Assembly: GCA_017984215.1 (NCBI GenBank)
Contig: JAGOAA010000018.1
Location: 1 to 43,968 of the forward strand
Source of the DNA: Cytophagaceae bacterium
GTDB taxonomy: Bacteria > Bacteroidota > Bacteroidia > Cytophagales > Spirosomataceae
Direction: 5' to 3'
DNA length: 43,968 nucleotides
Shown here: in pieces, positions 1 through 43,968 of the stretch
How the letters are laid out: every line of letters begins with the position of its first letter
How positions within the stretch are numbered: position 1 is the stretch's first letter
Made by a program: the position numbers and the translations under genes
The notes under the pieces: generated by a model
What the model was told of the DNA's origin: nothing
Database searches by the model: none
Seen by the model: the letters and a program-made list of their open reading frames with translations, nothing else

Positions 1-2
1 TT

Positions 3-476
3 CAAGCCATGGAAGCGAAATTGGAGAAAACCCAATGGAAACGCGTCGATGCAGACCGCATTGACAAATTAATCGATACAGGAATTAACTTAGAAGCTAT
101 TCTAAGTGATACGCAAAAAGAGAGCGTGAAGAAAGTCTTCGAAGAAACCTTGAATGACAAACAAAAAGTCGTTGCTGTAGAGGCTATGTCACCTGATGAA
201 TTACCTGCGATTGTTACGCAAAATGAATTTATGCGCCGCATGAGCGAAATGTCGAAGAATGGGGGTGGCATGGGGATGTTTGGATCAATGCCTACAACCT
301 ATAACATCACGGTCAATGCGAATCACCCATTGATTGGAAAATTAGCGGCATTGGAATCTGAAGAGGAGCAAAAAGCGTTGGCGAAACAAATCTCAGATTT
401 AGCTTTATTGTCGCAGAATTTATTGACAGGAGCTGATTTGACGGCTTTCATCAAACGGACAATTGCGAAGCAATAG
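3..476 (+). CDS. htpG: Molecular chaperone HtpG (Hsp90), C-terminal part
   Basis: Only the last ~157 residues lie in the window; the reading frame is open through base 3, so the gene begins upstream and the ATG at 9 is internal. What remains is the Hsp90 C-terminal dimerisation domain. It includes an acidic stretch, a Met/Gly-rich segment (around GGGMGMFG) and the family-typical motif with NANHPLI followed by a helix that places the protein's Leu-rich dimer interface (LALLSQNLLTGADL). Hsp90 is an ATP-dependent cytosolic chaperone; the ATPase domain is outside the window. The gene ends at TAG and is followed by heptamer repeats and a strong terminator at 557-591. Identification is by family resemblance of the C-terminus alone. 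Confidence 0.9.
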   Translation, partial: QAMEAKLEKTQWKRVDADRIDKLIDTGINLEAILSDTQKESVKKVFEETLNDKQKVVAVEAMSPDELPAIVTQNEFMRRMSEMSKNGGGMGMFGSMPTTYNITVNANHPLIGKLAALESEEEQKALAKQISDLALLSQNLLTGADLTAFIKRTIAKQ

Positions 477-483
477 CACAACC

Positions 484-558
484 AGACATTAGACACTAGA
501 CATTAGACATTAGAAAAAACAAAAGTCTACAGTCAAAAGTCCAAGGTCTATTGTCCAA
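484..558. repeat. Two adjoining degenerate 7-bp repeat tracts
   Basis: Right after the htpG stop, 484-511 reads as four heptamers (AGACATT, AGACACT, AGACATT, AGACATT). 524-558 reads as five looser heptamers (AGTCTAC, AGTCAAA, AGTCCAA, GGTCTAT, TGTCCAA). The second tract carries GTCTA/GTC cores complementary to the TAGAC/GAC cores of the first, so the two could pair in RNA. No coding potential is visible. A different heptamer array with the same 7-bp period follows hflX at 16972-17020. Confidence 0.7.
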
Positions 559-591
559 AAAACCTGGGTGGTCTTCCATCCAGGTTTTTTT
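557..591. terminator. Bidirectional rho-independent terminator
   Basis: A-run, then AACCTGGGTGG, loop TCTT, CCATCCAGGTT, then a T-run: an 11-bp stem with one G-T pair and a 4-nt loop. A-run and T-run on opposite sides let it end both htpG (plus) and the convergent T9SS cargo gene (minus), whose stop codon at 590 sits inside the T-run. Confidence 0.88.
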
Positions 592-1189
592 ATAAGCCTT
601 TTCGAACGATAATTTTCTTGGTAGCCACCGACCGACCGTCGATAGACAACTGATACAAATACATGCCTGAAGAAAAATCACGCAAGGGGATTCGGAGCGT
701 TCTTTGGTCTCGATCTAAAGCAAATTCCTTCACCTGCTCGCCCAGCACATTGTAAAAGCCTATTCGTAATTCCTGATTACCTACAACCTGATAATCAATA
801 TCGAGAAAATCACTCGCTGGATTTGGATAAGCATGTGAAACCTGAATGCGGTCATTATAAAACAAATAATTACTGTTGTTGCTGTTCTCCTCAACCAACT
901 TCCGATCCGGAACCTGACCTACAATCGTCGTAGTTGAAGGTTTGGCAAAACTGGATTTCATGATTTGTGTGAGGTATGAATTCTGCTTCAAATCAAGATT
1001 AGTTTGCAATGCGGGATTCACATGAAACGAACGCTTAGACAACAATATAGGTAAATTGACACGCTGCGCTGTTCGCTGAATCGCTAATCGAGATTTCGAT
1101 TTTCCTTCTATTTGCGCATGCAAAAAAAAGGGGCTTAGAAAACCCAGCAGCAAAGCGAAAAAGAAAGTGTTACGTACAGCTTGAATCAT
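590..1189 (-). CDS. Small T9SS-exported protein with C-terminal sorting domain
   Basis: 199 residues. An N-terminal signal peptide (hydrophobic core at residues 8-24, ending HAQ) directs Sec export. The last ~80 residues form a type A T9SS sorting domain: motif HAYPNPASD near residue 120, then a beta-sandwich pattern with FYNVLGE, SGMYLYQL and a basic end VRKGL. The family is secreted through the outer membrane by the type IX system and usually attached to the cell surface or released. The middle (residues 25-110) is short, basic and matches nothing I recognise, so the function is unknown. It lies 93 bp downstream of the OstA-like gene in the same orientation, but a separate -7-like element at 1206-1213 suggests its own promoter. 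Confidence 0.8.
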   Translation of the reverse strand: MIQAVRNTFFFALLLGFLSPFFLHAQIEGKSKSRLAIQRTAQRVNLPILLSKRSFHVNPALQTNLDLKQNSYLTQIMKSSFAKPSTTTIVGQVPDRKLVEENSNNSNYLFYNDRIQVSHAYPNPASDFLDIDYQVVGNQELRIGFYNVLGEQVKEFALDRDQRTLRIPLRDFSSGMYLYQLSIDGRSVATKKIIVRKGL

Positions 1190-1205
1190 AGGATAATCGA
1201 ATAAT

Positions 1206-1213
1206 CAAAGGTA
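1206..1213 (-). promoter_or_regulatory. Candidate Bacteroidota -7 element
   Basis: Minus-strand TACCTTTG exactly matches the Bacteroidota sigma-A -7 consensus TAnnTTTG. It lies 17 bp before the ATG at 1189, predicting a very short leader. No TTG sits at the ideal -33 spacing (nearest are 11 and 27 bp upstream), so this is tentative. Confidence 0.4.
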
Positions 1214-1282
1214 AGCCTTTCGCGCAAAGAAAAACGCACACAATGGGCAAACGGTCCAAATCCAATGACAAAATGCCGAATT

Positions 1283-2821
1283 TTAAGGTTTTTTAACAGT
1301 CGGAGTCTGCTGAACACGCTCCAAGACCATCGGCAATGTGATTTTTTCCTTTGACCGCCAGTTAAACCCGTCCAAATACTCAAGCTCTTCCTTCCACTCT
1401 TTGGGAGGCACGAACTTTGCTTCGGGTTTCGTGATAAACGATATCTTATTGATTTTATTTTCTTGGAAAAAGAGGTTCATCCGACTGCATTCGACTCGAT
1501 TTAAGCCCGTGGTATTTTTTTTATCATCCACGACATAATAAACACTCTCCCCATTGCCGTCGACCTGCACTTTCTTTAAGCGAGAATCATCCGCAAAGAA
1601 TACCCACATTTTCCGCCCTTTAATTTGATTAAAATGAGAGGCAGAATCTTTTGAAATAACGAAAGAATGACCACGTAAACGCATCTCTCGCATTTTCTGA
1701 TTAGTCATGTACATAGATACCGAATCCGCTTGCAACTGGGAATCATTTGTCCAAAGCAATGGCTTTTGATAAAAATGTATCACCGAATCCTTCGTGTCAT
1801 AACCGAGTGAATCACATTTACCGGAGAAATCGGATTTAAAGAGAAGGACATTTTTGTAAGCATACAATTTACGTGTAGAATCGACCTTATTCTGCATCGA
1901 CACCAAGGTATCAGCCGTCAAATACAAGGTATCTTGCTCGCCGATATTTCGCATCAGCGCATGCCCATAAACCCGTGTAATTCCTGTTTTTCCCGCATAC
2001 CGACCGTGGTCACCTGTCAAAATCACCTTTTGTTTTTGGCTTAAAAACTCTACCCGACCGCGTGCCACACCAATCTGCGTAGGACTGTCGTAAAACAACG
2101 TATCCGCGGAAAGTATATACTCGTCCGTTTTGGCCGTCGACCGACCTGTGAAATTTGACACTTTGGTTTGTGTATTGTAGAAGCCCGCGTTCGTTAGGAC
2201 CGTATCCTTTTTCGTAATAATTTCCGTAGGAGCGATAAAATAAGCCTCCTTAGATGCCGTGTTATATTTGAGGGAATCAGCCTGCAGCTTCCCTCCATCC
2301 TTATCCAAGACGCGGACCTTTTGTTTAAAGAGAAAGTTCTTCGTAACGGTATTGTAAAATCCTTCCCGACTCGACAAAGTAGATTTTTTGTCAATTATTT
2401 TAGCACCCGTATGGTAAATAGCCATCCGAGAATTCATATCGTAATCTAACTTATTCGTTGACAGTACAATGGTATGATCATCTAATTTGACTTTGCCCGA
2501 GATGTATGCCTGTCGCGTATCGCCTATATACACAGCCGTATCTCCCGTAATGGTCACGGTGTCCGCTTGAATGATTTTCACATGGCCATAAGCCTCGACA
2601 TTATTCGTGGAACTATTTAATACCGCTTGATCACAGGCTAAAGTCGTAGTTCCTTGTCGGAGAAATACCCGCCCAATCAACGTTTTCCGCATGATTAACT
2701 CCTGCTGCATCCCATTAAGACTGTCGGCACGAATGACTTCTAGCTGACTTTGCGCAAGCAAACAAGCCGGGAGCATCAAAAAGAAAAAGAGGAATAATCC
2801 GTATTTTTGCCGCATGTTCAT
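1283..2821 (-). CDS. OstA-like/LptA-type outer-membrane LPS transport protein
   Basis: 512 residues with a signal peptide (hydrophobic residues 9-23, ending LLAQS). The mature chain consists of repeated short beta-strand units such as ADTLFYD, ADSLKYN and QADSVSMY, many beginning with a tag like AxS/TLxY. This is typical of the OstA/LptA jellyroll, in which stacked strands form a hydrophobic groove carrying lipopolysaccharide across the periplasm. The protein is much longer than proteobacterial LptA (~185 residues) and fits the long OstA-like family of Bacteroidota, which lacks the LptD barrel. ATG codons exist at 2821 and 2815; either could be used. It is divergent from tilS with only 51 bp between starts, so both promoters must share or overlap that gap. 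Confidence 0.78.
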   Translation of the reverse strand: MNMRQKYGLFLFFFLMLPACLLAQSQLEVIRADSLNGMQQELIMRKTLIGRVFLRQGTTTLACDQAVLNSSTNNVEAYGHVKIIQADTVTITGDTAVYIGDTRQAYISGKVKLDDHTIVLSTNKLDYDMNSRMAIYHTGAKIIDKKSTLSSREGFYNTVTKNFLFKQKVRVLDKDGGKLQADSLKYNTASKEAYFIAPTEIITKKDTVLTNAGFYNTQTKVSNFTGRSTAKTDEYILSADTLFYDSPTQIGVARGRVEFLSQKQKVILTGDHGRYAGKTGITRVYGHALMRNIGEQDTLYLTADTLVSMQNKVDSTRKLYAYKNVLLFKSDFSGKCDSLGYDTKDSVIHFYQKPLLWTNDSQLQADSVSMYMTNQKMREMRLRGHSFVISKDSASHFNQIKGRKMWVFFADDSRLKKVQVDGNGESVYYVVDDKKNTTGLNRVECSRMNLFFQENKINKISFITKPEAKFVPPKEWKEELEYLDGFNWRSKEKITLPMVLERVQQTPTVKKP

Positions 2822-2872
2822 TGCGAATCGTTAATTTCGCATCATCAATTGAACGCGCAATTTACCAATTTT

Positions 2873-4204
2873 ATGCTGGAAGATTTCATCCATTTTATCC
2901 AAAAAGAGAATTTATTTCAACCCGAAGACAAAATCCTCATTGCTGTTAGCGGCGGGATTGATTCGGTGGTATTAGCCAAACTATTCTCGTTGGCGAAATT
3001 CAATTTTGGAATTGCGCATGTGAATTTCAGTTTACGCGGTGAAGAATCCCTGGCCGACGAAGTATTTGTGAAGAAATTCGCGAAAACCCTGAAAGTCCCT
3101 TACCACAGTATCGTATTTGACACCAAAGCCTTTGCCGAAAAAGAGAAAATTTCGACTCAGATGGCCGCGCGATTGTTACGCTACAACTGGTTCGAAGAAA
3201 TCCGCCAGCGGGAAGGATATCAATACATCGCAACCGCACACCATCAAATGGATAGCGCTGAAACTGTCTTGATAAATTTAACGCGAGGAAGCGGATTAGC
3301 GGGATTCCATGGTATCCCATTAAAGAATGGCCGCATTATCCGACCGATGTTGTTCGCGAATCAAGAACAAATATTCGACCTTGTTGTAGAAAAGCATTTG
3401 GCTTGGCGCGAAGATTCGTCGAATGAATCGACGAAATACCAACGTAATTTCATCCGCCATGAAATCATGCCCAAGTTCCAAGAGCTTAATTCCACTTTTG
3501 ATGAAACCCTCGCACAAACGAGTGAACGCATTCGCGACATCGAGGCATGGATTCAGGAAGAATATGCCATGTGGCAAGAGGCGAATATCAAAAGTGACAC
3601 AGCGAATAACCTTTTCGTCCAATTAAATGATAAAACGGCCCGTGAAAAAGTCATGCAACAACGCTGGCTTCAAAGCCTCGCTTTTAACGGAGATCAAATC
3701 GCACAGATCACAAATCATCCTGCAGATAAAGTGGGTAAAATCTTCGAATCACCACTTTTTACATTAAATATCGATCGTAATCAATGGGTATTAAGTCCTA
3801 AAGACCAGTCGGAGTACAAGCCCATCTTAGTCCAAGAAGAAGATGAAATCATCGACTTAGGAACAAAAGAATTACATATTTATGTCGAAGAAAAGACAGC
3901 AGATTTCAAGGTACCCACAGAGGCAAACATTGCTTGTCTCGATGCGGATAGCTTAACATTTCCATTGGAAATCCGCAAGTCACAAGAAGGCGATTGGTTT
4001 TGCCCGCTGGGCATGAATTCCAAGAAGCTTATTTCAGATTTTCTGACCGACAAAAAAGTAGCACTCAATATCAAGAAAACGACCCTATTAATGCTCAGTA
4101 AAGGTTCTGTTGCATGGATTGTGGGCCATCGAATAGACAATCGATTCAAGGTTTCTGACAAAACGGAAACGGTGATGATTTTCGAATTAAAACCAAAGGT
4201 TTAG
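2873..4204 (+). CDS. tilS: tRNA(Ile)-lysidine synthase
   Basis: 443 residues. TilS uses ATP and lysine to convert C34 of the CAU-anticodon tRNA-Ile to lysidine, so that it reads AUA as isoleucine; the enzyme is cytosolic and essential in most bacteria. The N-terminal PP-loop is SGGIDS at residues 26-31, followed by the ATPase region including TAHHQMDSAETVL and NLTRGSGLAGFHGI. The C-terminal ~90 residues (EIRKSQEGDWFCPLGM, LISDFLTDKKV) are the TilS substrate-binding domain. I place the start at the ATG at 2873 rather than an upstream in-frame ATG at 2807, because homologues begin just before the PP-loop strand and the longer form would overlap the divergent gene's start. Confidence 0.93.
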   Translation: MLEDFIHFIQKENLFQPEDKILIAVSGGIDSVVLAKLFSLAKFNFGIAHVNFSLRGEESLADEVFVKKFAKTLKVPYHSIVFDTKAFAEKEKISTQMAARLLRYNWFEEIRQREGYQYIATAHHQMDSAETVLINLTRGSGLAGFHGIPLKNGRIIRPMLFANQEQIFDLVVEKHLAWREDSSNESTKYQRNFIRHEIMPKFQELNSTFDETLAQTSERIRDIEAWIQEEYAMWQEANIKSDTANNLFVQLNDKTAREKVMQQRWLQSLAFNGDQIAQITNHPADKVGKIFESPLFTLNIDRNQWVLSPKDQSEYKPILVQEEDEIIDLGTKELHIYVEEKTADFKVPTEANIACLDADSLTFPLEIRKSQEGDWFCPLGMNSKKLISDFLTDKKVALNIKKTTLLMLSKGSVAWIVGHRIDNRFKVSDKTETVMIFELKPKV

Positions 4205-4252
4205 CACGTTCTTGGGTCATGTTTTTAGGCGAATTTTCATGCATGCCTCAGC

Positions 4253-4287
4253 TACCTTTGGCAAACCTTGGAGGATTGCCAAAGGTA
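4253..4287. repeat. Perfect 12-bp inverted repeat between convergent genes
   Basis: TACCTTTGGCAA at 4253-4264 and its exact complement TTGCCAAAGGTA at 4276-4287 flank an 11-nt purine-rich loop. It lies between the convergent ends of tilS and the DUF4835 gene. Neither side is followed by a T-run, so it is not a canonical rho-independent terminator, though it could stabilise transcript ends. Confidence 0.75.
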
Positions 4288-4326
4288 AAGGGGAAAAAGA
4301 ACTTTTACGTTTCTAAAACTGATAAT

Positions 4327-5235
4327 CTACCTGATTAATTTCCGATAAGATTCGGTCCGAATGGGATCCAACAAACTTAAATAAGCAAAGGCTTGTTGGC
4401 GCTCAGACGCACCCGCCTCATCCAAGATGGAAAAGATCTCCTCACTCTTGGCGTCAAAAAACACACGAATACTTGCAGCTCCTGGTCGGATTTGATTGAT
4501 CTGACGAATCTGCATCAACAAATCTAAAATACCCTTACGAGCCTCGTCTGGTTTATCCTTAAATGTATCCAAATACAACCGGTGATAGCTATAATTCACA
4601 TCACGCATACCTTGTATTTGTTGGTTCATCAAATTCTCCGAAATCGCAAAACGCGAACGGATATCGGAGGCATTCCCCCAACCCGAACCCGAATTTTGGG
4701 CCAAATTCGTCAAATTTGATAATTTCTGCACAAAAGCCTCTCCCCCACGCAATCCCATGGAATCATAGTGATAGGCTAAAGACAAATAGGCATAATAGGC
4801 CATCAATGAGCTCAAATTATCGATAAAACTATTGTCATTGTACGTTATTGGCGTGCCCAGCTGGTACTTAAAATTGAAATTTTTATCGATCATGTTCAAG
4901 ACTACCGTTTCATAGGAAGTACCATACACAGGTCGCAAGACTTGAATGCGTGCATTAGCCTCAAAATCTCCTTGAGAACTCGCTTTGGTCAATAATAAAT
5001 TGATATTCAACTTAATTTTTTCTTCAGGCGCAAAATTATCATTGGACCAACGGCGGTTGGACAAAAAATCTTGTAAGGTACGCTGAAGTTCGGAATAGAT
5101 TTGCGAGGAGCCTCGCTGCTGATCGAGCTGTAATTGCTCGGTGTTAATCGTCACTGTTGCCTGTAGTTCTTGGGCTTTCGTTGCCCAAGAACCGAGACTT
5201 AACATCGCGAATAATAGTATGCGAATGGATTTCAT
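4327..5235 (-). CDS. DUF4835 family secreted protein
   Basis: 302 residues with a signal peptide (residues 1-21, ending TKAQE). The body matches the Bacteroidota-specific DUF4835 family: a conserved early block (ELQRTLQDFLSNRRW), a central block with RPVYGTSYET and FKYQLGTPITYNDN, and a helical C-terminus ending near DPIRTESYRKLIR. The molecular role is unknown; a periplasmic location is inferred from the signal peptide. In many Bacteroidota this gene follows rpoZ and coaBC and precedes recN. Here it lies 21 bp after rpoZ with no coaBC between, and it is the last gene of the minus-strand cluster. No catalytic motif is apparent. Confidence 0.82.
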   Translation of the reverse strand: MKSIRILLFAMLSLGSWATKAQELQATVTINTEQLQLDQQRGSSQIYSELQRTLQDFLSNRRWSNDNFAPEEKIKLNINLLLTKASSQGDFEANARIQVLRPVYGTSYETVVLNMIDKNFNFKYQLGTPITYNDNSFIDNLSSLMAYYAYLSLAYHYDSMGLRGGEAFVQKLSNLTNLAQNSGSGWGNASDIRSRFAISENLMNQQIQGMRDVNYSYHRLYLDTFKDKPDEARKGILDLLMQIRQINQIRPGAASIRVFFDAKSEEIFSILDEAGASERQQAFAYLSLLDPIRTESYRKLIR

Positions 5236-5256
5236 ATGAAATCAAACGAAAAAAGA

Positions 5257-5583
5257 TTAGTTTTCGTCTGTTCCTTCTGTACGTTCTCTGAAATCTACTT
5301 TGTCAGCCAAAAACTCGTCAATGGCAATTGCACTTGGCTTTGGCATACGCTCGTAGTATTTCGAAATTTCGATTTGCTCACGGTTTTCAAAAATCTCTTC
5401 TAAATTATCTACCGATGAAGCAAACTCAGATAATTTACCTGATAATTCCTCCTTCATTTTGCTTGAAATCTGACGTGCACGTTGTCCAATAATCGAAATG
5501 GACTCGTATGTATTACCTGTCTTTGCAGCAATTTTATCTACATCACGCGTAATGATTGATGGATTGGTTTGGATCTTAGACAT
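5257..5583 (-). CDS. rpoZ: RNA polymerase omega subunit (Bacteroidota type)
   Basis: 108 residues, soluble and without signal peptide. Residues ~10-60 hold the omega fold signature: a first helix (DVDKIAAKTGNTYESI) followed by IIGQRARQISSKMKEEL, which corresponds to the conserved omega motif in which arginine-rich helices clamp the beta-prime subunit. The C-terminal half is acidic and lineage-specific. Omega aids assembly and stability of RNA polymerase. Position between bamD (52 bp upstream) and DUF4835 is the usual Bacteroidota context and strongly supports the call over a generic small protein. Confidence 0.87.
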   Translation of the reverse strand: MSKIQTNPSIITRDVDKIAAKTGNTYESISIIGQRARQISSKMKEELSGKLSEFASSVDNLEEIFENREQIEISKYYERMPKPSAIAIDEFLADKVDFRERTEGTDEN

Positions 5584-5635
5584 CTCTTTGAATTTTAATT
5601 AAGGTTGCAAAAATAAGATAATTTTCTGAAATAAA

Positions 5636-6526
5636 CTATTGAGGACTCGTGGTCAATTTAGACGTATTCGACTTCTCTTTCTCTAATAACGCTTTCTGTT
5701 CTGCTTCAAGTTTAGCAATGCGCTCTACTTCCACATTACTCTTCACATACATCTTCTCCGCATCCTTCAAATAGGCGCTTTGGGGATATTTGTCTACGAG
5801 TTCTAAATAAAACTTAGATGCATCGGAATAACGTTCCTTTTGCTTGGATTCAATGGTACTGTTTGCCAAATCATATTGAGCCAACACCTTCAAATAAGCC
5901 ATTTCCTCATTGTAATCCGAGTCTGGGAAATCACGCTGAAAGTTTGTGATTTCAATCACAGATGACTTCAAGGATGCCACGTTAAAGGGAGACGTTTTGT
6001 GGTATAACTTCGCTTTTTCATAAGCCTTGCGCTCCAACTTGCGACGCAACTCCTTAATCATATTCGAACATTCATCCTTGAATTTCGTATCTGGATAATT
6101 ATTCAAATAACTCTGCAATTCATTGATTGCTGACAAAGTACCTGTTTGGTCCAGGTTAAAATTGGGAGAATCCTTGTATAACGAAAATGCAGACATATAA
6201 ATCGCTTCTTCCGCAAATTCACTGCGCGAAAAAACCTCATAAAACTTCTTGAAATGCGCATTTGCTAGGGTGTAATTCCCTAAATTGAAATCGCAATATG
6301 CCTGATAATAGGTGGCCATTTCTTGGGTAGAATCCCCCTTCATTAAGGGTAGAATCTCATCAAATAAGATACTTGCCTTGTCAAAATCTTTCTTTTTATA
6401 ATAGTCCACGGCAGCCTTGTACTTGACAGGCAAACTCGCATTCTTACGGAACTTCTCAAACTTACCACATGAACTCAAGCCGAGCAATGCAATAAAACCA
6501 ACTAGAATATAATTTTTCAATTTCAT
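5636..6526 (-). CDS. bamD: Outer membrane assembly lipoprotein BamD
   Basis: 296 residues. The signal peptide ends in a lipobox (LGLSSC), giving a lipid-modified Cys at about residue 20. The body consists of TPR-like helical repeats: YKAAVDYYKKKDFDKASILFDE, the BamD-typical YYQAYCDFNLGNYTLANAHF and a block with FPDSDYNEEMAYLKVLAQYDLA. BamD is a periplasm-facing component of the BAM machine that folds beta-barrel proteins into the outer membrane. The ATG at 6526 is preferred over an in-frame TTG three codons upstream, as it starts directly before the basic n-region (MKLKNY). It is 18 bp after the ABC exporter. A polar, Lys/Glu-rich tail follows the last repeat. Confidence 0.87.
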   Translation of the reverse strand: MKLKNYILVGFIALLGLSSCGKFEKFRKNASLPVKYKAAVDYYKKKDFDKASILFDEILPLMKGDSTQEMATYYQAYCDFNLGNYTLANAHFKKFYEVFSRSEFAEEAIYMSAFSLYKDSPNFNLDQTGTLSAINELQSYLNNYPDTKFKDECSNMIKELRRKLERKAYEKAKLYHKTSPFNVASLKSSVIEITNFQRDFPDSDYNEEMAYLKVLAQYDLANSTIESKQKERYSDASKFYLELVDKYPQSAYLKDAEKMYVKSNVEVERIAKLEAEQKALLEKEKSNTSKLTTSPQ

Positions 6527-6544
6527 AAGCCCCAAATATACGGA

Positions 6545-8299
6545 TTAATTACGACTAAATTGTAAATGATACAATTGCGCATACAATCCCTCTTGCTTCA
6601 ATAACGCCTCATGCGTTCCTCGTTCTTTAATTTCACCTTTGTCCATCACCAAAATCTGATGCGCATTACGAATCGTAGATAAGCGATGGGCAATTACGAC
6701 TGCCGTTCGTCCTTGCATCAGGGTAGCAATCGCTTGTTGGATTAGGCCCTCCGACTCAGAATCAACCGAAGATGTTGCCTCATCTAAAATAATAATTTTG
6801 GGGTCATGCACCATGGCACGAACGAAAGAAATAAGTTGGCGCTGACCCACACTCAACGTAGCGCCACGTTCCATCACCTCATAGGCATAGCCACCTGGCA
6901 GCGACATAATAAAATCATGCACACCTACCGCCTTCGCGGCCTCTTCAATCTTTTCCTGCGAAATGGCTGTATCGCCTAAATGAATATTGTAAGCGATGGA
7001 TGCGCTAAATAAAAAGACATCTTGCAAGACGACTGCTATATTTTTACGTAAACTGTGAATCTCATAAGCTGGTAACGCAACGCCATCAACGCGAATTTCA
7101 CCTTGCTGACAATCATACATACGTCCTAATAAACCAATAATAGATGATTTCCCAGCTCCCGTTGCGCCGACAATTGCTAAAGTTTGCCCCGCAGGAACTT
7201 CAAAGCTTACGTTTTTAACGACCCATTCCGGTTCGTTATAAGCAAAGCTTACATCATCAAATACAATGTTTCCTTTTAAGTCATCGGCTAAAACCTTCCC
7301 ATTATTCTGAATGTAATCTGTTGAATCCAACAAAGTCAAAATACGCTCCGTCGAAACAATCCCCATTTGCAAGGTATTAAAACGATCCGCAAGCATCCGG
7401 ATTGGTCGGAAAAAGAGGTTAATGAACATAATGAAGGCCGTAAGTGTCCCCACCGTAATTTGCTCTTTCAAAATATAGGTCGAAGCCATCCAAACCACAA
7501 ATCCCGAACCCACCGCGGATATCACATCGGCTACGGGAAAATAAACCGAATAGGCTAAAATACCGCGAATATTCGCATCGCGATGATCCTCATTGATTTT
7601 GTTGAATTTCGCCAATTCTCGCTTTTCGGCATGGAATAATTGAACAATCATCATCCCTGAAATATGCTCTTGTACAAACGAATTCAAATTTGCCACAGCT
7701 CCACGCACTTCATTAAAGGATTTCTTGATGTATTCTTTAAAAACATAAGTTGAAAATACCATGAACGGCACTGTCGCTAAAATCACTAATGTCAGGCGCC
7801 AATCGGTGTAAAACATCACCCCGATGATCAAAAACAATTGCAACAAATCCCCAGCAATAGATGCCAAGCCTTCCGAAAACACATCATTCAAGGTCTCGAT
7901 ATCAGAAACCGTCCGAGTAACCAGTCGGCCGATAGGAGTCGCATCAAAAAAGGCTAGTTTCAAATCAACGATTTTGGCATAGAGCTGGACACGGATATCG
8001 CGAATAACCGTTTGCCCCAGGTAACCAGCCAAATAACTCGTAGAAAATTGAAGCCCTGTCTGCGCGAAAAGCACCGCAATCATGATAAAGAACATGTGAA
8101 GCAAGTCGGCCATTTTATCTAAACTCACAAAGTGGTCAAGCGTATACCGAATCATCAAGGGAATCACGGGTGACACACCCGCCATGCATAAAATAAGGCC
8201 TACGAGAAACCAGAACCGGAATTTATAGGGCTTAATGAAGCCATAAATCCGTCGAATAATCTGCAAATCAACAATTTTTCCGCTTTCCTTATCTTTCAA
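6545..8299 (-). CDS. ABC exporter, fused membrane and ATPase domains (MsbA/MdlB-like)
   Basis: 584 residues. Residues ~25-310 form the six-helix type-1 exporter domain. The ATPase has Walker A GATGAGKSS at 378-386, signature LSVGQ at 482-486, Walker B IIILDE at 502-507 and an H-loop in IAHRLST. Such half-transporters dimerise in the inner membrane and export lipids, drugs or peptides; the substrate cannot be told from sequence. The start is unusual: the frame has no ATG before residue ~39, and the best start is a TTG at 8299 that overlaps the end of the 53-residue gene by 11 nt. This suggests translational coupling. The frame remains open to 8401 but that extension is encoded by the small gene in another frame. 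Confidence 0.85.
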   Translation of the reverse strand: MKDKESGKIVDLQIIRRIYGFIKPYKFRFWFLVGLILCMAGVSPVIPLMIRYTLDHFVSLDKMADLLHMFFIMIAVLFAQTGLQFSTSYLAGYLGQTVIRDIRVQLYAKIVDLKLAFFDATPIGRLVTRTVSDIETLNDVFSEGLASIAGDLLQLFLIIGVMFYTDWRLTLVILATVPFMVFSTYVFKEYIKKSFNEVRGAVANLNSFVQEHISGMMIVQLFHAEKRELAKFNKINEDHRDANIRGILAYSVYFPVADVISAVGSGFVVWMASTYILKEQITVGTLTAFIMFINLFFRPIRMLADRFNTLQMGIVSTERILTLLDSTDYIQNNGKVLADDLKGNIVFDDVSFAYNEPEWVVKNVSFEVPAGQTLAIVGATGAGKSSIIGLLGRMYDCQQGEIRVDGVALPAYEIHSLRKNIAVVLQDVFLFSASIAYNIHLGDTAISQEKIEEAAKAVGVHDFIMSLPGGYAYEVMERGATLSVGQRQLISFVRAMVHDPKIIILDEATSSVDSESEGLIQQAIATLMQGRTAVVIAHRLSTIRNAHQILVMDKGEIKERGTHEALLKQEGLYAQLYHLQFSRN

Positions 8300-8450
8300 T
8301 GGATTCGATTTTATCGAGTGAGCTGGCTGCGCAAGTACCGCAACCTTTGGCGCATTGACCCGCCGTTTTACCCCAAAATTGTTGATACACCAATCTTCCT
8401 AAATAGAAGAGTGCGGCAGCAAAAACCAAGAAGATGATTATTTGTTCCAT
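8289..8450 (-). CDS. 53-residue Cys-rich single-span membrane protein (FeoB-associated-like)
   Basis: Small gene from ATG at 8450 to TAA at 8289. Residues 4-24 are a hydrophobic membrane span (IIIFLVFAAALFYLG), followed by QQFWGKTAGQ and a Cys cluster CAKGCGTC (residues 33-40), then a short polar tail. This layout resembles the tiny FeoB-associated Cys-rich proteins (one helix plus C-terminal cysteines), some of which may handle metal or iron-sulfur chemistry; no feoB is nearby, so the role is open. Context supports a real gene: it begins 2 bp after the suhB-like stop and its end overlaps the TTG start of the ABC exporter by 11 nt. Confidence 0.78.
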   Translation of the reverse strand: MEQIIIFLVFAAALFYLGRLVYQQFWGKTAGQCAKGCGTCAASSLDKIESIER

Positions 8451-8452
8451 GC

Positions 8453-9256
8453 TTAATCAACAAACCATTTGGCCTGTAAAGTTCCTAAAAATTCATCAAA
8501 GATGGGCCCTGCCCCAATGATTTCCCCTTCAAAAATCACAGCATCTCCCCCACTAAAATTGGTCACACGACCGCCAGCTTCTTCGATGATAATCTTACCT
8601 GCTGCGACATCCCAAGGCTTTAAATTGGCCTCAAAAAAGCCTTCAAATCGACCACAGGCCATATAAGCTAAATCAATCGCTGCAGCACCCATCCGGCGTA
8701 ACCCATGGGAAGTGCGCATCAATTCCTTCAATAAAGACAAGTATCGATCTTGGTAGGAGAAATCATAATAGGGAAAACCGGTCGCCAACAAACTCTTACT
8801 CATGGAGTCTTGAGCTGACACCTGAATCGTCCGCTCATTCAAATAAGCTCCCTGTCCTTTCGCCGCATAAAACAATTCATCACGGTTTGGCTCGTAGATT
8901 AACCCTAAAATAGGTTGTTTCTGGTAAATCAAACCTACGGAAACGGCATAAATAGGCAATCGATGGAGGAAATTTGTTGTTCCATCCAAAGGATCAACGA
9001 CCCAATAATAACCATCGCCAACTTCGCTGTAATCTGAGGCAGATTCTTCAGCCACAAAACCCGCTTCCGGGAAAACAGCGGAAAGCCCAGCCTTTAATCG
9101 AGTTTCGGCAGTTTGGTCCACAAAGGAAACCAAATCGTTCGTACCCTTGTATTGTATATCTGACTCGCCAATGTTGTTCACCATGGATTGAATCCATACA
9201 CCCGTTTCGCGCACGATGGGCTTTGCATTTTCCAGGATGACAGCTAAATCGATCAT
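8453..9256 (-). CDS. suhB: Inositol monophosphatase family protein
   Basis: 267 residues, soluble. The metal-binding motifs of the Li-sensitive phosphatase family are intact: EE at 70-71, DPLDGTTNF at 88-96 and WDVAAG starting at residue 215. The family removes phosphate from inositol-1-phosphate or related substrates (histidinol-phosphate, PAP, NADP) using two or three Mg ions; in E. coli SuhB also assists rRNA antitermination. The exact substrate cannot be set from sequence. The ATG at 9256 overlaps the stop codon of the upstream protease as ATGA, indicating coupled translation. Confidence 0.88.
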   Translation of the reverse strand: MIDLAVILENAKPIVRETGVWIQSMVNNIGESDIQYKGTNDLVSFVDQTAETRLKAGLSAVFPEAGFVAEESASDYSEVGDGYYWVVDPLDGTTNFLHRLPIYAVSVGLIYQKQPILGLIYEPNRDELFYAAKGQGAYLNERTIQVSAQDSMSKSLLATGFPYYDFSYQDRYLSLLKELMRTSHGLRRMGAAAIDLAYMACGRFEGFFEANLKPWDVAAGKIIIEEAGGRVTNFSGGDAVIFEGEIIGAGPIFDEFLGTLQAKWFVD

Positions 9257-11352
9257 TTTACTTTCGCAATTTTATGAGCTCCACTTGAAATCCAATCCGA
9301 CAAAATTTGTTGGGTTTCCTTCAAATAAGCATCTTTTGCATGCTTATCGGCCGCTTTTTCTTTTTTGTCCTTATCCGCTGGGCTCTCTTCTGTCGCACCT
9401 AAAGCATCCATGATGGCCTGAGACTCATCCGGCTTTTTCTTCTGCTCGTCCAATTCCTTTTTACGCTTCTCCATATTCAAGGAAATAGAATTTTGCTCCT
9501 TGATCTTTTTCCAGCGTTCAAAATCCTGCTTCAGTTTAATCAAATCAGGTTTTGTCTTCAAACGTGCTTGAAAAGCAGCTTGCAATTGTGCCAAAGTTGG
9601 CGCAACAATATTATTCGTAGGCACATAAGCCGTCGTCGGGATCATATCCCAAGGCAATGCCGAAGGCTGAGAACTTTCACCAAACTCCTCCGCAGAAAAG
9701 GCTGAAGGCAAAGCAAAATCGGGACTAACACCTTTATGTTGCGTAGAAGAACCATTCACGCGGTAAAATTTCTCCAGCGTAATTTTCAATTGTCCTACAG
9801 GATCCTTTTCATTCGCCATATAATTATCGAGGTCGATTACCGACTGCACAGTTCCCTTACCATAGGATTGCTCTCCTACAATAATACCACGTTTATAATC
9901 TTGAATCGCAGCGGCAAAAATTTCCGATGCCGAAGCAGAGAAACGGTTAATCATAATCGCCATAGGACCGTCATAAACTTGCATGGGATCTCGGTCGACT
10001 TCCTGGGAAATCTTTCCGTCCGACTGCTTGCGCTGCACGACGGGACCTTTTGGAATAAACAAACCCGTTAATTCAACCGCTTCGATCAAAGATCCTCCCC
10101 CATTGTTACGTAAATCAATCACAAGACCATCAATTCCTTCTTGTTTGAATTCGTTTAGAAACTTACGAACATCTGCGGAAGTTGATTTAAAATCAGCCTC
10201 CCGTTTGCGTGCACCTTCAAAATCACGGTAGAACATGGGAATCGTAATCAAACCTAATTTGTAGGTTGAAGCACCTTGCTTGAAATTCAATATTTCCTTT
10301 TTGGCCGTTTGCTCTTCGAGTTTGATTTTTTCACGTACGATGCGAACTTCCGAAGTGGGAGAACCCGTCACACCCGAACCTGGCAAAATCTTCAATCGAA
10401 CGACAGTTCCTTTCGGACCGCGGATCAATTTGACGGCATCGTCCGTAAACCAACCAATCACATCCACAAAAGCACCATCATCTCCTTGAGCCACACCTAC
10501 GATGCGATCTTTCGGATTGATTTGCTTCGAACGAAAAGCGGGTCCACCGGGAACCAAATCTTGAATCGTCACATAATCGCCTTCCAAACGAAGCGTGGCT
10601 CCGATGCCCTCGAAACTTTGAGCCATATCTTTATTAAACTCTTGAGCAGCTTTGGGAATCATATAAGATGTATGCGGATCAATACTTTCCGTGTAGGCAT
10701 TCATAAATACCTGAAAAACATCTTCAGCACGCGTACGAGCCATGTATTTGGCAGAACGCTTGTAACGATCATTCAATTCACGAACGGCCGTTGTATCCGC
10801 TTTACCTCCAATTTTCCAATCGACCAATTGGCGTTTAACATCTTTACGCCAATAGTCATCTAAATCAGCACTTGATTTTGCCCAAGCTGCTTTTTCACGA
10901 TCCGGCTGATAGGTCTCGTCCAAAGTAAAATCCATGGGTTGTTTGATGATTTTATCGACATAGGCAAAACGCTCCAACATGCGTTTTTGGTACAGATTAT
11001 AAATCTGAAATGCGGAGGTCAAATCACCTAGGTTTAATTGCTCATCAATCGTGAAACGGTATTTCTCAACTTCTTCGATGTCCGATGCGAGGAAATAGAC
11101 CTTGTTAGGGTCTAGATTCTTTAAATAGGCATCAAAAATCTTTGATGACAAGGAATCATTCACAGGAACCTTCCGATAATGGTAATTGGACAAAATACCA
11201 AAAACCAATCGCTCCACCTTCCGTTGGGTATCCGTCGGTTGCAAATCACCTTGTTGGTAAGTAGCCACCTCCAATTTACCTTGCGTTTTCCCATGCAAGA
11301 AAACGACAACCAAGAGAGAAAGTGGAATTAAAATCGGAAGTATCCTTTTCAT
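9253..11352 (-). CDS. prc: Carboxy-terminal processing protease (Prc/Tsp, S41A)
   Basis: 699 residues, with an N-terminal signal sequence or anchor (residues 4-20). Residues ~30-230 are the helical N-terminal domain of long Prc-type proteases. A PDZ domain spans ~245-340 (SFEGIGATLRLEG). The S41 core contains IDLRNNGGGSL near 412-422, and the catalytic dyad is Ser474 (in FSASASEIF) and Lys499 (in SYGKG). The C-terminus has the DUF3340-like helical extension ending near 690. Prc degrades or trims periplasmic proteins by their C-terminal tail; in the envelope it controls lipoproteins and cell-wall hydrolases. It lies 1 bp after the FKBP gene and overlaps suhB by 4 nt. Confidence 0.9.
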   Translation of the reverse strand: MKRILPILIPLSLLVVVFLHGKTQGKLEVATYQQGDLQPTDTQRKVERLVFGILSNYHYRKVPVNDSLSSKIFDAYLKNLDPNKVYFLASDIEEVEKYRFTIDEQLNLGDLTSAFQIYNLYQKRMLERFAYVDKIIKQPMDFTLDETYQPDREKAAWAKSSADLDDYWRKDVKRQLVDWKIGGKADTTAVRELNDRYKRSAKYMARTRAEDVFQVFMNAYTESIDPHTSYMIPKAAQEFNKDMAQSFEGIGATLRLEGDYVTIQDLVPGGPAFRSKQINPKDRIVGVAQGDDGAFVDVIGWFTDDAVKLIRGPKGTVVRLKILPGSGVTGSPTSEVRIVREKIKLEEQTAKKEILNFKQGASTYKLGLITIPMFYRDFEGARKREADFKSTSADVRKFLNEFKQEGIDGLVIDLRNNGGGSLIEAVELTGLFIPKGPVVQRKQSDGKISQEVDRDPMQVYDGPMAIMINRFSASASEIFAAAIQDYKRGIIVGEQSYGKGTVQSVIDLDNYMANEKDPVGQLKITLEKFYRVNGSSTQHKGVSPDFALPSAFSAEEFGESSQPSALPWDMIPTTAYVPTNNIVAPTLAQLQAAFQARLKTKPDLIKLKQDFERWKKIKEQNSISLNMEKRKKELDEQKKKPDESQAIMDALGATEESPADKDKKEKAADKHAKDAYLKETQQILSDWISSGAHKIAKVK

Positions 11353-11353
11353 A

Positions 11354-12112
11354 TTATTCTTTTTCGATCGCGATCAACTCAACTTCAAACACCAAAGCCG
11401 AATAAGGTTTGATGGTTTGTCCGCCCCCACGAATGCCATAAGCTAATTCTTGAGGAATAAATAATTTAAATTTAGAGCCAACAGGCATTAATTGTAGTGC
11501 TTCTACCCAACCAGGAATAACGCCAGAAACAGGAAAAGAAACAGGCTCACCACGTTGCACTGAAGAGTCAAACACGGTACCATCGATCAATGTTCCATGG
11601 TAATGTGTTTTTACTTTATCGGAAGCCTTAGGCTTAGGACCGTCACCCATTTTAATTACTTTGTATTGTAAGCCAGTAGCGGTTGTGATGACAGAATCCT
11701 TTGTTTTATTTTCGGCTAAGAATTTCTCCCCGGCGATGCGATTAGGCTCATGTTGTTTTGCTTGCTCAGCCATTTGCGCTTGTTGGTTTTTCATCATGAA
11801 GTTATTCATCACGCTTTGGCATTCTTGCTCATTGATCAACAAAGTACCACCTGTAGTCACAGAAGCAAAGCCCTTGGCAACCATATCAGGGTTCAATGTA
11901 ACATTTTGCGACTTGAAATTTTGCGCTACGAGAACACCTACCGCATAAGAAACGGAGTCAATCGACGAATTGAATGGCTTGACAGGAACTTTGGTCAAGG
12001 AAACCGTAAGCTTCGGTTTTGTTTTTGTTTTAGGTTTTGATTGGGCGAATGACCCGAAAGTTAAACAGGAGATGCCGGCAAACAGCGCAACACGAATGAA
12101 TGATAATTGCAT
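11354..12112 (-). CDS. Periplasmic FKBP-type peptidyl-prolyl isomerase (FkpA/Mip-like)
   Basis: 252 residues. Signal peptide 1-24 (ends SFAQS), a Lys/Thr/Pro linker, an N-terminal helical dimerisation region (~50-140, including DSVSYAVGVLVAQNF as in FkpA and Mip), and a C-terminal FKBP domain from about 147. The catalytic domain holds YHGTLIDGTVFDSS at 171-184 and GWVEAL at 201-206. It catalyses cis-trans proline isomerisation and acts as a periplasmic chaperone. First gene of the minus-strand cluster; divergent from atpA across 230 bp, which must hold both promoters. Confidence 0.9.
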   Translation of the reverse strand: MQLSFIRVALFAGISCLTFGSFAQSKPKTKTKPKLTVSLTKVPVKPFNSSIDSVSYAVGVLVAQNFKSQNVTLNPDMVAKGFASVTTGGTLLINEQECQSVMNNFMMKNQQAQMAEQAKQHEPNRIAGEKFLAENKTKDSVITTATGLQYKVIKMGDGPKPKASDKVKTHYHGTLIDGTVFDSSVQRGEPVSFPVSGVIPGWVEALQLMPVGSKFKLFIPQELAYGIRGGGQTIKPYSALVFEVELIAIEKE

Positions 12113-12287
12113 AGTTATGGAGTTAAATCAAATTAAAGTTTCGAAGATACACGAAAATTGTGGCTCACTCAACAAAATTAACGGCATTTAACAGCGGCAT
12201 ATTATCTGCGAATTCTTGAATCTAAAAAAAGTCTTATGATTAAGCTCATTTTTTGATGAAGTTATGGGAATATTGAAATTTCCTAGC

Positions 12288-12295
12288 TAATTTTG
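12288..12295 (+). promoter_or_regulatory. Candidate -7 element for atpA
   Basis: TAATTTTG fits TAnnTTTG, 48 bp before the atpA ATG. A TTG at 12273-12275 lies 12 bp upstream, shorter than the usual spacing, so the -33 part is not convincing. Confidence 0.35.
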
Positions 12296-12342
12296 CACCC
12301 GAAATTATATAGTAAAAATTAAACTCTTCATAAAACTTTAGT

Positions 12343-13923
12343 ATGGCATCAGTAAGACCAGATGAGGTTTCGGCAATTTTGAGAGAACAATTATCTCAAG
12401 CGAAAACTCAAGCAGAATTAGAAGAAATAGGCACTGTACTCCAAGTGGGTGATGGTGTGGCTCGTATTTACGGCCTTTCGAATGTACAAGCAGGTGAATT
12501 GATCGTTTTTGAAAACGGTTTGAAAGCCTTAGCCTTGAACTTAGAAGAGGACAACGTAGGAGCTGTACTCTTAGGTGACTCAAGCCAAATCAAAGAAGGC
12601 GATACCGTTAAGCGTACCAACTTAATTGCCTCTGTTAAGGTAGGAGATGGTATCTTAGGACGTGTTGTAAACACCTTAGGTGAGCCTATCGATGGTAATG
12701 GCCCTATCGCTGGTACTTTATACGAAATGCCTTTGGAGCGTAAAGCACCAGGAGTTATTTTCCGTCAACCGGTAACAGAACCTTTACAATCAGGTATCAA
12801 AGCGATCGATGCGATGATTCCAGTAGGTCGTGGCCAGCGTGAGTTGGTGATCGGTGACCGTCAAACAGGTAAAACAGCTGTTTGTATCGATACAATTATC
12901 AATCAAAAAGAATTTTATGACAAGGGCGAGGCAGTTTTCTGTATCTATGTAGCCATTGGTCAAAAAGCATCTACCGTTAAGCAAATCGAGCAAACGCTTC
13001 GTAAAGCTGGCGCAATGGAATATACAGTAATCGTTTCAGCATCTGCAGGTGATCCTGCTCCGATGCAATTCTACGCACCATTTACAGGTGCTGCGATTGG
13101 CGAATTCTTCCGTGATACAGGTCGTCCAGCATTAGTTGTATATGATGACTTATCAAAACAAGCGGTAGCATACCGTGAAGTTTCTTTATTGTTACGTCGT
13201 CCACCAGGACGTGAGGCGTATCCAGGTGACGTTTTCTACCTTCACTCCCGTTTATTGGAGCGTGCGGCGAAAATCAACAATTCGGATGAAATCGCGCGTA
13301 ACATGAATGACTTACCAGAGTCAATCAAAGGAATCGTGAAAGGTGGCGGTAGCTTAACAGCCCTTCCAATCATTGAAACACAAGCGGGTGACGTATCTGC
13401 TTATATTCCTACCAACGTAATTTCGATTACAGATGGTCAAATCTTCTTGGAAACAAACTTGTTTAACGCAGGTATTCGTCCAGCGATCAACGTAGGTATC
13501 TCGGTATCACGTGTAGGTGGTAACGCGCAGATCAAATCCATGAAGAAAGTAGCAGGTACATTGAAATTAGATCAAGCACAATTCCGTGAGTTAGAAGCTT
13601 TCGCGAAGTTTGGTTCTGATTTAGATGCATCCACGAAATTAACGATTGACCGTGGTCGTCGTAACTTAGAAATGTTGAAGCAACCTCAGTTCGCACCACA
13701 ACCGGTGGAGGAGCAAGTTGCGATGATTTATTTAGCAACTACAGGTAACTTAGATAATGTACCGGTAGAAAAAGTTCGTGAATTCGAACAAGATTTCATT
13801 CAAGTATTACGTGCGACAGAAAATGCTACGTTAGTAGCGTTGGGTCAAGGGAAATACGATGATACCTTAACCGCTACCTTGAAGCGTGTAGGTAATGAAG
13901 TAGCAGCTAAATACAAAGCATAA
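12343..13923 (+). CDS. atpA: F1F0 ATP synthase alpha subunit
   Basis: 526 residues, cytoplasmic face of the inner membrane. Alpha forms the F1 hexamer with beta and binds non-catalytic nucleotide. Walker A is GDRQTGKT at 171-178; other family blocks are [12 protein letters not shown], the ~280 region [18 protein letters not shown] and GISVSRVGG. Length is normal. It is followed after 12 bp by atpG. The upstream gene on the other strand is an FKBP isomerase, not atpH, so the F0 and delta genes must lie elsewhere; likewise no beta gene (atpD) is in the window. Confidence 0.97.
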
Positions 13924-13935
13924 AATTAGAATACT

Positions 13936-14814
13936 ATGGCTTCCTTAAAAGAAGTAAGAAATAGAATTGTATCCGTTAACTCGACGCAACAAATCACCAA
14001 AGCCATGAAAATGGTTTCGGCAGCGAAGTTGCGTCGTGCACAGGATGCCATCCACCAAATGCGCCCCTATGCTAAGAAATTAGCAGAAATGATTGCAACG
14101 GTTTCAGCTCAAACGGAAGCCGGCGCAGAAAATCCTTTCACTGAAGTACGTGAAATCAAGCGCGCATTAATCCTTGTCGTAACATCTGACCGTGGACTTT
14201 GCGGCGCATTTAATGCGAACGTAGGGAAAGCAACGATGGCTTTGGTACAAGAGAAATATGCCGACTTGCATGCAGCTGGCCAAGTGGAAATTTTATCATT
14301 AGGCAAAAAAGGTGCAGAATATCTTTCTCGTCGTGGTTACAACGTTAATGAAGCACATACGGATATTTTTACTCGTTTGAACTTCAATAACGTACGTGAA
14401 ATTGGCGATGCCGTTTTGGCATCCTTCACAGAGAAAAAATTTGATGTTGTCGAAGTAATCTTCAACTACTCAAAAAACGTGGCGACACAGATTATTCAAA
14501 CAGAACAATTACTTCCTTTGGTTGCAGAGGAATCAGGCGAAAAGGCTAGCTCTGTTGATTATATCTTCGAGCCATCTGAAGAGAAAATTATTTCGGAATT
14601 AATTCCAAAGTCTATCAAGTTGTCTATTTTCCGCGCTTTATTAGAATCTAATTCTTCTGAGCATGGAGCACGTATGACGGCGATGGATAAAGCAACTGAT
14701 AATGCTGGTGAATTAATTAAGGCATTGAAATTAGAGTATAACCGTTCACGCCAAGCAGCCATTACGAAGGAGATCCTTGAGATCGTCGGTGGAGCAGAAG
14801 CATTATCCGCTTAA
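13936..14814 (+). CDS. atpG: F1F0 ATP synthase gamma subunit
   Basis: 292 residues. The central rotor shaft of F1. The N-terminal helix MASLKEVRNRIVSVNSTQQITKAMKMVSAAKLRRAQ... (residues 1-35 or so) and the C-terminal helix (RMTAMDKATDNAGELI, then NRSRQAAITKEILEIVGGA) form the coiled-coil shaft; LILVVTSDRGLCGAFN is the conserved central fold. It follows atpA by 12 bp and is followed by the DUF2911 gene after 4 bp, so all three are probably cotranscribed. Confidence 0.96.
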   Translation: MASLKEVRNRIVSVNSTQQITKAMKMVSAAKLRRAQDAIHQMRPYAKKLAEMIATVSAQTEAGAENPFTEVREIKRALILVVTSDRGLCGAFNANVGKATMALVQEKYADLHAAGQVEILSLGKKGAEYLSRRGYNVNEAHTDIFTRLNFNNVREIGDAVLASFTEKKFDVVEVIFNYSKNVATQIIQTEQLLPLVAEESGEKASSVDYIFEPSEEKIISELIPKSIKLSIFRALLESNSSEHGARMTAMDKATDNAGELIKALKLEYNRSRQAAITKEILEIVGGAEALSA

Positions 14815-14818
14815 GAAG

Positions 14819-15640
14819 ATGAAAAAAGTATTGTTCATGGTTTTATGGGTTCTTTCCACAGGTGCTTTCGCCCAAGGCATTAAAATGCCTGCGCCAAGTC
14901 CTGGACAAAGCATCAAACAAGACTTTTCTTTATCTGCTGTGGAAGTTAAATATTCACGCCCTGTCATTAAAGGCCGTAAGATATTTGGTGACGTAGTTCC
15001 TTTTGGAAAGTTATGGCGCACAGGTGCTAATTCACCTACCAGCATAACTTTTGGCGAAGATGTCAAAATCGCAGGTCAAGCTTTGAAGGCGGGTACTTAC
15101 CAATTATTAACAATCCCATCTCAATTCTCTTGGGAAATCATCTTCAACAAAGGCACAAATGGCGTATTCAATTACAATCCTGCCGAAGATGTTTTAAAGG
15201 TAAAGTTGGCAACAACGACCCTAGCACAATCAGTAGAATCATTTTCTGTTCATTTCGCTAATGTGATGGCCAACAAAATGGATTTGGTTATCTCATGGGA
15301 GAAAGTAGCCGTTTCGGTACCTATCGAAACAGAGATTGATTCCAAAATCGCAACTTCTATTGAAAAAGCGATGGCAGCTGATACACGTCCTTATTTCGAA
15401 TCAGCATCTTATTACTATGAGACTGGTCGTGATTTAAAGACAGCTTTGGAATGGGTAGGCAAAGCAGTTGCCGCTAATCCATCTGCGTATTGGGTCTTGC
15501 ATTTACAGGCAAAAATTCAAGCAAAGTTGGGCGATAAAGCTGCTGCCAAAGCAAGTGCTGAAAAATCCATTGCCTTAGCCAAAGAAGGAAAGAACGAAGA
15601 TTACGTGACCTTGAATCAAAAATTGATTCAAAGTTTATAA
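14819..15640 (+). CDS. DUF2911 secreted protein with C-terminal helical repeat
   Basis: 273 residues. Signal peptide 1-18 (ends GAFAQG). Residues ~25-170 are the Bacteroidota DUF2911 domain, recognisable by VKYSRPVIKGRKIFG, the motif PFGKLWRTGAN and a block with AGTYQLLTIPS. The C-terminal ~90 residues look like two TPR-like helix pairs (YYYETGRDLKTALEWVGKAV, then AKASAEKSIALA). Function is unknown; a periplasmic or surface location is inferred. The ATG at 14819 is chosen because it directly precedes the signal peptide and lies 4 bp after the atpG stop; an earlier in-frame start would overlap atpG. Confidence 0.8.
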   Translation: MKKVLFMVLWVLSTGAFAQGIKMPAPSPGQSIKQDFSLSAVEVKYSRPVIKGRKIFGDVVPFGKLWRTGANSPTSITFGEDVKIAGQALKAGTYQLLTIPSQFSWEIIFNKGTNGVFNYNPAEDVLKVKLATTTLAQSVESFSVHFANVMANKMDLVISWEKVAVSVPIETEIDSKIATSIEKAMAADTRPYFESASYYYETGRDLKTALEWVGKAVAANPSAYWVLHLQAKIQAKLGDKAAAKASAEKSIALAKEGKNEDYVTLNQKLIQSL

Positions 15641-15659
15641 ATTGAACTTAATTCGCATC

Positions 15660-15690
15660 AAAAGCCTTTCTTAACAGGAAGGCTTTTTTT
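15660..15690 (+). terminator. Rho-independent terminator after the atpAG-DUF2911 unit
   Basis: AAAAGCCTT (+TC), loop TTAACA, (GG+) AAGGCTTTT, then a run of seven T. The stem is 9 perfect pairs extended by a G-T and a C-G pair. It ends the atpA transcript 10 bp before the hflX start. Confidence 0.9.
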
Positions 15691-15700
15691 AGCATCAGAT

Positions 15701-16978
15701 ATGAAGGAAGAACTAGGATTTAGTACGGGAGAAGATCAAGAAACAGCTGTACTCGTAGCTGTGACGACGCAAAAACAAAATGCGGTGCAAACAGCTGAGT
15801 ATTTGGCAGAATTGGCCTTTTTGGCATCTACCTCAGGTGTCGTGACCTTGGCAAGTTTTACACAAAACTTAGCTAAACCCGATAATCGTACCTATGTAGG
15901 GAAGGGAAAATTGGATGACATTATCGCCTATGTCATTGCCAAAGATGTGGATATCATGATTTTTGATGATGATCTAAGTCCTTCGCAAGTCCGTAACATC
16001 GAATTAACCATTTCGTTGTTGGGCAAAGAAATCAAAGTACTCGACCGAAGCTTGTTGATCCTAAACATCTTTGCCCAACGGGCACAGACTGTTCAGGCTC
16101 GTACACAAGTGGAGTTGGCGCAGTATCAGTACATGTTACCTCGCTTAACGCGTATGTGGTCTCACCTTTCCAAGCAACGTGGTGGAGTGGGTATGCGTGG
16201 TCCAGGGGAAAAAGAATTGGAAACTGACCGACGTATTGCCAATGACCGTATTGCATTCTTGAAGGATAAGTTGACAGCGATTGACAAACAATCATTTACT
16301 CAAAGAAAGAATCGGGACCGCATGGTTCGTGTTTCGTTGGTGGGTTATACCAACGTAGGTAAATCAACCTTGATGACCAAGTTGGCCAAAGCAGATGTTT
16401 TTGCTGAAAATAAATTATTTGCGACCGTTGATTCTACGGTTCGCAAGGTGGTTTGGGATGGTATTCCATTCTTATTAACCGATACAGTTGGATTCATTCG
16501 TAAACTCCCTACCCTATTAATCGAATCATTTAAGTCGACCTTGGATGAGGTGCGTGAGGCAGATGTGTTATTACACGTTGTCGATATTTCACACCCCAAC
16601 TTCGAGGAGCAAATAGAAGTAGTTCAAGGCATCTTAAATGAAATGGGCGCTGGCGATAAACCTACGATCCTTGTTTTCAATAAGATTGACCTTTACAATG
16701 TGGAGGATGTGTTCTTTGAGGGAGCAGCAGTGGATGAAGATGGGAATCCAGAATTGACCAAAATGGAGCGTGTCACACGTTTCTTAAAGCAATCCCATTG
16801 GCAAACCAACACACCGAAGACCGTATTTATTTCGGCGGAACAACGTTCTAATTTAGCGGAATTACGTGAAATGGTGATGGATATCATTAAGGAAAAACAC
16901 TTCCAAATATTCCCGAACTGGCTGGATACCAACCACTTGATGGGATATAATGATGGGGTGGTACCGGAGGAGAGTTAA
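15701..16978 (+). CDS. hflX: GTPase HflX
   Basis: 425 residues. HflX binds the 50S subunit and splits stalled or heat-damaged ribosomes. The HflX N-terminal domain (~1-205) includes NRTYVGKGKLDDI near 62 and the Gly-rich KQRGGVGMRGPGEKELE near 158-174. The G domain has G1 GYTNVGKST at 215-223, G3 DTVGF at 261-265 and G4 NKID near 327. The start at 15701 (ATG) is 10 bp after the preceding terminator. A DEDGNPELTKMERV insertion between G4 and G5 appears lineage-specific. The stop codon is embedded in the first unit of a heptamer array. Confidence 0.95.
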   Translation: MKEELGFSTGEDQETAVLVAVTTQKQNAVQTAEYLAELAFLASTSGVVTLASFTQNLAKPDNRTYVGKGKLDDIIAYVIAKDVDIMIFDDDLSPSQVRNIELTISLLGKEIKVLDRSLLILNIFAQRAQTVQARTQVELAQYQYMLPRLTRMWSHLSKQRGGVGMRGPGEKELETDRRIANDRIAFLKDKLTAIDKQSFTQRKNRDRMVRVSLVGYTNVGKSTLMTKLAKADVFAENKLFATVDSTVRKVVWDGIPFLLTDTVGFIRKLPTLLIESFKSTLDEVREADVLLHVVDISHPNFEEQIEVVQGILNEMGAGDKPTILVFNKIDLYNVEDVFFEGAAVDEDGNPELTKMERVTRFLKQSHWQTNTPKTVFISAEQRSNLAELREMVMDIIKEKHFQIFPNWLDTNHLMGYNDGVVPEES

Positions 16979-17020
16979 GAGTTAAGAGTGAAGAGTGAAG
17001 AGTGAAGAATTAAGAGTGAA
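16972..17020 (+). repeat. Seven tandem 7-bp units at the hflX stop
   Basis: Units GAGTTAA, GAGTTAA, GAGTGAA, GAGTGAA, GAGTGAA, GAATTAA, GAGTGAA in perfect 7-bp register. The TAA of the first unit is the hflX stop codon. The tract is purine-only on the plus strand apart from T at the fourth or fifth position. It ends 14 bp before the tRNA. Confidence 0.9.
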
Positions 17021-17034
17021 GAGACAAGAATATT

Positions 17035-17106
17035 GGCGCTGTAGTTCAACGGATAGAATAGGCGTTTCCTAAACGCTAGATCCGGGTTCGATTCCCGGCG
17101 GGGCCA
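17035..17106 (+). tRNA. tRNA-Arg, anticodon CCU
   Basis: 72 nt. T-arm CCGGG-TTCGATT-CCCGG is perfect; D-arm GTTC...GAAT pairs with one G-U pair; anticodon arm GGCGT-TTCCTAA-ACGCT gives anticodon CCT, reading the AGG codon. The acceptor pairs GGCGCTG with CGGGGCC: five Watson-Crick pairs, one G-U and a G-G mismatch at position 4-69. A stem of GGCCCCG would pair perfectly, so the 5' strand looks altered. Discriminator is A and CCA is not encoded. Probably functional, as arms other than the acceptor are intact, but the copies downstream make a decayed or duplicated state possible. Confidence 0.85.
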
Positions 17107-17241
17107 CAAGACGCGAAGCGTCAGTCTAGAGGGAATAAGTCCGTAGGACAAACGCTAGATACGGCCGGGGTCGCGCCCGACTCGATTCCCGGCGGGGCCA
17201 CAAGACGCGAAGCGTCAGTCCAGAGGGAATAAGTCCGTAGG
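17088..17241 (+). repeat. 60-nt direct repeat spanning tRNA 3' end and flank
   Basis: 17088-17147 and 17182-17241 are 60 nt each and differ only at one base (T17127 against C17221). Each starts in the tRNA T-loop (TCGATTCCCGGCGGGGCCAC), continues into the palindrome GACGCGAAGCGTC (17110-17122 and 17204-17216), then AGAGGGAATAAGTCCGTAGG. Spacing between copies is 94 nt. The first copy's GTCC-GTA-GGAC palindrome at 17139-17149 is broken in the second. Confidence 0.9.
17150..17200 (+). pseudogene. tRNA-Arg 3'-half fragment, copy 2
   Basis: AAACGCTAGAT matches the anticodon 3' strand and variable region of the tRNA at 17035, then a 4-nt addition (ACGG), a T-arm split by an insert reading GTCGCGCCCGAC, and TCGATTCCCGGCGGGGCCA. 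There is no D-arm or acceptor 5' strand, so it cannot fold as tRNA. Confidence 0.72.
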
Positions 17242-17247
17242 GCGAAA

Positions 17248-17354
17248 AGAAGAGCGCCCTTTCTAAACGCTAGAGACGGCCGGGTTCGATTCCCGGCGGG
17301 GCCACCCAGAGGGAAGCAGAAGAGCGCCCCTTCTAAACGCTAGAGACGGCCGGG
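17248..17354 (+). repeat. 37-nt direct repeat preceding fragments 3 and 4
   Basis: 17248-17284 and 17318-17354 are 37-nt copies (AGAAGAGCGCCC, then T or C, then TTCTAAACGCTAGAG and ACGGCCGGG) with one mismatch (T17260 against C17330), 70 nt apart. They include the anticodon-stem-like and variable regions of the pseudo-tRNA fragments. Confidence 0.85.
17261..17304 (+). pseudogene. tRNA-Arg 3'-half fragment, copy 3
   Basis: TTCTAAACGCTAGAG, 4-nt addition, then an intact T-arm CCGGG-TTCGATT-CCCGG and CGGGGCCA. The anticodon loop reads TTTCTAA-like (TCT in place of CCT), but the 5' strand of the anticodon stem (GCGCCC) does not pair. No acceptor 5' strand is present. Confidence 0.72.
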
Positions 17355-17372
17355 GTCGCGCTCGAATCGATT
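17331..17372 (+). pseudogene. tRNA-Arg 3'-half fragment, copy 4 (most decayed)
   Basis: TTCTAAACGCTAGAGACGGCCGGGG, then GTCGCGCTCGAATCGATT: the same T-arm insert as copy 2 in diverged form. The acceptor 3' strand is gone and the sequence drifts into AT-rich flank. Confidence 0.62.
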
Positions 17373-17384
17373 ATATTCTGTAGA

Positions 17385-17451
17385 GACGTGATACCTCGCG
17401 TCAAATTCATTGTCAACAAAAAATACACGATCAGACGTGAAGCATCGCGTC
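17385..17451. repeat. Two 18-nt REP-like palindromes
   Basis: GACGTGA-TACC-TCGCGTC at 17385-17402 and GACGTGA-AGCA-TCGCGTC at 17434-17451. Same 7-bp stem (one G-T pair) with different 4-nt loops. The core GACG...CGTC is shared with the palindromes at 17110-17122 and 17204-17216. The rest of 17452-17515 holds no recognisable gene; it is the upstream region of the FemAB-like gene. Confidence 0.75.
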
Positions 17452-17515
17452 CAAACAAAAACCAACGGGAACAAAAAACCTTTCACATCGGTTTAACTCT
17501 CGAAAACTATATTAC

Positions 17516-18646
17516 TTGATCTATCAATACCGCATTTTCGAATCAACTACTACCCTCCCAGAATATTGGGATGAGGTATCAAGTCAAAGCTTGTTCCTAC
17601 AATCAGCTTATTTGCGCGTATTGGAAAATTCAGCACCCTCCAACATTAGATGTGAATTCATCGGAATTTACCAGCAACAAGAATTAATCGCCACAGCGAT
17701 GTTGCAACAGGTCGATTTAGCCCAACTAGATGGATTTGGAAGTAGAGACAATGGAATTCTAAGCAGCTTGCGAAACCTATTATTCAAACAATTCTCCTCA
17801 AAATTGGCCATTTTGGGCAATAATATGTTGACAGGACAGCACGCGGTTTCATTCAGTAATAAAGCAGATAAATCAGCCGTTTTAACAACATTAAAGCACT
17901 ATTTATCGACCTTAAGCCCAGCGCCACATCATAGCATTTTCAAGGATTTCGAACATTCGGATCGCTCGATGTTTGACATACCTGCATTTAAAACAAGCTT
18001 GAAATTCAGTTCCCAGCCGAACATGTTTTTTGACCTTCGTTCTGATTGGAAAAAAGAATCTGATTACGTGCTAGCGCTCACAAAAAAATACAGAGATCAG
18101 TACAAGCGCGCTAGAAAAAAAGCAGACGGAATCGAAAAACGCCAATTAACGCTGGAGGAAATCAAACAATTAGAAACTGAAATTAACCAGCTATATCGCC
18201 ATGTAGCCGAAAATGCCCCATTTAACACTTTTTTCCTTGCTAAAAACCATTTCTACGCATTGAAGCAAGAATTAGGTGACGCTTTCCGCTTTTTCGCCTA
18301 TTTCGAAAACGGCAAACTCATTGGGTTTAATACGCTCATCCACCACGACGAAATCTTAGAAACCTATTTCTTAGGCTATGACGAGAAAGTACAACGTGAA
18401 AAAATGCTTTACCTGAATATGCTCTATGACATGGTAGGCTGTAGTATTCACAATGGTTTCAAACGGATCAATTTTGGCAGAACTGCCCTCGAGATTAAAA
18501 GCTCCGTAGGTGCACAACCCGAACAATTGTACGGCTGGATGCAACACGAAAATAAACTGATCAACCGATATTTAGGCTTCTTTTTTAAGCTTTTGGAACC
18601 CGAAGTCAAATGGATTGAACGAAATCCTTTTAAAGAATTAAACTAA
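17516..18646 (+). CDS. FemAB/GNAT-like acyl- or aminoacyltransferase
   Basis: 376 residues, no signal peptide. The C-terminal half (~185-345) has the GNAT-fold layout of FemAB-type proteins: a basic helix (KKYRDQYKRARKKADG), a long helix around 210-230, FRFFAYFENGKLIGFNTLI (the acceptor strand typical of the fold), ETYFLGYDEK and INFGRTALEIKSSVG. Related proteins add amino acids to peptidoglycan precursors or N-acylate small molecules; the substrate is not known here. The start is a TTG at 17516, as no ATG precedes the strand MIYQYRIF in frame. The 3' end overlaps the convergent phosphatase stop by 4 nt. Confidence 0.72.
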   Translation: MIYQYRIFESTTTLPEYWDEVSSQSLFLQSAYLRVLENSAPSNIRCEFIGIYQQQELIATAMLQQVDLAQLDGFGSRDNGILSSLRNLLFKQFSSKLAILGNNMLTGQHAVSFSNKADKSAVLTTLKHYLSTLSPAPHHSIFKDFEHSDRSMFDIPAFKTSLKFSSQPNMFFDLRSDWKKESDYVLALTKKYRDQYKRARKKADGIEKRQLTLEEIKQLETEINQLYRHVAENAPFNTFFLAKNHFYALKQELGDAFRFFAYFENGKLIGFNTLIHHDEILETYFLGYDEKVQREKMLYLNMLYDMVGCSIHNGFKRINFGRTALEIKSSVGAQPEQLYGWMQHENKLINRYLGFFFKLLEPEVKWIERNPFKELN

Positions 18647-19908
18647 GGTTTTTCAATCACAAACTCATCCCCCACATGCCCATCGGATTGAATCCATTTC
18701 AGATTGAAGATATGATTACTAACATCCAATAAGACAGACCCACCAATCGTGTTATTCGTATACACAGATGACTTCATCGGATATCCGGGACGCTGACCTC
18801 CCACTTTTCCACCAGAACCACTCACCACGTAAATTACGCCTTGGCCGTTCGGTCCCACAACAAACTGATTAGGTGCTTTAGATTGAGCTACTATATGCTT
18901 AGACGCATCAAAGGTTTCATTCACTCCAGCATGCCCTCGCATGGGGAAACTACGTTCGTAAACGTGGCTATGGCCCGCAATAACCAGGTCAACTTTATAT
19001 TCCTCGAAAATGGACGTCATGTTTTCACGCATGGACTTCATATCCAATTCAGTATCAGAATCATGCGAACCTTTGGAATAAGGTGGCTTATGGAAATACA
19101 CAACGACCCACGGTAATTTATTGGCTGCTAAATCCGCTTTCAACCAGTCCACTTGATTGCCTTTACCGTCTTTTAGCATTAGTCCAGAAGCTTCTTGCAT
19201 TTCCGTATCCAAGGCAACTAAATGCACGGGACCATAATTTACGGAATAATACGATTCAGAATGCGAGATTATACCGCCAGCTTGGCCTTCCGTAGGCATA
19301 TTGAAAATCTTGAAATAAGGCGGCTCACTCGGATTATGCTTACCTGCATAATCATGATTTCCCGGCGAAGGATAAATAGGCAAGTTTTGTAAAAATAAAT
19401 CCTGATATACATCAAACACATTTTTCTGATACTCTTCATCTTTTCCATTGTCATAGGCGTTGTCGCCCAACCAGATCCAAACATCGGGGCGGTTTCCTTG
19501 CGTATAAGCATTAATGGAATTCATGACTGACTTTTGACTAGCAGATCCATCACCAAAATCCCCCAAAGCCCAAATACGTACGGATTCTTTTGATCCAAAA
19601 GCTGGCGCTGTAACTACATATCGGTTCTTTTCAAAAGACTTGCTATCAATTTGATAGGCATAACGCGTTGCAGGTTTGAGTTGATGAAGCTTCAGTACAT
19701 GATCTTTAACTCGGTTCGAATCTATTGCTGACAACACCTTTCCCTTAGACTGATAATACACCTGACTTGGGGCTGGAATATCTGTTCGCCAACGTACCAA
19801 AACGGAAGTAGGAGTGACAGATTGCAAGTAGGGACCGCGAATAATCTGCGCTTTTTGGCCAAGACACACACTTGCTTGAAATAGGAATAATAGGAGTATT
19901 TTTTTCAT
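18643..19908 (-). CDS. Secreted purple-acid-phosphatase-like metallophosphoesterase
   Basis: 421 residues. Signal peptide 1-17 (ends CLGQ). Residues ~20-100 form a fibronectin-III-like N-terminal domain (RGPYLQSVTPTSVLVRWRT), as in plant and bacterial purple acid phosphatases. The metallophosphoesterase core has GDFGD 116-120, GDNAYDNG 148-155, GNHD 183-186, YFHKPPY with His273, and GHSHVYER starting at 312. All metal ligands are present. It hydrolyses phosphate esters outside the inner membrane. It lies directly downstream of the SusC/SusD pair but behind that pair's terminator, so it is likely to need read-through or its own promoter in the 57-bp gap. Confidence 0.87.
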   Translation of the reverse strand: MKKILLLFLFQASVCLGQKAQIIRGPYLQSVTPTSVLVRWRTDIPAPSQVYYQSKGKVLSAIDSNRVKDHVLKLHQLKPATRYAYQIDSKSFEKNRYVVTAPAFGSKESVRIWALGDFGDGSASQKSVMNSINAYTQGNRPDVWIWLGDNAYDNGKDEEYQKNVFDVYQDLFLQNLPIYPSPGNHDYAGKHNPSEPPYFKIFNMPTEGQAGGIISHSESYYSVNYGPVHLVALDTEMQEASGLMLKDGKGNQVDWLKADLAANKLPWVVVYFHKPPYSKGSHDSDTELDMKSMRENMTSIFEEYKVDLVIAGHSHVYERSFPMRGHAGVNETFDASKHIVAQSKAPNQFVVGPNGQGVIYVVSGSGGKVGGQRPGYPMKSSVYTNNTIGGSVLLDVSNHIFNLKWIQSDGHVGDEFVIEKP

Positions 19909-19916
19909 CTTTATTC

Positions 19917-19951
19917 AAAAAAAAAGGCGCCAAAGCTATGCTTGGCGCCTT
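19917..19951 (-). terminator. Rho-independent terminator after susD
   Basis: On the minus strand AAGGCGCCAA, loop, TTGGCGCCTT followed by T-run (plus-strand A-run 19917-19925). A 10-bp perfect stem, extendable inward through GC pairs with a bulged base. It ends the SusC/SusD transcript and sits 9 bp ahead of the phosphatase ATG. Confidence 0.88.
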
Positions 19952-19965
19952 CAATATACACAATT

Positions 19966-21642
19966 TTAGTAACCCGCGTTTTGCTTCAAATAACCTGTTA
20001 AGTTAGATGCGCCATCAATCGCCGTTTGTGGGATTGGGAAAACACGCATATTCTTATTCGTGTTCGTTTTCTCGGTCCAACTATCCTCATATTTACCAAA
20101 ACGAATTAAATCCGTCCGGCGCTGTAATTCCCAGTAGAATTCAAAGCCACGCTCGCGAAGTAACAAGTCTAAATTAATCGTTGCCAAAGGCGACGCCGCT
20201 GAATTCGCAGTTCGTGACAATCGAACCTTATTCACATCGGCTAAAGCGCCCGCAGCGTCATTTGACTTACGCAATTTAGCCTCCGCACGCATCAAATAAA
20301 CATCTGCCAACCGAACAATGATTAAATCCGCTTCACCAAAGTTTCGGCCTGATGCCGACTTATTAGAGAACTCATATTTTTCAACGCGATAGCCTGAGCT
20401 GTAATCACTTCCCTCGGTCGTAAAATCAACTTTTTCAGTATGAATAACCATCGGATTTCCTTTGCCACGTGAATTTAGAATCTTTCCAACTTGCAAAGAT
20501 TTTCCATCAGCGCATTTGACGAATGCACCACTCTTATAAATCAAACCGTATTGTTGGCCTCGTAAGATACCCCGGTCAATCTTGTATGTTGCAGGATCAA
20601 TACATTGATTATCCTCCTTCACGACATTTTGTTTATAAAAACGCGGATCAGCAACTGCAGGGTCAACAGCTCCATAAGCAGACACCCAAGATTGATAAAA
20701 ACTTGGAGTAATTGCTGGCCCATCCGTACCATTTGCAGCTGGATACGCAGGTAATGGACGCTGATCATTAGCTAAAGAGAAATACGACATACGGTTATGT
20801 CCATTCAATTCAGCACGCTGATCTACCGCAAAAACTAATTCTTTATTCGTGTGATTCGCATTGCTGAAAATATCCCAATAATCCGCTGACAAGGCGTATT
20901 GACCTGAATTGATGATCTTATCCGTATATTCAACCACTTTATCCATATCCTCAGTTTTATGTGACGCAGTACCATAAGGATCACGCCATGAAGCCGCATT
21001 TAAATGCAAACGTGCCAATAAACCCCAAGCTCCACCTTTTGTTAGACGACCTGGGCCTACCGATGTAGATAAAACAGGTTCAATAGCTAGTAACTCACTT
21101 TTAATGTAAGTGATAGCCGCCTCACCACGTAAGATCGTTGTTACTTCACTCAAATCTTCTTTAGAGAATGCCAAACCAAACAAATCCAACATAACCATGT
21201 TGTAATAGGCACGCATCCCGCGAGCTTCCGCAAGGTACAATTTGGCATTAGGGTCATTGTTTAGCTTTAATGAATTAATTGCTGTTACAGACCGTGAAAT
21301 ACCCGCCAATACCGAATTCCACACATTACGAACGTTAGGATCCGTACTTGTTGTCTCATGCTTATGAAGTGACAAATAAATTCCATTATCTCCCCAATCC
21401 GTACCGCCCCGGTAGGGCAAAATTGCCTCATCTGTTGAGATTTCTTGTAAGGCAAATAAAGTAGTATGTTGGAATATTGTAGGCAACACGGCATATACCG
21501 GCGCAATCATCCCATCAGCAGCTTGCTTATCTGTTAAACCGGCTGCATTGTACTCATCCAAAACTTTTTCATTTAAATCGGAGCAACCTACTAAGGCTGT
21601 CATCCCCACCATTATCATGGCTATATTTCTTAACTTTTTCAT
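19966..21642 (-). CDS. SusD/RagB outer-membrane nutrient-binding lipoprotein
   Basis: 558 residues. Signal peptide with lipobox (MTALVGC), then SDLNE: acidic residues just after the lipidated Cys fit the Bacteroidota surface-export signal. The body has SusD features: TPR-like helices with RGMRAYYNMVMLDLFG, the block GAWGLLARLHLNAASW, and a conserved C-terminal helical block (RLADVYLMRAEAKLR, LLRERGFEFYWELQRRTDLIRFG). The protein caps the TonB-dependent SusC transporter and binds the substrate, often a glycan or peptide. The ATG at 21642 is preferred over an in-frame TTG at 21660. Starts 19 bp after the susC stop. Confidence 0.92.
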   Translation of the reverse strand: MKKLRNIAMIMVGMTALVGCSDLNEKVLDEYNAAGLTDKQAADGMIAPVYAVLPTIFQHTTLFALQEISTDEAILPYRGGTDWGDNGIYLSLHKHETTSTDPNVRNVWNSVLAGISRSVTAINSLKLNNDPNAKLYLAEARGMRAYYNMVMLDLFGLAFSKEDLSEVTTILRGEAAITYIKSELLAIEPVLSTSVGPGRLTKGGAWGLLARLHLNAASWRDPYGTASHKTEDMDKVVEYTDKIINSGQYALSADYWDIFSNANHTNKELVFAVDQRAELNGHNRMSYFSLANDQRPLPAYPAANGTDGPAITPSFYQSWVSAYGAVDPAVADPRFYKQNVVKEDNQCIDPATYKIDRGILRGQQYGLIYKSGAFVKCADGKSLQVGKILNSRGKGNPMVIHTEKVDFTTEGSDYSSGYRVEKYEFSNKSASGRNFGEADLIIVRLADVYLMRAEAKLRKSNDAAGALADVNKVRLSRTANSAASPLATINLDLLLRERGFEFYWELQRRTDLIRFGKYEDSWTEKTNTNKNMRVFPIPQTAIDGASNLTGYLKQNAGY

Positions 21643-21661
21643 TTCTATGTAGGTATTCAAA

Positions 21662-24600
21662 TTAGAATGTAAGATTTAAACCAACAATCACAGATTTAGC
21701 TTTCGGGTAGCTTAGGTAATCAATACCATAAGACAAGACGCCATTGATTGAGTTATCCTTATTAACTTCTGGATCATATCCATCGTATTTCGTTTTAACC
21801 CAAAGGTTCTGACCCGTTAGCGACAAACGAGCGCTTGAGATAAACTTGCTAATGCCCATTTTGGCCGTTGGCAACTGATATCCCAAAGTCAAGTTGTTTA
21901 AACGTAGGAACGCGGCATCTTTCAAATAACGTGTTGAAATAGGTGCCGCATTATTGATTGATTCTTTTGAATCTGCAAAAGCTGCAGGCGTAACGTTTGT
22001 GTTCTTCGCAATCTTCAATTTGTAGAAGGAAGCATTCGCTGTATTGTCATAGATTTTGTTTCCAGACACGCCATTGAATTGCAATGAAAGATCAAATCCC
22101 TTGTAGGACGCATTTCCAAAGAAGTTGTACTGCGTCGTAGGCAATGCCGTTCCCGCTGCAATACGATCTTTATCAGTAATGATTCCATCACCGTCTTGAT
22201 CCTTGTATTTACTCATCCCTTTATCATCAAACCCGATAAATTCTTTCAAGAAAAAGGTACCAATCGGCTGACCGTTGATATAACCATTGATCGTTGCTGA
22301 AGTCAAACCAGAGCCAGATGCAGATCCGGAAGGAATCACCGAGTATGGAGAACCTTTAACTTCATTGTTGATCAAGGTTAAGTTACCTCCCACATTGAAT
22401 TTGATGCCTGATTTGGTTTCGAATTTATAATCCAAATCCATCTCCACACCACTATTCAAGATCTCCATGTTGGCCACATTCGTCCAAACGGAACTAGCGG
22501 GCTGAACGGGATCCGCTGGAATAACTTCTAACAACATATTCGTAGAAACCTTATTAAACGCATCGATCGAACCCGATAATGCACCATTTAAGAAGGCAAA
22601 ATCCAAACCAAGGTTCATTTGCGTCGAAACCTCCCATTGGATATCTGGATTCGCCAACCGGGAATACGTGATACCTGCCGGAAAACTTGCTGATGCATCC
22701 AAAGGATACGAAGTCGACGAACCCACAGTTGCCGTAAATAAGGGTTGGGTAATTTTAGGTGGAATTTCTTGGTTACCTGTTTGTCCCCAGCCACCACGTA
22801 ATTTCAAGTTGCTAACCGAAGAATTTTTCAAGAAAGGTTCTTCTGAAATACGCCATCCTAATGAGAATGATGGGAAAATACCGTAACGATTGTTCGAACC
22901 AAATTTAGATGAACCATCGGCACGAACTGTCGCTGTAGCTAAATATTTATCTTGGTATTGGTAGTTCAAACGTGTGTAGAACGACTGCAATTCATTGATA
23001 AAGGCAGAACCTGCTGGCTTATTAGTAGCCAATGTTAATTCCTGACCGATACCTGGATTGTAGATTGGCTCCGTAGGCACAATAGGGAATTTATTGATAC
23101 TAAACGTACGCCATTGGTATTGAATTTTTTGGTACGAATGACCTACTAAAGCAGCAAAGCTGTGATCGCCCAAATCAAGGTTATACGTCAAATAATTTTC
23201 AATTAAATTATTCAAATTACTCGTGTTGTAGGTATCTAAACGACCATCTATTTTAGGGACGTTACTCGCCAAAGTCTGAACATCTCGTACTGAAGTCGAG
23301 TTGTCGTAACCAAAGTTCATGCGATATACCAAACCTTTTGTCAGTTTCACAGAAGGTGAAATATTGGCTATAAAACGGTTTGTTGTGTTGATATCTTTAA
23401 ACAATTGCAACGTTGTCAATGGGTTAGATTGACTGACATAAGTTGCGGGTGTTTTTCCATCTTGCGCATACGTTGGCAACGTTGGATTATTCGAAAGCGC
23501 AGTACCTAATAAATTTTCAATTGCTGGACGCTCATTAACCGTATTTGAGAAACTTAAATTAGCGTCTAAGTTTAATCGATCATCCCAAAATTTTTGATTC
23601 ACATTCATGCGGCCCGTCAAACGATCCAGTTGATTATTTTTCAAAATACCTTGTTGCATTTGTGCACCGAAAGCAGCATAATAAGTTAATTTATTTGCAC
23701 CACCACCTAAACTTAGGTTATAATTCTTAGTCATTGCTTGGCGTGTAATTTCCTTTTGCCAATCTGTGTTTGCACCAAAATCTTCTAAAATACCGCTATT
23801 TGCTACTACTTGCTTACGGAATTCTGTCGCAGATAAAACAGGTAAAGCGCGAGTGATTGAACTTACACCAACTGACGTAGAAAATTCAATTTTAGATGTT
23901 CCAGCTTTTCCTTTTTTGGTTGTAACCAAAATGACACCATTCGCACCACGTGAACCGTAGATAGCTGTGGCAGAGGCATCTTTCAACACGTCGATCGTTT
24001 CGATGTCTTGCGGATTAATGAAGTTCAACGGATTACCACCACCTGTTGTTGAGTTATCCAAGGCTAACCCATCGATGACAAACAAAGGAGAAGAACCAGA
24101 ACGAATACCCCCGGGTCCACGAATCGTGATTCCTTGAGATCCACCAGGCTCACCCGTTGCGGAAGTCACATTGACACCAGCAACCTTACCTTGCAATAAT
24201 TGCTCAGGGGAGTTGATGATCCCTTTATTAAACGCTGCACTAGCAACTGACTTCACAGAACCCGTAACATCCGTTTTCTTTTGCGTACCATAACCTACGA
24301 CAACCACTTGTTCTAAGTCGGCAGCATTTGCCGTTAAACCGACATTAATTTGTGTTTGCTTACCTACAAGCACGGATTTTGAAGCATACCCGACAAATTT
24401 GAATTCGAGCACCGCATTTTCAGACGCGACAGCAATGGAATATTGACCAGAAGCATCTACAGTTGTTCCTTTTGAAGAACCTTTGATAGAAACGGATCCA
24501 CCGATGAGTGGTTCATTGCTAGAAGCATCGGTCAGTTTACCTGAAATTTTAGTACCCTGAGCAAACGCAGATGGCGCTTGCAAACAAAGTAATACAATTG

Positions 24601-24676
24601 CACTGGCCAACAAAAAAACTGACTTACGTTTTTTTTGTAGGAGCTCAAGCGCATGGGAGCGTAAGAGTAGTCTCAT
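21662..24676 (-). CDS. SusC/RagA TonB-dependent outer-membrane transporter
   Basis: 1004 residues. Signal sequence to about residue 40 (ending SAFAQG); a carboxypeptidase-D-like regulatory domain 43-120 (ISGKLTDASSNEPLIGGSV); a TonB-box-like stretch DLEQVVVVGYGTQKK near 118-132; the plug domain (IRGPGGIRSGSSPLFVIDG and IDVLKDASATAIYGSRGANG); then a 22-strand barrel ending in F. There is no STN domain, so regulation by an anti-sigma factor is not indicated. It pairs with the SusD protein as a lid-and-barrel importer. Substrate is unknown; the neighbouring phosphatase hints at a phosphate-ester nutrient but this is only context. Confidence 0.94.
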   Translation of the reverse strand: MRLLLRSHALELLQKKRKSVFLLASAIVLLCLQAPSAFAQGTKISGKLTDASSNEPLIGGSVSIKGSSKGTTVDASGQYSIAVASENAVLEFKFVGYASKSVLVGKQTQINVGLTANAADLEQVVVVGYGTQKKTDVTGSVKSVASAAFNKGIINSPEQLLQGKVAGVNVTSATGEPGGSQGITIRGPGGIRSGSSPLFVIDGLALDNSTTGGGNPLNFINPQDIETIDVLKDASATAIYGSRGANGVILVTTKKGKAGTSKIEFSTSVGVSSITRALPVLSATEFRKQVVANSGILEDFGANTDWQKEITRQAMTKNYNLSLGGGANKLTYYAAFGAQMQQGILKNNQLDRLTGRMNVNQKFWDDRLNLDANLSFSNTVNERPAIENLLGTALSNNPTLPTYAQDGKTPATYVSQSNPLTTLQLFKDINTTNRFIANISPSVKLTKGLVYRMNFGYDNSTSVRDVQTLASNVPKIDGRLDTYNTSNLNNLIENYLTYNLDLGDHSFAALVGHSYQKIQYQWRTFSINKFPIVPTEPIYNPGIGQELTLATNKPAGSAFINELQSFYTRLNYQYQDKYLATATVRADGSSKFGSNNRYGIFPSFSLGWRISEEPFLKNSSVSNLKLRGGWGQTGNQEIPPKITQPLFTATVGSSTSYPLDASASFPAGITYSRLANPDIQWEVSTQMNLGLDFAFLNGALSGSIDAFNKVSTNMLLEVIPADPVQPASSVWTNVANMEILNSGVEMDLDYKFETKSGIKFNVGGNLTLINNEVKGSPYSVIPSGSASGSGLTSATINGYINGQPIGTFFLKEFIGFDDKGMSKYKDQDGDGIITDKDRIAAGTALPTTQYNFFGNASYKGFDLSLQFNGVSGNKIYDNTANASFYKLKIAKNTNVTPAAFADSKESINNAAPISTRYLKDAAFLRLNNLTLGYQLPTAKMGISKFISSARLSLTGQNLWVKTKYDGYDPEVNKDNSINGVLSYGIDYLSYPKAKSVIVGLNLTF

Positions 24677-24855
24677 AAATAAGGGATTAAATTGATTAAT
24701 GAGGTAAAAGTATATTGGTGTTTTGCCGAACAGATTAACTTGGTATTAATTCTTTGTTAGACAATTAAATCTCCGAATATTACTATTTTAAATTGACAAA
24801 CAAAAAATATTTGGCTGAATTTTACTTTACAGAAAACAGTTTGATTTAGAGGAGC

Positions 24856-26208
24856 TTAGGGAATTAGCCAACCACTTGTTGCGGCTTGAATTTGCTCAAA
24901 TGTCGCACCCGGTTGGATTTCAATGAGCTTAAATCCTCCTCCTGGCAAAATATCATACACGCCTAATTCCGTAATAACACGGGTCACACAACGGACGCCC
25001 GTCAGGGGCAAAGAACAAGAACTGACCAATTTAGATTTACCATCCGAAGTAGTTTGCAACATCGCAACAATCACTTTATCCGCTGAAGCGACCAAATCCA
25101 TCGCGCCGCCCATGCCTTTGACCATTTTTCCGGGTACTTTCCAGTTGGCCAAATCCCCAAGTTCTGAAACTTCCATCCCACCCAAAATGGTCACATCAAT
25201 GTGATTCCCCCTGATCATGGCAAAACTTTGTTCAGATCCAAAAACAGATCCACCCGACGCAACGGTAATGGTTTGTTTGCTCGCATTGATATAATCCGCA
25301 TCCTCCGCTCCTTCTTCCGGAAATGGACCAATCCCCAATAAGCCATTTTCCGACTGCAAAATCACCTTCATTCCCTTCGGAATGTGATTCGCAACGCGGG
25401 TTGGAATACCAATTCCCAAATTCACATAATCGCCATCCTTAATTTCTAGCGCTAATCGCTTTCCGATGATTTCTTTCTTGAGCTCCTCCGGACTTAGTTC
25501 CTTGATTTCCTCCGTATCCAATTGATGTGTCAAATGCTCGATCGGCTTTTTGTAGTCCTTTCCTTGAAAAATACGCTGCACATAAATGCCAGGTGTATGA
25601 ATTTGATTCGGGTCTAAAGAACCCGCAGGAACTAATTCTTCTACTTCGGCAATGGTGATTTTACCCGCCATGGCCACGACAGGATTGAAATTTTGAGAAG
25701 TTCCTTTATAAATTAAATTACCCTCCGTATCCCCTTTCCATGCCTTGACAAAAGCGTAATCGGCTGTAATGGCTTTTTCCAATAAATATTTTTTACCTTC
25801 AAATTCACGGGTTTCTTTCCCTGCAGCTACCTCCGTCCCGACTCCTGCTGGCGTATAAAAAGCTGGAATACCCGCGCCTCCGCAACGAATGCGCTCAGCC
25901 AAGGTACCCTGTGGGACCAGTTCGACGGCCAGATGTCCATGGATGATTAAATCTTCGAACAAATGATTTTCCCCAATATAGGAGCAAATCATTTTCGAAA
26001 TTTGTTTGCGACTGAGCAATCGGCCAATACCAAAATTAGCTAAACCAGCTTCATTTGAAATACATGTGATTTCAGAAGTTCCTCGGTCAACCAGCGCAGT
26101 GATTAGGTTTTCAGGCACACCCGTTAATCCAAAACCACCCATGAGGATACTCACACCCGCATGTATATCATGGATTGCCTCACCGGCGTTATTGAAAACT
26201 TTATTCAT
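24856..26208 (-). CDS. Fused 3-oxoacid CoA-transferase (A and B subunits in one chain)
   Basis: 450 residues. Residues 1-222 match the A subunit (GGFGLTGVPENLI, GAGIPAFYTPAGVGT, KAITADYAFVKAWKGD), a short linker spans ~223-240, and ~241-450 match the B subunit (GDYVNLGIGIPTRV). The catalytic glutamate is Glu287 in SENG. It transfers CoA between succinyl-CoA and acetoacetate or related 3-oxoacids; no mitochondrial-type leader is present. Most bacteria carry ScoA and ScoB as two genes; this single-chain order (A then B) resembles the eukaryotic SCOT. It lies 6 bp after the NagB-like gene, so the two are likely cotranscribed. Confidence 0.88.
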   Translation of the reverse strand: MNKVFNNAGEAIHDIHAGVSILMGGFGLTGVPENLITALVDRGTSEITCISNEAGLANFGIGRLLSRKQISKMICSYIGENHLFEDLIIHGHLAVELVPQGTLAERIRCGGAGIPAFYTPAGVGTEVAAGKETREFEGKKYLLEKAITADYAFVKAWKGDTEGNLIYKGTSQNFNPVVAMAGKITIAEVEELVPAGSLDPNQIHTPGIYVQRIFQGKDYKKPIEHLTHQLDTEEIKELSPEELKKEIIGKRLALEIKDGDYVNLGIGIPTRVANHIPKGMKVILQSENGLLGIGPFPEEGAEDADYINASKQTITVASGGSVFGSEQSFAMIRGNHIDVTILGGMEVSELGDLANWKVPGKMVKGMGGAMDLVASADKVIVAMLQTTSDGKSKLVSSCSLPLTGVRCVTRVITELGVYDILPGGGFKLIEIQPGATFEQIQAATSGWLIP

Positions 26209-26214
26209 TGTCGG

Positions 26215-26907
26215 CTATTGATAATCCGTGATTAATTCCACGTTGGGATGCAACCAAAGAAATGATGCCGGACAATCCGTACTAATTTGTTTGGTTAAAA
26301 TTTGCTCCAATGCGGTCTCTTTGCCTTTTCCAGTGACCAAGAAGATGATTTTTTTTGATTGCAAAATACCTTGCATACCGACACACCAACCGAAAGCTGG
26401 TTCGGCGCCTTGCGATAAGGCAGGGTCATGTTGAATCGTTGATTCAGCTAATGTTGCCTTGTGGAAACCAGGCTGCAAAAATTCGGCAGGTTCATTGAAG
26501 GCAATGTGACCATTTTTTCCTAAACCAAGGATGCAGATATCCATCGGGCTATTCGCCTGTATATAGGATTCAATGCGTTGAATTTCATTTTCAGGAACTG
26601 CTGAATTAGGATCAAAACTCACATATCGATTCGCTGGAATGTCGAGCGGCTCCAATAAATGTTTTTGTAGGTAGGACTCGCAAGAGTCCGGATGCGAGGA
26701 TGGAATTATCCCCCATTCATCCATTTTAATGACCCGCATTTGATGAAATACCTGCTTTTCTTTGCGCATTTCCGCGTACATCCCCGTAGGAGATCCACCG
26801 GTGGCTGCACAAAAAAGCAAATCGGGTTTTGCTTTGACTTCTTTAATGATATGGCTTGCTGCTAATGCACTCAATTCCTGATAGTTGGCAACTCTTGTTA
26901 TTCTCAT
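26215..26907 (-). CDS. NagB-family sugar-phosphate isomerase/deaminase
   Basis: 230 residues, soluble. The family signature is present: GGSPTGMY at 37-44, KMDEW at 61-65 (NagB has an equivalent MDEY) and GLGKNGHIAFNEP at 128-140 with His134. NagB converts glucosamine-6-phosphate to fructose-6-phosphate and ammonia; close relatives act on galactosamine-6-phosphate or are 6-phosphogluconolactonases. The retained MDEW and HIAFNEP motifs favour amino-sugar deaminase/isomerase over lactonase. The usual allosteric extension of long NagB (~266 residues) is lacking. Divergent from the barrel gene at 27056. Confidence 0.83.
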   Translation of the reverse strand: MRITRVANYQELSALAASHIIKEVKAKPDLLFCAATGGSPTGMYAEMRKEKQVFHQMRVIKMDEWGIIPSSHPDSCESYLQKHLLEPLDIPANRYVSFDPNSAVPENEIQRIESYIQANSPMDICILGLGKNGHIAFNEPAEFLQPGFHKATLAESTIQHDPALSQGAEPAFGWCVGMQGILQSKKIIFLVTGKGKETALEQILTKQISTDCPASFLWLHPNVELITDYQ

Positions 26908-26922
26908 ATTACAATCTTTTCA

Positions 26923-26954
26923 CTAAAATAACGTAATGCCTCCGCATAAAGCAA
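26923..26954 (-). promoter_or_regulatory. Candidate promoter for the NagB/CoA-transferase pair
   Basis: On the minus strand TTG (26954-26952), 21 nt, then TATTTTAG (26930-26923), one base off the TAnnTTTG -7 element. Spacing fits the Bacteroidota sigma-A -33/-7 layout. It lies 16 bp before the ATG at 26907. Confidence 0.4.
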
Positions 26955-27055
26955 CAGATTATCAGTTTTCTGATATTTATTACCGATTGAATTTGCTACT
27001 TTGCGCCATAATCTAGTTCTAATAAAATATGTCCGCACACCTAATCGCTCAGGCG

Positions 27056-27754
27056 ATGAAGGGAAAAGTAGCTATATCGCTATTATTCCTTTTCATCACC
27101 TATACTTCCGTAGCCCAACAATGGAGTTTTCACGCAGGGACTAATCTGACGACTTTTGATTTTAAAAATAACGCAGGCAATCCTATCTCAGGGATTAAAA
27201 CGGGTTCAGGAAATATTTATGCCGTACAATACCAGCGCAAATTAGTTGACACGGCAGCCCTATTGTTAAAATCAAGCCCTAAGGTCATCTTTTTCAATCA
27301 ACACACGGGATTAGCGAAGCTCTTGGGTAAATTCAAGTGGGGCGTAGAACTGAATATCAACCAATACAATGCAGTAGGAGATGCTGCCAATGTATCCTAT
27401 AGCTACCAAACAGATTATATCGGAATTAGTCCATCCTTACAATACACGCAACAACTCTACAAAGGCTTGAGCATTCAAGCATCAGGTATTTTACAGATTT
27501 CACAGTTACTTCATGGAAATCAATGGGTCAACAATCGGTTCATGGATTTGAAGGATGACATTCAGTTTAATGGAATCCTAGGAATGGGAGGATATCAAGT
27601 GGGAATCCAACAAACAATATCGGAAAATATTCAAATCAATATTGCCTACCGACAGGTATCGAGCCTTTCTCCCAAACAATCACAGGGTACGAGTTTAGCC
27701 ATAAGCCCCTCCAGTATTCTCTTTGGAATTACCATTCAACCACTATCGAAATAA
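27056..27754 (+). CDS. Small outer-membrane beta-barrel-like protein
   Basis: 232 residues with a signal peptide (hydrophobic residues 4-18, ending VAQQ). The mature part alternates polar and hydrophobic residues in short strands (FHAGTNLTTFDF, KWGVELNINQYN, TDYIGISPSLQYTQQL, NIQINIAYRQV) and ends near LFGITIQPL, consistent with a small outer-membrane barrel. I do not recognise a family; it is not a clear PorP/SprF match. The ATG at 27056 starts the n-region MKGKVA; an in-frame ATG at 27029 would add nine non-signal residues. It is followed after 5 bp by the giant surface protein, so the two are surely cotranscribed. Confidence 0.62.
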   Translation: MKGKVAISLLFLFITYTSVAQQWSFHAGTNLTTFDFKNNAGNPISGIKTGSGNIYAVQYQRKLVDTAALLLKSSPKVIFFNQHTGLAKLLGKFKWGVELNINQYNAVGDAANVSYSYQTDYIGISPSLQYTQQLYKGLSIQASGILQISQLLHGNQWVNNRFMDLKDDIQFNGILGMGGYQVGIQQTISENIQINIAYRQVSSLSPKQSQGTSLAISPSSILFGITIQPLSK

Positions 27755-27759
27755 ATCAG

Positions 27760-30700
27760 ATGAGAAGATATCTATTGATTCTCCTGTTCATCCCGTTTGC
27801 ATTCATAAGTTTTGCGCAAACGAAAGGAATCCAATACCAGGCTGTCATTCAAGATCCAAGTCCCTATCAAATACCTGGAACTTTTATTCAAGGCCAAGCA
27901 CTTCAAAGCAAGTCCGTCACAATTCGTTTTACACTAAAAACGAATAACTCGATTGATTTTGAAGAATTACACGAGACACAAACGGATGAGTTTGGTTTAA
28001 TCAATTTAACGATTGGTAAGGGTAAAAAATCAACAGGCTCAAATTTTGACCAGTTGGTATGGAGTGGCCAAAACAAGGTACTCGTGGTTGCAGTCAAAAT
28101 CGAAGGTCAATCCAATTTCCTGGAAGTAAGTAATCAGACACTTTTATACAGTCCATATGCGCTTTATGCGGACGCGGTGGAATATAAAAACATCAATAAT
28201 GCCCCTAAAGCTGTTTCACACTTTACGAATGACGCGGGTTATTTGATCGCAAATGATTTGAAGCCTTTAGAGAAAAGGATTACGGATAATCAAACAGAGA
28301 ATTTAACTACGTTTACCTTAATCAAAAATCAACAATTAACGCTCGAAACTAAAGTTGAGGAACAAAGCAAGTTGTTAAATGAAACGATACTTATCACGCA
28401 GAATCTCAGCGTTCGAATTGACCAACAAAACAATCAAATTAATCAGAATCAAACGACGCTAGTTAATCAAATCAATGGTTTGGGTGGGTCATTTGAATCC
28501 TTGGGAAATAAATCAGCCGCTACGGATTTAGGAAACACGAATCCAAGTAATCAATTATACCCGAGTCAGCGGGCCGTAAAAACCTATGTAGATCAAGTGA
28601 TTTCGACCGTAACGGTCTCAGGCACACCGGATGCGACAACATTAGCGGCTGGAAAAATTCAATTGGCAGGCGATTTGGCTGGAACAGCTAGTAATCCCAC
28701 GGTGCCAGGTTTAGCCTTAAAGGAAAATACCAGTAACAAGACCTTGAGTATTCCTACCGACGGAACATCCGACATCAAATTCCCGAGTGCGCGCGCCGTG
28801 AAAACGTATGTGGATCAAGCCACCCAAGGCATTGCACTAAGTGCCGACTTGAACGCGAAAGCAGACAAAATATCGCCTATATTTTCAGGAACACCCTCGC
28901 TCCCGACGGGGACAATTGGGGTAAGACAAGGTGTGGGTACGAATTCAGATCAATTAGCAACGACATCATTTGTCCAGCAGGAATTATCAGCCGCATCAAT
29001 CAATTATGCTACCAAGGAAGACCTGTCAAACAAGTCAACGGCAACAGCATTAGGCACAAGTAATACCTTATACCCTACTCAAAATGCAGTCAAATCCTAT
29101 GTAGACGCTCGTTTTAGCGCAGTGGTCATTCAAGATGCAAGTTTGACCGACAAAGGAATTGTTCGCCTAGGAGGTGATTTAGCGGCAGGTATAAGTACCG
29201 CAGATAACCCGATTATTCGCGATAATGCGATTAGTACGAGTAAGGTAGCGGATGCCGCCATCACAGATGTTAAGATTGCCGGAATTTCGGGTACGAAGGT
29301 CAATGGAAATATTGCCGGAGAAGCTTCAAACATAACGGGTACAGTCTTGCCTACCCATGGCGGTACCGGTGTTGCAGGAACTTTGAATGGCTACGTAAAA
29401 GGATTCGGTACATCTGCCATGCAAGCGGTGGGTACCATACCCGTTGCCGATATTAGTGGAGCAGAAGCCTCAACCAATAAAAGCAGTGATATTGCAGCAG
29501 ATGCTCCATCTAGCACCAAATATCCAAGTGTATCAGCCGTCAAGACTTATGTAGATAACCAAATTGCACAAGGAACCATACCAGATGCCACAACAAGTAT
29601 TTTTGGTAAAATTAAATTAGGGGGTGATTTAGCTGGAACGGGGTCCGTAGCCGGTGCACCCGTGATTACCAACAATAGCATTAGCAGCAACAAAATTGCG
29701 GACTTAGCTGTAACGAATGCCAAAATAGTTGGAGTTGATGGCACAAAAGTAGCCGGCAGTATTCCCGGAAACGCAGAAAATATTAATGGGATTGTCAATT
29801 CATCTCATGGTGGTACGGGTACAAACGGAACCTTGACAGGATATATTAAAGGAAATGGCAGTGCAGCGATGACGAGTAGTCTTACAATTCCTGTGGCAGA
29901 TGTTGTAGGAGCAGAATTGAGCAGCAATAAATCCATCGCTACCGACCTAGGCAATACCGCTCCAAGCGATCAATTATATCCAAGTCAAAAAGCAGTCAAA
30001 AGCTATGTAGATGCATCAGCAGCTGGCAATATTGGATCAGCAACGCAAACTGCTCTAAATCTAAAAGAAAACACGGCAAATAAATCAGATGGAAGTATTG
30101 ACGCAAATAGTTCGATTGAATTCCCCACGCAACATGCCGTAAAAATATATGTTGAGAACAAATTAGCGACTCAAAGCATTTCCTTAGCAAATTTTCAGAC
30201 AATCAATCCTGATAAATTGATCGGAAATTTTGGCGCAACGGCCGCAACACCTTCGGAAATTCCAACATCAGGAACAGGAAGTGTTGTCCGAACGACAGGC
30301 GCAACCATGAGTAACGTTTTATTAAATGGAACGATTGGTGGCAATGCCATTCTGGCCACAAGTAATGGAGGATTAGGAACAGCTAATTTAACAGCTGGTT
30401 ATGTGAAAGCAGGCAATCCGTTTTCCACAGTTTCGTCAATTCCTGTGAGCGATATCACAGGCGCCGTTCAGAAAGTCAATGGCTATTTACCTGATGCAAA
30501 TGGCAACATTGCGCTTCGATTTGGCACTACATACACGGGTATCTACAACGGAGGCAATTTTTCACCTGTTGTTAGTTCTCCTATTAACAGTGACGTCTAC
30601 ATTGTTTCAGCAGATCCTACGGCAACAAACAATGGACGAGCATTCATTTACGATGGCAGTATTTGGAATGAGATCACGACGAGTCAGGCAGCATTGGATG

Positions 30701-33700
30701 CTCGGTATGTGAAGTTGACAGGTTCAACCATGGGAGGAAATTTGGTCTTCCCAACGGGCACAAAAATTCAACAAACGGATGCACCTACCGCATCTACGGA
30801 TGTTGCTAACAAGGACTATGTAGACACTCGGGTAACAAATTCCACATCGGAAGCGACAAACCTTACACTGGGCAAAGTCCGTTTAGGAGGTGATTTGGCA
30901 GGACCAAGTTCATCGGCTTCCGACCCAATCATTTCCAATGGTGCCATCAACAATGCTAAATTAGCTTCGGGTTCTGTTTCGGACGACAAAATTACTGGAA
31001 CAATTTCGGGAGCAAAAGGAGGAACAGGCGTGAACAACACGGGTAAGACCATTACTTTGGGTGGCAATTTGACAACAAGTGGAGCAAATGTTCTAACATT
31101 GAATACAACAGCCGCAACGAATGTAACATTACCTATTAGCGGTACATTAACTACCTTAGCTGGGGCTGAAGCATTGACAAATAAGACCATCAATGGTTTA
31201 CAATTAACAAGTAATCTCACAGGGTTTACCATTACGGGTGGCACGACTACTAAGACCGTAACAGTTGCGAGTGATGCAAGTATATCGGGAACGAATACGG
31301 GAGATCAAACCATCACATTGAGTGGTGATCTAACGGGATCCGGAACAGGAGCAATCAGCACGACATTAGCCAATACCACCGTTACTGCAGGCGTATATGG
31401 AAGTAATGCGTTAATACCACAAATCACCGTTGATGCAAAAGGTCGTATTTCCAATGTATCTGAAATTCCTTTGTCTAACACTACCTTGGCAGGCACCATT
31501 TTAAATGATGGCAAAGTATTGATTGGAAATGCCAATAATGCCGCGGTCGAACGAAACCTTTCTGGTGATGTGACCATGAATAATACGGGCGTCACGACAA
31601 TTGGCGCTTCGAAAGTAAGCAATTCCATGTTGGCTGGAAACATTGATTTAAGTACGAAAGTGACGAACACGCTTGCGATTGCCAACGGCGGTACCGGTGT
31701 GAGCAGCCTTACAAATAATGCTTTACTCGTAGGAGGTACCACGATGGGTTATATCAGCCCAGGTGCATCAGGATATGTCCTAAGCTCGAATGGTAGTACG
31801 TGGTCAGCGAATGCAATTAGTAGTTTAGGTGTTGCCACAACCGTGGGTAGCCTTAATTCAAGTAGTACCCAAAATGGGATGACGCTATTAGGAGGAGAAT
31901 TGAAATTAAGTCCAGCAGACGCGACTAATCCAGGCGTTTTAACCGCTGGAACACAAACACTTGCAGGAGCTAAAACCTTTGCTCAAGACCTTAAAATCAA
32001 TCAATTGATGATTGGTAATGGTGGAGGTGGACTCGATGCAAATACGTTGGTGGGCAAAAGTGCATTTACAAGCAATACAACTGGATCAAACAATACGGCG
32101 ATTGGTTATCAAAGTTTAATCGTGAACACCAGTGGGACAAACAACACGGGAATAGGAGCTGGAACCTTGAGTGCTAATACTACAGGAATTGGGAATACCG
32201 CCATCGGACAAGGTGCAGGAGTAGGTAGTGGTAACTTAAGCAATACCATCGCGATTGGTTCGGGAGCCATTGTGAATGCCGACAATACCATTCAATTAGG
32301 GAATGCTAATATTACGCGGATGAATACGGCTGGGGCAATTCAAGCAGGAAGCATTCAGAATACCCCCGTGGGCTCGACTACTCCATCGACTGGTGCATTT
32401 ACAGGATTGAAAACGACGGGAACAACAATGAGTCAAGTCGTGATCACGGATGCCAATAACTTATTGGTATCTACAGCAAGTTTGCCGGTTAATTTGGGTG
32501 GAACGGGTGTATCAACCATTTCTTCCAATGGTGTCTTGATTGGAAACGGAACAGGTGCCATTAACACCATCGTACCCAATGCGAGTGGACAAGTTCTAAC
32601 TTGGAATGGCACTTCATGGGCTGCGACGATTCCCTCAGCTGTTTCGGTCGGAAGCGTAGGAAGTAGTTCAGCCAATGGCTTAACAATCACGAACAATGTG
32701 TTAAGTTTAAGTCCTGCGGATGTATCAAATCCGGGTATAATAACTACAGGGACACAGACATTTGCTGGTGATAAAACCTTTGCAAGCATCGCAAGTTCAG
32801 GAACCTTGAGCGTAACCGGGAATTTATCGAATGCAAACCTTACCGCATCTAAAGTTGTTTTCTCAGACGCTTCTAAAGTCTTAAGTTCTTCAGGGACAGT
32901 TGGCGTGAATCAAGGAGGTACGGGTGCTAGTACTTTCACGAGTGGGGGAATTATCGTAGGCAATGGAACATCTGCCCTATCGACAATCAGCCCAGGTACG
33001 AATGGTCAAATCTTAGTTTCGCGTTTGGGAGCTTGGAGTGTGGAAAACGCATCCCCAGCGGTTACACTAGGCGCAGTAAATGCAAGTTCTACCGCTAAAG
33101 GTTTAACCATATCCGCAGGCGGGGAAATTAGCTTAAGTCCTGCAGATGCGACCAATGCGGGTATCATGACAACAGCAGCTCAAACTTTTGCCGGTGCCAA
33201 AACCTTTGCGAGCATCACAAGCACAGGAGATGGAAGTGTCGGTGGAAACCTAAGTGTGACTGGAAATGTAACGAATTCGGCATTAACGGCGTCCAAAGTA
33301 GTCTTCACCGATATTAGTAAAAACTTAAGTTCGAGCGGAACCGTTGGCGTTGCGCAAGGTGGTACCGGATTAGCAAGTATTCCCTTGAATGGGGTTGTTA
33401 TCGGAAATGGAACGAGTTCAATCGCTACGATTGTCCCTTCTAGCAATGGTCAGGTTTTGACATGGAATGGCACATCTTGGACAGCGACTACCCCAACAGC
33501 TATTTCGGTGGGTTCTGTGGGAACTAGCACAACGAATGGCTTAACAATCAGTAACAATGTCCTAAGTCTCAGCCCTGCTGATGCTACAAATCCTGGTATA
33601 GTCAATACAGGGGCACAAACGTTTGCAGGTGCGAAAACCTTTGCGAGCATTACAAGTTCCGGTAACAGTAGTGTTGGAGGAATCTTAAGCGTAACGGGTA

Positions 33701-34155
33701 ATTTGACCAATTCAGCCTTAACAGCTTCCAAAGTTGTTTTCTCCGATGCCTCAAAAATCCTGAGTTCTTCAGGTACGGTTGGAGTTGACCAAGGAGGTAC
33801 AGGAACTACAACCCTTACATCAGGTGCGCTTTTGATTGGAAACGGAACAGGCGCGGTGACAAGTCTAACTCCAAGCACAGCAGGCTATGTGCTCAAGGTC
33901 GTAGGTTCTTCATGGATTGTTTCAGCTCCAGATACAGATGAAAGTGACCAGTTTGCTGCTACGGTAGGACAAACAAGTTTTACATTAACACAAACACCAG
34001 CATCAAACAGTAAAGTACAAATGTTTATCAATGGTGTGCGGATTGATAAAAATGCCTATACGTTGAGTACCAGAACTGTCACCTACATCCCGGCAAACAA
34101 CAGTGCGTTTACATTGGCTGCAGGTGACCGAATCCAATTTGATTATGAATACTAG
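27760..34155 (+). CDS. Giant tail-fibre-like repetitive surface protein
   Basis: 2131 residues. Signal peptide 1-19 (FAQT). Residues ~20-140 form a Bacteroidota N-terminal fibre domain (IQYQAVIQDP, LYSPYALYADAV). A coiled coil follows at ~165-245. Next comes a series of units built on xYPSxxAVKxYVD, of which six copies start between about nt 28555 and 30118. Then Gly/Ser/Thr-rich beta-repeats (GGTGV, GDLAG). A YadA-head-like stretch (NNTAIGY, NNTGIGA, GNTAIGQ) sits near nt 32089-32250. C-terminal repeats of 142-145 residues are anchored by LSPAD at nt 32707, 33133 and 33568. The last ~65 residues (SDQFAATVGQTSFTL) are a separate end domain. No T9SS sorting motif is visible at the C-terminus. 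Probably an extracellular adhesin or fibre; oligomeric state is inferred, not seen. Confidence 0.75.
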   Translation: MRRYLLILLFIPFAFISFAQTKGIQYQAVIQDPSPYQIPGTFIQGQALQSKSVTIRFTLKTNNSIDFEELHETQTDEFGLINLTIGKGKKSTGSNFDQLVWSGQNKVLVVAVKIEGQSNFLEVSNQTLLYSPYALYADAVEYKNINNAPKAVSHFTNDAGYLIANDLKPLEKRITDNQTENLTTFTLIKNQQLTLETKVEEQSKLLNETILITQNLSVRIDQQNNQINQNQTTLVNQINGLGGSFESLGNKSAATDLGNTNPSNQLYPSQRAVKTYVDQVISTVTVSGTPDATTLAAGKIQLAGDLAGTASNPTVPGLALKENTSNKTLSIPTDGTSDIKFPSARAVKTYVDQATQGIALSADLNAKADKISPIFSGTPSLPTGTIGVRQGVGTNSDQLATTSFVQQELSAASINYATKEDLSNKSTATALGTSNTLYPTQNAVKSYVDARFSAVVIQDASLTDKGIVRLGGDLAAGISTADNPIIRDNAISTSKVADAAITDVKIAGISGTKVNGNIAGEASNITGTVLPTHGGTGVAGTLNGYVKGFGTSAMQAVGTIPVADISGAEASTNKSSDIAADAPSSTKYPSVSAVKTYVDNQIAQGTIPDATTSIFGKIKLGGDLAGTGSVAGAPVITNNSISSNKIADLAVTNAKIVGVDGTKVAGSIPGNAENINGIVNSSHGGTGTNGTLTGYIKGNGSAAMTSSLTIPVADVVGAELSSNKSIATDLGNTAPSDQLYPSQKAVKSYVDASAAGNIGSATQTALNLKENTANKSDGSIDANSSIEFPTQHAVKIYVENKLATQSISLANFQTINPDKLIGNFGATAATPSEIPTSGTGSVVRTTGATMSNVLLNGTIGGNAILATSNGGLGTANLTAGYVKAGNPFSTVSSIPVSDITGAVQKVNGYLPDANGNIALRFGTTYTGIYNGGNFSPVVSSPINSDVYIVSADPTATNNGRAFIYDGSIWNEITTSQAALDARYVKLTGSTMGGNLVFPTGTKIQQTDAPTASTDVANKDYVDTRVTNSTSEATNLTLGKVRLGGDLAGPSSSASDPIISNGAINNAKLASGSVSDDKITGTISGAKGGTGVNNTGKTITLGGNLTTSGANVLTLNTTAATNVTLPISGTLTTLAGAEALTNKTINGLQLTSNLTGFTITGGTTTKTVTVASDASISGTNTGDQTITLSGDLTGSGTGAISTTLANTTVTAGVYGSNALIPQITVDAKGRISNVSEIPLSNTTLAGTILNDGKVLIGNANNAAVERNLSGDVTMNNTGVTTIGASKVSNSMLAGNIDLSTKVTNTLAIANGGTGVSSLTNNALLVGGTTMGYISPGASGYVLSSNGSTWSANAISSLGVATTVGSLNSSSTQNGMTLLGGELKLSPADATNPGVLTAGTQTLAGAKTFAQDLKINQLMIGNGGGGLDANTLVGKSAFTSNTTGSNNTAIGYQSLIVNTSGTNNTGIGAGTLSANTTGIGNTAIGQGAGVGSGNLSNTIAIGSGAIVNADNTIQLGNANITRMNTAGAIQAGSIQNTPVGSTTPSTGAFTGLKTTGTTMSQVVITDANNLLVSTASLPVNLGGTGVSTISSNGVLIGNGTGAINTIVPNASGQVLTWNGTSWAATIPSAVSVGSVGSSSANGLTITNNVLSLSPADVSNPGIITTGTQTFAGDKTFASIASSGTLSVTGNLSNANLTASKVVFSDASKVLSSSGTVGVNQGGTGASTFTSGGIIVGNGTSALSTISPGTNGQILVSRLGAWSVENASPAVTLGAVNASSTAKGLTISAGGEISLSPADATNAGIMTTAAQTFAGAKTFASITSTGDGSVGGNLSVTGNVTNSALTASKVVFTDISKNLSSSGTVGVAQGGTGLASIPLNGVVIGNGTSSIATIVPSSNGQVLTWNGTSWTATTPTAISVGSVGTSTTNGLTISNNVLSLSPADATNPGIVNTGAQTFAGAKTFASITSSGNSSVGGILSVTGNLTNSALTASKVVFSDASKILSSSGTVGVDQGGTGTTTLTSGALLIGNGTGAVTSLTPSTAGYVLKVVGSSWIVSAPDTDESDQFAATVGQTSFTLTQTPASNSKVQMFINGVRIDKNAYTLSTRTVTYIPANNSAFTLAAGDRIQFDYEY

Positions 34156-34918
34156 ATTTTTCATCGGAATCGTATTGCTTACGATTAACGCAGTCTATGG
34201 GCAGTCGATTACAGTTGAGGGAAGGCTATCCACATCGCGAGTGGAGTTCATTAACAAAGCGGGGAAGAAACAAACACTTGATGGAGTTGAACCAACAGGT
34301 AGACTAAATATTTTGCCTCCTTGCTCCAATATAATTGTCAATCATATCACGAGTAGAGGAGTAGCACCTGTCGCGAAAACAGTCACTTATAATTTAGCCT
34401 ACACATCCATCACAGGGACAAATAAATGTTGGCTCATGCAAAACCTAGGCTCAACAAATGCGCCTACTAGCGCAACCGATGCAACGGAAGGGTCAGCGGG
34501 ATGGTATTGGCAATTTGGTAGTAAAATTGGCTATCGATATACAACAAGCAGAACACCATCCTCAGCATATCCGAATCGAACCTTGACAAATGTGGATTGG
34601 TCGGCCTCACAAGACCCTTGCACCATTGAACTTGGCAGCGGATGGAGGCTTCCTACCTACGTCGAATGGCAAGCTGTTGAACTCGTTACATCAAATTTAA
34701 ATGCCTTATTTAATTCCAATTTAGCCATGCATGCCGCCGGATATTTATCTACGGGAGGAACTATTGTGGAGCGAGGGTCAACTGTCCATTATTGGTCTAG
34801 CGATTCATATTCTACCACTCATGCGCGAGCTTACGTCATCCCTACCTTGAACGGATCATCGACAACATCCACCAATGACAAAGATGCCGGATTCAGTGTC
34901 CGTTGCATTCGAGACTAA
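34145..34918 (+). CDS. FISUMP-domain secreted protein
   Basis: 257 residues from ATG at 34145, which lies inside the last codons of the giant gene (11-nt overlap). It has its own signal peptide (hydrophobic residues 4-17, ending VYGQS). Residues ~75-255 match the Fibrobacter succinogenes major paralogous domain: CWLMQNLGS, a Trp-rich segment WYWQFGSKIGY, LPTYVEWQAVE, HYWSSDSYS and ending FSVRCIRD. The domain is found on surface proteins of Bacteroidota and Fibrobacterota, often fused to the C-terminus of fibre-like proteins; its biochemical role is not established. Here it is a separate protein coupled to the fibre gene. Confidence 0.78.
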   Translation: MNTRFFIGIVLLTINAVYGQSITVEGRLSTSRVEFINKAGKKQTLDGVEPTGRLNILPPCSNIIVNHITSRGVAPVAKTVTYNLAYTSITGTNKCWLMQNLGSTNAPTSATDATEGSAGWYWQFGSKIGYRYTTSRTPSSAYPNRTLTNVDWSASQDPCTIELGSGWRLPTYVEWQAVELVTSNLNALFNSNLAMHAAGYLSTGGTIVERGSTVHYWSSDSYSTTHARAYVIPTLNGSSTTSTNDKDAGFSVRCIRD

Positions 34919-34958
34919 TATCATTTTTTCTAAAGCATGAAAAGCTTAATTTAGCAAA

Positions 34959-36038
34959 ATGAAAGCAAACGCAATACTCATTTTGGCTGGAATAAGTCTA
35001 TTCGCTTGTTCAAAAAAGAAAGAAAGCATCAATCCTACAACCGGTAACATCACCGAATCGATTTACGCCTCGGGCACAGTAAAATCAGTGGATCAATACC
35101 AAGCTTTCGTTTCCGTCAGTGGAATTATCGAAGAAATTTACGTTAAAGAAGGACAAAACGTTGACGTGGGGACTCCCCTACTTCGCGTGTCCAATGAGAC
35201 CCAAAAATTCAATTTGGAAAATGCCCAATTGGCAGCCAATTTCAATGATGCAGCGAATAACCAAGGCAAAATAATGGAAGCCGAAGCGCTCGCACAAACT
35301 GCAAAAGCGAAATTGAAACTTGACTCTAGCTTATTTGTGCGACAAAAAGAATTATGGGCACAACAAGTAGGAACACGCGTTGAATACGAACAAAAAGAGC
35401 TCAATTACCAAAGTTCTAAAGCCAACTACCTTTCAGCCAATCAACGCTACAAAGACCTCAAGCGCCAAATCAATTTTAGCTCCGCTCAGACCAAAAAAAA
35501 TGTACAAATTTCGGCAAGACAAAGTGATGACTTCATTTTAAAAAGTAAGGTAAAAGGGACCATCTTTAGCCTGCTAAAAGAAAAAGGAGAACTTGTAAGT
35601 CCACAAACACCCATCGCGACATTAGGCAATACCCAAAATTACAAATTGGAAATGCAGGTCGATGAACACGACATATTCAAAGTAAAATTAGGCCAAAAAG
35701 TTGCCATAACTTTTGACGCATACAAAAACGAATATTTTGAAGCAGAGGTTAGCAAAATTGCCTCCATCATGAATGAACGAAACAAAACATTCTTGATTGA
35801 AGCTGTGTTTACAAAGGCTCCACAAAAACTATATCCCAACGTAACCTTCGAAGCAAACATCATCCTGCAGTCCAAGCAAAATGTACTCATCTTGCCAAGA
35901 AATTACATCAAAAACGACTCAATCATTAGCTTAGCTGATGGAAGTACACGGATCGTTAAATTGGGATTGACCGACTTTCAAAAAGCAGAAATCGTAAGCG
36001 GATTAACAGCAAAAGACCAAGTGATTAAACCCGAATAA
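34959..36038 (+). CDS. HlyD/MacA-type periplasmic adaptor lipoprotein
   Basis: 359 residues. A lipobox (ISLFAC) with lipid Cys near residue 17, followed by SKKKES (basic rather than acidic, so not the surface-export type). Residues ~40-70 form the first biotinyl-lipoyl half (SVSGIIEEIYVKEGQNVDVGTPLLRV), ~80-170 a coiled-coil hairpin, the second lipoyl half ends near GELVSPQTPIATLG, then a beta-barrel domain (EMQVDEHDIFKVKLGQ) and a membrane-proximal domain. It links the inner-membrane ABC pump to an outer-membrane channel. Its stop overlaps the permease start by one base (TAATG). Confidence 0.85.
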   Translation: MKANAILILAGISLFACSKKKESINPTTGNITESIYASGTVKSVDQYQAFVSVSGIIEEIYVKEGQNVDVGTPLLRVSNETQKFNLENAQLAANFNDAANNQGKIMEAEALAQTAKAKLKLDSSLFVRQKELWAQQVGTRVEYEQKELNYQSSKANYLSANQRYKDLKRQINFSSAQTKKNVQISARQSDDFILKSKVKGTIFSLLKEKGELVSPQTPIATLGNTQNYKLEMQVDEHDIFKVKLGQKVAITFDAYKNEYFEAEVSKIASIMNERNKTFLIEAVFTKAPQKLYPNVTFEANIILQSKQNVLILPRNYIKNDSIISLADGSTRIVKLGLTDFQKAEIVSGLTAKDQVIKPE

Positions 36039-37291
36039 TGAATATTAAGCTAATCATTCAGGTATCCATTTCACTACTCTTAGCCAGATGGAAACAAACC
36101 TTGGTCGCGGCCGTAGGCGTTACGTTTAGTATTGCCATGTTTGTAACCTTACTCGGGTTCATGAATGGACTCAATGACCTACTCGATGGCTTAATTATGA
36201 ATCGCACGGCTCATATTCGCTTATACCATGACATCAATGTATCTAAAATCCAACCCGTTGATTTACTATCCCCTCAAACGAAAAACTTTGTTCGTTCTGT
36301 AAAACCCAAAAACCAACGACTGGAAATTTACAACAGTGCACAAATCATGCAGGCCATCAAACGCGATGACCGCGTGCTCGGCGTTGCACCTAAAATTAAT
36401 GCGCAGGTCTTTTATAATGTTGGAAGCGTTGATCTAACTGGTGTTATCAATGGAATAGACCCCGATGAAGAAAACCGTCTATTTATGTTTTCTGATTATG
36501 TCACAGCAGGCAATTACCTGGATTTAAAAAACATTCCGAACAGCATTATTTTAGGCAAAGGTGTTGCTGATAAAATGGCGGCCAACATTGGCGATGTCGT
36601 ACAAGTAACCACAAGCAAAGGAGAACGTTTGCAATTAAAAGTTGTCGGCTTTTTCCAATCCGGACTTCAAGATTTAGACCGCGTGCAAAGCTATTGCTCC
36701 ATCAGTACCACACAAAAACTTCTTGGCGTATCCAATAATTACATCACCGACATCCAAGTTAAATTAAAAGATATTCTTCAAGCGCCCGCCATGGCAATTG
36801 AATACCAACGTTATTATGAAACGGATGCCATCGACATCCAACAAGCAAATTCCCAATTTGAAACCGGTAGTTCAGTTAGGACCATTATTTCCTATGCGGT
36901 AGGTGTGACATTATTGGTCGTAGCGGGTTTCGGAATTTACAACATCCTGAACATGATGATTTACGAAAAAATGGATTCCATTGCCATTATGAAGGCCATT
37001 GGATTTTCAGGCAAGGATGTAAATATGATCTTCATTTTTATCGCCTTAAGTATCGGCGTTTTCGGTGGCGCGATGGGTTTACTTGTAGGTTTTGGCATTT
37101 CCAATATTATCGACAACATTCCATTTAACACGGATTCATTACCTACAATCAAGACATTCCCAATCAACTACAACCCCATTTTTTACATCATTGCCTCAAT
37201 TTTTTCCATCGTAACAACCTATTTAGCAGGTTATTTTCCATCGCGAAAAGCCAGCAAAATAGATCCTGTCATCATCATCCGCGGTAAATAA
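36038..37291 (+). CDS. MacB/LolE-type ABC transporter permease
   Basis: 417 residues. One transmembrane helix near the N-terminus (~18-42), a large extracytoplasmic MacB_PCD-type domain (~45-280) and three helices at ~290-410, the FtsX-family topology. The cytoplasmic loop between the second and third helices contains MIYEKMDSIAIMKAIGFSGKDV, the coupling motif seen in FtsX, LolCE and MacB. ATPase is encoded by the following gene, 2 bp away. The protein is likely a mechanotransmission-type pump working on envelope substrates rather than a lipid flippase. Confidence 0.87.
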   Translation: MNIKLIIQVSISLLLARWKQTLVAAVGVTFSIAMFVTLLGFMNGLNDLLDGLIMNRTAHIRLYHDINVSKIQPVDLLSPQTKNFVRSVKPKNQRLEIYNSAQIMQAIKRDDRVLGVAPKINAQVFYNVGSVDLTGVINGIDPDEENRLFMFSDYVTAGNYLDLKNIPNSIILGKGVADKMAANIGDVVQVTTSKGERLQLKVVGFFQSGLQDLDRVQSYCSISTTQKLLGVSNNYITDIQVKLKDILQAPAMAIEYQRYYETDAIDIQQANSQFETGSSVRTIISYAVGVTLLVVAGFGIYNILNMMIYEKMDSIAIMKAIGFSGKDVNMIFIFIALSIGVFGGAMGLLVGFGISNIIDNIPFNTDSLPTIKTFPINYNPIFYIIASIFSIVTTYLAGYFPSRKASKIDPVIIIRGK

Positions 37292-37293
37292 GT

Positions 37294-37980
37294 ATGACAC
37301 ATCTCCATAAAGAAGTTTTACGGGCTAAAAACATCACCAAATACTTCCATGATCCCATGACGATCAAGGTATTGGATGAAATCAATTTCAGCTTAAATCA
37401 AAGCGAATTTGTTTCGGTGATTGGTAAATCGGGATGCGGAAAGTCGACCCTCTTGTATATTTTATCTACGATGGACACCGACTATGAAGGCGATCTATTC
37501 ATTGATTCTGTCTTAATGGGAGATAAAAATGAAAAGGAACTCGCGCAAGTCCGGAATGAGAAAATTGGTTTCGTATTTCAATTCCACTACCTATTGAATG
37601 AATTCAACGTCTTAAAAAACGTCATGTTACCCGGCCTAAAACTTGGCAAATACAGTGAAAAAGAAGTAGAACACCGGGCGTATGAGAAACTGAAAGTATT
37701 GGGCATTGAACATGAAGCGCTCAAAATGCCGAATCAATTATCGGGGGGACAAAAACAACGTGTGGCAATCGCAAGGGCATTAATCAATGACCCATTATTG
37801 ATCATGGGGGACGAACCTACAGGGAATTTGGACAAGAAAAATAGCGATATCGTCTTCCATACCTTTCAGCAGCTAGCAGAAGAATTCCAACAAACGCTGC
37901 TAATTGTAACCCATGACAATGAATTTGCCAGCAAAACATCACGCATTATTGAAATGCAAGATGGCAAAATTATCAACTAA
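37294..37980 (+). CDS. ABC transporter ATPase (LolD/MacB type)
   Basis: 228 residues, cytosolic. Walker A GKSGCGKST at 44-52, Q-loop near FVFQFHYLL, signature LSGGQ at 149-153, Walker B LLIMGDEP at 168-175, D-loop GNLD and H-loop VTHDNEFA. Family members power FtsX-type permeases. It is the last gene of the plus-strand block; the stop is 1 bp from the convergent T9SS gene's stop, leaving no room for a terminator. Confidence 0.93.
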   Translation: MTHLHKEVLRAKNITKYFHDPMTIKVLDEINFSLNQSEFVSVIGKSGCGKSTLLYILSTMDTDYEGDLFIDSVLMGDKNEKELAQVRNEKIGFVFQFHYLLNEFNVLKNVMLPGLKLGKYSEKEVEHRAYEKLKVLGIEHEALKMPNQLSGGQKQRVAIARALINDPLLIMGDEPTGNLDKKNSDIVFHTFQQLAEEFQQTLLIVTHDNEFASKTSRIIEMQDGKIIN

Positions 37981-37981
37981 C

Positions 37982-38497
37982 TTATTCTTTAACGATTGAG
38001 GTAACGAATGGTTTCCCTTTCTGCAATACATGTAGAATGTATTTGCCTTGACGGAAATTTTGAAACTCCGTCAAATTAATTTCCGAAATCTTCTCAGGAT
38101 ACGTCGCCTGCCACATAGTGCTACCTACGATATCATAAATGGCAACATAGGTTGGCATTGTGCTTTCCGCTGAAAAGGAAATACGTAATTTATCTTTGAA
38201 TGGATTAGGGAAAACGGTAAAGCTGATGGGGTTTTCAATCGCTACTTGGATCTTTAATCCCGAATTTTGGATACTTTTCGCTAATAAATTCGGCTGCTTA
38301 AAACCTTGACGCATCGTTAAACCCGACTGTACACTCGTACCCGTTACGACACTTGCTTGTCCAATGACATGCGAATAATATTTACCATTAATTTGCTGCG
38401 TACCACCACCTGCTGCTATCGTAGAAGAACTAATAGTCTGTGCAAAAACACCCGAAAGTGAGGCACAAAAGACAAGAATCAGTGTGTAAATTTTCAT
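37982..38497 (-). CDS. T9SS-exported small protein with C-terminal sorting domain
   Basis: 171 residues. Signal peptide 1-20 (GVFAQT). Residues ~25-70 hold a short motif block common in Bacteroidota (SSSTIAAGGGTQQINGKYYS, VIGQASVVTGTSVQSG, RQGFKQPNLL). The last ~85 residues are a T9SS type A sorting domain: FTVFPNPFKDKLRISF, YDIVGSTMWQA, FRQGKYILHVLQKGK. Role unknown; probably surface-attached. A TAACTTTA element on the minus strand, 21 bp before the ATG, is one base off the -7 consensus. Confidence 0.8.
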   Translation of the reverse strand: MKIYTLILVFCASLSGVFAQTISSSTIAAGGGTQQINGKYYSHVIGQASVVTGTSVQSGLTMRQGFKQPNLLAKSIQNSGLKIQVAIENPISFTVFPNPFKDKLRISFSAESTMPTYVAIYDIVGSTMWQATYPEKISEINLTEFQNFRQGKYILHVLQKGKPFVTSIVKE

Positions 38498-38535
38498 ATC
38501 ATCGAACTAGTTTGATTTAAAGTTACGAATTAATT

Positions 38536-39543
38536 CTAACCTGCGAAGTATTTCCCAAAGGGTATTCTTCGCAAAACCCACACAATTGTACCCGATATCA
38601 ATAAACACATAAAGGCTGTCAAAGGAATTCCAATACTCGGATGCCACATCCCGCCATATATTTTGATTTTCACCAAATAAAACAAAACCATGATGTGCAC
38701 CAAATAAACCCCGTAACTATGGGAGCTAATCCAATCCCGCAAAGCGGTCGTGCCCGGCAATGTTCCTTCGTAGGCTTTAAACAACATAAATACCCCCGCC
38801 GTCGACATGACAACACTCGGGGAGAAATTCGCATAAAGCAAGCCATAAAACTTCCCATCCTCAAGTGACTGTAAGTATGTTCCTTCCATCGTCCAAAGCG
38901 TACCCACAAGAAATAAAACCCAAGCAAATACGCGCGAAAAATCATGCCGAGCAACATAATAACCTAATACCAAATAACCTAAATAACCCGTAAAATAGGG
39001 CAATTTAATAGGCAGCGATAAGCCTGGAAAATGGGGATTATCAAACACAATGGTTACCAACCACATGCCTAAAAAGAATTGAATGTGACTTTCTTTCGCT
39101 TGACGAATCCATGTTCCTATGATGGGTATAAATAAATATACCCCAACGATCATGTAGATGTACCAAAAATGATAGGATGCCCCCTCAAAATATTGTTTGA
39201 AAACCCAATCAAAACCGAGCGAACGCCCCCCGTAGCGTACCTGCCAATTAAAAATGGCGAACACTGAATTATAAAACAGAAAGGGAACGATGATTCGTTG
39301 AAAACTCTTCTTAAAAAAAGAGCTCATTTTTTCTTCGCGGGGCAACAATAAAGCACCCGACAACATTACGAAAATAGGCACGGCATAGCGAAATCCCCCA
39401 TTATAGAGATTCGCAAACCACCAAGCAGAATCAGGCGTTTTCCCAAAGCTCAACAAGACATTTGCCGCCGAATGGATCAGCAATACAGCCAATGTAGCTG
39501 TCACACGTAAATTATCTAAATATTGAACTTTGGGATTTGCCAT
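38536..39543 (-). CDS. Acyltransferase-3 family integral membrane protein
   Basis: 335 residues with about ten hydrophobic segments. The N-terminal motif (YLDNLRVTATLAVLLIHSAA) carries the family's conserved Arg and His, and a later block (FKKSFQRIIVPFLFYN) is the usual second conserved stretch. The family transfers acetyl or succinyl groups to sugars, lipids or polysaccharides at the membrane. The true ATG is at 39543, overlapping the stop of the upstream molybdenum enzyme gene by one base (TGATG), so it is the translationally coupled third gene of that set. Acceptor unknown. Confidence 0.85.
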   Translation of the reverse strand: MANPKVQYLDNLRVTATLAVLLIHSAANVLLSFGKTPDSAWWFANLYNGGFRYAVPIFVMLSGALLLPREEKMSSFFKKSFQRIIVPFLFYNSVFAIFNWQVRYGGRSLGFDWVFKQYFEGASYHFWYIYMIVGVYLFIPIIGTWIRQAKESHIQFFLGMWLVTIVFDNPHFPGLSLPIKLPYFTGYLGYLVLGYYVARHDFSRVFAWVLFLVGTLWTMEGTYLQSLEDGKFYGLLYANFSPSVVMSTAGVFMLFKAYEGTLPGTTALRDWISSHSYGVYLVHIMVLFYLVKIKIYGGMWHPSIGIPLTAFMCLLISGTIVWVLRRIPFGKYFAG

Positions 39544-41627
39544 CAATAAAAGGGTTGTTTGTAGAATCGTTTTTTGGTCGCCGCATAGATCGCATTCGCA
39601 ATCGAACCACCAGTAGGTGGCAATGCCGGCTCCCCGAGTCCCGTAGGACTAATACCATTATCTACAAAATAAGCATCTATTTTCGGAACTTCATTACCGC
39701 GAATCATTCGATAGGCATTAAAATTCGTTGGGCTCGTCACGCCCGCCTGAAAATTCAATTTGGCAAACATCGCATGACCCATACCGTCGATAATCGCTCC
39801 TTTAACTTGATTTTCAGCGCCACTCAAGTTGATAACTTCACCACAATCCGTTACGGCTGTCACCTGCGTGACTTGCGCTTTTCCATTTTTAACCTGAACC
39901 TCAGCCACTTGAGCTACATAAGAAAAATGTGAATAATACACGCTAAATCCTTGATGTACACCTGGTTTCTTCTTCCATTGTGACTTTTCAGCCACTTGCT
40001 TAATGACTTCAGCAAAACGATCAGGCTCATACGTAATCTTACCCACGGGATTTAATTTTACGCGGGCAAGTAAATCCAATCGCATCTGAATGGGATCTTT
40101 TCCTGCTGCTTCGGCCACCTCGTCTAAGAATGCTTGCTCAGCAAATCCCAGGAAATTGGTAATCGGCGCGCGCCAAGGACCCGTCGTCACCGCTGATTTT
40201 TGATCCACCGATTCGATCAATACATGGTCAATGGCTCCGACTGGAAAATTATCTTGACGAGTAGAATTTCCTGCATTCAAGCCTACTCCACGCAGGTAAA
40301 ATGCTGTTATATTTCCTTTGGCATCAATACCTGCTTTGAAATCGTATCGCACAGCCGGCCGGTAAGTTCCTCCACCCATATCATCCTCACGCGTCCACAT
40401 CACCAATACGGGCTTTTTGATTATGCTTGATAATTCCGCAGCTTCTAACGCAAAGTCATTGCTTAAGCGCCGACCGAAACCACCACCCATTTTAGTTAAC
40501 TCAACTTGTATCGTATTTTCAGGAACGCCCAACAAAGTCGCAACCGCTTTTTGCGCTGGTTGGGGAACTTGGGTTGGACCGGCCAATAAAACAGATCCTG
40601 GTTTTACATCTGCAAAAAAGTTCATCGGTTCCATGGGACTATGCGAAATGAACGGACATTCATATGTAGCCTCTATTACTTTGGTAGCCTCCGAAATGGC
40701 TTTTGCAAAATCTCCATCTTTCCGTTGGAGCGTCGCCTTATCCGATTTCATCCCCGCATCAAACCAAGCCTGATGGGTATCATTGCCTTCCAAAGGTGCC
40801 TCAGAACCATAAGAACAAGTCAAATTCTGACGTGCTTGCATGATTTCATAGGTGCTCGTGCCGACAATCGCGACCTTATTTTTGAAGGAAACGACATCAA
40901 TGATGCCAGGCATTTTCTTCACATCCTCCGCCGAAAACGACTTTAAGGTCGCCCCAAATGGCGGTCGAATAATTTGCGCAAACACCATACCCGGCTTACG
41001 AACATCTATTCCGAAAACAGGTTTCCCGGTCACAATCGATTTATTATCAACGCCGCGTACGCGCGTACCGATGATTTGGTAATCCTTTCGGTCTTTGTAT
41101 GTAACCGTTGCAGGTACTGGCAATTTAGCAGCCTCAGCTGCCAATGAACCGTAAGAGGCCTTTTGACCCGAAGGCCCTAAAACAAATCCTTTGGAAGTTT
41201 TACAAATACTTGCATCAACTTTCCATTGATTTGCGGCTGCTTGTACCATCATTTGACGCACACTCGCACCCGCTTTACGTAAACGCTCCCAAGAGTGTTT
41301 CAATGCACCCGAACCGCCGGTCAATTGGCGTTCAAAATTTTGCGTATCTAAATTGGCCTGCAAGACTTCCACTTGCTTCCAATCCACATCCAATTCCTCA
41401 GCCACAACGACAGGAAAGGCCGTCTTAATCCCTTGTCCAATCTCCGGATTGGGGGAATATAAACGAATTTTGCCTAAGGCATCTATGCTCAAAAAAGCGT
41501 TAAATCGGCCTGACTCATTCGCAATTGCCATCGCAGCACCTTTGGATTCAAACCAATCAAATCCCAAAGTAAACACACTCGTAAAAAGCGCAGTCTGTTG
41601 GATAAAATTTCTACGTGTCGTTTTCAT
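39543..41627 (-). CDS. Molybdopterin-binding aldehyde/heterocycle dehydrogenase large subunit (IorB-like)
   Basis: 694 residues. A Tat signal starts with TTRRNFIQ, so folded cofactor-loaded enzyme is exported. Sequence blocks are of the isoquinoline 1-oxidoreductase beta subunit within the xanthine dehydrogenase family: EIGQGIKTAFPVVVAEELDVDW, MGGGFGRRLSNDFALEAAEL and near the end GLGEPALPPTGGSIANAI, whose glutamate is the active-site residue. The enzyme hydroxylates an N-heterocycle or oxidises an aldehyde in the periplasm, with Mo held by a dinucleotide cofactor. The small 2Fe-2S subunit is directly upstream and overlaps by 4 nt (ATGA). No FAD subunit or cytochrome c is in the window. Confidence 0.88.
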   Translation of the reverse strand: MKTTRRNFIQQTALFTSVFTLGFDWFESKGAAMAIANESGRFNAFLSIDALGKIRLYSPNPEIGQGIKTAFPVVVAEELDVDWKQVEVLQANLDTQNFERQLTGGSGALKHSWERLRKAGASVRQMMVQAAANQWKVDASICKTSKGFVLGPSGQKASYGSLAAEAAKLPVPATVTYKDRKDYQIIGTRVRGVDNKSIVTGKPVFGIDVRKPGMVFAQIIRPPFGATLKSFSAEDVKKMPGIIDVVSFKNKVAIVGTSTYEIMQARQNLTCSYGSEAPLEGNDTHQAWFDAGMKSDKATLQRKDGDFAKAISEATKVIEATYECPFISHSPMEPMNFFADVKPGSVLLAGPTQVPQPAQKAVATLLGVPENTIQVELTKMGGGFGRRLSNDFALEAAELSSIIKKPVLVMWTREDDMGGGTYRPAVRYDFKAGIDAKGNITAFYLRGVGLNAGNSTRQDNFPVGAIDHVLIESVDQKSAVTTGPWRAPITNFLGFAEQAFLDEVAEAAGKDPIQMRLDLLARVKLNPVGKITYEPDRFAEVIKQVAEKSQWKKKPGVHQGFSVYYSHFSYVAQVAEVQVKNGKAQVTQVTAVTDCGEVINLSGAENQVKGAIIDGMGHAMFAKLNFQAGVTSPTNFNAYRMIRGNEVPKIDAYFVDNGISPTGLGEPALPPTGGSIANAIYAATKKRFYKQPFY

Positions 41628-42085
41628 TTTTTGGCTTTTTTAGAGGCTAATAAAACGGCTTCTTGGATGCGGTGATAGGTACCGCACCGACAAATATTTC
41701 CGGCCATGCCGTCGACAACTTCTTGTTTCGAAGGGTGCGGATTTTTCTTGAGTAATGCCGCAGCCGTCATGATTTGACCTGCTTGGCAATACCCGCACTG
41801 CGCTACGTCTAATTCATCCCATGCCTCTTGAATCGGGTGTTTCCCTGCAGGATCCAAGCCCTCAATCGTGGTGATTTGAGCATTACCAACAGCCGAAATG
41901 GGCAAGACGCAGGAGCGCATCGGTTCCCCATTGACCCAAACGGTGCAAGCGCCACACTGGGCAATGCCGCAGCCGAATTTGGTTCCTAATAAACCTACAT
42001 GATCTCGCAAAGCCCACAAAAGTGGCGTGTTGGAGTCAATGTCCAAGCTTACTTTCTTTCGATTAATCGTCAATGTAATTGCCAT
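41624..42085 (-). CDS. 2Fe-2S subunit of the same molybdenum hydroxylase (IorA-like)
   Basis: 153 residues. Plant-type ferredoxin cluster ligands C39, C44, C47 and C59 (FGCGIAQCGACTVW) and a second, all-helical 2Fe-2S site with C97, C100, C132 and C134 (CGYCQAGQIM, ICRCGTY). These shuttle electrons from the Mo centre of the IorB-like subunit. It has no signal of its own; the partner's Tat signal would carry it across as a complex. The stop overlaps the partner's start. Confidence 0.93.
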   Translation of the reverse strand: MAITLTINRKKVSLDIDSNTPLLWALRDHVGLLGTKFGCGIAQCGACTVWVNGEPMRSCVLPISAVGNAQITTIEGLDPAGKHPIQEAWDELDVAQCGYCQAGQIMTAAALLKKNPHPSKQEVVDGMAGNICRCGTYHRIQEAVLLASKKAKK

Positions 42086-42087
42086 GA

Positions 42088-43968
42088 CTATTTTTTCTTT
42101 TTAGTGATTTCTTTAATACGTAGGTTTCTAAATTTCAAAGGTGAACCATGACCTAAAAACCCAATATGTCCCGTTTTGTTTAACAAACCCGGATGTTCTT
42201 TATGATCCGGAGTTCCATTCTTGATGGCCTGCATAATGTCGCCATCCGTGATTACTTCACCATTTAATATAACCTTGATGTGATTCCCTTCCGCGATGAC
42301 CTCTTCCTCATTCCACTCGCCTACCGGTTTCAAGAATCCCTGTTTTGCAGGAATGATTCCATACACAGAACCATGGTATTGATAGGGTTGTAATTTGGCA
42401 TACATGGGTGAGGTATTGTCCAAAATCTGTAATTCCATACCTACGTAAGCTGCATCGCCATCTAGTGGTGTACGAATGCCCAAGCCATTATTTGCACCAG
42501 GGGTCAACTGGAATTCAAATTTCATATGAAAGTCACCGTATTCCTTTTTGGTGTATAAATTCCCTTTGCCACCGCGTTTCGGATCCACCGCTAATTCACC
42601 ATTCACAGGCACATAATCGGTCGTATTTCCCGTCCATTGGAACAAGGAAGAGCCATCAAAAAGAGGCTCAAAACCAATCTCTTCTGGTTTGTACGTGGGC
42701 TGAGGTACTAATTCTTTGACATAAATATTCCGGTAAACAATGTGGTTACCATGTGCCTGTAATTCTATCGCATCTTTGATGAAAATCGGAATTTTACGAT
42801 CCCAATAATTTTCTAAAATGACATTATCCACAACCAGTTCGCCATTCAAATACACAGTCACACGCTCACCGCGCATGGTGATGCGAAACGTATTCCAGGT
42901 TCCAACAGGATTATCGGCAACTTTCGTCGGGTTTTTGGGATTGATTTGATTGTTGTACAAACCTCCTGAACCTACTTGAGCTCCTACATTCGTACGAGCA
43001 ATGTCCCAAATTTGAACCTGGGGTGAACCACGTAAATAAAGTCCCGCATCCCCATCCTTTTCGATTTTCCAGTCGATATATAGATCAAAATCTTGGTAAT
43101 CTTTGACCGAACATAAATTATCTCCATGTCCCGTAAAGTGCAACTCCTCCCCTTGGGCCAACCAGCCTTTACGCATGATTGAATCAGCTTTAATTTGCTT
43201 TATTGCTAAGGTGTCTGATGAAATCTTTCTCCGTTTGACAGGATTGTCGACCAAGCCTTTCCAGCCTCGCAAATCGACACCATTATACATCGTATAAAAA
43301 CCTCGGCTTGGATTGCTCTTCATGACTTGGTCGCGAATGGCTCCGTCGGCGATTTGCCACTGATTTTCCAAAACCCATTCTTTTGTCATTTGTCCTTGAA
43401 AATCAGGGTTGGCTACATACAAGGCTGCTAATCCATCCACGGCGATTTGCTTGATATTCGGTTCTTTTAGGCCTAGGTATAAGGTACGCATAGCCGATAA
43501 CGAATTGCATTTCGCTAATCCTTTATAAATCTGTTCCCGTGTTTCTAAGTTTTGTGTCAAATCCAAGGCATTGCGGTAGCGCAAAACTTGTTGGTCGACA
43601 TTCGAAAATGCCTTTCCGTTAATTCGTACAAAGGCACTCAACGCCTCTTCATTTTTCTTTCCTAAGGCGTACAACCAATCCAAGTTGGCTACTTCCTGAA
43701 CGAAAGGAACCCAATTGATTTTTTGAGGGGCAGAAAGGGCAAATGCGGTGATTTTACTATTGCGCGTGCCATCCAGTTTTATAAGTTGCGCCATACAATT
43801 TTGCAATGCTTTAACTTCATTCGGCAATTGCACAATGGACAATTTTTCAGCAATCAGATCAAAATCTTTCAACTCCACCCAAGATGTCAATGCAGCAAAA
43901 CCAGCCGCACGTTCCGGATGATTCGATTGCACGGCACGCCAAACCAAGGTTTTCACCTCAGGCCATTT
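42088..43968 (-). CDS. DUF1080 (3-keto-disaccharide hydrolase-like) protein, 5' end outside window
   Basis: At least 626 residues; frame is open to the window's end (no start seen, an internal GTG at 43956 is not the true start). The first ~215 residues are helical and HEAT-like. Two DUF1080 laminin-G-like jellyroll domains follow: the first around MYNGVDLRGWKGLV, the second around EPLFDGSSLFQWTG, each with the conserved DLYIDWKIEKDGDAGLYLRG or MKFEFQLTPGANNGLGIRTP block and a GHGSPLKFRNLRI-type end. The family includes glycoside hydrolase-like and 3-keto-glucoside-acting enzymes; the repeat within one protein is common in Bacteroidota. It starts 2 bp before iorA, in the same operon. Confidence 0.83.
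   Translation of the reverse strand, partial: KWPEVKTLVWRAVQSNHPERAAGFAALTSWVELKDFDLIAEKLSIVQLPNEVKALQNCMAQLIKLDGTRNSKITAFALSAPQKINWVPFVQEVANLDWLYALGKKNEEALSAFVRINGKAFSNVDQQVLRYRNALDLTQNLETREQIYKGLAKCNSLSAMRTLYLGLKEPNIKQIAVDGLAALYVANPDFQGQMTKEWVLENQWQIADGAIRDQVMKSNPSRGFYTMYNGVDLRGWKGLVDNPVKRRKISSDTLAIKQIKADSIMRKGWLAQGEELHFTGHGDNLCSVKDYQDFDLYIDWKIEKDGDAGLYLRGSPQVQIWDIARTNVGAQVGSGGLYNNQINPKNPTKVADNPVGTWNTFRITMRGERVTVYLNGELVVDNVILENYWDRKIPIFIKDAIELQAHGNHIVYRNIYVKELVPQPTYKPEEIGFEPLFDGSSLFQWTGNTTDYVPVNGELAVDPKRGGKGNLYTKKEYGDFHMKFEFQLTPGANNGLGIRTPLDGDAAYVGMELQILDNTSPMYAKLQPYQYHGSVYGIIPAKQGFLKPVGEWNEEEVIAEGNHIKVILNGEVITDGDIMQAIKNGTPDHKEHPGLLNKTGHIGFLGHGSPLKFRNLRIKEITKKKK

Follow-up and report, generated by a model that had tools for sequence, protein, structure and literature searches.

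Very small hairpins that spread are familiar from fungal mitochondrial DNA, where GC clusters and double-hairpin elements are examples. Repetitive hairpin elements have also been described from mitochondrial DNA with helices of 10, 15 and 18 bp, one copy lying within a ribosomal RNA gene (PMC2800124), and REP elements are palindromes of 20-40 bp that are tagged by GTAG or CGTC and present in high copy number (PMC3733652), in both cases according to the portions of these papers that are available. Islands integrated at tRNA genes, as described in the available portions of PMC4383910 and PMC9897764, are bounded by a complete tRNA gene and a 3' fragment on the same strand and often carry a tyrosine integrase. 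The locus presented here shares with such Islander-type islands a tRNA with 3' fragments of it and a subsite in the anticodon loop, and tandem cases are known there as well, but here the fragments form short tandem arrays with no islands between them, and many of them hold a hairpin in the T-loop (9 of 16 half-copies of tRNA-Arg(CCG)). Hairpin inserts in the T-loop are not described for tRNA islands or fragments in those portions, nor did the literature searched contain a description of such inserts, an absence that applies to those searches only.

The window, that is, the whole stretch of 43,968 nt that was analysed, is an entire contig (C34) of a draft genome (2.43 Mb, 70 contigs, 86.6% complete). 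A coding sequence at 15701..16978 (+ strand), which we take to be hflX (GTPase HflX) and which possesses the Pfam domains GTP-bdg_N, GTP-bdg_M and MMR_HSR1, lies upstream of the only tRNA gene that ARAGORN called across the window, tRNA-Arg(CCU) at 17035..17107 (+). The original prediction of a nearly complete gene followed by at least three copies of its 3' half was confirmed, the gene being complete, with copy 2 at 17150..17201, copy 3 at 17264..17305 and copy 4 at 17334..17372, all on the + strand. As had also been noticed, these copies possess neither D-arm nor acceptor 5' strand, all three carry an ACGG stretch ahead of the T-arm, and only copies 2 and 4 contain a GTCGCGC-type insert. We find that this insert forms a GC-rich hairpin (GTCG-CGNN-CGAC) where the T-loop begins; the insert pattern GGGKTCGCGNNCGANTCGATT, allowing up to 3 mismatches, matched the window twice, in these two copies, against 0.05 matches expected.

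The copies differ in how much of this structure they retain. Copy 2 is a displaced tRNA 3' half whose hairpin cassette (17166..17181, +; CGGG-GTCG-CGCC-CGAC) is followed by the T-loop remainder TCGATT, and the 42-nt spacer ahead of it (17108..17149, +) recurs behind it such that 17088-17152 and 17182-17246 are 95% identical. Copy 3 joins a unit-type left part (TAAACGCTAGAGACGG) to a normal T-loop without a cassette, has a best insert length of 4 nt when compared with the neighbouring tRNA, and looks like a hybrid of unit and tRNA produced by exchange with the tRNA. Copy 4 consists of a left part and a cassette (17351..17366, +; CGGG-GTCG-CGCT-CGAA, the final stem base mismatched) without the tRNA 3' end; it is 24 nt shorter than the final unit in the closest relative (G011, L004), and the missing 24 nt lie between two TCGATT repeats, deletion between which likely shortened it, judging from the sequence. 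By eye, the sequence GAGCGCCC at 17252..17259 (+), and again ahead of copy 4 at 17322..17329 (+), is tentatively a possible remnant of an anticodon-loop insert of the kind described below for another genus. The segments between copies measure only 28-62 nt, which leaves no room for an integrase. Outside the array, imperfect 7-nt tandem repeats (AGAGTGA/AGAGTTA) occupy 16971-17026, between hflX and the tRNA, with similar simple repeats in relatives, and GACGTGATACCTCGCGTC-like short palindromes lie downstream at 17384-17450, with similar ones in G011.

Related genomes were searched for further units, as the original prediction had proposed, and units were found. With the array as query, 55 of 59 genomes (its own included) gave matches, many consisting of the tRNA alone and others also of 3'-half units; the motif CCGGGKTCGCGNNCGACTCGATTC (up to 2 mismatches) occurred in 25 of the 38 genomes of the genus, its reversed control in none; and the insert alone (up to 1 mismatch, without T-loop context) gave 49 matches in 23 of the 38. 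All 49 were inspected and each adjoins 3'-half sequence of tRNA-Arg(CCU) or (CCG), meaning that across these 38 genomes the insert was found only in tRNA-Arg copies; at L276 only the left part of the half-copy remains, and at L025 the match begins 6 nt ahead of the insert, at a contig end. The exact unit pattern was present in seven stretches labelled as uncultured Cytophagaceae, Spirosoma or Flavobacterium MAGs, a plasmid collection yielded nothing beyond short tRNA-like matches, and viral contigs contained no exact match. An assembly artefact of a repetitive tRNA locus, which had been raised as a possibility and to which a 70-contig draft lends itself, has a negligible probability, given that many independent assemblies, including the single-contig G007 and G385, have units at this tRNA.

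Across these genomes the T-arm and 3' end of most units equal those of the host's own tRNA, despite differences between clades (...CTCGTCGGGGCCAC, ...CCCGCTGGGGCCAC, ...CCCGGCGGGGCCAC), which implies that units exchange sequence with the tRNA or form repeatedly; those that depart from this are truncated or mutated, as in G029, G004 and G016 and in copy 4 of the window. The insert itself is also well kept: among 62 units, which were found with a motif that allows 2 changes and so favours conservation, 19 of 21 columns hold one base in 58-62 of the 62, and two loop positions are free. Its net length in this genus is 14-15 nt rather than 16, and it looks inherited from an ancestor. The description of the copies as decayed was not supported, since the insert is conserved across the genus, its stem shows covariation in the second genus treated below and most 3' ends are those of the host tRNA; nor does it fit copy 3, with its normal T-loop behind a unit-type left part.

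We distinguish half-copies with a normal T-loop (class I) from those with a hairpin insert (class II). An anticodon-arm pattern that is independent of the insert recovered 16 half-copies of tRNA-Arg(CCG), 9 with and 7 without the insert by reading. At tRNA-Arg(CCG), seven class I copies lie at the far end of a segment and have in common a 41-nt flank that is 0.83-1.00 identical to the reference, the flank in G008; such insert-free half-copies mark the ordinary attR ends of islands, of which some have a tyrosine integrase. In G018 this is a 508-aa tyrosine recombinase (Pfam) with homologues in G007 and G019, in all three about 1 kb or less from the tRNA, and no integrase was among the five open reading frames scanned in the G016 C14 segment, which has a plain attR. 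The G018 island (L040-L041, C41:244-271 kb) spans 27 kb at tRNA-Arg(CCG) and encodes, besides the tyrosine recombinase, a MerT-like protein, a multicopper oxidase, an E1-E2 ATPase and efflux genes.

Comparing attL with attR revealed differences in two of seven islands (G018, G007), four being uninformative and one (G034) decayed. In both, the differences run from position 19 after GTAGG onward, with the two T-stem strands changed together, which places the crossover upstream, in the anticodon arm, for these two of seven. The relatives hold segments bounded by a complete tRNA and a fragment in the same orientation, with crossover inside a tRNA arm in the two diagnosable cases, as in Islander-type islands; an integrase is absent from the window array and present by Pfam in G018 and by homology in G007 and G019. 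The suggestion of integration scars with a core in the anticodon loop was supported in the form of attR-type halves at a hotspot and an anticodon-arm crossover in the diagnosable islands.

Some class II units also point to islands. Of 12 at tRNA-Arg(CCG), 5 retain the island-type flank at 0.63-0.90 identity, against a maximum of 0.56 among 3000 random 41-mers, which indicates that these are attR as well. One of the 5 belongs to the window's own genome (C27), 6.2 kb from its tRNA, and 4 of the 6 open reading frames (at least 90 aa) of that 6.2-kb segment were scanned without finding an integrase. The cargo of segments ahead of class II units includes a sulfatase together with its maturase, an FG-GAP protein and an outer-membrane protein, again with no integrase among the scanned reading frames. 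Our first view, that every unit is an attR with an element-derived insert, was dropped, as the island attR lack the insert and the comparisons of attL with attR and of flanks spoke against it.

A second genus of the family (g26) has the same hflX-tRNA-Arg(CCU) neighbourhood, the HflX of the window being 64% identical in amino acids to the protein adjoining this tRNA in G195. Here, copies occur upstream and downstream of the tRNA, and inserts occupy the T-loop, the anticodon loop and the junction of D-arm and anticodon arm. When reverse-complemented, the T-loop insert closely resembles the anticodon-loop insert, from which it differs at one of 19 positions in G385. Units can fold into long hairpins. 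Integron attC sites consist of GTTRRRY/RYYYAAC boxes in a folded inverted repeat, and we considered them because of these long hairpins. Pairing of the anticodon and T-loop inserts into such a long hairpin was also considered; in the window's genus the anticodon insert is missing or decayed. Palindromic inserts elsewhere in tRNA-Arg(CCT) copies were seen in two further genomes: at L161 (G051, another family; ~590-900) a pseudo-tRNA upstream of the real gene has a palindromic D-region insert and a T-loop that runs directly into a reading frame resembling, by eye, a GIY-YIG endonuclease, and at L163/L164 (G054) the 3' part of the tRNA lies ~50 kb off, with a ~28-nt GC-rich palindrome in the D-loop.

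The g26 T-loops provided 33 distinct non-tRNA strings, 23 of which place 19-20 nt where 4 are normal and 5 of which, double inserts, place 35-36. Of the 31 strings of 12-40 nt, 22 contain a perfect 4-bp stem closed by a short loop, whereas 1000 shuffles gave 7.7 on average and 15 at most, this test covering the T-loop list alone, with the anticodon-loop and D-junction lists dropped for wrongly cut rows; 9 of 31 distinct T-loop inserts lack a perfect 4-bp stem by this simpler test. The layout is a 4-nt lead, a 4-bp stem, a loop that is usually CGNN, and the returning stem, about 16 nt in all. In 31 distinct 16-nt cassettes, registered by lead sequence and first loop base, which favours conservation, stem cells are paired in 96.0% versus 57.5% when shuffled, and the covariation score is 0.898 versus 0.193 (reached by 0 of 500 shuffles, and at most 0.404 when the register is slid). 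All four pairs have changed on both sides, and some cassettes are intermediates that have a G-T pair or a single mismatch.

Covariation of this kind raises the main rival to a mobile cassette, namely that selection maintains the units as structured RNAs, pseudo-tRNAs whose loops are capped by hairpins and which would act for example as decoys or regulators, stay beside the real tRNA and sometimes be co-transcribed with it. Besides the compensatory changes, this reading gains from the mere two loop positions that vary freely across the 62 units, from some g26 pseudo-tRNAs located between the end of hflX and the tRNA without a visible intervening terminator, and from three g26 stretches that on average fold better than their shuffles (z of -2.10, -2.70 and -3.60). 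However, the best of these (L125) extends over an adjacent terminator hairpin, which lowers its energy, copies 2 and 3 of the window fold no better than shuffles (z of 0.49 and -0.81), acceptor 5' strands are altered or missing in many units, the G024 array lies inverted on the opposite side of the tRNA, and the same cassette occurs within transposase genes and outside genes, as described next. Stem covariation could also result from RNA-level selection or from template-switch repair of palindromes, and overall we regard an RNA function as unlikely.

Searching for one g26 cassette, CGGGCGGCCGGTGCCG, exactly and without tRNA context, returned 52 matches, spread over 28 of 48 genomes, while the reversed control had none. 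All 52 were inspected: 39 lie in tRNA- or tmRNA-like copies (tRNA-Arg(CCT), Arg(ACG), Thr(GGT), Lys(TTT), and one 3' end that was not identified), 8 in transposase genes, 3 in intergenic sequence or gene ends and 2 in unidentified ORFs. Exact copies of one cassette type number 1-7 per genome that has it, and matches related by descent or tandem duplication inflate these counts, so that independent insertions are fewer than matches. In G447 a tRNA-Thr piece stands in five tandem 96-nt copies with a cassette in each. A pattern that includes the T-loop (up to 3 mismatches), searched order-wide, matched 18 of 390 genomes in 5 of 129 genera, none of which lies outside this family. The matched copies are of tRNA-Val, Pro, Thr, Lys, Arg and tmRNA; the pattern contains GTTCRANTCC, so its matches are tRNA-like by construction, unlike those of the exact-cassette search. 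Pattern matches with 2-3 mismatches elsewhere in the order or family (L111-L113, L123, L127-L130, L159, L160) proved to be unrelated DNA and were not counted as units.

In spare copies of all these tRNA types (Arg, Thr, Lys, Val, Pro) and of tmRNA, cassettes stand before GTTC. Comparing 45 copies of eight tRNA types with their neighbouring tRNAs gave a best insert length of 16 nt in 34, 15 nt in 6, 0 in 4 and 4 nt in 1. Lengths were measured leftwards from GTTC, and nearly all loci had been picked for holding a cassette; the comparison covers copies whose 15 nt to the left of the insert have at most 4 mismatches, and one of 26 loci (L264) has no row. In most of the 45, taking the insert away recovers the T-arm of the tRNA and leaves no extra repeat behind, which means no target-site duplication. 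One full-length tRNA-Thr gene with a cassette stands beside an intact tRNA-Thr (G453, L286), and two different hairpin cassettes are adjacent in one tRNA-Thr copy at L280 and L283 (G403, G444). The alternative in the original prediction, a small repeat that spreads with the tRNA 3' end, is supported in part: the ~16-nt T-arm insert would be what spreads, and not the tRNA 3' end.

Transposase genes provide sites without adjoining tRNA sequence. The reading frame moves by +1 across the cassette in 6 of the 8 transposase copies (L220, L222, L232, L235, L238, L282) and in both unidentified ORFs (L230, L278), as expected for a length of 16 nt, and it is unshifted in two transposase copies (L229, L285). 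Pfam covered 5 of the 8 loci, and the remaining three resemble them. At L232, positions 2-26 of the rve_3 integrase-core domain precede the cassette and positions 35-61 follow it in a different frame, and a relative of this gene (G448, L273) lacks exactly 16 nt at the site.

These observations bear on two further explanations. One holds that the insert is part of the attP of a T-loop integrase, with the element supplying the hairpin and the tRNA-like left part and the host only the end; the insert does sit at the T-loop, named as an integrase crossover subsite in the available portion of PMC4383910, and some units have the island-type flank. We consider it very unlikely all the same, as the left part beside the insert tracks each host's tRNA (AATATG in G018/G033, for example), the inspected attR of islands with a recognised integrase are insert-free, identical cassettes occur in different tRNA types and the transposase-gene copies have no tRNA sequence beside them. 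The other takes the array for plain scars of repeated integration and excision, point decay and slippage, with meaningless inserts. Tandem spacers, the truncated copy 4 and the hybrid copy 3 would suit it, yet two genera with HflX proteins of 64% identity have this insert in the identical position, and this, the 49 matches in the genus, the covarying stems and the 16-nt insert length leave it little credibility.

Among described repeats, the cassettes share with REP elements (PMC3733652, available portion) short palindromes, an unpaired lead, inter- and intragenic positions and, for REP elements, a presumed mobilisation in trans, but they are only ~16 nt long, have the leads CGGG, TGGA or ACGG, number 1-7 exact copies, lie mostly in tRNA T-loops, and lack the GTAG or CGTC tag beside a 20-40-bp palindrome that marks REP/RAYT families. 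MITEs are recognised by a target-site duplication, which is missing here, the empty transposase site differing by exactly 16 nt. With the hairpin elements of PMC2800124 they have in common a very small, spreading hairpin of lineage-specific sequence; those elements are mitochondrial and, in the available portion of that paper, without a described T-loop target. The cassette would be a new and very small kind of palindromic mobile repeat.

Our preferred explanation, which we hold as probable, is that integration at a hotspot displaces tRNA 3' halves, which a mobile hairpin targeted to the T-loop then colonises. Islands, some with a tyrosine integrase, would enter tRNA-Arg genes, restoring the gene and pushing the old 3' half downstream as attR, a step seen in the relatives and presumed for the window, where no island remains. 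The islands would then be lost, and short attR-plus-spacer units would be tandemly duplicated and homogenised with the tRNA, as suggested by the repeats and by units that match the host's own T-arm. A ~16-nt hairpin cassette would insert without target duplication, preferably just before GTTC at the T-loop start, for which the many tRNA types, the 16-nt length, the frameshifts and the empty transposase site argue. Spare tRNA copies, being unneeded, would retain the insert, which in a sole working copy would presumably destroy the tRNA. What is observed are displaced halves, the anticodon-arm crossover of the informative islands, and a cassette family of ~16-nt hairpins that occupy one T-loop position in many tRNA types and form clean insertions in transposase genes. 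That cassettes move as such, prefer T-loops and are kept only by spare copies is what we infer.

A bolder version can be offered tentatively, at rather less than even confidence: the 16-base hairpin would be an independent mobile unit that seeks out the T-loop motif in tRNA and tmRNA genes, is moved in trans by a hypothetical enzyme, survives in spare copies and makes att remnants dead ends that fix islands. A plugged half could no longer restore a working tRNA; excision would then cease or kill the cell, and the island may become locked in place. For ICEBs1, insertions unable to excise are costly to element and host (PMC3715440, available portion), and island locking therefore deserves testing.

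For genome annotation, plugged copies can be mistaken for tRNA genes, as ARAGORN calls some as 89-92-nt tRNAs (L253, L286); at L253 (G365), a tRNA-Val(TAC) cluster, cassette-bearing copies are called as 92-nt tRNAs. For the family, our data suggest a tiny, choosy jumping sequence at one exact point of spare tRNA copies. If true, it would rank with the smallest mobile DNA units on record, and its target, the T-loop, exists in every genome; plugged copies would be a visible record of dispensable tRNA copies; and plugging of a displaced half, after which excision returns no working tRNA, would be a possible route to island permanence.
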